Origin: a virus
DNA: 43,374 nt
Direction: 5' to 3' (one strand)
IMG/VR virus record: IMGVR_UViG_3300027741_001771
Span: 1-43,374 of that record
Shown: positions 1-43,374 of the stretch, piece after piece
Position numbering within the stretch: the stretch's first letter is position 1
Layout: each line of letters starts with the position of its first letter
The notes under the pieces: generated by a model
The model's database searches: none
What the model saw: only the letters and a program-made list of their open reading frames with translations
What the model was told of the DNA's origin: nothing
Translations under genes and position numbers: made by a program

Positions 1-1
1 C

Positions 2-2152
2 CTGTCTACTACCAATGTCAGGGTAGGCAATGCTACTATTTCCACCTCTCTTACAAACAGCGGTATAAGCGTAACTAATTCGACATCTACTACTATTCTT
101 ACTGATATAGATTTAAGAATAGGTAACGGTGCGGTAAATACGGTTATATCTGCTACTAGCATTTCATCACCAACTGCCAGCTTCGGTAATACCACAATAT
201 CCGGCAACTTAACTGTAACCGGCACTACAACATACATTAATACAACTGATCTTAATGTTGGTGATAATCAAGTAGTTCTTAATGCTGATCTCACTAACGT
301 TATAGCACCTACCGAAGATGCTGGTATTGTTATTAACCGAGGAAGTTCTGCAAATACTAACTTCCTCTGGAATGAAACGAACGACCAGTGGACAACTTCA
401 TCCAACACAAAGATCACTGGCACACTAGACATTACTACGTCAGCAAACGTTGGTGCAAACGTTAACCTTACTACAGTTGATGTAAGAGTAGGAAACTCAA
501 CTGTCAACACAATAGCAAACTCTACTACAGTTGCTATAAATGTTATTAATGCCACCGCTAACGGCTTACTGGCTAACAGCAATTTACTCACACTTGGTAA
601 TACTTCAGTCAACGTTGCAGTTAATACTAGCTCAGTTAATGCCTCGTTCTACTATGCAGGCGCTATTAACGCAACATCGACAGGGTTTTTAGCTAACACG
701 ACCACTATATTATTAGGCAATAGCTCTGTTAACGTTGCAGTTAATACAAGTTCAGTAAATGCTTCATATCATTATGCAGGTGCTATTAACGCAACATCTA
801 CTGGCTTCCTAGCTAACAGCACAGCATTAATGTTAGGTAACAGTTCAGTTAACACCGCAATCAATACAAGTTCATTTTATATTGGTAATATTCTAGTAGC
901 CAACACATTAACATTTAATGCTAATGGAGTGGTTATTAACTCCACCGGTGCATATGTAAGCGGTCTAGTAAATGCAACTTCTTATAATGCTGGTTCAACT
1001 AGTACTACCGGTGGTACCGTTGCAAACACAACAAACATTTTTGTTGGTAATAGTACAATTAATACCAATATTTCAGCTGGCTCAGTTGCTATTAACGGGT
1101 CTGCTGTAGTTGCCAATAGTTTAGGTGTATATACAACCGGTACAGTTAACGCTGCTACTCTAAGTGTCGGTACTACTGTCGTAGCAAATACAACTACTTT
1201 AAACGCTAACGGTGCAGTTATTAACTCTACCGGTGCATATGTAAGCGGTCTCGTTAATGCAACTTCTCATACTGCTGGTGCTACTGGTACCGGTACTGGC
1301 GGATCAGTAGCAAATACGACTACTATTTTTGTCGGTAATAATACAATTAATACATTATTGACATCGGCTGGCCTATCAGTTAACGGTACAGCAGTAGTTG
1401 CTAACAGCTCCGGGGTATGGACTACCGGTCAAATTAATGCTGCATCACACACTGCTGGTGCTACAGGTACAGGTACGGGTGGTACGGTTGCAAATACTAC
1501 AACATTCTTCGCCGGCAACAACACTGTCAATACCGTATTAACATCAGCTGGTCTTACAGTTAATGGCACCGCAGTAATTGCTAACAGCTCCGGTGTATTT
1601 ACTACTGGTACCACAAACGCAGCTACACTAAGCGTTGGAACCACGTTTACAGCAAACTCAACTCTAGTTAATGCAGCTGCACTGAACGTTGTTAACCAGG
1701 TAAACACTGCAACATTATATGCAACTTCATCAGCAAACGTAGGTTCAGCTGTACTTGCAAATACAACGGGTGTTTATCCTGCTTCAAATACCTCAGGCTC
1801 TGCTCTAGGTAACACAACTGCAAGATGGGTAGTTAACGCAAATACAGGCAACTTTAGTGGTGCAGTAACGCTTAGCGGGGGTATGACATTATCTGGTACA
1901 CTAACAGCTAACGGGAGCGTAGGAACGTCAGGGTATGTTCTCTATTCAAATGGTACAGGAACTTATTGGGGTGCTACATCATCGACCGTTAAGGGCGGTG
2001 GGTCAGATCTTGTATTCGTAGAAAATGATACTACTGTTACTACAAATTATAGTATTACAGCAGGAAAGAACGCTGGTACTTTTGGACCAATTACTATAAA
2101 TAGTGGTGTAACAGTAACTATTCCTTCAGGTACTACCTGGACTGTCGTTTAA
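2..2152 (+). CDS. Tail fibre protein, 5' end cut by window edge
   Basis: The frame is open from the left edge to a TAA at 2150-2152, so at least 716 residues are present and the true start lies outside the window. The protein is very rich in Asn, Ser, Thr, Val and Ala, with recurring NSTVNT, GNSSVN and LVANTT units and tandem 40-residue modules near 593-850. This is the usual composition of the beta-helical trimeric shaft of fibres in marine T4-like phages. A GTSGYVLYSNG...YW motif near the C-terminus recurs in the fibres ending at 13406 and 17079. The last 50 residues look like a separate cap domain. Receptor binding or fibre-shaft function follows from composition and neighbours; no specific receptor can be named. 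Confidence 0.85.
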   Translation: MSTTNVRVGNATISTSLTNSGISVTNSTSTTILTDIDLRIGNGAVNTVISATSISSPTASFGNTTISGNLTVTGTTTYINTTDLNVGDNQVVLNADLTNVIAPTEDAGIVINRGSSANTNFLWNETNDQWTTSSNTKITGTLDITTSANVGANVNLTTVDVRVGNSTVNTIANSTTVAINVINATANGLLANSNLLTLGNTSVNVAVNTSSVNASFYYAGAINATSTGFLANTTTILLGNSSVNVAVNTSSVNASYHYAGAINATSTGFLANSTALMLGNSSVNTAINTSSFYIGNILVANTLTFNANGVVINSTGAYVSGLVNATSYNAGSTSTTGGTVANTTNIFVGNSTINTNISAGSVAINGSAVVANSLGVYTTGTVNAATLSVGTTVVANTTTLNANGAVINSTGAYVSGLVNATSHTAGATGTGTGGSVANTTTIFVGNNTINTLLTSAGLSVNGTAVVANSSGVWTTGQINAASHTAGATGTGTGGTVANTTTFFAGNNTVNTVLTSAGLTVNGTAVIANSSGVFTTGTTNAATLSVGTTFTANSTLVNAAALNVVNQVNTATLYATSSANVGSAVLANTTGVYPASNTSGSALGNTTARWVVNANTGNFSGAVTLSGGMTLSGTLTANGSVGTSGYVLYSNGTGTYWGATSSTVKGGGSDLVFVENDTTVTTNYSITAGKNAGTFGPITINSGVTVTIPSGTTWTVV
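593..850 (+). repeat. Tandem 120-bp (40-residue) fibre modules
   Basis: Units begin at 593, 713 and 833 with an exact 120-base period, the third being partial. Each encodes a block of the form LGNxSVNVAVNTSSVNAS, then YYAGAINAT, then STGFLANST. Synonymous third-position changes separate the copies, so they are diverged protein repeats rather than recent DNA duplications. Related units recur in the fibre at 13645-17079. Confidence 0.75.
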
Positions 2153-2161
2153 AGGTAAAAA

Positions 2162-3223
2162 ATGGCTATAACACTTAATGGAACAACTGGAATTAGTTCA
2201 CCTGAGTATGATACAGGTACATTAACTTATTCTGCTAATGCTTTATTGAAGCTTCAGGACAATCAGAATGGATATGTCCAGGCTATTATTCATAATTCAA
2301 ATACCGGGTCGGGTGCTTCTGCCGACTTTGTTCTTACTAATGATATAGGCACAGATACAGTAAACTACGCCAACTTCGGTATTAACAGTAGTACATATAC
2401 CGGCACAGGTAGTTTTAACCTAGCAGGTGCAACGTATCTTTTATCATCAAACAGCGATATGGTGATTGGTACTATTACTGCAAACCCAATTCGGTTTGTA
2501 GCTAATAACAATGCATCCGATCATATGTTCATTGCTGCTAATGGTAATGTGGGCGTCGGTACATCTAGCCCTAATACTCTTTTTAGTGTGGTAGGTACTG
2601 CGTTCTCTACTATAGCATCGGTATTTAATACTAATACTACATCAGGGAGTACATCAAACTTCCGGTTAGCTATGAATAGTAACCTGTACACTCAGTATAA
2701 TGTAAATTCTACCTCCAGTCAAATCAGAGGGCAAAATATAAGCACCTCGTATCAAGATTTTGATAGTCATAATTTTAGAAATAGTGCTAGTGACACACTT
2801 CTTTTATCCGTTAACACTACTGTTGCAAATGTGCAGAGCACATACTTAACGGCGCCAAACATAAATGTCGGTTCCCTAACGGTCACCGGAGGCTCTCTTG
2901 TAGTTAACTCTACATCGATGTCTTATAATGCAACAAACACATTTAACCTAGGCACAGCATCTAAGACTGCAAACGGATATACATATCTACCAAATGGGCT
3001 AATTATACAATGGGGAAGAGTTGTAGCAAACTCAACAAGCTCTGTTACATTCCCTACGTCCTTTCCGACAGCATGTCTTTCAGTTACGCTAACAGGTAAC
3101 AGTACATTATACGTGGGTGCAAACGTCCCTTATGTCACGACGTTTTCTACAACAACAGCAACCGTTAGGTCATCATACACTGCCGCAGCAGCTTCTGTAA
3201 CTTACCTGGCAATAGGATATTGA
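2162..3223 (+). CDS. Tail fibre protein
   Basis: A 353-residue Asn/Ser/Thr-rich protein starts nine bases after the preceding fibre stop. The N-terminal MAITLNGTTGISSPEYD segment is a common opening of phage fibre proteins. A NGNVGVGTSSPNTLFSV motif near residue 130 is the GxGT(S/T)SP element found in many tail fibres and adhesins. The C-terminal third (about residues 265-353) starts YLPNGLIIQWGRV, a typical fibre tip. Family-level recognition is good, but the host receptor is unknown. It may be co-translated with the fibre genes on both sides. Confidence 0.8.
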   Translation: MAITLNGTTGISSPEYDTGTLTYSANALLKLQDNQNGYVQAIIHNSNTGSGASADFVLTNDIGTDTVNYANFGINSSTYTGTGSFNLAGATYLLSSNSDMVIGTITANPIRFVANNNASDHMFIAANGNVGVGTSSPNTLFSVVGTAFSTIASVFNTNTTSGSTSNFRLAMNSNLYTQYNVNSTSSQIRGQNISTSYQDFDSHNFRNSASDTLLLSVNTTVANVQSTYLTAPNINVGSLTVTGGSLVVNSTSMSYNATNTFNLGTASKTANGYTYLPNGLIIQWGRVVANSTSSVTFPTSFPTACLSVTLTGNSTLYVGANVPYVTTFSTTTATVRSSYTAAAASVTYLAIGY

Positions 3224-3224
3224 T

Positions 3225-4250
3225 ATGAGTACATTACGAACTTATAATGTTGATACACAGGATACAACAGCACTAGCTTTAAAATCTAATGCTAATACTA
3301 TTGTCACTATTAACTCTACATCTTTAACGGTTAATAGCTCAGCAAATGTTATTATTAATAGGCTATATGCAAACTCTCTAACAGCTGTTAGAAACGATTC
3401 ATCCACCGAGGGTGGTCAAATAAACTTTAATAGGTCATCTGACGATACTGCTGCCTATGCAATAGACGTGTACGGTTCTAGTTCGACACCCACGCTTAGA
3501 ATTATAGACTCAGTTGCATCAGTAAGTAGACTTATACTAGATTCAAACGGAACTATTTCTACTACTGGTAGCCAAGCGTCAGGTACTAAATTTCATCTAA
3601 CTGCTGGCAATTCTACCTTCTCTACATTAAAATTATCAAATGGTGCATTACAAACATCAGCTTCTAATGGCTCGATTGAGTATGACGGCACAGTGTTTTA
3701 TGGTACACATGTTGATAGTGCAAGAGGGGTAATAGCAACAGAGCAATTTATCGTTTCAAACACAACGTATACACTTGGAAATAACACATCAGTACAAAAA
3801 ATATTCGGTTATACAGGTGCCCCCGCTAGCGGTGCCTTAACCGTGGCTGGTGGTACATTGTACTTGTTTGAAACACAGTTCACAGTTTCAAGCATGTCAA
3901 CATCAAATGCCAATAACATGGGATTTAGTATCATAGGTGCCGGAACTGCATCTATCTCCTCTGCATCGTGGCAGGCAATAGGTATAGATACATCAACATT
4001 ATCAACACCAGCAGCTATGGGCGGTGTTTATTCGTCTTCTGCAGGGCAAGCAGGTAACATTCTCGTAGCGACCACTGGTTCAGCAGCATCAGTCTGGGTC
4101 AGAGGAATGTTTAGAGTTACTACTGGTGGAACTATAATTCCTAGTATACAGCAAACAGTAGCAGCTGCAGCAGTAGTAGGTACAGACTCATGGTTCAAGG
4201 TAACACCTATGGGTGCTAACACTGTAGGTTATGTTGGAAACTGGGGTTAA
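3225..4250 (+). CDS. Tail fibre protein
   Basis: A 341-residue Ser/Thr/Ala-rich protein, with its ATG one base after the preceding stop. The N-terminal half resembles the shaft repeats of the neighbouring fibres (STSLTVNSSANVIINRLYAN). The C-terminal half, from about residue 185 (VQKIFGYTGAPASGALTVAGG), is a distinct domain low in charge and rich in Ala, Ser and Gly, probably the receptor-facing end. It ends MGANTVGYVGNWG. Fibre assignment rests on composition and position; the C-terminal domain was not assigned to a named fold. Confidence 0.75.
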   Translation: MSTLRTYNVDTQDTTALALKSNANTIVTINSTSLTVNSSANVIINRLYANSLTAVRNDSSTEGGQINFNRSSDDTAAYAIDVYGSSSTPTLRIIDSVASVSRLILDSNGTISTTGSQASGTKFHLTAGNSTFSTLKLSNGALQTSASNGSIEYDGTVFYGTHVDSARGVIATEQFIVSNTTYTLGNNTSVQKIFGYTGAPASGALTVAGGTLYLFETQFTVSSMSTSNANNMGFSIIGAGTASISSASWQAIGIDTSTLSTPAAMGGVYSSSAGQAGNILVATTGSAASVWVRGMFRVTTGGTIIPSIQQTVAAAAVVGTDSWFKVTPMGANTVGYVGNWG

Positions 4251-4273
4251 TTTTAATTGAATGAGAAACTTAT

Positions 4274-5347
4274 ATGCCATTAGTATTAAGAGGTAAGAAC
4301 GGAGGTGAAGTAGTCCTCGACACCACCACCCCTACACCGACAACACAATCCTTGTATGTTGATGGCGGCTTAACCTCAAATGGTACAATTACAGCTACAT
4401 CATTTGCAGGTAACGGTGCGCTATTAGCGGTTAATGGTATGCCTAAGGTAAACACATTTACTTCACCTGGCACCTTTACAGTACCAGCTACAACGACAAG
4501 AATAAAGGTAACAGCTGTCGCCGGAGCCCCGGGCGCATCTGGTGCAGCAGGTAATAATATATTAGTTAATGAAACAAGTACACCTGCTCCTGTAGCGGCA
4601 ATATTAGGATATAGAGCCGGTAGTTATGGCGGCTACGGTGGTTCCGGCGGTACTACAAGTTTTGGTTCTTACGTAACTGTTTCACCTTCCGGCACTTCTA
4701 CTAGTAACACGACTGCAAACTTAGCACTTAATATTAGCGCGGCTGCTGTAACAGGTTGCAGTCTTTATGGTACATCTCAAACAGTATTAAATCCATCGCC
4801 CTGCCTTAGTGGTGTAGCACTTGCGTCAATTGTATACATGCAAGGTCCGTTCCCCCCTACAATTCCTGTCACAATAGGTGCAGGTGGTGGTGGGGGTGGC
4901 GGTGGTGCTGGTGCCGGGGCCTCCACTCCAGGTAGTATATTTGATATACATGCACCTGGTACAACATATGCTAACGGATCTCCTGGTTCACTAACTACTG
5001 GGGGTGCTGGTGCTTCGTCTCCTAACGTAGGGCCTTTAGCTACTATTGGGGCAGGAGGTGCCGGTGGTGGTGGCGCCGGTGCATCCGGGTGGTCGACCGG
5101 TACTGGCGGTGCCGCAGGTACGAAAGGCACCACTACATGGAACCCTACAGTACCGGTTCCAACACGCAGTGCAGGCTCACCTGCAGGTTCAGCAGGGCCT
5201 GCAGGTTCTTCGGCAGCATTAGTAACCGGCGGCGCCGGTGGATCTGCAGATTCTGTACCCGCCACGTATAGTCCAGGGAGTTATCGGAACGGTGGTAAGG
5301 GGGGTGGAAGTGGATTCAGTGGAATTATGATTGTGGAGTATGATTAA
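4274..5347 (+). CDS. Glycine-rich tail fibre adhesin, copy 1
   Basis: A 357-residue protein and the first of three tandem paralogues. An N-terminal MPLVLRGKNGGEVVLD segment leads to a VFTSPGTFTVP-type beta element near residue 60. Glycine-rich blocks follow, including a run of eight or more glycines after the shared GPFPPTIPVTIGAG motif. The C-terminus GGSGFSGIMIVEY is shared with the other two copies. Stacked polyglycine-II helices are known in phage adhesins such as the S16 gp38 tip, so a receptor-binding tip is the best inference. The start has only a weak ribosome-binding site. The stop TAA abuts the next ATG directly. Confidence 0.8.
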   Translation: MPLVLRGKNGGEVVLDTTTPTPTTQSLYVDGGLTSNGTITATSFAGNGALLAVNGMPKVNTFTSPGTFTVPATTTRIKVTAVAGAPGASGAAGNNILVNETSTPAPVAAILGYRAGSYGGYGGSGGTTSFGSYVTVSPSGTSTSNTTANLALNISAAAVTGCSLYGTSQTVLNPSPCLSGVALASIVYMQGPFPPTIPVTIGAGGGGGGGGAGAGASTPGSIFDIHAPGTTYANGSPGSLTTGGAGASSPNVGPLATIGAGGAGGGGAGASGWSTGTGGAAGTKGTTTWNPTVPVPTRSAGSPAGSAGPAGSSAALVTGGAGGSADSVPATYSPGSYRNGGKGGGSGFSGIMIVEYD

Positions 5348-6868
5348 ATGACAATTATATTAAAAGGTAGTACATCAGGCTCTGCAAATTTAGATGCTTC
5401 TAATACTGGTGGTAGTCTATCTGTAGCAAACTTAACCATATCTGGGACAGTTACTGCAACTACCCTTACGGGTAACGGTCAAGGCATAACTGGAGTTACT
5501 TCACTACCAGCAATTAACGTATTTACTTCTCCTGGCACGTTTACTGTTCCGTCTTCTACTACAAAAATAAAGGTGACAGCTGTCGGCGGCGGCCCTGGTG
5601 GAGCCGGGGCAGACGGCTCCGGCCTTTTTGCCGGATCCACGTGTGTTAGTGTAAGTGGAGGATCTGGAGGTAGCGGAGGCTCCGGTGGTGTCACTTCTTT
5701 TGGTAGCTATGTTACAGTAGGTGCCGGGTCTTCCTCTTTGTCATACTCGCAGCTGTGTCCAACAAGAGGTTATAGTAATTCAGTCGTTGGTTGTGCTTAT
5801 GGGGTACCAGGTGGTGGTAGTATTAGTGATGCAAGTGGCCGGTGTATTTTTGCTACTGCTAATCACCCGGACAGTCCTGGGGTTATTACTACACCTTCAA
5901 GCTCAACTCCTTCTTTCCCAGGGTGGCTAATTTCGAATTATAATGGGTATATTAAAAATAGTAATTATTTTTTGAACACCTATGGGGTTGTATTATATTA
6001 TAACTACCCTCGCGTATCGTCGCCTACCACTACATTTCAACGTGACGCTACTTATAGTGTAACATTCCCGTATTCAGGTTACTATGATTTTAGACTAGGC
6101 GCCTCCGGTCATTATTTTCTCTACGTGGATGGCGTTATGGTTAGTTCAGTGGGTGAATCGTCTAACAGCAGTTATACCAACGGTGAGCAACGAATAATAT
6201 ATGTAAGCGCAGGTACTAGAAGTGTTAGAATACAATTTTTCGTCCAGCATCAGTATTCTTACGGAGATGGATGGCCAGTATACGCATTAACTATTAATAC
6301 ACTCAATGAATATAAGAGTCAACGCGCATACACAGTATACCTACAAGGCCCTTTCCCACCAACAATTCCTATTACTGTAGGTGCCGGTGGCGGCGGAGGT
6401 GGTGGCGGCGCCGGCATGACGTTGAACCCTGCGTTATGTGGTGTATCAGGTCCTTTGCCAAATTACAATGGCACAGCAGGTAACCTTACACAAGCCGGAA
6501 ATGGAGGTAGTTCAAATCCAGGAGCTATTGCAGGAGGTGCTGGGGGAGGAGGTGGTGGTGCATCCGGACACACAATTACATCTGGTGGTAGCGCAGGTAG
6601 TAAAGGTACTTCCTCATGGCCAGGTGCTCCATTAGCAGCCCCTGTAAGAAAAACCGGAACAATTTCAGCTGCTGCGGGTAGTACTGGAACGTCAAATACA
6701 ATAAGCAGAGGGGGTTCTGGTGGTCAAGGAGACTGGGCGTGGTCAAACACTACATGTCCAGTAGGGACTGGTACGAACCCTTTAGGAGTGAGCTATAACG
6801 GGGGCCCAGCATCTGGTGGTGTAGGCGGTGCTGGTGGTTTCTCTGGTGTAGTTATTATTGAATATTAA
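5348..6868 (+). CDS. Glycine-rich tail fibre adhesin, copy 2, with inserted beta-rich domain
   Basis: A 506-residue paralogue of the proteins before and after it. It shares the INVFTSPGTFTVP element (about residue 56), GPFPPTIPITVGAG plus polyglycine (about 334-355), and the C-terminal GFSGVVIIEY. It is about 150 residues longer because residues 178-325 form an insert of different composition. The insert is rich in Tyr, Phe and Val and low in Gly, with alternating hydrophobic strands such as YSVTFPYSGYYDFRL and HYFLYVDGVMVSS. It resembles PA14- or carbohydrate-binding-type beta-sandwiches, and it probably adds a sugar-binding head. That fold call is inference. Confidence 0.8.
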   Translation: MTIILKGSTSGSANLDASNTGGSLSVANLTISGTVTATTLTGNGQGITGVTSLPAINVFTSPGTFTVPSSTTKIKVTAVGGGPGGAGADGSGLFAGSTCVSVSGGSGGSGGSGGVTSFGSYVTVGAGSSSLSYSQLCPTRGYSNSVVGCAYGVPGGGSISDASGRCIFATANHPDSPGVITTPSSSTPSFPGWLISNYNGYIKNSNYFLNTYGVVLYYNYPRVSSPTTTFQRDATYSVTFPYSGYYDFRLGASGHYFLYVDGVMVSSVGESSNSSYTNGEQRIIYVSAGTRSVRIQFFVQHQYSYGDGWPVYALTINTLNEYKSQRAYTVYLQGPFPPTIPITVGAGGGGGGGGAGMTLNPALCGVSGPLPNYNGTAGNLTQAGNGGSSNPGAIAGGAGGGGGGASGHTITSGGSAGSKGTSSWPGAPLAAPVRKTGTISAAAGSTGTSNTISRGGSGGQGDWAWSNTTCPVGTGTNPLGVSYNGGPASGGVGGAGGFSGVVIIEY

Positions 6869-6879
6869 TAGGAAATAAA

Positions 6880-7872
6880 ATGCCGATCTTACTCCCGGGC
6901 ACAAATACCCCTGTAACTATAGACACCACATCCACTGCCGATGCAGTAACCATATCGTCTAATGTAGTAGTAACCAAAACAATCACAGGATCATTTGTTG
7001 GAAATGGTGCTAGTCTTACTTCAGTATCATCGGGCTTTCCCAAGGTAAACGTCTTTTCAGCGCCCGCAACATTTAGCGTACCAACCACCACAACCAGAAT
7101 TAAGATAACAGTTGTTGCGGGTGCCCCTGGAGCAAGTGGTTGTAGTGGTAGCTACTCACCAGGAGGGTCTGGTGGCACCGGGGGTACAACTTCTGTAGGT
7201 TCATATATTACTCAGTCTACCTGTGGTACAACTGCCACTTGCCCGACTGCTACATCACTATTAGCAAAAAATCTTCCAAAACCTCGAGGTCTAGGAAGAT
7301 GTACACCTTATTCTAACTCAGGTATAAACGCTGCTAACCCGACAGGTTTAAGTAAAGTATCTGTGGCATATATTAACGGTCCATTTCCTCCAACAATTCC
7401 TATTACTGTTGGTGCCGGAGGAGGAGGTGGTGGTGGCGGTAGTGGTGCCGGTGGTCCCGGCAGCGGCCCTCCCGCTACTCTGTACAATGGAGGTCCTGGC
7501 TCTCCATCAACTGCGTGTGCAGGAGCTGGAGGTGGCGGTGCAGGAGCTTCGGGTGGTACGATAGGTACCGGCGGCACAGGTGGTATTTCATCCACAACAC
7601 CTGCGTTTAACGGCAATCCTGGATCGGCTGGTAGCCCAAGCGCATTAGTTTATGGTGGGTCCGGATCTTATGGTAATTATGTACCGAACTCGGTTTTTCA
7701 CCCTGCAACATGCACCCCTAACCCTCCAACTCCCGGACCGTGCTGTTCTTGCACCCCTAACCCTCCTACTTATACCCCTTGCTATTATTCGTGCTGCGGG
7801 GGTCCAGCTGGTAACGGAGGTCAAGGTGGTAGTAGTGGATTTTCAGGCGTAGTTATTGTAGAATACCATTAA
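6880..7872 (+). CDS. Glycine-rich tail fibre adhesin, copy 3, with Cys/Pro-rich loop
   Basis: A 330-residue third paralogue with the VNVFSAPATFSVP element, GPFPPTIPITVGAG plus polyglycine and the C-terminal SGFSGVVIVEYH. It differs by a short Cys/Pro-rich segment around residues 278-307 with two copies of CTPNPPT and vicinal cysteines. The ribosome-binding site is AGGAAATAAA before the ATG at 6880. It is probably an alternative or additional receptor-binding tip. The cysteines are unusual for a cytoplasmically assembled phage protein and may bind metal or form disulfides after release. Confidence 0.8.
   Translation: MPILLPGTNTPVTIDTTSTADAVTISSNVVVTKTITGSFVGNGASLTSVSSGFPKVNVFSAPATFSVPTTTTRIKITVVAGAPGASGCSGSYSPGGSGGTGGTTSVGSYITQSTCGTTATCPTATSLLAKNLPKPRGLGRCTPYSNSGINAANPTGLSKVSVAYINGPFPPTIPITVGAGGGGGGGGSGAGGPGSGPPATLYNGGPGSPSTACAGAGGGGAGASGGTIGTGGTGGISSTTPAFNGNPGSAGSPSALVYGGSGSYGNYVPNSVFHPATCTPNPPTPGPCCSCTPNPPTYTPCYYSCCGGPAGNGGQGGSSGFSGVVIVEYH
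7711..7766 (+). repeat. 17-bp direct repeat encoding CTPNP
   Basis: TGCACCCCTAACCCTCC occurs at 7711-7727 and again at 7750-7766, in the same frame 39 bases apart, within the Cys/Pro-rich loop of the third glycine-rich fibre. Identity at the DNA level, including third positions, suggests a recent duplication. Confidence 0.8.
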
Positions 7873-7890
7873 GAGTATAAAGAGGAAAAA

Positions 7891-8214
7891 ATGAAGGTAC
7901 TAATTAACCCATTAGTTAAAGTAACAGATAATAATGGAAATATTTTAGGTTCTAGAGTAGAATATTATTATGATGAGGTTTTTGAAGTTGCACCTCCTTT
8001 CTTTTTTGTAAATAATGCTGATATTACTTTAGAGTCTGGTGACCCGCAATTCTTTTATTATAAAGATGATACAGGAGAAATTATTAAATATATAAGACCA
8101 GTCCCTGAACCACGTCCAGCAGCAGAACCGACAAAGACATTAGAACAAATCATAGCTGACATGGTAGCAGCTAAACTTGCTGAAATGGCAGCTGCTAATA
8201 CAGGTACATCTTAA
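7891..8214 (+). CDS. Small acidic protein of the fibre region, unknown function
   Basis: A 107-residue protein with a good ribosome-binding site (AGAGGAAAAA). The N-terminal 70 residues are predicted beta-rich (MKVLINPLVKVTDNNGNILG, then VEYYYDEVFEV). A Pro-rich linker (PVPEPRPAAEP) follows, then a C-terminal amphipathic helix (LEQIIADMVAAKLAEMAAA). A position directly after three adhesins suggests a fibre-associated or assembly protein. I do not recognise the family. Composition shifts from the Gly/Ser/Thr pattern of the fibres to an ordinary soluble protein. Confidence 0.6.
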   Translation: MKVLINPLVKVTDNNGNILGSRVEYYYDEVFEVAPPFFFVNNADITLESGDPQFFYYKDDTGEIIKYIRPVPEPRPAAEPTKTLEQIIADMVAAKLAEMAAANTGTS

Positions 8215-8237
8215 ATTATTTAAATTTTAATTAAATT

Positions 8238-8831
8238 ATGAATCACGTTGAAGTATTTAAAGCGAGAGGTGCTTTGCACCTCAAAGGTCTTGTATCCCGG
8301 GATACATGCAAATTTATTACACACCTTATGATGCTTAAGCATGCATGCTATAGTACTGGTGGTGATTCTCAAGTTCCAAATTCTATTGGTGTAAGTCACG
8401 GGGAATTGTCGAATGAGGTGCTCTTAGAAACACTATGGCCAACTATAGAAGAAGCCGTAGGTGAAGAGCTCATTCCTACTTATTCGTATTCAAGAGTGTA
8501 CGGTAACGGTGATGATCTTAAAAAGCACACAGATAGACCAGCCTGTGAGGTTAGCTGCACTATCCAATTAGGCAGGTCCCATCATTATGCATGGCCTATT
8601 TACATGGGCGGTTATAGATTTGACTTGGCTGAAGGTGATGGGGTTATTTACAGCGGATGTGATGTAATGCACTGGAGAGAGGTCTGCAATGGACCTGAAG
8701 GATATTATTCCGGACAAGTATTCTTACACTATGTGAGAGCAAACGGACCTCATAAAGAACATGCAGGCGATAGGAGATGGGAAAATCTTCCGTTCAGGCG
8801 GCATAGGACTAGATTAATGGAGAATAAGTAG
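8238..8831 (+). CDS. 2OG-Fe(II) oxygenase-like protein (prolyl hydroxylase type)
   Basis: A 197-residue protein with the double-stranded beta-helix iron site of 2-oxoglutarate dioxygenases. H97-T-D99 (KKHTDRP) gives the HxD pair, and H145 (VMHWRE) is a good candidate for the distal histidine. The preceding YSRVYGNGDDL strand is typical of prolyl 4-hydroxylase-like phage proteins. The 2-oxoglutarate-binding basic residue after the distal histidine is not obvious. The substrate is unknown; phage members may hydroxylate protein or another phage or host target. It sits at the head of a small auxiliary cluster between the fibre regions, after a short AT-rich leader (8215-8237). Confidence 0.7.
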   Translation: MNHVEVFKARGALHLKGLVSRDTCKFITHLMMLKHACYSTGGDSQVPNSIGVSHGELSNEVLLETLWPTIEEAVGEELIPTYSYSRVYGNGDDLKKHTDRPACEVSCTIQLGRSHHYAWPIYMGGYRFDLAEGDGVIYSGCDVMHWREVCNGPEGYYSGQVFLHYVRANGPHKEHAGDRRWENLPFRRHRTRLMENK

Positions 8832-8832
8832 A

Positions 8833-9186
8833 ATGGATAAGATTTTCATGAAGGTAGTAAAGTTTGATGAGGTCGCAGGAACTCTTCATGTTAAGTTTGC
8901 ATCAGAAAAGAATATTCGACCGATAGATGAGTATGATGAACATAAATTCCTTGTTATGAACTTTAATGAGAATTTTGATTCTAATCTTGTAATATGGGAG
9001 CTTGGTAAGGTAGGTTATCGTATCGCTCAGACACAAGAGCAAGCTGAAGAAAATGTTAGAAATAGCACGAAGCTTCAAGAATATAAAAACTTGGTAGGTA
9101 ATGAATATGAGTTTGACTCACACGAATTATTTGCATGTAAAGCAGCGGAAAATCAACCGCCCACAGAAGGTCTAATGGAGATTTAA
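8833..9186 (+). CDS. Conserved-looking small protein, unknown function
   Basis: A 117-residue acidic protein starting one base after the oxygenase stop, with GGAG 11 bases upstream inside that gene. It looks like a compact alpha/beta domain (KVVKFDEVAGTLHVKFA, then a helix TQEQAEENVRNSTKLQEYKN). No catalytic motif is visible. Immediate coupling to the oxygenase suggests a shared role, perhaps as partner or substrate. I do not recognise the family. Confidence 0.55.
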   Translation: MDKIFMKVVKFDEVAGTLHVKFASEKNIRPIDEYDEHKFLVMNFNENFDSNLVIWELGKVGYRIAQTQEQAEENVRNSTKLQEYKNLVGNEYEFDSHELFACKAAENQPPTEGLMEI

Positions 9187-9513
9187 ATGTCAGATCCCTT
9201 TTCGTCTAAAATTGTAGCAGTCCTACCCAAACACACGTTTGTATATGACGGTACGAGAGTAAATATTTTTCATGCAGATGCTGGTCAAGGCCTTCCTAGA
9301 CATGACCACGCTTACTCTCACGCAACTGTTGTTTATAATGGTAAGGTAAAGTGTACGAAAGAAAACTTTGAACTTATTATGGATAAGAACACAACACCTA
9401 TTGTATTAAAGGGCGGGGAGTGGCATGAACTTGAAGCAATGGAAGACGGGACAGTCTTCAGTAATATTTTTGCTGAAGAGTTCATGAAAACTGATACTTA
9501 CAACAAGGCATAA
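9187..9513 (+). CDS. Cupin-fold protein
   Basis: A 108-residue single-domain protein with a classical cupin metal site. H39, H41 and H45 occur in PRHDHAYSHATVVYNG, and H80 occurs in GGEWHELEAMEDGTV. The spacing between the two motifs fits a small mononuclear cupin. The start has GGAG seven bases upstream, and the stop overlaps the next ATG. Cupins of this size can be isomerases, dioxygenases or sugar/ligand binders, so the reaction cannot be stated. Its position between two iron oxygenases suggests a metal-dependent auxiliary step. Confidence 0.65.
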   Translation: MSDPFSSKIVAVLPKHTFVYDGTRVNIFHADAGQGLPRHDHAYSHATVVYNGKVKCTKENFELIMDKNTTPIVLKGGEWHELEAMEDGTVFSNIFAEEFMKTDTYNKA

Positions 9514-9965
9514 TGAGCAGAGTACCGTACAGACATAGAATCTTAATAATGGGATTACCGGGCTCAGGTAAATCTGAGCTAGCTGTAGAATTAAGAAAGT
9601 TATTAGAAACTACAGATAAAGTAATAGAAAGATTAGACGGAGAAGCGGCGTCTATTGCTTTTGATGATTATGATTTTTCTGAAAACGGATTCATAAATCA
9701 GGCATTAAGACTATCAACGGGTGCGCATCATAGTTTCTCCGATTTGATTATTGTAGACTTCATTGCACCTACTCTTGCATCTCAGCTTATATTTTACCCA
9801 AAACTTTTAATTTGGATGGATACTATTCAAAGTAGTAAGCATCCAGACACCGATGCGCTATTTACTCCTCCTATAAACTATCAATTTAGAGTAACTGATA
9901 GAGATTATAAAAAGTGGGCTGAAATTATTTTTGATTATATCCAAGGAACTTTTTTTAATGAATGA
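9513..9965 (+). CDS. P-loop kinase-like protein (APS-kinase-like)
   Basis: A 150-residue P-loop NTPase with Walker A GLPGSGKS at residues 14-21. A candidate second acidic motif occurs in SDLIIVDFIAP, and LIWMDTIQSSKHPDTD resembles the lid/substrate region of adenylylsulfate-kinase-like proteins. Similar small kinases occur in the fibre regions of marine T4-like phages. The substrate is unknown; sulfate activation is not supported by any neighbour. The gene overlaps the cupin by one base and the following oxygenase by eight. Confidence 0.6.
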   Translation: MSRVPYRHRILIMGLPGSGKSELAVELRKLLETTDKVIERLDGEAASIAFDDYDFSENGFINQALRLSTGAHHSFSDLIIVDFIAPTLASQLIFYPKLLIWMDTIQSSKHPDTDALFTPPINYQFRVTDRDYKKWAEIIFDYIQGTFFNE

Positions 9966-10569
9966 TAGACTTATTTTTCCTCTTTCACCGTTTAGCCCTC
10001 CCGGTCTAGATAGCTTTTGCTATTGGGAGGGATTTCTTTCAGATGACGATATAAATTTTATTCTTGCAAGACCTGAATGGCTCGATAATGATGCTGCTAA
10101 AGTAGGAGGCGGAGGTGATGGCAAGGTAGTACCAGAAGTACGCAGAACTGATGTTGCCTGGCTACCCTATAATAAAGAAACACATCACATTTATGAAAAA
10201 ATTACTACTGCTATTTGGAATGCAAACAGACAATATTTTCAATTTGATTTAACAGGTTGCTATGAACAGGCGCAATTAGGGCTGTATACCGAAGGAGATC
10301 AGGGACATTACGATTGGCATACTGATGCTCATATAACAACAAAAAATGTACCTAGAAAGCTTTCGTTTGCACTCATGCTTAGCGACACGTCTGAATTTGA
10401 AGGAGGAGAATTACTCCTTAAAGTTAATAATGATAAAGAAGTAGAAGTAGAACAAAAGCGCGGACGTGCTTGGATTTTTCCATCTTGGACTCTACACAAG
10501 GTTGCACCTGTCACCAAAGGTATTAGACGCTCATTAGTTCTATGGATAGGCGGACCTGCCTTTAAGTAA
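9958..10569 (+). CDS. PKHD-type 2OG-Fe(II) oxygenase
   Basis: A 203-residue dioxygenase with H121-T-D123 (YDWHTDAH), a distal H180 (WTLHKVAPV) and the 2-oxoglutarate-binding R190 (KGIRRSLVLWI). This is the complete PKHD/prolyl-hydroxylase signature. The start chosen is ATG 9958 (MNDRLIFPL), which overlaps the upstream stop and has AAGGAA eight bases before it; an in-frame ATG at 9931 lacks support. PKHD hydroxylases are common in marine T4-like phages with unknown targets. The gene ends at the terminator/late-promoter element near 10590. Confidence 0.8.
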   Translation: MNDRLIFPLSPFSPPGLDSFCYWEGFLSDDDINFILARPEWLDNDAAKVGGGGDGKVVPEVRRTDVAWLPYNKETHHIYEKITTAIWNANRQYFQFDLTGCYEQAQLGLYTEGDQGHYDWHTDAHITTKNVPRKLSFALMLSDTSEFEGGELLLKVNNDKEVEVEQKRGRAWIFPSWTLHKVAPVTKGIRRSLVLWIGGPAFK

Positions 10570-10589
10570 AAACTAGTTATTTCAGGTAT

Positions 10590-10597
10590 TATAAATA
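10590..10597 (+). promoter_or_regulatory. T4-type late promoter upstream of the 10626 gene
   Basis: A perfect TATAAATA box. T4 late promoters carry this box at about -13 to -6, which puts the start near 10603, inside the 5' arm of the overlapping hairpin. It would drive the fibre genes from 10626. Confidence 0.75.
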
Positions 10598-10625
10598 GAG
10601 GAGATAAACAATCTCCTCTATTTTT
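10593..10625 (+). terminator. 13-bp hairpin with T-tract, overlapping a late promoter
   Basis: A perfect 13-bp stem (10593-10605 with 10611-10623, core ATAGAGGAGAT) has a 5-base AAACA loop and ends in TTTTT at 10621-10625, directly before the ATG at 10626. It looks like a factor-independent terminator for transcripts from the oxygenase cluster. Because the late promoter would start within the 5' arm, its own transcript cannot form the hairpin. Confidence 0.7.
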
Positions 10626-10952
10626 ATGGCTACTAAAGCAAACTTACTTATTGACCAAGGCTCAGACTTCAGTACAACAGTCAACATTACTGATAATGAC
10701 GGTAATGGAATTGACCTGACTGGATATACTGGTGCAGCGCAGATGCGTAAACATTACACATCTTCAAATGCCGTAACTTTTAGTGTTTCAATTAATCCTG
10801 GCTTAGGTGCAGTAACACTCTCGCTTACCAATACCCAGACAGCTAATATTGTTGCTGGTAGATATGTTTATGATTGTGAATTAACAACAGGAAATACTGT
10901 TTCAAGAGTACTAGAAGGTATTGTTACTGTTACACCACAAGTTACGAGATAA
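10626..10952 (+). CDS. BppU-like baseplate/fibre-associated structural protein
   Basis: A 108-residue beta-rich protein. The opening KANLLIDQGSDFSTTVNITDN and a following strand pattern resemble the Ig-like N-terminal domain of BppU-type baseplate or fibre-attachment proteins (IDQGSDF, GYTGAAQMRK, ILEGIV-like end). It probably attaches fibres or starts fibre assembly. The start has no usable ribosome-binding site close by, and the GGAG at 10600-10603 lies inside the hairpin stem. Function is inferred from domain resemblance and from position ahead of two long fibres. Confidence 0.65.
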   Translation: MATKANLLIDQGSDFSTTVNITDNDGNGIDLTGYTGAAQMRKHYTSSNAVTFSVSINPGLGAVTLSLTNTQTANIVAGRYVYDCELTTGNTVSRVLEGIVTVTPQVTR

Positions 10953-10955
10953 CAT

Positions 10956-11228
10956 ATGGCCCTGAAAGCTGTCGTACAGCCTAGAACAACCTCCCAATCT
11001 GTTAAGCTAAATAAGAAAGATGATATCTTAACAACGATTGGTGGAGTTACCCTTAAGAATCAAATAAACGAAATAACTAGTATCGAGCAAATTGCGGACG
11101 TTGATGAAATCGATGTTTCGACTGGATCTACTCTAGTCTACAATTCTGCAAATCATAAATACGAAATAAAGAAGCTTTCATTAAACGACTTTGCCGGTGA
11201 TGTGTCATTAGATGGCGGTACATTCTAA
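10956..11228 (+). CDS. Small virion-associated protein with DGGTF C-terminus
   Basis: A 90-residue protein, three bases after the previous stop. It has a basic N-terminal half (PRTTSQSVKLNKKDD) and ends LDGGTF. The same LDGGTF ending closes the 720-residue fibre that follows, which suggests a shared interaction or attachment peptide. I know no enzymatic family for it. It is likely a small structural or fibre-connecting protein of the same late operon. Confidence 0.55.
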   Translation: MALKAVVQPRTTSQSVKLNKKDDILTTIGGVTLKNQINEITSIEQIADVDEIDVSTGSTLVYNSANHKYEIKKLSLNDFAGDVSLDGGTF

Positions 11229-11243
11229 CAAATAGGAATTAAA

Positions 11244-13406
11244 ATGGCTAACAATCTGATTCAAATCAAGCGCAGTTTAACAACTGCCACTCCGCCATCA
11301 CTTGCAAACGGTGAACTAGCTTATACTGCTAATGGTGACGTGCTATACATTGGTAGTAATGGTGCAATTGTACCTATCGGTGGCAAAAGAGTACCTGGTA
11401 CACTAACAGCTAATCAAGCTCTAGTTTCTAACTCTACATCAGGCATCGATAAAGTTATCGTTGCTAATCTAGTAGCGACGCAAGTAACAGCAAACGGAAC
11501 AACAGGTAGCTCAGGATATATTCTTGCGTCAGGTGCTTCAGGTAATGTATACTGGAGAGACCCTGGTTCACTATCAACCAGCGCCGCCGGTTCAAATACA
11601 CAAGTACAATTTAATAACAGCGGTTCGTTTGGTACTAGCGCTAATTTTACCTTTAATTCTGATACCAATAAGTTAAGTGTAAGTAATGGTGTTAATGTTG
11701 GAGCTACTGGCGCATTTGTTGTAGGTTCTAATTCTTCAGTCGTTAACTCTACCGGAGTATATACGACAGGCACAGTTAATACAGACATTCTAGTTGTATC
11801 TAACACAACTGCTAGCTCAAATACAACTTCTGGCGCTGCAACAGTTGCCGGTGGTCTAGGTGTTGCAGGCAGAATCAATTCAGCAGAATTAGCGGTTGGT
11901 AATACAACAGTTTATACATCAGTAAATAGCACAATTGTTAGCACCGGAAGCGTTCTAGCAACAGGTACAGTTAACGCTGCTACTTTAAGCGTGGGTAGCT
12001 CGGTAGTTTCTAATGCCTCGGGTGTATTTACATCTGGTACAGTAAATGCAAGTGTCGTTCAAGTAGGCTCAAAGTTCAAAGCAAACACTACACAGGTTAC
12101 TATTGCTAGTGACGTAGGTCTTAGTGTTAGCGGTTCTGTCGGTACATCCGGGCAGATACTTTATTCAAATGGTACAACAGCATACTGGTCAAATCCACCT
12201 GACGGCGATATTACTGCTGTTAACGCAGGTAACGGCCTCCTCGGTGGTGGCACATCAGGAGAAGTTACACTTGATATTGGTGGTGGTAACGGTATTACAG
12301 TTAATGCAGACTATGTTAGCGTCAAGGCAAACAACGGTATTACAGTAACAAGTGATGGTGTATTTGTTGCCGGTGCAAATGGTATTTCGGTTACATCATC
12401 TGGTGTTAATGTTCTTGCTAACAATGGAGTCTCATCAAACTCATCTGGTGTATTTGTTACTGGTGCAAATGGTATTTCAGTCACTACTTCTGGTGTTAAT
12501 GTCCTAGCTAACAGCGGTATTGTATCAAACACATCAGGTGTATTTGTCAAGGCCGGTACAGGAGTAGTAGTAAATGCTACCGGTGTGCACATCGGTCAAT
12601 CGGTCGGTACAACAGACAATGTTACTTTTGCTAACGTTGTAACAACTCTCTTATCAGTAACCGGTAATACCGCACTCGGGGATAGCACTGCTGATAAAGT
12701 TAGTATTAACGGTCAAGTCAATACATCAATTAATCCTGATGCAAACGTAACATATAGCCTAGGTACTAATGGTTTACGTTGGAATGAGATTCACGCGTCT
12801 AATGTTCATTCTGTAACTGGCTACTTTGATGGATCAGTTTCGATCGGCGGTGACCTTACAGTTTCAGGTAACGTAGTATCAGTAAACGTTTCAACTCTTG
12901 CTGTTACTGACTCTCTAGTTCAGCTAGCTAAAGACAATACAACGTCAGATCTTCTAGACATTGGTTTCTATGGCAACTATAATAGCGACGGTGGTGCTCA
13001 TGAGCATACTGGTCTATTCCGTGATGCTTCAGATGATGTCTATAAACTGTTCAAAGGTCTTCAAGAAGCTCCAACAACAACAGTTAATACTGCTGGCACA
13101 GGTTATACGTCCGGTACTCTACAAGCTTATCTCCTATCAGGCGCTCTATCTACTAATAGCACCTCTCTTACCATTACTTCTAACTCAACAGTATCGGTAT
13201 CTATTACAGCTAATACTCTGACGTTAGGAACACCTCTTTCAGGCACAAGCGGTGGTACAGGATTAAGCTCATTTACAGCAGAAGATATCCTAGTTGCTAA
13301 TAGCTCAAACGGTTTCCGTAAGCTTGGAATAGGTGCATCAGGATATCTATTACAGTCTAATGGTAGTGCTCTTGTTTATGACACCCTTGATGGAGGCACG
13401 TTCTAA
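11244..13406 (+). CDS. Long tail fibre protein
   Basis: A 720-residue fibre. The N-terminal 50 residues (IQIKRSLTTATPPSLANGELAYT and VLYIGSNGAIVPIGG) match the fibre-attachment domain seen in major-tropism-determinant-type and marine T4-like fibres. A long Asn/Ser/Thr/Gly shaft follows, with repeated NGISVTSSGVNVLANNG units at about 370-450. The region around 555-600 (LAVTDSLVQLAKDN, then IGFYGNYNSDGG) is a domain common in cyanophage-type fibres. It ends YDTLDGGTF. The AGGA ribosome-binding site precedes ATG 11244. It is likely a proximal fibre or a fibre with capping domain. Confidence 0.85.
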   Translation: MANNLIQIKRSLTTATPPSLANGELAYTANGDVLYIGSNGAIVPIGGKRVPGTLTANQALVSNSTSGIDKVIVANLVATQVTANGTTGSSGYILASGASGNVYWRDPGSLSTSAAGSNTQVQFNNSGSFGTSANFTFNSDTNKLSVSNGVNVGATGAFVVGSNSSVVNSTGVYTTGTVNTDILVVSNTTASSNTTSGAATVAGGLGVAGRINSAELAVGNTTVYTSVNSTIVSTGSVLATGTVNAATLSVGSSVVSNASGVFTSGTVNASVVQVGSKFKANTTQVTIASDVGLSVSGSVGTSGQILYSNGTTAYWSNPPDGDITAVNAGNGLLGGGTSGEVTLDIGGGNGITVNADYVSVKANNGITVTSDGVFVAGANGISVTSSGVNVLANNGVSSNSSGVFVTGANGISVTTSGVNVLANSGIVSNTSGVFVKAGTGVVVNATGVHIGQSVGTTDNVTFANVVTTLLSVTGNTALGDSTADKVSINGQVNTSINPDANVTYSLGTNGLRWNEIHASNVHSVTGYFDGSVSIGGDLTVSGNVVSVNVSTLAVTDSLVQLAKDNTTSDLLDIGFYGNYNSDGGAHEHTGLFRDASDDVYKLFKGLQEAPTTTVNTAGTGYTSGTLQAYLLSGALSTNSTSLTITSNSTVSVSITANTLTLGTPLSGTSGGTGLSSFTAEDILVANSSNGFRKLGIGASGYLLQSNGSALVYDTLDGGTF
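12330..12590 (+). repeat. Short in-frame repeats encoding NGI/V-SS-SGV/F-V units
   Basis: Successive units of about 16-18 residues of the form ANNGITVTSDGVFV, ANGISVTSSGVNVL, NNGVSSNSSGVFV, ANGISVTTSGVNVL and NSGIVSNTSGVFV occupy this stretch of the long fibre. They are diverged at the DNA level and represent beta-helical turns of the shaft. Confidence 0.6.
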
Positions 13407-13409
13407 ATA

Positions 13410-13613
13410 ATGGAAAATGTTCTAGTTAATGTTTATATTGAAAGAATTTTAAAAGAGGTGGTGGAGCTTACCAAGAGTAAGCTCCTCCTCGAAACTCAAT
13501 TAATCTACACGGAAAAATTGAACGAAGAGCTCGAAGCTAAGGTTCGAACCCTCACAGAACAAATTGAAAAGCAAACCAAGAAAACAGTAAGAAAAGAAGA
13601 CCAGCAATTTTAA
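13410..13613 (+). CDS. Small coiled-coil protein between fibre genes
   Basis: A 67-residue highly charged protein that is almost entirely helical, with heptad spacing of Leu, Ile and Val from residue 10 to 60 (ILKEVVELTKSKLLLETQLIYTEKLNEELEAKV). The basic tail ends KKTVRKEDQQF. It starts three bases after the fibre stop. It could be a fibre oligomerisation, chaperone or connector protein. I recognise only the coiled-coil character and its position, which resembles small genes between fibres in other marine T4-like phages. Confidence 0.6.
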   Translation: MENVLVNVYIERILKEVVELTKSKLLLETQLIYTEKLNEELEAKVRTLTEQIEKQTKKTVRKEDQQF

Positions 13614-13615
13614 AC

Positions 13616-13631
13616 ACTAGTATATACTAGT
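13616..13631 (+). promoter_or_regulatory. 16-bp perfect palindrome before the 13645 fibre gene
   Basis: ACTAGTATATACTAGT is its own reverse complement and sits in the 31-base gap between the coiled-coil gene and the long fibre, 13 bases before the ATG. It has no T-tract, so a terminator is unlikely. It could be a protein-binding site or an mRNA hairpin next to the GAGGG ribosome-binding site. Confidence 0.4.
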
Positions 13632-13644
13632 TAGTGAGGGCCAT

Positions 13645-16600
13645 ATGGCTAATAATAAAATTCAGATAAAAAGAACGACTGTATCCGGTCGTACCCCTAA
13701 TACCACCAGCTCCGGTAACTCTCAATATATTACAACTGGTGAATTAGCATTAAATCTTACTGACGCTAAACTATTTTCGTCTAATGGCTCTACATCATTC
13801 GAAGTAGGTTCTAATCTTACTAATTTATCCATTACTAACTCCATTACTCTTAGTAATGATAAGAATATTTACTGGCGAACAGTAAACACTGCTGCTACCG
13901 CGGCGATGAAGCAGCAGTCAGATGATAATTTTGTTTTCTATAGCACAAATACGGCATACGGTCAAAGAGCAGTTTGGTCAATTTTTGCTAATAGTGATAC
14001 AAGTGCTTTTAGTGTTTCTGTACCAACAGTATTTAATGCTAATATTAATTTAGGCCAAGTTGCTCTTACTGCAAATGGTAGCACTGGAGCCGCAGGACAA
14101 GTTCTAACAACCAACGGAACATCTACATACTGGTCGTCCGTATCAGGTGGGTCTGGTAGTGTGAATCTCAATTCACAGTATGTTTGGACAAACACTCATA
14201 CTTTTCAAGCAAATATATCATTTACTGGCAATAACATTAGCCTTGTAACAAACACTGGTTCTATTTTATTTGCAGGTTCAGCAGATCAAAATTGGAAAAT
14301 TGGACGAAATACTGGTAGCCCGTCTAAATTCTTTTATTCTAATAATACATTAGATATCATTGCAGCTGGCTCCCCCCTTGAAGGTTTTGTGATTGGTCAA
14401 CCAGGTGCTAATACGTATCTTGAAACAGGTTACGCTGGTACATTTACAAGATTACCTATTTACGTTGGTAATACAACCCAAAACGTTTCTACAACAAACA
14501 CATCTATACTGTTGCAAGCTAATACGACAGTAAACACTACTATTACCACATCACAAGTTCAAGTTTCAAACAGCATATCTACTTCAAACTTAACAGCAAC
14601 AGGTCTTCAGGTAGGAAATTCTACAGTTAATTCTATTATTACCGCTACTACTATAACTGTTGGTAACAGCTCGGTTAATGCGATTGTAAATTCTAGCTCG
14701 ATTAACGTAGCCACATACTATGCAGGCGCCATTAATGCAACGTCTAATGGTTTCTTAGCCAATAGCAGTACATTATTACTTGGCAATACATCAGTTAACG
14801 TGGCTATTAATACCTCAACACTATCCATTGGAGGTAGTATAGTTGCTAATAGCACAGGTGCTAATAACGCATTTAATCTAGGAGGTACTGCTGCATCAGG
14901 GTACCAGACAACAGCCGGTCTATCTGCTAACGTTGCTACTTTAACTGCTAACAATTCAAATTACCTAGGGGGTATAGCAGCAGCTAGCTATGTTAATAGC
15001 TCACAGCTATCAAGCAATTTAAGTAACTATGCATTATTATCTGGCGGATTATTTACCGGTACAGTTAACGCGACAGCCTTTACAACAACTGGTAATTCCA
15101 ATGCAACAAATTTTAATGCTGGTGCTAACTTAGTAATTAACAGCACCGCATTAACTTGGACGGGTAACTCAACAACATCTCCGACAATATCATTTGCCAA
15201 TACAGGTTCATTTACTATTGGTAATAGCTCTACAACGCAAACTACCAGTATTGTTACGGTTGCCAACAGTGTAAGTAATGTTCAAATAACACCAGCAACT
15301 ATTTTCCTAGGTAATAGCACTGTTAATACCTCTGCTAATACAAGCTCAGTAAATACAGCAACGTATTATTCAGGTGCTATAAACTCAACGTCAACTGGCT
15401 TTTTGTCTAATAGCACTGTATTAATGCTGGGTAATAGTACGGTAAATACTGCTCATAACACTAGCGCGTTTTATATTGGTACAACCTTAATAGCCAATAC
15501 GTTAGGTGTTTATCACACCGGTACGGTAAATGCTGCTTCGCATACTGTAGGTACTGTAGTAGTTGCAAATACAACAACACTTAATGCGAACGGCATAGTT
15601 GTCAACTCTTCAGGAGGCTACTTTACCGGGACGGTAAATGCTACATCATTTACCGCTGGCACAATTAACGCTACGTCATCTGGCTTCTTAGCTAATAGCA
15701 CGAGCATGAGAGTAGGTAATAGCTCAGTAAATGCGGTTGTTACCTCATCTTCAATAATTATTAACGACACAAGCGCATCAGTACTTACGGTTGGAAATTC
15801 TACAGTTAATTCTATTATTACTCCGACAACTATAACTGTTGGTAATTCAACAATAAACACGGTTGTAAACACAAGTTCAGTAAATGCTATTACTTACCTT
15901 GCCGGTGCTATTAATGCTACATCAAACGGGTTTTTAGCCAATAGTACTATATTATTAATCGGTAATAGTTCAGTAAATGCTTCAATTAACTCTACTACTT
16001 TTACCGGCACTGCTAATAATTCAACCTACCTAGGTGGTACAATTGCCTCCGGGTATCAAACAACAGCTGGATTATCAGCTAACGTTGCAACCCTTACGTC
16101 AAATAATGCTAGCTACCTAGGTGGTACCGCTGCATCTGGATATCAAACTACAGCCGGGCTATCAGCTAACGTTGCTACGTTAACTGCAAATAATTCAAAT
16201 AACCTTGGCGGTGTAGCAGCTGCTAGTTATGTTAATAGTTCACAGCTGTCGAGCAACCTTAGCAACTATGCATTATTATCTGGTGGTTTGTTTACCGGTA
16301 CCGTTAACGCGACGTCATTTACTGCTGGCGCTACAGGTACCGGTACAGGTGGTCTTGTAGCTAACTCAACGGTATTATTTATTGGCAACAATACAGTTAA
16401 TGCTACCGTTAATACGACTACATTATATATTGGCGGTAATATAGTAGCTAATAGTACTGGTGCTAATAATGCATTTAATTTAGGAGGTGTTGCGGCTGCT
16501 AGCTATGTCAATAGTTCACAGCTGTCAAGCAATTTAAGTAATTATGCCCTGCTTTCAGGTGCGCTATTTACTGGCTCTGTTAACGCTGCATCTCATACAG

Positions 16601-17079
16601 TAGGTACCTCATTTGTTGCAAACACATCACGCGTAAGAATAGATAATACAGTTGGTCTAGAAGCTAATGGAGGACTAGGTTCCGCAGGTCAAGTTCTTAC
16701 AAGCAACGGTACAACAGTATACTGGTCGACTGTTTCTGGAGGCGGTGGTACTGGCTATACATCTAACACTAAAACAGTAAGCTCTACTGCATCTACTTTA
16801 ATTGATAAGTTTACTAATTCCACGTTTGTTTCTGTAAAATATCTCTGCTCTGTTAAAGACGGTTCTAATGCTTTTAAGCATTTTTCAGAGATTTCTGCTA
16901 TTAATCAGGGTGTAGACGTTAATCAGATGGTGTATGGCGAAGTATACACAACTAGCCTTGGTACATTTACGCTTACAAAAAATGCTGATACCACTAGTGT
17001 TGATTTAATGTTCGTTGCTACTGGAGCTAACGCGACAAATACATATACTGTTAATACGATTAGATTCGATATCGGATAA
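13645..17079 (+). CDS. Very long repetitive tail fibre protein
   Basis: A 1144-residue fibre. It starts with the same kind of attachment domain as the 11244 gene (NKIQIKRTTVSGRTPNT and ITTGELALNLTDAKLFSSNG). The shaft is built from NSTxxxGNSSVNxxxNTSS units and from a recurrent block beginning YLGG..ASGYQTTAGLSANVATL. GSAGQVLTSNGTTVYW near residue 1015 precedes a non-repetitive C-terminal domain of about 110 residues (from GYTSNTKTVSSTAS), which probably trimerises or binds the receptor. A GAGGG ribosome-binding site precedes the ATG. It is the last gene before the neck genes. Confidence 0.85.
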   Translation: MANNKIQIKRTTVSGRTPNTTSSGNSQYITTGELALNLTDAKLFSSNGSTSFEVGSNLTNLSITNSITLSNDKNIYWRTVNTAATAAMKQQSDDNFVFYSTNTAYGQRAVWSIFANSDTSAFSVSVPTVFNANINLGQVALTANGSTGAAGQVLTTNGTSTYWSSVSGGSGSVNLNSQYVWTNTHTFQANISFTGNNISLVTNTGSILFAGSADQNWKIGRNTGSPSKFFYSNNTLDIIAAGSPLEGFVIGQPGANTYLETGYAGTFTRLPIYVGNTTQNVSTTNTSILLQANTTVNTTITTSQVQVSNSISTSNLTATGLQVGNSTVNSIITATTITVGNSSVNAIVNSSSINVATYYAGAINATSNGFLANSSTLLLGNTSVNVAINTSTLSIGGSIVANSTGANNAFNLGGTAASGYQTTAGLSANVATLTANNSNYLGGIAAASYVNSSQLSSNLSNYALLSGGLFTGTVNATAFTTTGNSNATNFNAGANLVINSTALTWTGNSTTSPTISFANTGSFTIGNSSTTQTTSIVTVANSVSNVQITPATIFLGNSTVNTSANTSSVNTATYYSGAINSTSTGFLSNSTVLMLGNSTVNTAHNTSAFYIGTTLIANTLGVYHTGTVNAASHTVGTVVVANTTTLNANGIVVNSSGGYFTGTVNATSFTAGTINATSSGFLANSTSMRVGNSSVNAVVTSSSIIINDTSASVLTVGNSTVNSIITPTTITVGNSTINTVVNTSSVNAITYLAGAINATSNGFLANSTILLIGNSSVNASINSTTFTGTANNSTYLGGTIASGYQTTAGLSANVATLTSNNASYLGGTAASGYQTTAGLSANVATLTANNSNNLGGVAAASYVNSSQLSSNLSNYALLSGGLFTGTVNATSFTAGATGTGTGGLVANSTVLFIGNNTVNATVNTTTLYIGGNIVANSTGANNAFNLGGVAAASYVNSSQLSSNLSNYALLSGALFTGSVNAASHTVGTSFVANTSRVRIDNTVGLEANGGLGSAGQVLTSNGTTVYWSTVSGGGGTGYTSNTKTVSSTASTLIDKFTNSTFVSVKYLCSVKDGSNAFKHFSEISAINQGVDVNQMVYGEVYTTSLGTFTLTKNADTTSVDLMFVATGANATNTYTVNTIRFDIG
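14883..16562 (+). repeat. Recurrent 168-bp fibre block, three occurrences
   Basis: A block encoding GTAASGYQTTAGLSANVATL, then TANNSNYLGG, then AAASYVNSSQLSSN, then LSNYALLSGGLFTG occurs at about 14883-15050 and 16123-16290. A shortened third copy lies at about 16485-16562. A partial extra copy of the first part lies at about 16030-16122. Copies differ mainly at synonymous sites, so they are functional protein repeats offering sites for recombination. Confidence 0.7.
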
Positions 17080-17083
17080 ATAA
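17076..17083 (+). promoter_or_regulatory. Late promoter (GATAAATA) for gp13
   Basis: GATAAATA overlaps the stop codon of the long fibre. It fits the relaxed NATAAATA late box reported for marine T4-like phages. The predicted start near 17089 leaves a 14-base leader containing AGGAG before the gp13 ATG. Confidence 0.55.
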
Positions 17084-17102
17084 TAAAAAATTAGGAGAAG
17101 CC

Positions 17103-17846
17103 ATGGCCGTCCCAGCATCGAGATCTGATTTTAAAGAGTACTGCCTCAGAAAGCTAGGTAAACCTGTCATTGAAATAAACGTAGATGATGACCAGGTAGA
17201 AGATCGTATTGATGAGTCTTTAAAGTATTACTATGACTACCATTTCGACGGATCTGAAAAGATTTATTACAAGCATCAAATAACAAATACTGATAAAACA
17301 AACAAATATATTACGCTACCAGAAAATATTATTGGTGCGGTAAGGATATTTCCAATTGGTGACCCTGCTGTGGGTCAGCAAGACTTATTTAACATCAGAT
17401 ATCAAATAGCCCTAAACGACCTTTATACTCTTACCAGCGTATCTATGGTCCCGTATTATATGGTTATGCAACACATGGCTCTTATTGCTGATGTTGTCGT
17501 AGGTCAGCAGCCAATCAGATATAACAGACATACAAATAAACTTTATGTTGATATGGACTGGGAAAAGATGACTGCAGGAGATTTTCTACTAGTAGAAGCC
17601 TATGAAGTTATCAATCCTGATACTTACACAGACGCATGGGGTGATAGATGGCTTCAAGAGTACTGCACGCAAAAGATTAAATATCAATGGGGCACAAACT
17701 TAACTAAATTTACTGGTTTACAGCTTCCAGGTGGAGTTCAATTTAACGGTACTAAAATTCAAGACGATGCCCTTCAAGCTATCGAAAAGCTAGAGCAAGA
17801 AATGATTTCCTCGTATAGCTTGCCGGTAATGGATATGATTGCCTAA
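17103..17846 (+). CDS. gp13: Neck / head completion protein gp13
   Basis: A 247-residue protein recognised as T4-type gp13 from its N-terminus (MAVPASRSDFKEYCLRKLG, then PVIEINVDDDQVEDRIDESL). Its position as first gene of the 13-14-15-16-17 series supports this. gp13 and gp14 form the neck collar that closes the filled head and receives the tail. It carries a clear AGGAG site and a GATAAATA late box upstream. Length is close to that of marine T4-like homologues and shorter than T4's own. Confidence 0.9.
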   Translation: MAVPASRSDFKEYCLRKLGKPVIEINVDDDQVEDRIDESLKYYYDYHFDGSEKIYYKHQITNTDKTNKYITLPENIIGAVRIFPIGDPAVGQQDLFNIRYQIALNDLYTLTSVSMVPYYMVMQHMALIADVVVGQQPIRYNRHTNKLYVDMDWEKMTAGDFLLVEAYEVINPDTYTDAWGDRWLQEYCTQKIKYQWGTNLTKFTGLQLPGGVQFNGTKIQDDALQAIEKLEQEMISSYSLPVMDMIA

Positions 17847-17848
17847 CT

Positions 17849-18577
17849 TTGGCTACTAATTTTTATTTCAATAATTTTCAAAGCAGTCAAGAACAACTTC
17901 TAATTGAAAATTTAGTGGTTGAATCTATCCGCATCTACGGTCATGATTTATTTTACCTTCCAAGAACAAAATTAAATTACGATACAATCTACGCGGAAGA
18001 TGCTATTTCTGAGTTTAAGGATACTTTTGAAATAGAGATGTATATAAAGAATGTTGATGGTTTCGGCGGTGATGGTGATTTTCTTTCAAAGTTTAATCTT
18101 CAAATACGTGATACAGTAACATTTACAATGGCACGTAGAACGTTCTTTGAAGAGATAGGAACACCAATATCTCTTGAAAGACCTCGTGAAGGTGATTTAA
18201 TATACTTCCCTCTTAATAATAAGATATTTGAAATTAAGTTTGTCGAGCACGAAGCCATCTTTTATCAGCTAGGCGCCTTACAAACGTTTGATATAAAGTG
18301 TGAGCTATTTGAATATAGTGGTGAGAAGTTTAGCACAGGTATTGATATAATCGATAACAGATATAACGATTATAGAATCTACACCTCAAATGTTGCATCA
18401 TATGAAATTGCACTAGAGAATGATATCTACACACTAACTACTCAATCAGGTGCCAGATTGTATACTGAGGGCGATATCGGCACTAAGGTTATAGATGATA
18501 GCAGTGCTATTCAAACAGAGTCTGACTCGTTTATAGACTTCTCTGAAAAAGACCCATTCAGTGAGGGCTTCATTTAA
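17849..18577 (+). CDS. gp14: Neck protein gp14 (TTG start)
   Basis: A 242-residue gp14 homologue. The opening ATNFYFNNFQSSQEQLLIENLVVESI is characteristic of marine T4-like gp14. Its partner is gp13 in the neck ring. The start is TTG at 17849, two bases after the gp13 stop, with only a weak GGAT-like site upstream. No ATG would preserve this conserved N-terminus, so translation probably depends on coupling to gp13. The stop overlaps the gp15 ATG. Confidence 0.88.
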   Translation: MATNFYFNNFQSSQEQLLIENLVVESIRIYGHDLFYLPRTKLNYDTIYAEDAISEFKDTFEIEMYIKNVDGFGGDGDFLSKFNLQIRDTVTFTMARRTFFEEIGTPISLERPREGDLIYFPLNNKIFEIKFVEHEAIFYQLGALQTFDIKCELFEYSGEKFSTGIDIIDNRYNDYRIYTSNVASYEIALENDIYTLTTQSGARLYTEGDIGTKVIDDSSAIQTESDSFIDFSEKDPFSEGFI

Positions 18578-19380
18578 TGTTTGCACAATCGTTTTATCAC
18601 AGAACTATCAGAAAATATGTTACCTATTTTGGTACGTTGTTTAATGATATCTACATTACGAGAGATAAAGCGGACGGCACGGTTTATGGTAATCTTAAGG
18701 TACCTATTACCTACGGTCCAAAACAAAAGACTCTTGCAAGACTTGCAGCAGATCCGGGTCTTAATAATCCTGCCGCAATAGTATTACCAAGAATGTCTTT
18801 TGAGATGAAAGCTATAAATTATTCACCTTCAAGAAAGCTTTCTACCATCAACAAGGGATTTGTAACTAAAGATACTTCTAATGACTCTAGATTGAAGTAT
18901 GTTTATAATCCTGTACCGTATGATTTTACCTTTTCTCTTTATGCAATGGTAAAGAATGCTGAAGACGGAACACGCATATTAGAACAAATACTCCCCTACT
19001 TCACACCTGAGTGGACAGCTACCTTAAATCTTATACCTGAACTCAGTGCAAAGCTCGACATACCGGTCGTAATTCAGTCTGTTAATTGCACAGATACATA
19101 TGAAGGTAAGATTGATGATGATAGAACTATAATTTGGCAATTAGACTTTGTTATGCACGGGTACTTATTTGGACCGGTTAAGAAGTCGAGTATTATTACT
19201 CTGGCAAATACAAACTTCTATACTGATCTGCCAGAAGCTAATACTGCAGTAGAGAGCCGGGTTACAATTACCCCTGGGCTATTAGCAAATGGTTCATCCA
19301 CTACAAACGCCGAACTTACAATTGACAGAAGCCAGATTGCTGCAGATGATGACTGGGGTTACGTGATAGTTAAAACTTAA
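18577..19380 (+). CDS. gp15: Proximal tail sheath stabiliser gp15
   Basis: A 267-residue protein matching T4 gp15, which forms the hexameric terminator on top of tail tube and sheath and joins tail to neck. Recognised features are the N-terminal FYHRTIRKYVTYFGTLFNDI, the central VPITYGPKQKTLARL and the DRTIIWQLDFVMHGYLFGPVK region near residue 190. The ATG overlaps the gp14 stop by one base, so translation is likely coupled. It is part of the conserved 13-14-15 series. Confidence 0.9.
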   Translation: MFAQSFYHRTIRKYVTYFGTLFNDIYITRDKADGTVYGNLKVPITYGPKQKTLARLAADPGLNNPAAIVLPRMSFEMKAINYSPSRKLSTINKGFVTKDTSNDSRLKYVYNPVPYDFTFSLYAMVKNAEDGTRILEQILPYFTPEWTATLNLIPELSAKLDIPVVIQSVNCTDTYEGKIDDDRTIIWQLDFVMHGYLFGPVKKSSIITLANTNFYTDLPEANTAVESRVTITPGLLANGSSTTNAELTIDRSQIAADDDWGYVIVKT

Positions 19381-19381
19381 T

Positions 19382-19771
19382 ATGAAACAAAGTGATTCTA
19401 TTGCAAACGCTCTTAACATAGAGCCCATTGATGTAACTAATAACAATATTGTTATCAAAGAGCCAGATTTTAAAGATGACTTTGAATATGCTCGCGGCAA
19501 TATGATTAATATTATTGAAAAGGGTAGCGAGGCTCTAGATGGTATTCTTGACGTGGCAGGGATGTCGCAGCATCCAAGAAGCTATGAAGTAGTTGCCACA
19601 CTTATAAAGACATTAGCAGAAACAAACAAAGACCTTCTAGAACTTTCAAAGAAAAAGAAAGACATAGAAGGCGATTCAGGCAAACCGACTACTGTTAATA
19701 ACAATTTATTTGTTGGAAGTACAGCTGAGTTACAAAAGTTATTAAAGCAGAGCAATGACAAGTCAGAATGA
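19382..19771 (+). CDS. gp16: Small terminase subunit gp16
   Basis: A 129-residue acidic, mostly helical protein located directly before the large terminase, overlapping it by 17 bases. The central helical hairpin (DFEYARGNMINIIEKGSEALDGIL, then SYEVVATLIKTLAETNKDLLEL) is the oligomerisation core of T4-type gp16. It forms rings that regulate gp17 ATPase and help start packaging. Assignment rests on position and this helical pattern. Confidence 0.85.
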   Translation: MKQSDSIANALNIEPIDVTNNNIVIKEPDFKDDFEYARGNMINIIEKGSEALDGILDVAGMSQHPRSYEVVATLIKTLAETNKDLLELSKKKKDIEGDSGKPTTVNNNLFVGSTAELQKLLKQSNDKSE

Positions 19772-21392
19772 TACCTACCTAGGTAACAGGAATCTCAAAA
19801 AAAGCTATGTAGAGATAGAATGGACTCGTGATGAAATAAACGAGTTTATTAAGTGTGCAAGAGATCCAGTCTACTTTATTGAAAATTACGTTAAGATCGT
19901 AAACGTCGATAGAGGTCTTATTCCGTTTACACCATATGATTATCAAAAAGACATTATTAACCTAGCAGACAAAGAGAGATTTGTAATCTGTAAGATGCCT
20001 AGACAGGTTGGTAAGACAACCGTTGTTGTAGGAATAATTTTACACCGAGTTCTATTTAACGAAAACTATTCAGTAGCGATACTTGCTCACAAAGAAAAAC
20101 AAGCTCGCGAAATTCTAAGTAGAATACAACTTGCATATGAGCATCTTCCTAAATGGATGCAGCAAGGTATTGTAGAATGGAATAAAGGTAATGTCGAGCT
20201 TGAAAACGGATCTAAGATTCAATCAAGCTCCACTGCATCATCAGCTATAAGAGGTACATCACAAAACTTTGTATACCTCGATGAGTTTGCATTCGTACCA
20301 TCACACATACAAGAAACATTCTTCAGTTCAGTATTTCCAACCATTTCATCTGGTGAAACAACTAAAGTACTCATAACATCAACACCAAACGGCCTTAATT
20401 TATTTTATAAGCTTTGGTCAGAGAGTGAACAAGGAAGAAACTCTTATAAGAGAATAGATGTGCACTGGAGCGATGTTCCTGGCCGTGATGAGGCCTGGAA
20501 AGAAGATATGGTGCGCAACACGTCTCTTGATCAGTTCAGACAGGAGTTCGAGTGTGAGTTCCTTGGCTCGTCATCAACTCTTATTAACGCAGCTAAGTTA
20601 AGAACACTTACCTACAAGGCGCCGTTAATCTCTGATCAACACCTTAAGATATACGCTCATCCCGAACAGAATCGATTATATAGTATTTCAGTAGATACGG
20701 CAAGAGGTAAAGAAGGAGATTACTCAGCATTTAAAGTATTTGACGTCACAGAGTTTCCTTATACTGATGTTGCGTCATATAGAAATCGAGAATTAGATCC
20801 TCTCTTATACCCAAATGTTATTTTAAGAATAGCCAAACATTATAACAACGCAATGGTGCTTGTCGAAACGAATGATATAGGTCAGCAGGTAGCTGACATG
20901 CTAAGATTCGATCTAGAGTATGAAAATATGGTTTATACATATAGTCATACGTCTAAGGGTGTGATGATGTCAGGAGGTTTTGGAGGTGTCAGTCACCCTG
21001 GCATAAGAACAACCAAGCTTGTTAAAAAGATAGGGTGCTCTAATTTAAAGACTCTTATAGAATCTGATAGGCTTATACTTAACGATGAAGATACTATCAA
21101 TGAGCTTTACCGTTTTACCTTTAACGGGTCTTCTTATGAAGCTGAAGAGGGTAACGATGACTTAGTTATGTGTTGTGTACTATTTTCCTGGTTAACAGAT
21201 CAGACATACTTTAAGGAAGTAGTAAACTCAAACGTAAGAAAAACTTTATACGAAGATAATATTAGTAGAATAGAAGAAGAACTTTTACCCTTTGGCTTAG
21301 TAGATAAAGGTATTTCAGAGCCTTTTGATGAGCCAAAAATTATAGACCTAGAGCAAGAAAATATGTCATTTGACCAGTGGATGAGCATGTGA
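19755..21392 (+). CDS. gp17: Large terminase subunit gp17 (packaging ATPase/nuclease)
   Basis: A 545-residue headful packaging motor. The ATPase domain has Walker A PRQVGKTT (82-89), Walker B with D176-E177 (FVYLDEFAF) and a coupling TSTPNG motif near residue 214. The C-terminal RNase H-like nuclease shows acidic residues in ISVDTARGKEGDYS (about 313), LVETNDIG (about 373) and GNDDLVM (about 470). No intein or frameshift is visible. It partners gp16 and the portal gp20. Confidence 0.95.
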   Translation: MTSQNDTYLGNRNLKKSYVEIEWTRDEINEFIKCARDPVYFIENYVKIVNVDRGLIPFTPYDYQKDIINLADKERFVICKMPRQVGKTTVVVGIILHRVLFNENYSVAILAHKEKQAREILSRIQLAYEHLPKWMQQGIVEWNKGNVELENGSKIQSSSTASSAIRGTSQNFVYLDEFAFVPSHIQETFFSSVFPTISSGETTKVLITSTPNGLNLFYKLWSESEQGRNSYKRIDVHWSDVPGRDEAWKEDMVRNTSLDQFRQEFECEFLGSSSTLINAAKLRTLTYKAPLISDQHLKIYAHPEQNRLYSISVDTARGKEGDYSAFKVFDVTEFPYTDVASYRNRELDPLLYPNVILRIAKHYNNAMVLVETNDIGQQVADMLRFDLEYENMVYTYSHTSKGVMMSGGFGGVSHPGIRTTKLVKKIGCSNLKTLIESDRLILNDEDTINELYRFTFNGSSYEAEEGNDDLVMCCVLFSWLTDQTYFKEVVNSNVRKTLYEDNISRIEEELLPFGLVDKGISEPFDEPKIIDLEQENMSFDQWMSM

Positions 21393-21403
21393 GTTTCTAA
21401 ATT

Positions 21404-21434
21404 TATAAATAATACGTAAGTCTTGCTATAAATA
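21404..21434 (+). promoter_or_regulatory. Two tandem T4-type late promoters before gp18
   Basis: Perfect TATAAATA boxes occur at 21404-21411 and 21427-21434, spaced 23 bases. The downstream box predicts a start near 21440 and a short leader containing GAGGAG (21443-21448). Doubling fits the high demand for sheath protein. Confidence 0.8.
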
Positions 21435-21455
21435 GAACCTTTGAGGAGAAACGAA

Positions 21456-23819
21456 ATGCCATTTCAAGTTAGTCCAGGAGTCAACGTATCAGAGATTGAT
21501 CTGACTACAGTTGTACCCGCAGTTTCTACTACCGAAGGTGGTTTAGCTGGTGTGTTTCGCTGGGGCCCAATTAATGAATTGGTGCTAATCAGCAGCGAAA
21601 CTAATCTAGTTAATCGCTTCGGGAAACCAACCAATCATAACCCAGAAACCTTCTTTACTGCAGCTAGTTTTCTTTCGTATGGCAACAAGCTTTATGTTAG
21701 TCGTGCTGCAAATACTGTTGATTTTACGGGTGCTAACGGTGTTCTAACAGCTATTGCAAATTCAGCTGCTATTGAAACATCTGCAACCTGCAGCTCAAAT
21801 AACTCAGGTGTTAACGCTTCGTCAGAATTTATTACTTCATCACATACATTTAGTGATGGGGATGCTGTAAAGTATACGGTACCAGCAAGTAATACAGTAA
21901 TTACTGGCCTTACTAACAACAGTATTTACTACATTATTAGCTCAAATACATCTGGCTTTAAAGTAGCTGCTACTGTTGGTGGTGCTGCTATTAACCTTAC
22001 CAATACAGCCTTTAACGAAACTCATACTTTCACTAAGCAAAACAATGTGCTTAAGTATGTTGTTAAGAACAGAGATGATTATGATGCTAAGTTAGGTGAT
22101 TTTCAATCAGCTGTTCAATACGTTGCAAGATATCCAGGCGCTCTAGGTAATTCGCTCAAGGTATCTGTTTGCGGATCAAATACACAGTACAATTCAACTG
22201 TTGATCTAAGAAACTGGAACGGCTCAACAACTACTGCCAACATGGACGCTACTGCCATTGCCTTCACAGTGGGTTCAAGTAATGCAGTAGTAACCATTGC
22301 TAACGCGGTTTCGGACTCAGACGGCTCGATTACCGGTGGTATTGCTACAAACATTAAGAATCTTATCACAATTGGTGACTATATTCTTGCTGGTAATACA
22401 ACACTTGGTACTCAGTATCTTAAGGTTACAGCCAAGGGTGATAACGTAACAGTAAATAATTCAGGTGCTAATACAGGCTCAACAACGTTTACTCTTACAT
22501 TTGATACAGTATACTCATTATCAACAAGTACAACTTCTAATAACGTTGTAAGATACTGGGAATACTTTAATAACGTTGATAAGGCCCCTGGTCAATCAAC
22601 TTACGTTGCCCTGAATGGTAATACTTCAGCTAAAGATGAACTTCATGTTGTAGTTGCTGATGAAGACGGCAAGTTTACTGGTGTGCCTGGTGCAGTACTA
22701 GAAGTTTATAAGGGCCTATCAAGAGCAACTGATGCTAAGACAGCTGACGGAGCTACAAACTATTACAAGAATGTAATTAATGATACATCGAGCTACATTT
22801 GGTGGGCTTCGGATAGAACAGGTTCAGTATCTAATACTGCACTTAATGTCACCAGCTCTACAAATAGCACACCTCTAACCACATCATTTGCAGGTGGTTC
22901 AGATGGTGCTGATGAAAATAACGTATCAGTAGGTGTTCTAGCTTCTGCTTACGATTTGTTTGGTTCAGCCGAAAAGGTTGATGTATCACTTATCCTCACA
23001 GGTAAGTCGCGTGGAGGCACAAACGGCGAGCAGCTAGCAAATTATCTAATCGATAATATTGCTGAAGATAGAAAAGACTGCGTAGTATTCGTATCTCCAG
23101 AAAAGGCTACTGTAGTTAACAACGCTGGTGAACAAGCAGCTGATATTGTAACATTCAGAAATGGTCTAAGATCGACATCGTACGGTGTTCTAGATTCTGG
23201 CTACAAGTACATGTATGACAAGTACAATGATCTTTATCGCTACATTCCTTTAAACGGTGATACTGCTGGTCTATGTGTCAGAACTGATACAACAAGAGAC
23301 CCATGGTTCTCACCAGCTGGTTTCAACAGAGGTCAAGTAAAGAACATTATTAAGCTTGCTTACAACCCAGACAAGGCTGATAGAGATATTCTCTATAAGA
23401 ATGGTATTAACCCAGTGGTAACATTCCCAGGTCAAGGTACAGTGCTATTCGGTGATAAGACTCTTCTCGCGAAGCCATCAGCTTTTGATAGAATCAACGT
23501 CCGTAGACTGTTTATCGTTCTAGAAAAAGCTGTCGCTACTGCTGCTAAGTTTACACTGTTCGAGTTCAACGACGAATTTACAAGAGCGCAATTCAAGAAT
23601 CTTGTCGAGCCATTCCTAAGAGATGTCCAGGGTCGCCGTGGTATTTACGACTTCAAGGTAGTTTGCGATGAGTCGAATAATACTGGCGAAGTGATCGACA
23701 GAAATGAATTCATTGGTGATATATACATTAAGCCAGCCCGCTCTATTAACTTTATCCAACTCAACTTCGTGGCGGTCAGAACTGGCGTCGAATTCTCCGA
23801 AGTTGTTGGACAGTTTTAA
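21456..23819 (+). CDS. gp18: Contractile tail sheath protein gp18
   Basis: A 787-residue sheath protein. The N-terminal MPFQVSPGVNVSEIDLTTVV is diagnostic of T4-type gp18. The C-terminal quarter (YNPDKADRDILYKNGINPVV, then a VRRLFIVLEKAVATAAKF helix) is the conserved sheath domain that contacts the tube and neighbouring subunits. ATG 21456 is chosen over an in-frame TTG at 21441 because GAGGAG lies eight bases before it and the N-terminus then matches the family. The middle (about 100-330) is a variable surface insertion. Confidence 0.95.
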   Translation: MPFQVSPGVNVSEIDLTTVVPAVSTTEGGLAGVFRWGPINELVLISSETNLVNRFGKPTNHNPETFFTAASFLSYGNKLYVSRAANTVDFTGANGVLTAIANSAAIETSATCSSNNSGVNASSEFITSSHTFSDGDAVKYTVPASNTVITGLTNNSIYYIISSNTSGFKVAATVGGAAINLTNTAFNETHTFTKQNNVLKYVVKNRDDYDAKLGDFQSAVQYVARYPGALGNSLKVSVCGSNTQYNSTVDLRNWNGSTTTANMDATAIAFTVGSSNAVVTIANAVSDSDGSITGGIATNIKNLITIGDYILAGNTTLGTQYLKVTAKGDNVTVNNSGANTGSTTFTLTFDTVYSLSTSTTSNNVVRYWEYFNNVDKAPGQSTYVALNGNTSAKDELHVVVADEDGKFTGVPGAVLEVYKGLSRATDAKTADGATNYYKNVINDTSSYIWWASDRTGSVSNTALNVTSSTNSTPLTTSFAGGSDGADENNVSVGVLASAYDLFGSAEKVDVSLILTGKSRGGTNGEQLANYLIDNIAEDRKDCVVFVSPEKATVVNNAGEQAADIVTFRNGLRSTSYGVLDSGYKYMYDKYNDLYRYIPLNGDTAGLCVRTDTTRDPWFSPAGFNRGQVKNIIKLAYNPDKADRDILYKNGINPVVTFPGQGTVLFGDKTLLAKPSAFDRINVRRLFIVLEKAVATAAKFTLFEFNDEFTRAQFKNLVEPFLRDVQGRRGIYDFKVVCDESNNTGEVIDRNEFIGDIYIKPARSINFIQLNFVAVRTGVEFSEVVGQF

Positions 23820-23832
23820 TTAGGGGACTAAC

Positions 23833-24384
23833 ATGGCATTTAATGTAAATGAGATTAGAAGTCAGCTAACACTAGGTGGTGCTAGACCAAACCTATTTCA
23901 GGTAACGATTCAGAATCCTGCGAATAGCGTTGCAGATCTAAAAGTACCATTTATGGTTCAAGCGTCATCTATTCCGGAATCAAACTTAGGTCAGATCACT
24001 GTCCCATACTTTGGTCGTCAAATTAAGCTTGCTGGCGACCGCACATTCGGTACATGGAACGTTAACGTCATGAACGACGAAGACTTCCTAATCCGTAATG
24101 CAATGGAACAATGGTCGAATACAATCAATAGCCTGCAAGGCAACATTAGAGGATTCGGTGCTTCGTCGCCACTTCTCTATAAGGCTCAAGCTCAGGTTAT
24201 TCAGTACTCAAAGACAGGTCTTCCAATTCGTACATATCAGTTTAATGGTATTTTCCCGCTAAGCATCTCAGCAATTGATCTTAACTGGGGAACAAACGAT
24301 ACCATTCAAAACTTCAACGTGACGTTTGCCTACGACTGGTGGGAAGTTTCAGGTGGTATTACTGGCAACGCCGGTGGCGCTTGA
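23833..24384 (+). CDS. gp19: Tail tube protein gp19
   Basis: A 183-residue tube subunit forming stacked hexamers inside the sheath. N-terminus FNVNEIRSQLTLGGARPNLFQV and the VPYFGRQIKLAGDRTFGTW segment are typical of gp19. A strong AGGGGA site precedes the ATG, and the gene follows gp18 as in all T4-like phages. The codon choice is even and expression-optimised as in gp18 and gp23. Confidence 0.95.
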   Translation: MAFNVNEIRSQLTLGGARPNLFQVTIQNPANSVADLKVPFMVQASSIPESNLGQITVPYFGRQIKLAGDRTFGTWNVNVMNDEDFLIRNAMEQWSNTINSLQGNIRGFGASSPLLYKAQAQVIQYSKTGLPIRTYQFNGIFPLSISAIDLNWGTNDTIQNFNVTFAYDWWEVSGGITGNAGGA

Positions 24385-24407
24385 TATTATAAAATGATGC
24401 TAACTAA

Positions 24408-24444
24408 GTATAGAGTGGGAGGCCAAAAGCCTCTTGCTCTATAC
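24408..24444 (+). terminator. 16-bp hairpin between gp19 and gp20
   Basis: The arms 24408-24423 and 24429-24444 pair fully with three G-U pairs around a CAAAA loop. There is no T-tract on the + strand, so it is not a standard factor-independent terminator. It may attenuate transcription or be an RNA-processing/stability element that sets the ratio of tube to portal mRNA. Confidence 0.45.
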
Positions 24445-24466
24445 ATCTAAGCAAAGGCAATTTATT

Positions 24467-26035
24467 ATGGCTCTTAATTTATTTGGATTTGAAATCAGAC
24501 GCCCGTCTGACGATCCTAAAGAACAAGCTAAGACACCTTCTTTTGCACCAGAAATTTACGATGATGGTGCTGTCGTTGTGGCTACGGGTGGTGCATACGC
24601 GACGTATGTCGACCTTGAAGGTACTGTTAAGTCAGAGGCCGACTTAGTTAACAAGTATCGTAATATGTCTATGCACCCGGAAGTAGATTCTGCTATAGAT
24701 GATATTGTTAATGAAACAATAGTAAATGAAGAAAATACAAAGGTAGTTAAGCTCGATTTAGGTGAATTAAACCTTTCTGCTTCTACTAAAAAGATAATTC
24801 AAGAAGAATTTGAAACTATTCTAGAATTATTAAATTTTGACTTTCAATGTTATGATATCTTCAGAAGATGGTATATTGATGGAAGACTCTACTTTCATGC
24901 TGTAATTGATACAACTAATCCTTCGCTTGGTATTCAAGAGTTAAGATATATTGACCCGAGAAGAATTAGAAAGATTAAAGAAGTAAAAAAGAAGAAAGAT
25001 AATCTTACTCAAGCCACTCTAACAAGAGAAGTTGCTGAGTATTATATTTACAGCGAAAAGAATTTTAACGATAAAATTTCTGCATCCAGCTCAAGCCCGA
25101 CTGCCGGCCTTAGAATCGCTAAAGATAGTATTATTCAAGTCACATCCGGTATTATGGACGTTAGCAGCACCTTAGTCCTAGGATACCTGCACAAGGCTAT
25201 CAAGCCTCTTAATCAGCTTAGAACACTAGAAGATGCAGCTGTAATTTATCGCGTATCAAGAGCACCTGAACGTAGAATATTCTATATTGACGTTGGTAAC
25301 TTACCTAAGATGAAGGCCGAGCAGTATCTACGTGACGTTATGATTCGTCACAAGAACAAGCTAGTGTATGATTCATCAACAGGCGAGCTTAGAGACGACC
25401 GTAAGTTCCTCACAATGTTAGAGGACTACTGGTTCCCAAGAAGAGAAGGCTCAAGAGGAACAGAAATTCAAACATTACCACCTGGTCAGAATTTAGGTGA
25501 GATGGGCGATATTGAATATTTCCTGACTAAGCTTTTAGAATCGCTTAATGTACCATCGTCCCGTCAGAAGCAAGAGACTGCTTTTGCACTAGGAAGATCG
25601 ACGGAAATCTCCCGTGATGAAGTTAAGTTTAATAAGTTCATTAAGAGACTTCAAACAAGATTCTCAGTATTATTTGTAAAGGCTCTGGAAAGACAACTTA
25701 TCTTAAAGGGCATTACAACATCATCTGACTGGGAAGAAATTAAAGATAAGCTTAAGTTTATTTTTAATAAAGATAATTATTTCTCAGAACTAAAAGACAC
25801 AGAAATTCTTAACGATAGAATCACCGCTCTTAATAACATTGATCAATATGCAGGTAAATACGTCTCGCACGAATGGATAAGAAAGAACGTCTTGAGACAA
25901 AGTGATGAGGATATTGAAGCAATTGATAAGCAGATTGAAGAAGAATTGAATAATCCGATCTACAATCCTCAACCCCCGGCACCTGAAGAACAAGTTCCTG
26001 GTGCTGAACCCGATGCCTCGCAAAATCAGGCTTAA
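24467..26035 (+). CDS. gp20: Portal vertex protein gp20
   Basis: A 522-residue dodecameric portal, essentially the T4 length. Diagnostic segments include EADLVNKYRNMSMHPEVDSA, the GRLYFHAVID/LRYIDPRRIRKI region and AVIYRVSRAPERRIFYIDVG (about residue 265). EYFLTKLLESLNVPSSR lies near 355. ATG 24467 has AAAGG nine bases upstream. An in-frame TTG at 24434 lies inside the hairpin and is rejected. The C-terminal 30 residues are Pro/Glu-rich. Confidence 0.95.
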   Translation: MALNLFGFEIRRPSDDPKEQAKTPSFAPEIYDDGAVVVATGGAYATYVDLEGTVKSEADLVNKYRNMSMHPEVDSAIDDIVNETIVNEENTKVVKLDLGELNLSASTKKIIQEEFETILELLNFDFQCYDIFRRWYIDGRLYFHAVIDTTNPSLGIQELRYIDPRRIRKIKEVKKKKDNLTQATLTREVAEYYIYSEKNFNDKISASSSSPTAGLRIAKDSIIQVTSGIMDVSSTLVLGYLHKAIKPLNQLRTLEDAAVIYRVSRAPERRIFYIDVGNLPKMKAEQYLRDVMIRHKNKLVYDSSTGELRDDRKFLTMLEDYWFPRREGSRGTEIQTLPPGQNLGEMGDIEYFLTKLLESLNVPSSRQKQETAFALGRSTEISRDEVKFNKFIKRLQTRFSVLFVKALERQLILKGITTSSDWEEIKDKLKFIFNKDNYFSELKDTEILNDRITALNNIDQYAGKYVSHEWIRKNVLRQSDEDIEAIDKQIEEELNNPIYNPQPPAPEEQVPGAEPDASQNQA

Positions 26036-26041
26036 TAAATA
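26034..26041 (+). promoter_or_regulatory. Late promoter (AATAAATA) for gp67
   Basis: AATAAATA overlaps the gp20 stop codon. It fits the NATAAATA late box. A start near 26047 gives a leader of about 15 bases with GGAG before ATG 26062. Confidence 0.5.
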
Positions 26042-26061
26042 GGTAATACCGGAGATATAAT

Positions 26062-26322
26062 ATGACAGACTTTACAATTGATGACATGATTACCAATGCA
26101 TTAGAAGGAAAGCCAGAAGCATTTAGAAACGCATTTAATGATATAATGGTTTCAAAGATTGCTGATGCCGTAGAATTAAGAAAACAAGAGATCGCTCAGT
26201 CTTTATATCCAGATGCCGAGGATCAGAATGACCAAGAGTCTGATGAGAGCGATGAAGAAGATTTAGAAACTTACGATACCGAGGACGAAAATGTCGAAGA
26301 GCCTGATGAAAACGATTCTTGA
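26062..26322 (+). CDS. gp67: Prohead core protein gp67
   Basis: An 86-residue protein with a helical N-terminal half (DDMITNALEGKPEAFRNAFNDIM) and an extremely acidic C-terminal tail from residue 52 (DAEDQNDQESDESDEED). This matches T4 gp67, a scaffold core component cleaved to internal peptides by gp21. Position between portal and protease genes agrees. It overlaps the next gene by 32 bases. Confidence 0.8.
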   Translation: MTDFTIDDMITNALEGKPEAFRNAFNDIMVSKIADAVELRKQEIAQSLYPDAEDQNDQESDESDEEDLETYDTEDENVEEPDENDS

Positions 26323-27181
26323 GCTTTATACACCTAAGGGTGGCGACGAAAGAAAATTCGTTGATAAGCATGTTATCAATACAGCACCAGATCGAAATGG
26401 TAACGATGATGCTATGTTCAAGGGCGGTAAGGTAAAGCCTATTGACCGTAAGAAGACCAGACACGGCTACGATCCAAAGAAAGACGAAGAAGTGTATGAA
26501 GAGACAGAACAGCTAGACGAGTACACTCACGAAGGTGTAGTCCGCGCAGCTTCAATCGCTCGTAAGAAAGGTCAAATGAAGAAAGCTCAGCTTTATCTTC
26601 GTCTTGCTAAGGCCTTAGAGACAAATGATGAGACTACCGCTCAAGGTATTGCTCGTGAGCTAGAGGGTTTAAAGGAAGAGTCAGAGTTAGAAGAAAAACT
26701 TAGCCCATCGATGGGAGCTGGTGAATATGTTTCTGACTTTGAAAAGTCAAAGGCTCCTCAGTTTGCTGGCAAGTCAAAAGAAAAGCGTCGTCAGATGGCT
26801 ATTGCCGCTTTCCTCACCGCTAAGAAAGGCGGCATGAAAGAAGACGTAGATCAAGTAGATGAACTAGACAAATCAACAATGCGCAGCTATGTTAATAAAG
26901 CTGCGGTCGACCTAGTTCGTTCAGGAAATACTTTAGGAAGAATTCAACTTAAAAATAAGAACAATCCTTCCCTAGGCTCAACCATTATGGCTAAGCACAT
27001 CGGTAAAAGACTTAAAGGTGTTGAGACTGCTACTAAAAAGTTAGCTTATGAAGAAGTAGATGCTTTGCTACTACCTCTATTCATCAGCCTTGACGAAGAA
27101 AACAGAGAGACTATGCTACAAATGATTGACGAAGGCCGCAGAGATGAGCTACTTGAGTTTGTTAACGTGGTAGGGGATTAA
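26291..27181 (+). CDS. Conserved prohead/core-region protein of marine T4-like phages
   Basis: A 296-residue charged protein between gp67 and gp21. The opening MKTILELYTPKGGDERKFVDKH and the FAGKSKEKRRQMAIAAFLTAKKGG block (about 158-180) recur in marine T4-like phages at this locus. It may be a core or internal head protein in place of T4 gp68, though no catalytic motif is visible. Start 26291 has GAGGA five bases upstream. An internal ATG at 26306, which would begin MKTILEL, is an alternative start. Confidence 0.65.
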   Translation: MSKSLMKTILELYTPKGGDERKFVDKHVINTAPDRNGNDDAMFKGGKVKPIDRKKTRHGYDPKKDEEVYEETEQLDEYTHEGVVRAASIARKKGQMKKAQLYLRLAKALETNDETTAQGIARELEGLKEESELEEKLSPSMGAGEYVSDFEKSKAPQFAGKSKEKRRQMAIAAFLTAKKGGMKEDVDQVDELDKSTMRSYVNKAAVDLVRSGNTLGRIQLKNKNNPSLGSTIMAKHIGKRLKGVETATKKLAYEEVDALLLPLFISLDEENRETMLQMIDEGRRDELLEFVNVVGD

Positions 27182-27182
27182 T

Positions 27183-27563
27183 ATGACGATTTCGTATAAG
27201 ATCCTAAGCAACAAGTATAATGGCAAAGTTTCTATGCTTGTTGCTAGCAACGTTAATATTAGTGTTGCTAACTTGGCTGCTAACAGCTCAGAAGTTATTA
27301 TCGGGGCAACAGTTACACAGATGATGTCTGCTACTGATGGTGGACCTGGCATGAAGTACTACAGAGCTAACACATCAGACGCTAATAACCTATGCTGGTC
27401 TTTTGCTGGTAGTGATAATGGATATTACGACTTTGCAGGTAATGGCCTACAAGTTGACAGTTCATTGAGTTCTGCAAATATTATCTTCGTAGTCGGTGGA
27501 GCTAATACAACATCAATCGTTGAATTTCATAAAATATCTCCAACACCTAATACGAGCTACTAA
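27183..27563 (+). CDS. Small beta-rich protein inserted before gp21, unknown
   Basis: A 126-residue Ser/Asn/Ala-rich protein (SNVNISVANLAANSSEVIIG, then SATDGGPGMKYYRANTSDANNL) with a GGGGA site before the ATG. Its composition resembles virion surface or decoration proteins and fibre domains rather than core proteins. Its stop lies one base before the gp21 ATG. I do not recognise the family. A head decoration or minor structural role is possible from position in the capsid block. Confidence 0.55.
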   Translation: MTISYKILSNKYNGKVSMLVASNVNISVANLAANSSEVIIGATVTQMMSATDGGPGMKYYRANTSDANNLCWSFAGSDNGYYDFAGNGLQVDSSLSSANIIFVVGGANTTSIVEFHKISPTPNTSY

Positions 27564-27564
27564 A

Positions 27565-28218
27565 ATGAAACTTATAAGCGAACTAGTTGAAGAAGTCAAG
27601 TACATTGTCGAAGAAAAAGAGTCGGGCAAGAAGTCTTACTATATTACCGGACCATATATTCAAGCTGAACAAAAGAATAGAAATGGCCGTATCTACAAAC
27701 TTCCTATTATCGAAAGAGAAGTTAACAGATATAATAATGAATACATTAAGACAAACCGTGCTCTTGGTGAACTTGGCCACCCTTCAGGTCCAACTATCAA
27801 TCTAGATAGAGTAGCTTGCAAGCATATGGAGCTAAGACAAGAAGGCAATAACTTTATTGGTAAGTCGCAGATTCTTGAAACTCCAATGGGGCAAATTGCA
27901 CGCAATCTGCTAGAGAGTGGAGTTACTCTAGGTGTTTCAACAAGAGGCATGGGCTCTCTTAAGGCAAGAAACGACGGAGTGATGGAAGTTCAAGATGACT
28001 TTTTCTTAGCTACTGCTGCTGATATAGTTGCAGATCCTTCAGCACCTGATGCATTTGTACAAGGTATCATGGAAGGTGTAGATTGGATCTGGGACAACGG
28101 AATCTTCAAAGCACAGAAATTAGAAGAAGTAAAGCACACAATAAGCAAAACATCTTCAAAAAACTTAGAAGAAGCTAAGCTAAAAGCTTTCGAACAACTT
28201 TTAAAGAATTATAAATAG
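27565..28218 (+). CDS. gp21: Prohead protease gp21
   Basis: A 217-residue herpesvirus-type serine protease that matures the prohead by cutting scaffold and gp23 N-termini. Candidate catalytic residues are the His in ALGELGHPSGPT and the Ser in LGVSTRGMGSL, both in the family pattern. The true N-terminus is MKLISELVEEVKYIVEE at ATG 27565. A longer in-frame reading from 27496 overlaps the previous gene without homology support. A late promoter box overlaps its stop. Confidence 0.92.
   Translation: MKLISELVEEVKYIVEEKESGKKSYYITGPYIQAEQKNRNGRIYKLPIIEREVNRYNNEYIKTNRALGELGHPSGPTINLDRVACKHMELRQEGNNFIGKSQILETPMGQIARNLLESGVTLGVSTRGMGSLKARNDGVMEVQDDFFLATAADIVADPSAPDAFVQGIMEGVDWIWDNGIFKAQKLEEVKHTISKTSSKNLEEAKLKAFEQLLKNYK
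28210..28217 (+). promoter_or_regulatory. T4-type late promoter for gp22
   Basis: Perfect TATAAATA overlapping the gp21 stop. The start would be near 28223, giving a 23-base leader with GGGAG before ATG 28246. Confidence 0.75.
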
Positions 28219-28245
28219 TTTAGTAACAATAACGGGAGTATTAAA

Positions 28246-29211
28246 ATGAAAGACCAAGATTTACAGGAATTAATGGATGTCGGAGGCGGCGCTACTGGAA
28301 CTACCAAAACTCCAGCTCCAGTCGCTAAGACAGCTACGCTTCCTAATTCAAAGAAGCAAGGTGACATGTCAGCAGTTAAGCAAGGTTCTTCAGAAGTTGG
28401 TTACGATGAGGTTCAAGACACCAACAGCGAAAATAACACTGCTCCTACTGGCGATATGTCAGCTAAGAATAAGGCCTCGATTGCTATGAAGGAAGAAATG
28501 GGTGCATTGTTTGCTGATGCAGACCTTTCAGAAGAATTCGTAGAGAAGGCTGCTACAATTTTTGAAGCTGCTGTATATGCTAAAGTCGAATCACTACGTG
28601 AAGAGATGGAAGAGCAATACAATGGCATGTTAGAAGAGCAGGTTGTAGAAGTTATTGAAGAACTTACAACCAAGGTTGATGACTATATGAACTACGTTGT
28701 CAGTGAGTGGATGACTGATAATGAAGTAGCTATTGAATCATCACTACGCTCAGAAATTTCAGAAGAATTTATTGACGGTTTAAAGACACTATTCACTGAG
28801 CACTATATCAATATTCCAGAAGAAAAGGTTGAAGTTGTTGAAGAGCTAGCTTCTAAGGTTGAAGAACTTGAAGAAAGACTAAATGAGACCCTAGAACAAA
28901 ATATCGCTCTAAACAGAATCATTAACGAAAATGCTAAAGAAGCTATCTTCTATGATGTATCGGAAGGCCTAGCTACTACTCAAGTTGATAAGTTTAAGAC
29001 TTTAGCTGAGAGCGTTGAGTTTGCCGATATTGATTCGTTCAAGCAGAAGCTTGAGCTCATCAAGGAAAATTATTTCTCTGGTAGAACAGTAAAGCAGTCG
29101 ATGCTAAATGAAGAATCATCGATTGGCGAAGATTTAGAGCCAGCTGACAAGATTGCAACAGGACAAGTTGCTAATTACGTACACGCTATTTCAAGAACCG
29201 TCAAGAAGTAA
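28246..29211 (+). CDS. gp22: Prohead scaffold protein gp22
   Basis: A 321-residue acidic, helical scaffold. Long coiled-coil stretches occupy about residues 105-230 (VESLREEMEEQYNGMLEEQV, VEVVEELASKVEELEERL). Conserved end motifs are FKQKLELIKENYF and ATGQVANYVHAISRTVK, typical of T4-type gp22. It directs gp23 assembly and is degraded by gp21. The N-terminal 80 residues are low-complexity. Confidence 0.92.
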   Translation: MKDQDLQELMDVGGGATGTTKTPAPVAKTATLPNSKKQGDMSAVKQGSSEVGYDEVQDTNSENNTAPTGDMSAKNKASIAMKEEMGALFADADLSEEFVEKAATIFEAAVYAKVESLREEMEEQYNGMLEEQVVEVIEELTTKVDDYMNYVVSEWMTDNEVAIESSLRSEISEEFIDGLKTLFTEHYINIPEEKVEVVEELASKVEELEERLNETLEQNIALNRIINENAKEAIFYDVSEGLATTQVDKFKTLAESVEFADIDSFKQKLELIKENYFSGRTVKQSMLNEESSIGEDLEPADKIATGQVANYVHAISRTVKK

Positions 29212-29216
29212 TTTTT

Positions 29217-29224
29217 TATAAATA
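29217..29224 (+). promoter_or_regulatory. T4-type late promoter for gp23
   Basis: Perfect TATAAATA just after the gp22 stop. A start near 29230 gives a 33-base leader with AAGGAAGGGG before ATG 29263. Confidence 0.75.
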
Positions 29225-29262
29225 ATTATTAACCCAATATTTAAAAGGAAGGGGACTCAAAA

Positions 29263-30614
29263 ATGTACTTAAATGAAGAAATTCAACAAAAATGGCAGCC
29301 AGTACTTGAGCATCCAGATCTAGATAAGATCTCGGACTCGCACAAGCGTGCTGTTACTGCTCAACTCTTGAAAACACCGAGAAGGCTCTTCGCGAAGCTT
29401 CTTACCAAGCTCGTGGTAGCCAGACACTTTTCGAAGCCGGTAACCCAACCAACGCTATGGGCGGTTCATCGTCAGTAGCTGGTGACGGTTCAGTTGACAT
29501 TTTCGACCCAGTGCTAATCTCGCTAGTTCGTCGTGCAATGCCAAACCTAATTGCTTACGACATCTGCGGCGTTCAGCCAATGACAGGCCCAACAGGCCTA
29601 ATCTTCGCAATGCGTTCGCGTTACACCAACCAAACAAGCGGTGAAGCTTTCTACAACGAAGCCAACACCGAGTTCTCGTCGTACAATAAGGACTCAGCTG
29701 CTATTGGTAACAACCACGTTGGTTCGCTAGGTGCTGGTGCTAACCTAACACAACTAGCAACAAACACCGAAGTTAACTATGCAACTGGTGTTTCGACAAA
29801 CGAGCTAGAGCGTTTCGGCAACGGCACAATCACCTTCCCACAGATGGCTTTCTCGATCGAGAAGGTAACTGTAACAGCTAAGGGTCGTGCTCTAAAGGCT
29901 GAGTACTCGATGGAACTTGCTCAAGATCTACGCGCTGTACATGGTCTTGACGCTGAAACAGAACTCAGCAATATTCTTTCGACAGAAATCCTTACTGAAA
30001 TCAACCGTGAAGTCGTTCGTACAATTTACGTTTCGGCTAAGGTTGGTGCTACAGAAGGTACAACAACTTCTGGCGTATTCGATCTTGACACCGATTCAAA
30101 CGGCCGCTGGTCAGTTGAAAAGTTCAAGGGTCTAATGTTCCAACTAGAAAGAGAAGCCAACAAGATCGCCAAGGACACAAGACGTGGTAAGGGTAACATC
30201 GTTATCTGCTCGTCAGACGTTGCCTCAGCTCTTCAAATGGCCGGTGTTCTAGATTACGCTCCTGCTCTAAACAGCAACAATCTACAAGTTGACGATACAG
30301 GTAATACATTCGCCGGTGTTCTAAACGGTCGTATTCGTGTATACATCGATCCTTATGCTGGTGGTAACTACTTCGTTATGGGTTACAAGGGCTCGTCACC
30401 ATTCGACGCTGGTCTCTTCTACTGCCCATACGTTCCGCTACAAATGGTTCGTGCCGTTGACCCAGACACCTTCCAACCAAAGATCGGCTTCAAGACTCGT
30501 TACGGAATGGTTGCTAACCCATTCAACGATGGTATCACCGGTGCTGGTACAGGTGCAATTGCTGAAGATACAAACGTCTACTATCGTAGAGTTCGTGTTA
30601 ACAACATTATGTAA
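29263..30614 (+). CDS. gp23: Major capsid protein gp23, frame broken near codon 36
   Basis: The N-terminal part (MYLNEEIQQKWQPVLEHPDL...AVTAQLL) runs in one frame from ATG 29263. The rest (ENTEKALREASYQ..., then FDPVLISLVRRAMPNLIAYD) runs in the -1 frame from GAA at 29370 to the TAA at 30612-30614. Restoring one base near 29367-29370 gives a 450-residue protein that fits marine T4-like gp23. ICGVQPMTGPTGLIF is diagnostic. No normal slippery heptamer is present, so a one-base sequencing or assembly error is likeliest. The uncorrected first frame runs only to 29478, and an ATG at 29457 would omit the N-terminus. gp21 normally removes the prohead N-peptide. Confidence 0.9.
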
Positions 30615-30654
30615 TAAAAAGATTTTAAAAATTATAAAATCTTGTAGTATCCTA

Positions 30655-30681
30655 AAGCCCGCAGAAATGCGGGCTTTTTTT
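30655..30681 (+). terminator. Factor-independent terminator after gp23
   Basis: A perfect 9-bp stem AAGCCCGCA/TGCGGGCTT with a GAAA tetraloop is followed by TTTTT. It ends the gp23 transcript. A weaker A/T hairpin (AAGATTTTA with TAAAATCTT, 30619-30643) lies just upstream. Confidence 0.92.
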
Positions 30682-30684
30682 CAT

Positions 30685-30692
30685 TATAAATA
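30685..30692 (+). promoter_or_regulatory. T4-type late promoter abutting the gp3-like start codon
   Basis: Perfect TATAAATA with only five bases between the box and ATG 30698. With the box at -13 to -6, the predicted +1 is the A of the ATG, so the message would be leaderless. Confidence 0.7.
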
Positions 30693-30697
30693 CTAAC

Positions 30698-31231
30698 ATG
30701 AGTTCTATAACTAGTCTTCCCGATAACAAGAATTTTCTATCTCCACTAGGGTTTAAGTTTCTTATTCATAAGACCCCTGGAGTGAATTACTTTGTTCAGT
30801 CAGCTAATATCCCATCTGTTAATCTTGGCTCAACGGCTATTCCTAACCCGTTTGTCAAGATACCAGTACCTGGAGATCAACTGCAATACTCTGATTTAAA
30901 CATCTCGTTCAGAGTAGATGAAAACCTAGTAAACTATAAAGAACTATACTCCTGGATGACTCAGCTAGGATTTCCTAACGGGTTTGATGAATATGCCTCT
31001 CAAACTAGTTCTGCTGGAGCAACTGGGCTTAATCAGCCTAAGATGGTTTACTCAGACGCGACTCTAGTAGTCCTTTCGAGTTCAATGAATCCTGTGATGG
31101 AAGTAGTATACAAAGATCTCTTCCCAGTAAGCCTTTCAGAACTCACATTCGATTCTAAGATGACACAGGTTACTTACATCGAAGCACGTGCAGTCTTCAA
31201 ATATAGAACATTCATACTAAGATCGATATAG
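30698..31231 (+). CDS. gp3: Tail-tube-family protein, gp3-like tail completion protein
   Basis: A 177-residue protein of the gp19/tube fold family. SITSLPDNKNFLSPLGFKFLI, then VNYFVQSANIPSVNLG and FPVSLSELTFDSKMTQVTYIEA give a layout shared with tube and tube-terminator proteins. In marine T4-like phages the gene after gp23 is usually gp3, which caps the tube end and stabilises the sheath. A gp54-type tube initiator is the main alternative. It has no ribosome-binding site and may be translated from a leaderless late message. It lies between the gp23 terminator and a sigma70 promoter. Confidence 0.75.
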   Translation: MSSITSLPDNKNFLSPLGFKFLIHKTPGVNYFVQSANIPSVNLGSTAIPNPFVKIPVPGDQLQYSDLNISFRVDENLVNYKELYSWMTQLGFPNGFDEYASQTSSAGATGLNQPKMVYSDATLVVLSSSMNPVMEVVYKDLFPVSLSELTFDSKMTQVTYIEARAVFKYRTFILRSI

Positions 31232-31260
31232 TTGATTTAAGTACAGTAATGTAGTATAAT
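31232..31260 (+). promoter_or_regulatory. Sigma70-type promoter for uvsY/uvsW region
   Basis: TTGATT (31232-31237), a 17-base spacer and TATAAT (31255-31260). This is a near-consensus host-type promoter at the border between late and early/middle genes. A direct repeat overlaps it. Confidence 0.7.
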
Positions 31261-31273
31261 AAGCAGTAATGTA
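31244..31273 (+). repeat. Direct repeat CAGTAATGTA flanking a -10 box
   Basis: CAGTAATGTA occurs at 31244-31253 and 31264-31273, exactly 20 bases apart (about two helical turns). One copy lies in the promoter spacer and one just past the -10. This is the arrangement of a two-site operator for a dimeric or cooperative regulator. Confidence 0.6.
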
Positions 31274-31292
31274 ATTATTGTGATCATGCTAT

Positions 31293-31727
31293 ATGAAACT
31301 AGAAGAGATTCAAGAATCGTGGGAGAAGGACAGCTGTATCGACCGAACCGAGCTAGGTGAAGAGAGTCTTCGTATCCCGCAGCTACACTCCAAGTACTAT
31401 AAAATATATTCAGCCGAAAGAATGCTTTTGAGAAAGCTTGAGTATCAGTACAAAGCACTCAAGCAAACAAAGTATGAATACTATAACGGCTCTCTTAGTG
31501 AAGAACTTCTTAAAGAGAATGGATGGGAGCCAAATCCTCTAAAGATTCTAAGAACAGATATTCCGATGTATATCGAGTCTGATAGTGATATTAATACGAT
31601 TCAAGCTCGAATAGACATGCAAAAAGAAAAGATTGAATTTGTTGAGTCTATTATTAAATCGTTGCCGAATAGAGGATATCAAATCGCCCAAGCCATATCG
31701 TGGGAAAAGTTTAAGGTCGGAGCCTGA
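31293..31727 (+). CDS. uvsY: Recombination mediator UvsY
   Basis: A 144-residue, charged, mostly helical protein matching T4 UvsY in size and pattern: MKLEEIQESWEKDSCIDRTEL, then SKYYKIYSAERMLLRKLE and a C-terminal ISWEKFKVGA. UvsY loads the UvsX recombinase on gp32-covered ssDNA. UvsX is not in the window. It is followed at once by uvsW, an order seen in T4-like phages, and is the first gene of the early/middle module. No strong ribosome-binding site is seen. Confidence 0.88.
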   Translation: MKLEEIQESWEKDSCIDRTELGEESLRIPQLHSKYYKIYSAERMLLRKLEYQYKALKQTKYEYYNGSLSEELLKENGWEPNPLKILRTDIPMYIESDSDINTIQARIDMQKEKIEFVESIIKSLPNRGYQIAQAISWEKFKVGA

Positions 31728-33196
31728 TGACTCGAATAGTCATAGAAAAGATTAATGATGTACATATAAAAGCGCATTGCGAACCTGACGTAGCGCAAGA
31801 GTTGTCTGAATACTTTACCTTCAGTGTTCCAGGTGCCAGGTTTTCACCTGCTGTGAAGCGCAAGGTATGGGATGGTAAGATAAGACTATTTAATTCGGCT
31901 ACTCGAATTATCTACCACGGTCTTAAGTTACATATCGAGTTATTTGCACGTGAAAGAAACTACGAAGTAGATTACTTAGATAGTAACGAATTCACACAAG
32001 ACGAATATACTCAAGAAGAAGCAATAGAGTTCTTTAAGTCATTAAACCTTACTATTGAACCCCGTGACTACCAAGTATCAGCATTTGTTCACGCAGTAAG
32101 AAATAAACGATGCCTTCTTCTATCGCCCACTGCGTCGGGTAAGTCGTTAATCATCTTCCTTCTAGCAAGATTCTTTCATAAAAAGAAAACACTAGTCATT
32201 GTACCTACTACATCACTGGTACATCAGATGGCTTCAGACTTCGAGTCATATTGCGGTATAGATTCGAATAAATTCTGTCATAGGATTTTATCTGGAGCAG
32301 AAAAAGAATCAGATCTTCCGTTTGTCATTTCAACATGGCAATCTATCTACAAGATGCCAAAGACCTGGTTTGCGCAATTTAGCACGGTTATAGGGGACGA
32401 AGCTCACCTCTTTAAAGCTAAGAGCTTGACAAGCATACTTTCTAAGTTACCGGATTGTCCTATTCGAATTGGTTTCACTGGAACTCTAGATGGATCACAA
32501 ACACATAAGTTAGTTCTAGAAGGACTGTTTGGACCTGTTAAGCGTGTTACTTCGACGGCAGATCTTATTGAGCAGAAGCACCTTGCTGACTTTAAAATAA
32601 AGGCTTTAGTGCTATCGTATTCTGATGCTATTCGTCAGAAAATGAAATATGCTGACTATCATGATGAGATGGACTTCTTAGTTACTAACCAGGCTAGAAA
32701 TAGGTTTATCACTAATCTAGCATTGTCTCTTGAAGGTAATACGCTACTCTTATTTCAATACGTAGAAAAACACGGAAAAGCACTATATGACATATTAAAT
32801 CAGAGTGGTCGTAAGGTGTTCTTTGTTTCTGGTGAAGTAGACGGTCAGATTAGAGAAGATATTAGAAAAGAGGTAGAAGAGAGTGAGAACGCTATTATTG
32901 TTGCTTCTTACGGTACATTTTCTACAGGCGTAAACATAAAAAATCTACATAATATTATATTTGCAAGTCCATCTAAATCCCGCATTAGAAACCTCCAGTC
33001 AATTGGTAGAGGGTTAAGAAAGAGCAATACCAAATCATCTGCAACGCTTTATGATATAGCAGATGATTTGACCTGGAAATCAAAAAAGAATCATACTATA
33101 CTCCATTTCGCTGAACGTATTAAAATTTATAATGAAGAGATGTTTAACTATAAGATTTATAACATAGGAATAAAAGATCATGATCTCTCTCATTAG
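31727..33196 (+). CDS. uvsW: DNA/RNA helicase UvsW
   Basis: A 489-residue superfamily 2 helicase that unwinds R-loops and branched DNA and drives branch migration. It has Walker A SPTASGKS (133-140), DEAH (about 224-227), the motif III-like GFTGTLDG, and motif VI SIGRGLRKS near 425. The N-terminal 110 residues form the small DNA-binding domain typical of UvsW. In T4 it turns off origin-dependent initiation late in infection. It overlaps uvsY by one base. Confidence 0.95.
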   Translation: MTRIVIEKINDVHIKAHCEPDVAQELSEYFTFSVPGARFSPAVKRKVWDGKIRLFNSATRIIYHGLKLHIELFARERNYEVDYLDSNEFTQDEYTQEEAIEFFKSLNLTIEPRDYQVSAFVHAVRNKRCLLLSPTASGKSLIIFLLARFFHKKKTLVIVPTTSLVHQMASDFESYCGIDSNKFCHRILSGAEKESDLPFVISTWQSIYKMPKTWFAQFSTVIGDEAHLFKAKSLTSILSKLPDCPIRIGFTGTLDGSQTHKLVLEGLFGPVKRVTSTADLIEQKHLADFKIKALVLSYSDAIRQKMKYADYHDEMDFLVTNQARNRFITNLALSLEGNTLLLFQYVEKHGKALYDILNQSGRKVFFVSGEVDGQIREDIRKEVEESENAIIVASYGTFSTGVNIKNLHNIIFASPSKSRIRNLQSIGRGLRKSNTKSSATLYDIADDLTWKSKKNHTILHFAERIKIYNEEMFNYKIYNIGIKDHDLSH

Positions 33197-33566
33197 ACTT
33201 ATCGACGGTACAGAGCTTATCGGTGATACCCAAAAGAGTAGCGATAAGATTACTATCATTAATCCATTTCAAATTAATTACTATTTTAAGAATCCCGCAT
33301 CATTACCTGTAGTTGCTATGCACAAATACATGCCATTCTCAAGTGACTCTACATTCTCGTTTTATGCTGACCAAATACTGGTACATACAAGTGCCAGAAA
33401 GAGCGCTCAAGAATACTATAAGACATTAGTGAGAGAGCATTCGGACGGTATTGATGATATGATTGATGAAGAGTTGTTTGATAAATCTGAAATACTTGAT
33501 ACTGAAACAAAGGAGATTGCAGCAGCGGTATTAGAAAGAGCTATTAAGAAGCCGTTGTTAAACTGA
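33180..33566 (+). CDS. Small protein between uvsW and gp55, possibly Sm-like
   Basis: A 128-residue protein overlapping the uvsW stop. The N-terminal 75 residues (SLIRLIDGTELIGDTQKSSDK, then ITIINPFQINYYF) have the beta-strand layout of an LSm/Sm-like barrel (xLxDGTExxGxx). The tail is helical and acidic. Marine T4-like phages often have a gene of this kind at this locus. RNA or nucleoprotein binding is possible but only inferred. Confidence 0.6.
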   Translation: MISLIRLIDGTELIGDTQKSSDKITIINPFQINYYFKNPASLPVVAMHKYMPFSSDSTFSFYADQILVHTSARKSAQEYYKTLVREHSDGIDDMIDEELFDKSEILDTETKEIAAAVLERAIKKPLLN

Positions 33567-33567
33567 T

Positions 33568-34140
33568 ATGAGTGATAATCATTACGTAGATAATAAGAAA
33601 CTGTATGCGGAGATAGTTATTTACCGTAATAAGGTTCTTGAATCTAAAAAGAACAAGACGTTAAAGCCTGAGATACCACCTTACATTGGTAAGTGTATGC
33701 TTATGATAGCAAACAGGTTATCTCATAAACCTAACTTTATTAATTACTCATACCGTGAAGAGATGATTAGTGACGGTATTGAGAATTGTGTAAGTTATAT
33801 TGACAACTTTGACCCTGATAAATCCAATAATCCGTTCGCATACTTTACTCAGATTATTTACTTTGCATTCCTGAGACGAATACAAAAAGAAAAGAAACAA
33901 CTTTATATCAAGCATAAGTCATTTGAAAACTCTCTTATCATGAATACTTTGATAGAGCAAAATGAGTTTGATGATACAGAATATAGCCCTGTACAGAGTG
34001 AGTTTGATAATGACAACATGAACGATTTTATCAGAGCGTTTGAAGAAAATATTGATAAGAAAAAGAAGATACGCAAGAAAGGCGTTGAACTATTTCTAGA
34101 TGAAGAGGCTCCTCCGGATGAAGATTTGCTTAGTGACTGA
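33568..34140 (+). CDS. gp55: Late sigma factor gp55
   Basis: A 190-residue highly diverged sigma70-family factor that directs RNA polymerase to late TATAAATA promoters, many of which are found in this window. YREEMISDGIENCVSYIDNFDP and NNPFAYFTQIIYFAFLRRIQKEKKQ correspond to sigma region 2, the defining T4 gp55 block. The acidic tail ends DEEAPPDEDLLSD. It overlaps the gp47 start by 23 bases. Confidence 0.93.
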   Translation: MSDNHYVDNKKLYAEIVIYRNKVLESKKNKTLKPEIPPYIGKCMLMIANRLSHKPNFINYSYREEMISDGIENCVSYIDNFDPDKSNNPFAYFTQIIYFAFLRRIQKEKKQLYIKHKSFENSLIMNTLIEQNEFDDTEYSPVQSEFDNDNMNDFIRAFEENIDKKKKIRKKGVELFLDEEAPPDEDLLSD

Positions 34141-35191
34141 TACGCACTACGGTGCACGAGCTGATAATCCTGCATTTTCTGATTATTTTGCTAAGTTTTA
34201 TAAAGAAGTATTTTTTCCGTATATTGACCAGAATAACATAACAACCGTCATACATCTAGGTGATGTATTTGATAGAAGAAAGTTTATTAACTTTGCATCG
34301 TTAAGAGCCTGTAAAGATTACTTTTTTGAACAGTTGGCAAGGCGTAATATTGATACTCATATTATTGCCGGTAATCACGATACCTTCTATAAAAATACTA
34401 ATGACGTTAATTCACCAGACTTACTGCTAGGTGAGTATAGCAATATTACGACATATGATAAGCCTGCCGAGGTAACGTTTGACGGAACTAGTATTTTACT
34501 GATGCCTTGGATATGTTCTGGTAACTATAACGAAGCTATGAAGGCTATACAGGATACAAAATGCCAGTTGATGTTCGGGCATTTTGAGATTGACGGCTTT
34601 GAGATGTATAAGGGTTCTGTTAATGATGGCGGTTTCAAGCCTGAAATCTTCAGCAAGTTTGATAGCGTATACTCAGGCCACTTTCATCATAAGTCATCAC
34701 GAAAGAATATTCACTACCTAGGTACACCATACGAGATAACCTGGTCTGATTATGATGATCAAAAAGGCTTTCATGTATTTGATACTGAGACTCGTGAGCT
34801 AGAATTTATTCCTAATCCTTTCTCGATGTTCCAGAAGGTCTTCTATGATGACTTAAATAAGTCAATTAATGAAGTAGTTACCTTAGACTTTACGCCTTAC
34901 GCTAATACAATTGTCAAGGTCGTAGTCAAGAATAAAATTAATCCCGTATGGTTCGATATGTTTATTGATAGACTAGAGAAAGCCGGTCTGCATGATTTAC
35001 AGGTTGTTGATGACCATCTTAACCTAGACTTAGAAGATGATTCTGATATTGTGAACGAGGCAGAAGACACAATAACTATTCTTAATAAATATGTCGACCA
35101 GATGGAATTAGTTGTAGACAAAGCAAAGCTTGAATCTCTTCTTAGAAACCTATACAATGAAGCTATGTCAATGGAGCATACTACAACGTGA
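34118..35191 (+). CDS. gp47: Recombination nuclease subunit gp47 (Mre11/SbcD-like)
   Basis: A 357-residue metallophosphoesterase. Metal motifs are DTHYG near residue 8, GDVFDR near 46, GNHD near 83 and SGHFHH near 188. With gp46 it resects ends for recombination-dependent replication and degrades host DNA. ATG 34118 (MKICLVTDTHYG) has AGAGG upstream and is preferred over an in-frame ATG at 34100. The final ACGTGA overlaps the gp46 start. Confidence 0.94.
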   Translation: MKICLVTDTHYGARADNPAFSDYFAKFYKEVFFPYIDQNNITTVIHLGDVFDRRKFINFASLRACKDYFFEQLARRNIDTHIIAGNHDTFYKNTNDVNSPDLLLGEYSNITTYDKPAEVTFDGTSILLMPWICSGNYNEAMKAIQDTKCQLMFGHFEIDGFEMYKGSVNDGGFKPEIFSKFDSVYSGHFHHKSSRKNIHYLGTPYEITWSDYDDQKGFHVFDTETRELEFIPNPFSMFQKVFYDDLNKSINEVVTLDFTPYANTIVKVVVKNKINPVWFDMFIDRLEKAGLHDLQVVDDHLNLDLEDDSDIVNEAEDTITILNKYVDQMELVVDKAKLESLLRNLYNEAMSMEHTTT

Positions 35192-36903
35192 TTCTATTTA
35201 AGAAGATACGATTTAAGAATATACTCTCAACCGGTAATACGTTTACAGAAATAGACTTTTTACGTAATCGTTCTACCCTTATTGTTGGAGAAAATGGTGC
35301 AGGGAAGTCTACTATTCTTGATGCTCTTTGCTTTGCTCTATACGGCAAACCTTTCAGAAAGATTAATAAGCCACAGCTACTCAACACCATTAATCAAAAA
35401 AATCTCGAAGTTCAAATAGAGTTTGATATTGGTAAGCATCAGTACAAAGTTATTCGCGGCATGAAGCCGAATATCTTTGAGATCTATCAGAACGGCGAGA
35501 TTATTAATCAGAATGCTGAATCACGTGAATATCAAGAGATGTTTGAGCGTAATATTCTCAAACTTAACTTCAAGTCGTTTTCTCAGATTGTTATTCTAGG
35601 CTCAGCTTCGTTTGTTCCGTTCATGCAGCTTCCTGCTGCTCACCGTAGAGAGGTTATCGAAGACCTACTTGATATTCAGATCTTCTCTACGATGAATTCT
35701 ATTCTCAAAGATAGAATCAATACAAACAAGACAGATATCCAAGAGAACGATTTTAATATTAAGAGTCTGGCTGAAAAGATCGAGCTGCATAAGAAGTATC
35801 TTGAATCGTTGCAACAAAATAACGATGAACTGATTATTGAGAAGCTTAAGGCAATTGAAGAGCATAATAATCAAATTGCTATCGAGCAGCAGCTGATTGA
35901 TGAATGTACTACTGCTATCAATAGCCTTAAATTAGAAACAGATCAGATAGAAGATCTACGCAAGGAAGATAGAGACATTCGTGAACTCTATCGTAAGATG
36001 TATGACAAGTCAGTAAAGCTTATTAAAGAGAATAAATTTTACGACGATAATGATAACTGTCCTATCTGTAAGCAAGGTATCTCGCATGACTTCAAGCATG
36101 AGTCGCAAGAAAAGAATCAGACAGATATTGATACTATCAGCTCCGGTCTTAATAAGCTAGACAGAAAGCTTTTAAAGATTAACGAAAAGATTAATGCATT
36201 TACTAAGTCGTTAGAAGTACAAGAAGCTCATCAAAAGAAGGTAGGTGAGTACAATAATAAGATTACTACCCTTAATATGTTTATTTCTTCTCTAACTCAA
36301 GAGATCGAACAGATTAAGAGTAATACCAAGCATATTGATGCTAGCGCAGAAGAAATTAAGGTACTAAAAGAAAGCCTTAGACAGAAGATACAACTCAAGG
36401 AAGAGCTTGTTGAGAGCAGAAGAACACTAGACGTTGCTAGCGTCCTTCTAAAAGACTCAGGCATTAAGACTAGAATTATTAAGCAGTACGTACCTGTTAT
36501 GAATAAACTGATTAACAAGTATCTTGCATCGATGGACTTTTTCGTTAACTTTGAGCTTAACGAGAACTTTGAAGAAACTATTAAATCGAGGTTTAGAGAT
36601 GAATTTTCTTATGAGTCGTTTAGCGAAGGCGAAAAGATGCGTATTGACTTGGCTCTTCTGTTTACCTGGAGAGCTGTTGCCAAGCTTCGCAATTCTGCTA
36701 GCACTAATCTCCTTATTATGGACGAAGTATTCGATAGCAGTCTAGACGGTGCGGGTACAGATGAGTTCTTAAAGATTATTCAAGGACTAGCAAGCGATAC
36801 TAATATCTTTATTATTAGTCACAAGGGTGATGCGCTGTATGATAAGTTCCACAGTGTCATTCGTTTCGAGAAGCATAAAAACTTTAGTAGGTTAGCAGCA
36901 TGA
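35188..36903 (+). CDS. gp46: Recombination nuclease subunit gp46 (Rad50/SbcC-like)
   Basis: A 571-residue SMC-like ATPase. It has Walker A GENGAGKS near 34, a long coiled coil broken by a CPIC zinc hook near 293, the signature SEGEKMRIDLAL near 478 and Walker B LLIMDEVFDSSLD near 510. It partners gp47. The start is GTG 35188 with GGAG upstream, overlapping the gp47 stop. The stop overlaps the deformylase ATG. Confidence 0.94.
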   Translation: MILFKKIRFKNILSTGNTFTEIDFLRNRSTLIVGENGAGKSTILDALCFALYGKPFRKINKPQLLNTINQKNLEVQIEFDIGKHQYKVIRGMKPNIFEIYQNGEIINQNAESREYQEMFERNILKLNFKSFSQIVILGSASFVPFMQLPAAHRREVIEDLLDIQIFSTMNSILKDRINTNKTDIQENDFNIKSLAEKIELHKKYLESLQQNNDELIIEKLKAIEEHNNQIAIEQQLIDECTTAINSLKLETDQIEDLRKEDRDIRELYRKMYDKSVKLIKENKFYDDNDNCPICKQGISHDFKHESQEKNQTDIDTISSGLNKLDRKLLKINEKINAFTKSLEVQEAHQKKVGEYNNKITTLNMFISSLTQEIEQIKSNTKHIDASAEEIKVLKESLRQKIQLKEELVESRRTLDVASVLLKDSGIKTRIIKQYVPVMNKLINKYLASMDFFVNFELNENFEETIKSRFRDEFSYESFSEGEKMRIDLALLFTWRAVAKLRNSASTNLLIMDEVFDSSLDGAGTDEFLKIIQGLASDTNIFIISHKGDALYDKFHSVIRFEKHKNFSRLAA

Positions 36904-37424
36904 TATATGAATTAGTCAAAGGTGATAATCCTATTCTCTATACTAAAGTAGAGCCGTTTAACTTTAGTAATCCAGGTATTAACCCAATCGAGCTTACCAA
37001 CAACCTTATAGAGACTATGTACCATCATAAAGGTATGGGATTGTCTGCAAATCAGGTAGGTCTTCCTTACAGAGTGTTTGTTTTACACTCACAGGAAACA
37101 TTAGCTATGTTTAATCCTAAGATTATTGATCAGACGTCTGATGAGGTTAAGCTAGAAGAAGGATGTTTATCTTTTCCAAATCTCTGGCTTCCAATTAAGA
37201 GACCATCTATAATCAAAGTTCGTTATCAAGACGCTTTTGGTGGTTTTAGAACAGATAAGTTCATTGGTATGACCGCTAGATGTATAATGCATGAGCTTGA
37301 TCATCTTAATGGTATTGATTACCGTAAGAGAGCTCATCCTATGCATCTTTCTCGGGCCGAGAATCAAAAGAAGGTTATTGATAGGAAAATTAAGAAGCTA
37401 AAACAGATCGGCCGGGCTATATAA
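36900..37424 (+). CDS. def: Peptide deformylase
   Basis: A 174-residue iron/zinc deformylase removing the N-formyl group from new proteins. All three family motifs are present: GMGLSANQVG (45-54), EGCLSFP (87-93, metal ligand C89) and HELDH (131-135). Phage deformylases occur in marine T4-like phages and may sustain processing of phage or host photosystem-type proteins. The ATG overlaps the gp46 stop. Confidence 0.95.
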   Translation: MIYELVKGDNPILYTKVEPFNFSNPGINPIELTNNLIETMYHHKGMGLSANQVGLPYRVFVLHSQETLAMFNPKIIDQTSDEVKLEEGCLSFPNLWLPIKRPSIIKVRYQDAFGGFRTDKFIGMTARCIMHELDHLNGIDYRKRAHPMHLSRAENQKKVIDRKIKKLKQIGRAI

Positions 37425-37425
37425 T
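37420..37425 (+). promoter_or_regulatory. Possible -10 box upstream of queE
   Basis: TATAAT sits at the end of the deformylase gene, 35 bases before ATG 37460. No good -35 hexamer is seen at a standard distance, so this is weak and may need an activator or be chance. Confidence 0.25.
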
Positions 37426-37459
37426 ATATCGTGCCCTTCCACGTAAACTAGGAGTAGAG

Positions 37460-38317
37460 ATGTCAAAAATTAAAGTCGCAGAGCTCTTTTATAGCCTGCA
37501 AGGAGAAGGACGCTTCGTTGGCGTACCTTCTATCTTTTTAAGAACTTTCGGTTGTAACTTCCAATGTGCCGGATTTGGCATGCCACCAGGACAGCTGAGT
37601 GATGAGAGAGATAATGTTGCTAGCCAAATTTCTAATTACAAACTCTATGAAGAGCTTCCTCTTGTTCATACTGGATGTGATTCTTATGCTAGTTGGGATC
37701 CTCGTTTTAAGCATCTTAGTCCTGTTCGATCTACTGACGAAATTGCTGAAAAGATCTTTGAACTTCTTCCAGAAAAGAAGTGGAAGAAAGAGCATCTAGT
37801 TATCACGGGCGGGGAACCTCTTCTCGGATGGCAGCGTAGTTTTCCAGATCTTATTAAACGCGCTGACTTTATCTACGATCTAGAAAACCTTACATTTGAA
37901 ACAAACGGCACTCAGCCTCTAACAGAAGAATTTAAATACTTTTTGTTTGAAGAGTTTACTAGGTTCGGCCGTAGTTTTGATCGACTCACATTCTCAGTAT
38001 CAGCTAAACTCCCATGCTCAGGTGAGAAGTGGGAAGATGCTATTAAGCCAGAAATCGTTCACGACTATCAAGGCATTGGTCATACCTATCTTAAGTTCGT
38101 AGTTGCGACAGAAGAAGACGTCGAGGATGCTAAGAAGGCTGTTAAGGAATTTAAGGACGGTGGCTTTGTTGGTGACGTATATTTGATGCCGGTTGGTGGT
38201 ACTGAAGACGTTTATTATCTTAATAATAAGCAAGTCGCTGAACATGCCATGAAATTAGGGTGGAGATATTCTCCACGTTTACAAGTTGACATTTGGAGAA
38301 ACGCATGGGGGACCTAA
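37460..38317 (+). CDS. queE: 7-carboxy-7-deazaguanine synthase QueE, split cysteine motif
   Basis: A 285-residue radical-SAM enzyme converting 6-carboxytetrahydropterin to CDG, the third step from GTP to preQ0. The opening VAELFYSLQGEGRFVGVPSIFLRTFGC and the SAM-binding VITGGEPLLGW (about 114-124) are diagnostic. The CxxxCxxC cluster motif is interrupted. C32 and C36 are present, but the third cysteine is C73 in GCDSYASWD, which matches the CDTxYxW element, after 36 residues rather than two. It opens the deazaguanine cluster, with AGGAG upstream. Confidence 0.92.
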   Translation: MSKIKVAELFYSLQGEGRFVGVPSIFLRTFGCNFQCAGFGMPPGQLSDERDNVASQISNYKLYEELPLVHTGCDSYASWDPRFKHLSPVRSTDEIAEKIFELLPEKKWKKEHLVITGGEPLLGWQRSFPDLIKRADFIYDLENLTFETNGTQPLTEEFKYFLFEEFTRFGRSFDRLTFSVSAKLPCSGEKWEDAIKPEIVHDYQGIGHTYLKFVVATEEDVEDAKKAVKEFKDGGFVGDVYLMPVGGTEDVYYLNNKQVAEHAMKLGWRYSPRLQVDIWRNAWGT

Positions 38318-38739
38318 ACACCTATGATTTTACTTACACTATGTTTAATGAAGCTATCGATGACATAGCTCGTCAAGTAAATAACAAAAAAATCAAATAC
38401 AACTATATTGTAGGTCTTACGAGAGGTGGATTGATTCCTGCCACAGTCTTAAGTCATAGACTTAAGGTTCCTATGCTAGCAAGTAACTGGGATACAGATA
38501 GAAAGAAGCCTTCATTAACTTTGATGGATATTTTAGATAATCCAAGAAACAAAGTATTACTAGTAGATGAAATTTTAGATACTGGTAAGACAATACAGTC
38601 CTTTATGGAAATACATGGCAAGACTGATGTGGCAGTGATTGTATGGAATAAAGAACAGCCGGTCATACCTAATTATCATCATATGGCAATGAGACGTTCA
38701 GAGTTTTCTGATTGGATTGAATTTTGGTGGGAGAAATAA
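38305..38739 (+). CDS. Phosphoribosyltransferase-family protein
   Basis: A 144-residue type I PRTase fold protein. The PRPP-binding loop is VLLVDEILDTGKTIQSF (about 85-101), with an upstream GLTRGGLIPATVLSHRL (about 37-53) typical of purine/xanthine phosphoribosyltransferases. It lies between queE and queD, so it may act on a deazapurine or purine base. The start is ATG 38305, with GGAG six bases before it, overlapping the queE end. An in-frame TTG at 38293 is rejected. The exact substrate is not visible. Confidence 0.75.
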   Translation: MGDLNTYDFTYTMFNEAIDDIARQVNNKKIKYNYIVGLTRGGLIPATVLSHRLKVPMLASNWDTDRKKPSLTLMDILDNPRNKVLLVDEILDTGKTIQSFMEIHGKTDVAVIVWNKEQPVIPNYHHMAMRRSEFSDWIEFWWEK

Positions 38740-38741
38740 GA

Positions 38742-39209
38742 ATGGGTAAGTTTTATAGTACAAAGACATATGGTAATGATCGGGGTCTAAGCTGCTGCTT
38801 TAGACAATGGAAAAGTACTCATAGTCATTGCAGCTTGTTGCATGGTTATTCTATTGGTGTGCATGTTACCTTCGAATGCGATAGCTTAGACGAACGCAAC
38901 TGGGTTATGGATTTCGGTGGTTTGAAAGAGTTTAAAGAATGGCTTGAGTATATGTTTGATCATACTTTGATTTTAGCAGAGGATGATCCTGAGCTTAATA
39001 CTTTGAAGCAATTGCACGGTATGGGCGTTGCAGATGTTAGAGTAGTTACCGGTGTAGGTTGTGAACGCTTTGCTGAGCTGGCCTACAATCAACTTGCACT
39101 AATGCTAGATGATTGGAGAGAGAATGGTACTCTATTGAATCCTACTGTTCGAGTAAAGTCAGTAGAAGTATTTGAGCATGCAGGTAACTCAGCATTTTAT
39201 GAAGGTTAA
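38742..39209 (+). CDS. queD: QueD/6-pyruvoyl-tetrahydropterin synthase-like, altered zinc site
   Basis: A 155-residue protein of the QueD family, second step toward preQ0 (7,8-dihydroneopterin triphosphate to 6-carboxytetrahydropterin). C30 (SHCSLLHGY) is the candidate catalytic cysteine. D73-H74 and E145 sit where the family's other active-site residues lie. Of the usual zinc triad only H34 is clear: W23 stands where the first ligand is expected and Y36 replaces the second His of HGH. H27 and H29 could substitute. ATG 38742 has GGAG eight bases upstream. Confidence 0.82.
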   Translation: MGKFYSTKTYGNDRGLSCCFRQWKSTHSHCSLLHGYSIGVHVTFECDSLDERNWVMDFGGLKEFKEWLEYMFDHTLILAEDDPELNTLKQLHGMGVADVRVVTGVGCERFAELAYNQLALMLDDWRENGTLLNPTVRVKSVEVFEHAGNSAFYEG

Positions 39210-39211
39210 TA

Positions 39212-39892
39212 ATGAAATATACTGAACTATTGCGTAACAAACTCATTAACAACAAATTAAGGTACTGGGCCGGTGATAATATTTCCTCAATTCTCAATGA
39301 TGCAGACCGTCAGGTTATTGTTGAAGAAGCTACAAAGGCGTTTGAAGGAGTACTGGATGCTCTGCTCATTGACCGGGAAAATGACCCCAATTCAAAGGGA
39401 ACGGCAAAAAGACTAGCCAAGATGTACGTGCATGAAATTATGGCAGGTAGATATTATCCTGCTCCTGATGCGACTGCGTTCCCTAACACAGGTGAAAGTG
39501 CTTATAGGGGTATGCTAGTAGTTCGTTCTGAACTTAAGTCGATGTGCTCACACCATCACCAACCTGTAACCGGTGTTGGTTATATCGGCATTATTCCTAG
39601 CGAGAAGGTTATTGGTCTATCCAAGTATACTCGAATTGCACAATGGTGCGCACGTCGAGGAACTCTTCAAGAAGAACTATGCAATGATATTGCACGTGAG
39701 ATTAGAAAAGCAACTGAGAGCGAAAGCGTTGCTGTCTACTTGAAGCTTAAGCATGGTTGTTGCCAGAACCGAGGCATTGGTGCTCACGATAGCACTACTC
39801 AGACGACTGTACTCTATGGCGAGTTTAATAACGCTGATGTAAAGAAAGAGTTCTTCGATAATATTCAAATTCAAGAACTAACAACCCGTTGA
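39212..39892 (+). CDS. folE: GTP cyclohydrolase I FolE
   Basis: A 226-residue type IA enzyme making 7,8-dihydroneopterin triphosphate, the first step for both folate and 7-deazaguanine. Zinc residues are C112 and H115 (SMCSHHHQP) and C183 (HGCCQNRG). H181-x-C183 and R187-G188 fit the C-terminal motif. IPSEKVIGLSKYTRIAQW matches the family core. It follows queD by two bases, so GTP would feed QueD and then QueE, encoded in the same run. Confidence 0.92.
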   Translation: MKYTELLRNKLINNKLRYWAGDNISSILNDADRQVIVEEATKAFEGVLDALLIDRENDPNSKGTAKRLAKMYVHEIMAGRYYPAPDATAFPNTGESAYRGMLVVRSELKSMCSHHHQPVTGVGYIGIIPSEKVIGLSKYTRIAQWCARRGTLQEELCNDIAREIRKATESESVAVYLKLKHGCCQNRGIGAHDSTTQTTVLYGEFNNADVKKEFFDNIQIQELTTR

Positions 39893-39917
39893 TCTAATTT
39901 CGGAGTTATGTTATCAT
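39889..39917 (+). promoter_or_regulatory. Possible sigma70-type promoter before the nuclease-like gene
   Basis: TTGATC and TATCAT with a 17-base spacer lie in the 53-base gap after folE, 28 bases upstream of ATG 39946. The same -35 form TTGAT(C/T) occurs before uvsY. It is weaker than that promoter; overlapping it, GGAGTT and AACTCC could also pair into a small hairpin. Confidence 0.3.
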
Positions 39918-39945
39918 ACAAACTCCTAACTCTTTATATTAAATT

Positions 39946-40377
39946 ATGTGGTATAAAAACTCTGAAGGTCGATTTGGTGAATCTGGTCGTAAAGGTGATA
40001 GCGGAGAAGGAGTGGTCGAGCGCTATCTGATTGAGAAGAATATTAACTATGAAAAGAAAGACGATCCGCACAGTCAAGTTAAGCTAAAGATAGATTTTAC
40101 CGTTGAAGGTGATCCTATTGACGTAAAAGCTAACATCTTTAAAGGATTCCTAGGTGTAGAACTTTTTAACGATAAAGCTGAGAAAGGTTGGATTTATACT
40201 ACTACAGCTAAAGAGATTTACGGCGTTGATCTGGTCTATGAAAACATCTATCGATACAAAGTTGCAGACATGCTTAAGCATGTAGAGAAAAATAAGCATA
40301 GAGCTAAACCAGTTAAAAATGGAGCGTATATGCTCTGGGTGTCGAAGACCGAACCATTTATTGAGAAACTACAATGA
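39946..40377 (+). CDS. PD-(D/E)XK nuclease-like protein
   Basis: A 143-residue protein. An N-terminal helix GEGVVERYLIEKNINYEKK is followed by LKIDFTVEG and PIDVKANI, so E25, D50 and D59-x-K61 give the E, D, (D/E)xK layout of restriction-endonuclease-fold enzymes and resolvases. It stands between folE and the TGT-like gene. A nuclease blocked by base modification or one acting in recombination are both possible. No family match is certain. Confidence 0.6.
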   Translation: MWYKNSEGRFGESGRKGDSGEGVVERYLIEKNINYEKKDDPHSQVKLKIDFTVEGDPIDVKANIFKGFLGVELFNDKAEKGWIYTTTAKEIYGVDLVYENIYRYKVADMLKHVEKNKHRAKPVKNGAYMLWVSKTEPFIEKLQ

Positions 40378-41162
40378 AGATTGCACATGAAGCTCCTTTG
40401 AGCATTTTTAATAGAGTACAAGAAGTAACCGATTATGACTATGCTCTTGTGCATTTATTTGAAGAAAGTGAAAAGTACTATAGTTTGTTTGAAAGAGCAC
40501 TACAGAAGAAGCGAGAAGTAATTCTAGATAATTCTGTATTTGAGCTCGGTACTGCTTTTGATAAAGACAAGTACTACGGCTGGATTGAGAAGCTGGATCC
40601 TACTTACTATATTATTCCGGATGTTCTAGAAGACGCACAACAAACGGTTAAGAATATTAAAGAATGGCAGCATATTCCAGGCAAGAAGTCTATTGGCGTA
40701 GTTCAAGGTAAGAGCGTTCAAGAAGTCGTCTGGTGTTATCAAGAAATTGAACCGCTAGTAGATAAGGTAGCTATCTCGTTCGACTATTCGTTCTTTATTA
40801 ACGAAGAGATTAATGGAGTTCTACCTACCAAGTATCATCACTATATGTACGGGCGAGATGCTTTGATTAATTACATGCTTAATATTGCAAATGTAATTAA
40901 TATCAATAAACCTCATCATCTACTCGGCTGCGGGCTACCTCAAGAGTTTGATGTCTATAGAGGCTATAAGTGGATTGATTCTATGGATACCTCTAATCCT
41001 GTAGTTGCAGGTCTTAAGGGTATCCGGTATAATGGTAAGCTAGGGCTAGAAGATAAGCCTACCGAAAAGCTTTATACTCTCATTAACTCAGATGTTAATG
41101 ATGAGCAAATGAGTAAGATTCTTTATAATATTGAATGTTTCAGGTCAATAGTTAATGGTTAA
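40374..41162 (+). CDS. TGT/DpdA-like base-exchange enzyme (candidate DNA 7-deazaguanine transglycosylase)
   Basis: A 262-residue protein with the motif order of tRNA-guanine transglycosylase-fold enzymes. D52 occurs in ILDNSVFELG (like DSGGFQ), D83 in IIPDVLED, Q111-G in IGVVQG and HLLGCGLPQEF at 182-192. D202 and D205 occur in WIDSMDTSNP, where TGT has its nucleophilic Asp. The CxCxxC zinc site of tRNA TGTs is absent and the protein is short, as in phage DpdA-type proteins. Inserting the cluster's base into phage DNA is the likely role. It overlaps the preceding stop and the next start. Confidence 0.7.
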   Translation: MKIAHEAPLSIFNRVQEVTDYDYALVHLFEESEKYYSLFERALQKKREVILDNSVFELGTAFDKDKYYGWIEKLDPTYYIIPDVLEDAQQTVKNIKEWQHIPGKKSIGVVQGKSVQEVVWCYQEIEPLVDKVAISFDYSFFINEEINGVLPTKYHHYMYGRDALINYMLNIANVININKPHHLLGCGLPQEFDVYRGYKWIDSMDTSNPVVAGLKGIRYNGKLGLEDKPTEKLYTLINSDVNDEQMSKILYNIECFRSIVNG

Positions 41163-41700
41163 AGATAAGCGATGGGTTGCTTTGTTTTCTCAGACTGGCT
41201 CTGAGATTTCTGCTATTTCTTCAAAGCTTGGTATTAAGCCGGATCTAGTATATACTAATAATCTAGAGCACGCGACGTGGCATCCTTTTATTAATACATG
41301 CAATGTTATTTCTAATACTCATACTAACATTATGCAATTAATTAGGGATGATAATACGGATGCATTTTATACTCTCCACGGGTATCTTAGAATTATCGAT
41401 GGAGAGATTGTAAGTTCGCGTGATATGTATAACGGTCATCCAGGATTGATTACAAAGTATCCTGAGCTCAAGGGTAAAGATCCTCAAGAGATAGTAGCAA
41501 AGAATCTTTCTCTTTACGATAGAATTGGAAGTGTTATTCATAAGGTTACTCCTGAAGTTGATGCAGGAGAGATACTTTATGAGTTTGCCGTGTTTAATAG
41601 TTGTAATTCACGCGAAGAAGTGTATGATGCTTTGAAGCTTACATCCCTTCATTCATGGCTTACATTTTTTAAGGAAAAATTTGAATGCGAATTGGCTTAA
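41155..41700 (+). CDS. Formyltransferase-fold protein
   Basis: A 181-residue member of the GART/methionyl-tRNA formyltransferase superfamily. The active-site triad is visible as N93, H95 (YNGHPGLITKYPEL) and D136 (HKVTPEVDAGEILYE), the N, H, D layout of 10-formyl-THF-dependent transferases. The N-terminal VALFSQTGSEISAISSKL is the usual first strand-helix. It overlaps the TGT-like gene by eight bases and is followed by a kinase and queF. It lacks a tRNA-binding C-terminal domain. The acceptor is unknown and could be a purine nucleotide or the preQ1 amine. Confidence 0.75.
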   Translation: MVKDKRWVALFSQTGSEISAISSKLGIKPDLVYTNNLEHATWHPFINTCNVISNTHTNIMQLIRDDNTDAFYTLHGYLRIIDGEIVSSRDMYNGHPGLITKYPELKGKDPQEIVAKNLSLYDRIGSVIHKVTPEVDAGEILYEFAVFNSCNSREEVYDALKLTSLHSWLTFFKEKFECELA

Positions 41701-42236
41701 GCGGTGCGCAGTCTACAGGTAAAACGACTCTATTGAATGCTCTGAGGTCAGAGCCGTTCTTTAAGACGTATGATATTTGTAATGAAGTAACTAGGAAAGT
41801 TGCTTCGTATGGTCTTCCTATTAACGAAGACGGCAATGATACTACTCAAGAGTTGATTATGAATCAGCATATCGTTAATCTTGCTATGCATAGCGATATG
41901 ATTACAGATAGAACAGTACTTGATGGTTTTGTTTATTCGAGGTATTTGCGTGAGAATGGCAAGATTACAGCTGCTACTATGAATTATGTTGAAAAGGTTT
42001 TTGATCGAATGATCGGCAGCTATGATATGATTTATTATATTGCGCCTGAGTTTGAGATTAAAAATGATGGTGTACGCTCTATTAATACTTTCTTTAGAGA
42101 CCGTATCGTTAATATCTTTAACGAAGTTATAGGGGTTAAGAATATTCCGATTTATCGAGTAAAGGGTACAGTACGAGAGCGTGTACAATTTGTTCTTAAT
42201 ACGATAGAAATTAATATGGAAATTACAGACAAATGA
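41685..42236 (+). CDS. NadR/AAA-like P-loop kinase
   Basis: A 183-residue P-loop protein with Walker A GAQSTGKTT (7-15) and DRTVLDGFVYSRYL near 78-91, a pattern shared with NadR-type kinases and phage nucleotide kinases. A basic patch lies in SINTFFRDRIV. It overlaps the formyltransferase by 16 bases and queF by four. Phosphorylation of a nucleoside or nucleotide is plausible; the substrate is not visible. Confidence 0.65.
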   Translation: MRIGLSGAQSTGKTTLLNALRSEPFFKTYDICNEVTRKVASYGLPINEDGNDTTQELIMNQHIVNLAMHSDMITDRTVLDGFVYSRYLRENGKITAATMNYVEKVFDRMIGSYDMIYYIAPEFEIKNDGVRSINTFFRDRIVNIFNEVIGVKNIPIYRVKGTVRERVQFVLNTIEINMEITDK

Positions 42237-43162
42237 GTGATAATCAAAAGACATTAAACGAATTAGTATCCGTTCACCTAGGTAAGGCAGGTGACGGTAC
42301 AGTAGTTAAACCTTATGTGACTCCTGATAGTGTTGATGAGTCTCTACTGGTGGCTGTTCCTAGGCAGCTTAATCGTACTGCATATGAACTTCAGGATGAC
42401 AATTTGCCTTTCACTGGGTATGATGCATGGAATGCTTATGAATTTTCAACGTTGCTTAAGAACGGTTTCCCTATCTCTGGCTGGCTAAAGTTTGTCTGTC
42501 CTAGCGATAGCCCTAACATTGTAGAATCCAAGTCAGTAAAGCTATATCTTAACTCTTACAATATGGCCAAGCTAATGGATACCCCTGAGGATCTATGGAT
42601 GATTGAAGATCAGATCTCTTCTCATCTGAGCAAGGCTGTAGGTGCAGATGTATTCGTTCAAATTGCAATTGGTCATGTTGATGAGTCAGCACCTATCAGA
42701 GGTGACTTTACTTCGCTGGAATCATATTGTAATGTACTTGAACTATCTTTTGACGAGTATACTGAAAGGTCCGATATCCTTCAGGTTGTTCCTAGCATTG
42801 GTCGCTATGAGCGTTGGCGTTCACATTCGCTACGTTCTAATTGCAGAGTAACTAACCAACCTGATTGGGGCGACGTATACGTTCATATTAAAGGTAAGAA
42901 CGCTGTAACACCTGAATCTCTTCTGCAGTATATTGTAAGCATGCGTAAAGAGAATCACTTCCACGAAGAGATTTGTGAATGCATTTATAAGCGCTTGTAT
43001 GACATTCTTCAGCCAGAGGAACTTCTAGTTGCTTGTTTGTATACTCGTCGCGGCGGTATTGACATTAATCCTGTTCGTGCGTCTGATTCTGAAGTATTGT
43101 TTAAGTACGCAAACTCCTTGGTGTCTGAGTTTAACTTCTGCAAAAAGACGATGAGGCAATAA
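42233..43162 (+). CDS. queF: NADPH-dependent 7-cyano-7-deazaguanine reductase QueF
   Basis: A 309-residue bimodular (E. coli-type) QueF reducing preQ0 to preQ1. ESKSVKLYLNSYN (98-110) is the QueF substrate/NADPH motif. C204 (LRSNCRVTNQPDWG) is the thioimide-forming cysteine, D211 the proton donor, and H244-E245 (NHFHEEICE) complete the site. The C-terminal CLYTRRGGIDINPVR matches E. coli. It is the last preQ1 step of this cluster. QueC, needed to make its substrate, is not in the window. Confidence 0.93.
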   Translation: MSDNQKTLNELVSVHLGKAGDGTVVKPYVTPDSVDESLLVAVPRQLNRTAYELQDDNLPFTGYDAWNAYEFSTLLKNGFPISGWLKFVCPSDSPNIVESKSVKLYLNSYNMAKLMDTPEDLWMIEDQISSHLSKAVGADVFVQIAIGHVDESAPIRGDFTSLESYCNVLELSFDEYTERSDILQVVPSIGRYERWRSHSLRSNCRVTNQPDWGDVYVHIKGKNAVTPESLLQYIVSMRKENHFHEEICECIYKRLYDILQPEELLVACLYTRRGGIDINPVRASDSEVLFKYANSLVSEFNFCKKTMRQ

Positions 43163-43362
43163 TGGATTCACCTGATAAGAATGTAAATGAAGTCTGTGAA
43201 GAGTTTATTGCTAGATCTTTTCACGGATATAACAAGTACGGTGTTACAACAGAAAGAACCGATCTAGACTTTGATCAATGGATTCAGCATCTTAAAGAAG
43301 AACTTATGGATGCTGTAGTCTATATCCATAGAGTGCAAAAGGAACGAAATGAATCTAAGTGA
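43162..43362 (+). CDS. Short MazG-like protein
   Basis: A 66-residue protein resembling the helical core of MazG-type nucleotide pyrophosphohydrolases (KYGVTTERTDLDFDQWIQHL, then KEELMDAVVYIHRV, with the EExxD acidic motif). Phage proteins of this size may hydrolyse dNTPs or regulate. Its ATG overlaps the queF stop by one base. Confidence 0.6.
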   Translation: MDSPDKNVNEVCEEFIARSFHGYNKYGVTTERTDLDFDQWIQHLKEELMDAVVYIHRVQKERNESK

Positions 43363-43374
43363 AGCACTAGCGAG
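43349..43374 (+). CDS. Start of the next gene, cut by window edge
   Basis: ATG at 43349 (MNLSEALA...) has AAGGA five bases upstream and overlaps the MazG-like gene in another frame. Only eight codons are visible, so no product can be named. Confidence 0.45.

Follow-up and report, generated by a model that had tools for sequence, protein, structure and literature searches.

A formylated derivative of preQ1, 2'-deoxy-7-(formylamino)methyl-7-deazaguanine (fdPreQ1), was reportedly described in phage DNA by Cui and co-workers in 2023, who are also said to have predicted a dPreQ1 formyltransferase, DpdN, and to have described the DpdA3 subfamily. Among the new enzymes of that study, only the methyltransferase DpdM reportedly underwent an experimental test, and phages of the immuto type were probably among those analysed. 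Two other phage systems are of interest for comparison: dPreQ1 occurs in phage Dp-1, which has a QueF homologue, and Campylobacter phages of the CP220 group carry dADG (Hutinet et al. 2019, PMC6884629). Finally, gene 66 of Flavobacterium phage vB_FspM_immuto_3-5A (QQO91984.1) encodes the nearest isolate relative of the formyltransferase (FT) considered here and is annotated, with a purine-synthesis label, as a phosphoribosylglycinamide formyltransferase.

The stretch of DNA analysed (the window) comprises 43,374 nucleotides of the IMG/VR record IMGVR_UViG_3300027741_001771 and comes from a T4-like phage with gp20 portal, gp23 capsid, T4-type terminase and gp46/47 genes. Its 7-deazaguanine genes follow one another on the plus strand in the order QueE (a radical SAM protein of the 7-carboxy-7-deazaguanine synthase type, 37460..38317), a phosphoribosyltransferase-family gene (38293..38739), QueD (6-carboxytetrahydropterin synthase-like, 38724..39209), FolE (GTP cyclohydrolase I-like, 39212..39892), a 143-aa protein without a family match (39946..40377), a TGT-like gene (40374..41162), FT (41155..41700), a P-loop kinase (AAA_28/deoxynucleoside-kinase-like, 41685..42236) and QueF, the preQ0 nitrile reductase making preQ1 (42233..43162). 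Family matches were obtained for QueE, QueD, FolE, the kinase and QueF, and the placement of FT within a deazaguanine run, as given in the initial annotation, was confirmed. The same order DpdA-FT-kinase-QueF is found in phage immuto, where a small extra ORF lies between DpdA and FT; the immuto FT is 43-44% identical to that of the window and keeps the catalytic triad.

Aligned over its full length, the TGT-like protein shares 52% identity with the annotated 'DNA guanine transglycosylase, DpdA' of phage immuto and belongs to one family with it and with CP220 gp056. It is predicted to be a DpdA-type DNA guanine transglycosylase, which we take to be a member of the DpdA3 subfamily. QueF scores 233 bits against TIGR03138, under the cut-off of 293, and contains both ESKSVK and SNC...QPDW. 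The motif ESKS.K binds NADPH and SNC...QPDW forms the catalytic region, and together they mark the QueF nitrile reductase as opposed to the QueF-L amidinotransferase; ESK is kept in all 141 relatives. QueC is absent from the window. It was found in 11 of 11 related records and begins a few hundred bases after QueF in close relatives; in this phage the corresponding position is immediately beyond the end of the window, where QueC is probably located. A peptide deformylase gene upstream (36900-37424) was considered as a formyl-removing partner and rejected, being outside the cluster in immuto and in many other loci.

The FT reading frame starts with ATG and encodes 181 aa with zero internal stops. 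It shares eight bases with the DpdA-type gene (41155-41162, stop included), exactly the overlap noticed at first, and its 3' end overlaps the next ORF (from 41685) by 16 bases. Taken alone, the window protein scores 22.4 bits against Pfam Formyl_trans_N, under the cut-off of 26.1, and all 44 family members scanned match this family (best E 7.6e-12). An AlphaFold2 model based on an alignment of 44 sequences reached a pLDDT of 95.4 and a pTM of 0.90, and its best matches in the PDB are all GAR transformylases (E about 1e-11, TMq about 0.75). The window FT is an intact GART-fold formyltransferase, in agreement with the initial annotation.

The residues N93, H95 and D136 of FT correspond in the alignment to N106, H108 and D144 in PurN of E. 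coli and are identical in 145 of 145 aligned family members, an invariance that is not due to chance; the early remark that this triad is intact can thus be extended to the whole alignment. G15, E17, G107, Q111 and H129 are also invariant in these 145 sequences. In E. coli PurN, GAR is contacted by Asn13, which touches its phosphate, and by Glu173. Neither contact is preserved in the FT family: the position of Asn13 is occupied by Glu17 in all 145 members and that of Glu173 by Leu in 35 of 44 sequences. A carboxylate at Glu17 would be better suited to a neutral or cationic, guanine-like acceptor than to a phosphate. The signature consisting of Glu17 and Asn93/His95/Asp136, with GHPG...YPELKGKDPQ, can be used to tell FT enzymes apart from the PurN label of databases.

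Relatives of FT are numerous in IMG/VR, where a profile scan gave 566 of them and a scan with a divergent query 549; among 84,980 species genomes only one was found, on a MAG contig carrying the same cluster. The family is almost entirely confined to viruses. Gene neighbourhoods were counted for 148 distinct FT proteins taken from the best-scoring loci (the best 80 per scan). The co-occurrence of the formyltransferase with DpdA-like genes, suggested initially as a check, was very regular: DpdA is present in 135 of the 137 loci whose upstream sequence is long enough to tell, and QueF in all 129 loci for which the same holds downstream. Since loci fetched with FT contain it by design, the count was repeated on loci fetched with DpdA alone (again the best 80 per scan); FT and QueF occurred together in 55 of these, both were missing from 2, and one without the other was never met. 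One possible exception, L165, has an FT-kinase fusion and no QueF found on its 73-kb fragment. Among uncultivated T4-like phages, genes for the predicted formylation of preQ1 are widespread, occurring on hundreds of contigs, and they are strictly tied to the production of preQ1.

The loci with DpdA only are instructive. Campylobacter phage CP220 has a DpdA of the same family (41% identical to that of the window), a kinase directly after it, and QueC, but neither QueF nor FT was found anywhere in its 177-kb genome. QueF and FT are likewise both absent, with DpdA present, from L220 (a 154-kb record) and L226. Three records, L220, L226 and L154, gave weak matches to QueF, which were attributed to the homologous FolE or to chance. 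Therefore, FT accompanies QueF, which generates the free amine, and not DpdA as such; this fits preQ1 as the acceptor, although short of proof. The L226 cluster (4724-10692) consists of QueE-PRT-QueD-FolE-DpdA with QueC and without QueF, kinase and FT; it probably serves a preQ0/ADG-type modification, and a gene resembling, by eye, a dCTP deaminase follows it.

In our opinion, it is highly probable that FT is a DpdN-type, 10-formyl-THF-dependent N-formyltransferase of the preQ1 pathway in a T4-like phage, where the gene, its fold, its residues and its coupling are observed and the reaction is predicted from them. FolE, QueD, QueE and QueC would convert GTP to preQ0, QueF would convert preQ0 to preQ1, and DpdA would exchange guanine in phage DNA for the deazaguanine. 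Using N93, H95 and D136, FT would take the formyl group from 10-formyl-THF and attach it to the nitrogen of the free aminomethyl group of preQ1, either before or after the insertion by DpdA, so that the free base or DNA-bound dPreQ1 may serve as the acceptor. The resulting base in DNA would be 2'-deoxy-7-(formylamino)methyl-7-deazaguanine (dPreQ1 + 28 Da). The isoelectric point (5.6 for the window FT, family median 6.1) was considered as a guide to the choice between DNA and free base and is not decisive. The benefit for the phage is likely resistance to restriction enzymes, by analogy with other phage 7-deazaguanines (PMC6884629).

The window FT shows what is expected of DpdN, namely a formyltransferase fold with the Asn-His-Asp triad and a place in a phage 7-deazaguanine cluster that also encodes DpdA and QueF. 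Published DpdN reportedly has the predicted reaction, the QueF and DpdA setting and the phage origin in common with the window FT; the phage lineages differ, and the two are likened by predicted role and gene setting. Thus, the proposal that FT formylates preQ1 for DNA is well supported as regards the acceptor, for which preQ1 or dPreQ1 is likely in view of the linkage to DpdA and QueF, while the accompanying statement that formylated preQ1 in DNA is undescribed is not supported, because fdPreQ1 and a predicted DpdN have reportedly been published. The chemistry is sensible yet reportedly already described, and the window FT is most likely a further DpdN-type example. Its predicted activity is directly testable in phage immuto, which has been isolated.

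A simple formylation scheme does not account for the kinase gene next to FT, nor for the fusion at L165:7995-9080, where FT and the P-loop kinase form one 362-aa ORF with both domains recognized by Pfam. These features leave some room for two related ideas. According to one of them, formylation is a single step, and FT and the kinase, with a preQ1 nucleotide or DNA as their substrate, build a larger guanine modification that goes beyond fdPreQ1, with Glu17 recognizing guanine in place of the phosphate site of PurN; we consider this very unlikely. According to the other, the formyl amide is only an intermediate, or a phosphorylated precursor is the acceptor, and the joint action of the two enzymes gives preQ1 a different or larger group. 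The usual adjacency of FT and kinase and their union in L165 speak for this, but about one FT locus in three has no kinase between FT and QueF, and an AAA_28/'thymidylate kinase' gene follows DpdA even without FT or QueF (L092 12819-13361; L220 8858-9397). Therefore, neither of the two genes depends on the other, and we regard this second idea as decidedly unlikely; the distribution suggests that the kinase serves the DpdA pathway itself.

Formylation of preQ1 should also be weighed against a phage PurN, which would formylate glycinamide ribonucleotide and boost the purine synthesis of the host during infection. This plainer role, mentioned already in the initial annotation, agrees with the fact that PurN/GART, with its common fold and Asn-His-Asp triad, is the nearest named family of FT by sequence and structure, with the PHROG match of FT to a cyanobacterial-phage PurN family, and with the database name 'phosphoribosylglycinamide formyltransferase' of its relatives. 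Nevertheless, FT obtains only 24.8 bits against the NCBIfam PurN equivalog TIGR00639, far under the cut-off of 150.1, and the GAR-contact residues are replaced. An association with purine genes, named at the outset as grounds for giving up the preQ1 proposal, was not seen: AIRS-domain (PurM/PurL) genes, the only family searched for, are absent from 11 phage records, the majority of them 145-197 kb long, and a strict linkage to DpdA and QueF was found instead. On score, pocket residues, missing AIRS-domain genes and gene context the PurN role was rejected as very improbable, and the same evidence argues against the purine-synthesis label of the immuto protein. Another amine acceptor, such as Met-tRNA or an amino sugar nucleotide, or a 10-formyl-THF hydrolase activity, suggested by weak matches of FT to fmt, ArnA, PurU and sugar formyltransferases, is scarcely credible in view of the 181-aa length without an extra C-terminal or ACT domain and of the consistent que/dpd context.

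Several smaller features of these clusters deserve mention. One FT (L137:8001-8858) is extended at its C-terminus by about 110 aa, and this part matches phrog_1485. The 143-aa protein recurs as the immediate upstream neighbour of DpdA in about one half of the loci. The phosphoribosyltransferase gene is met again within the que run of several lineages (in L002, for example, at 8887-9282) and has a possible role in base salvage.
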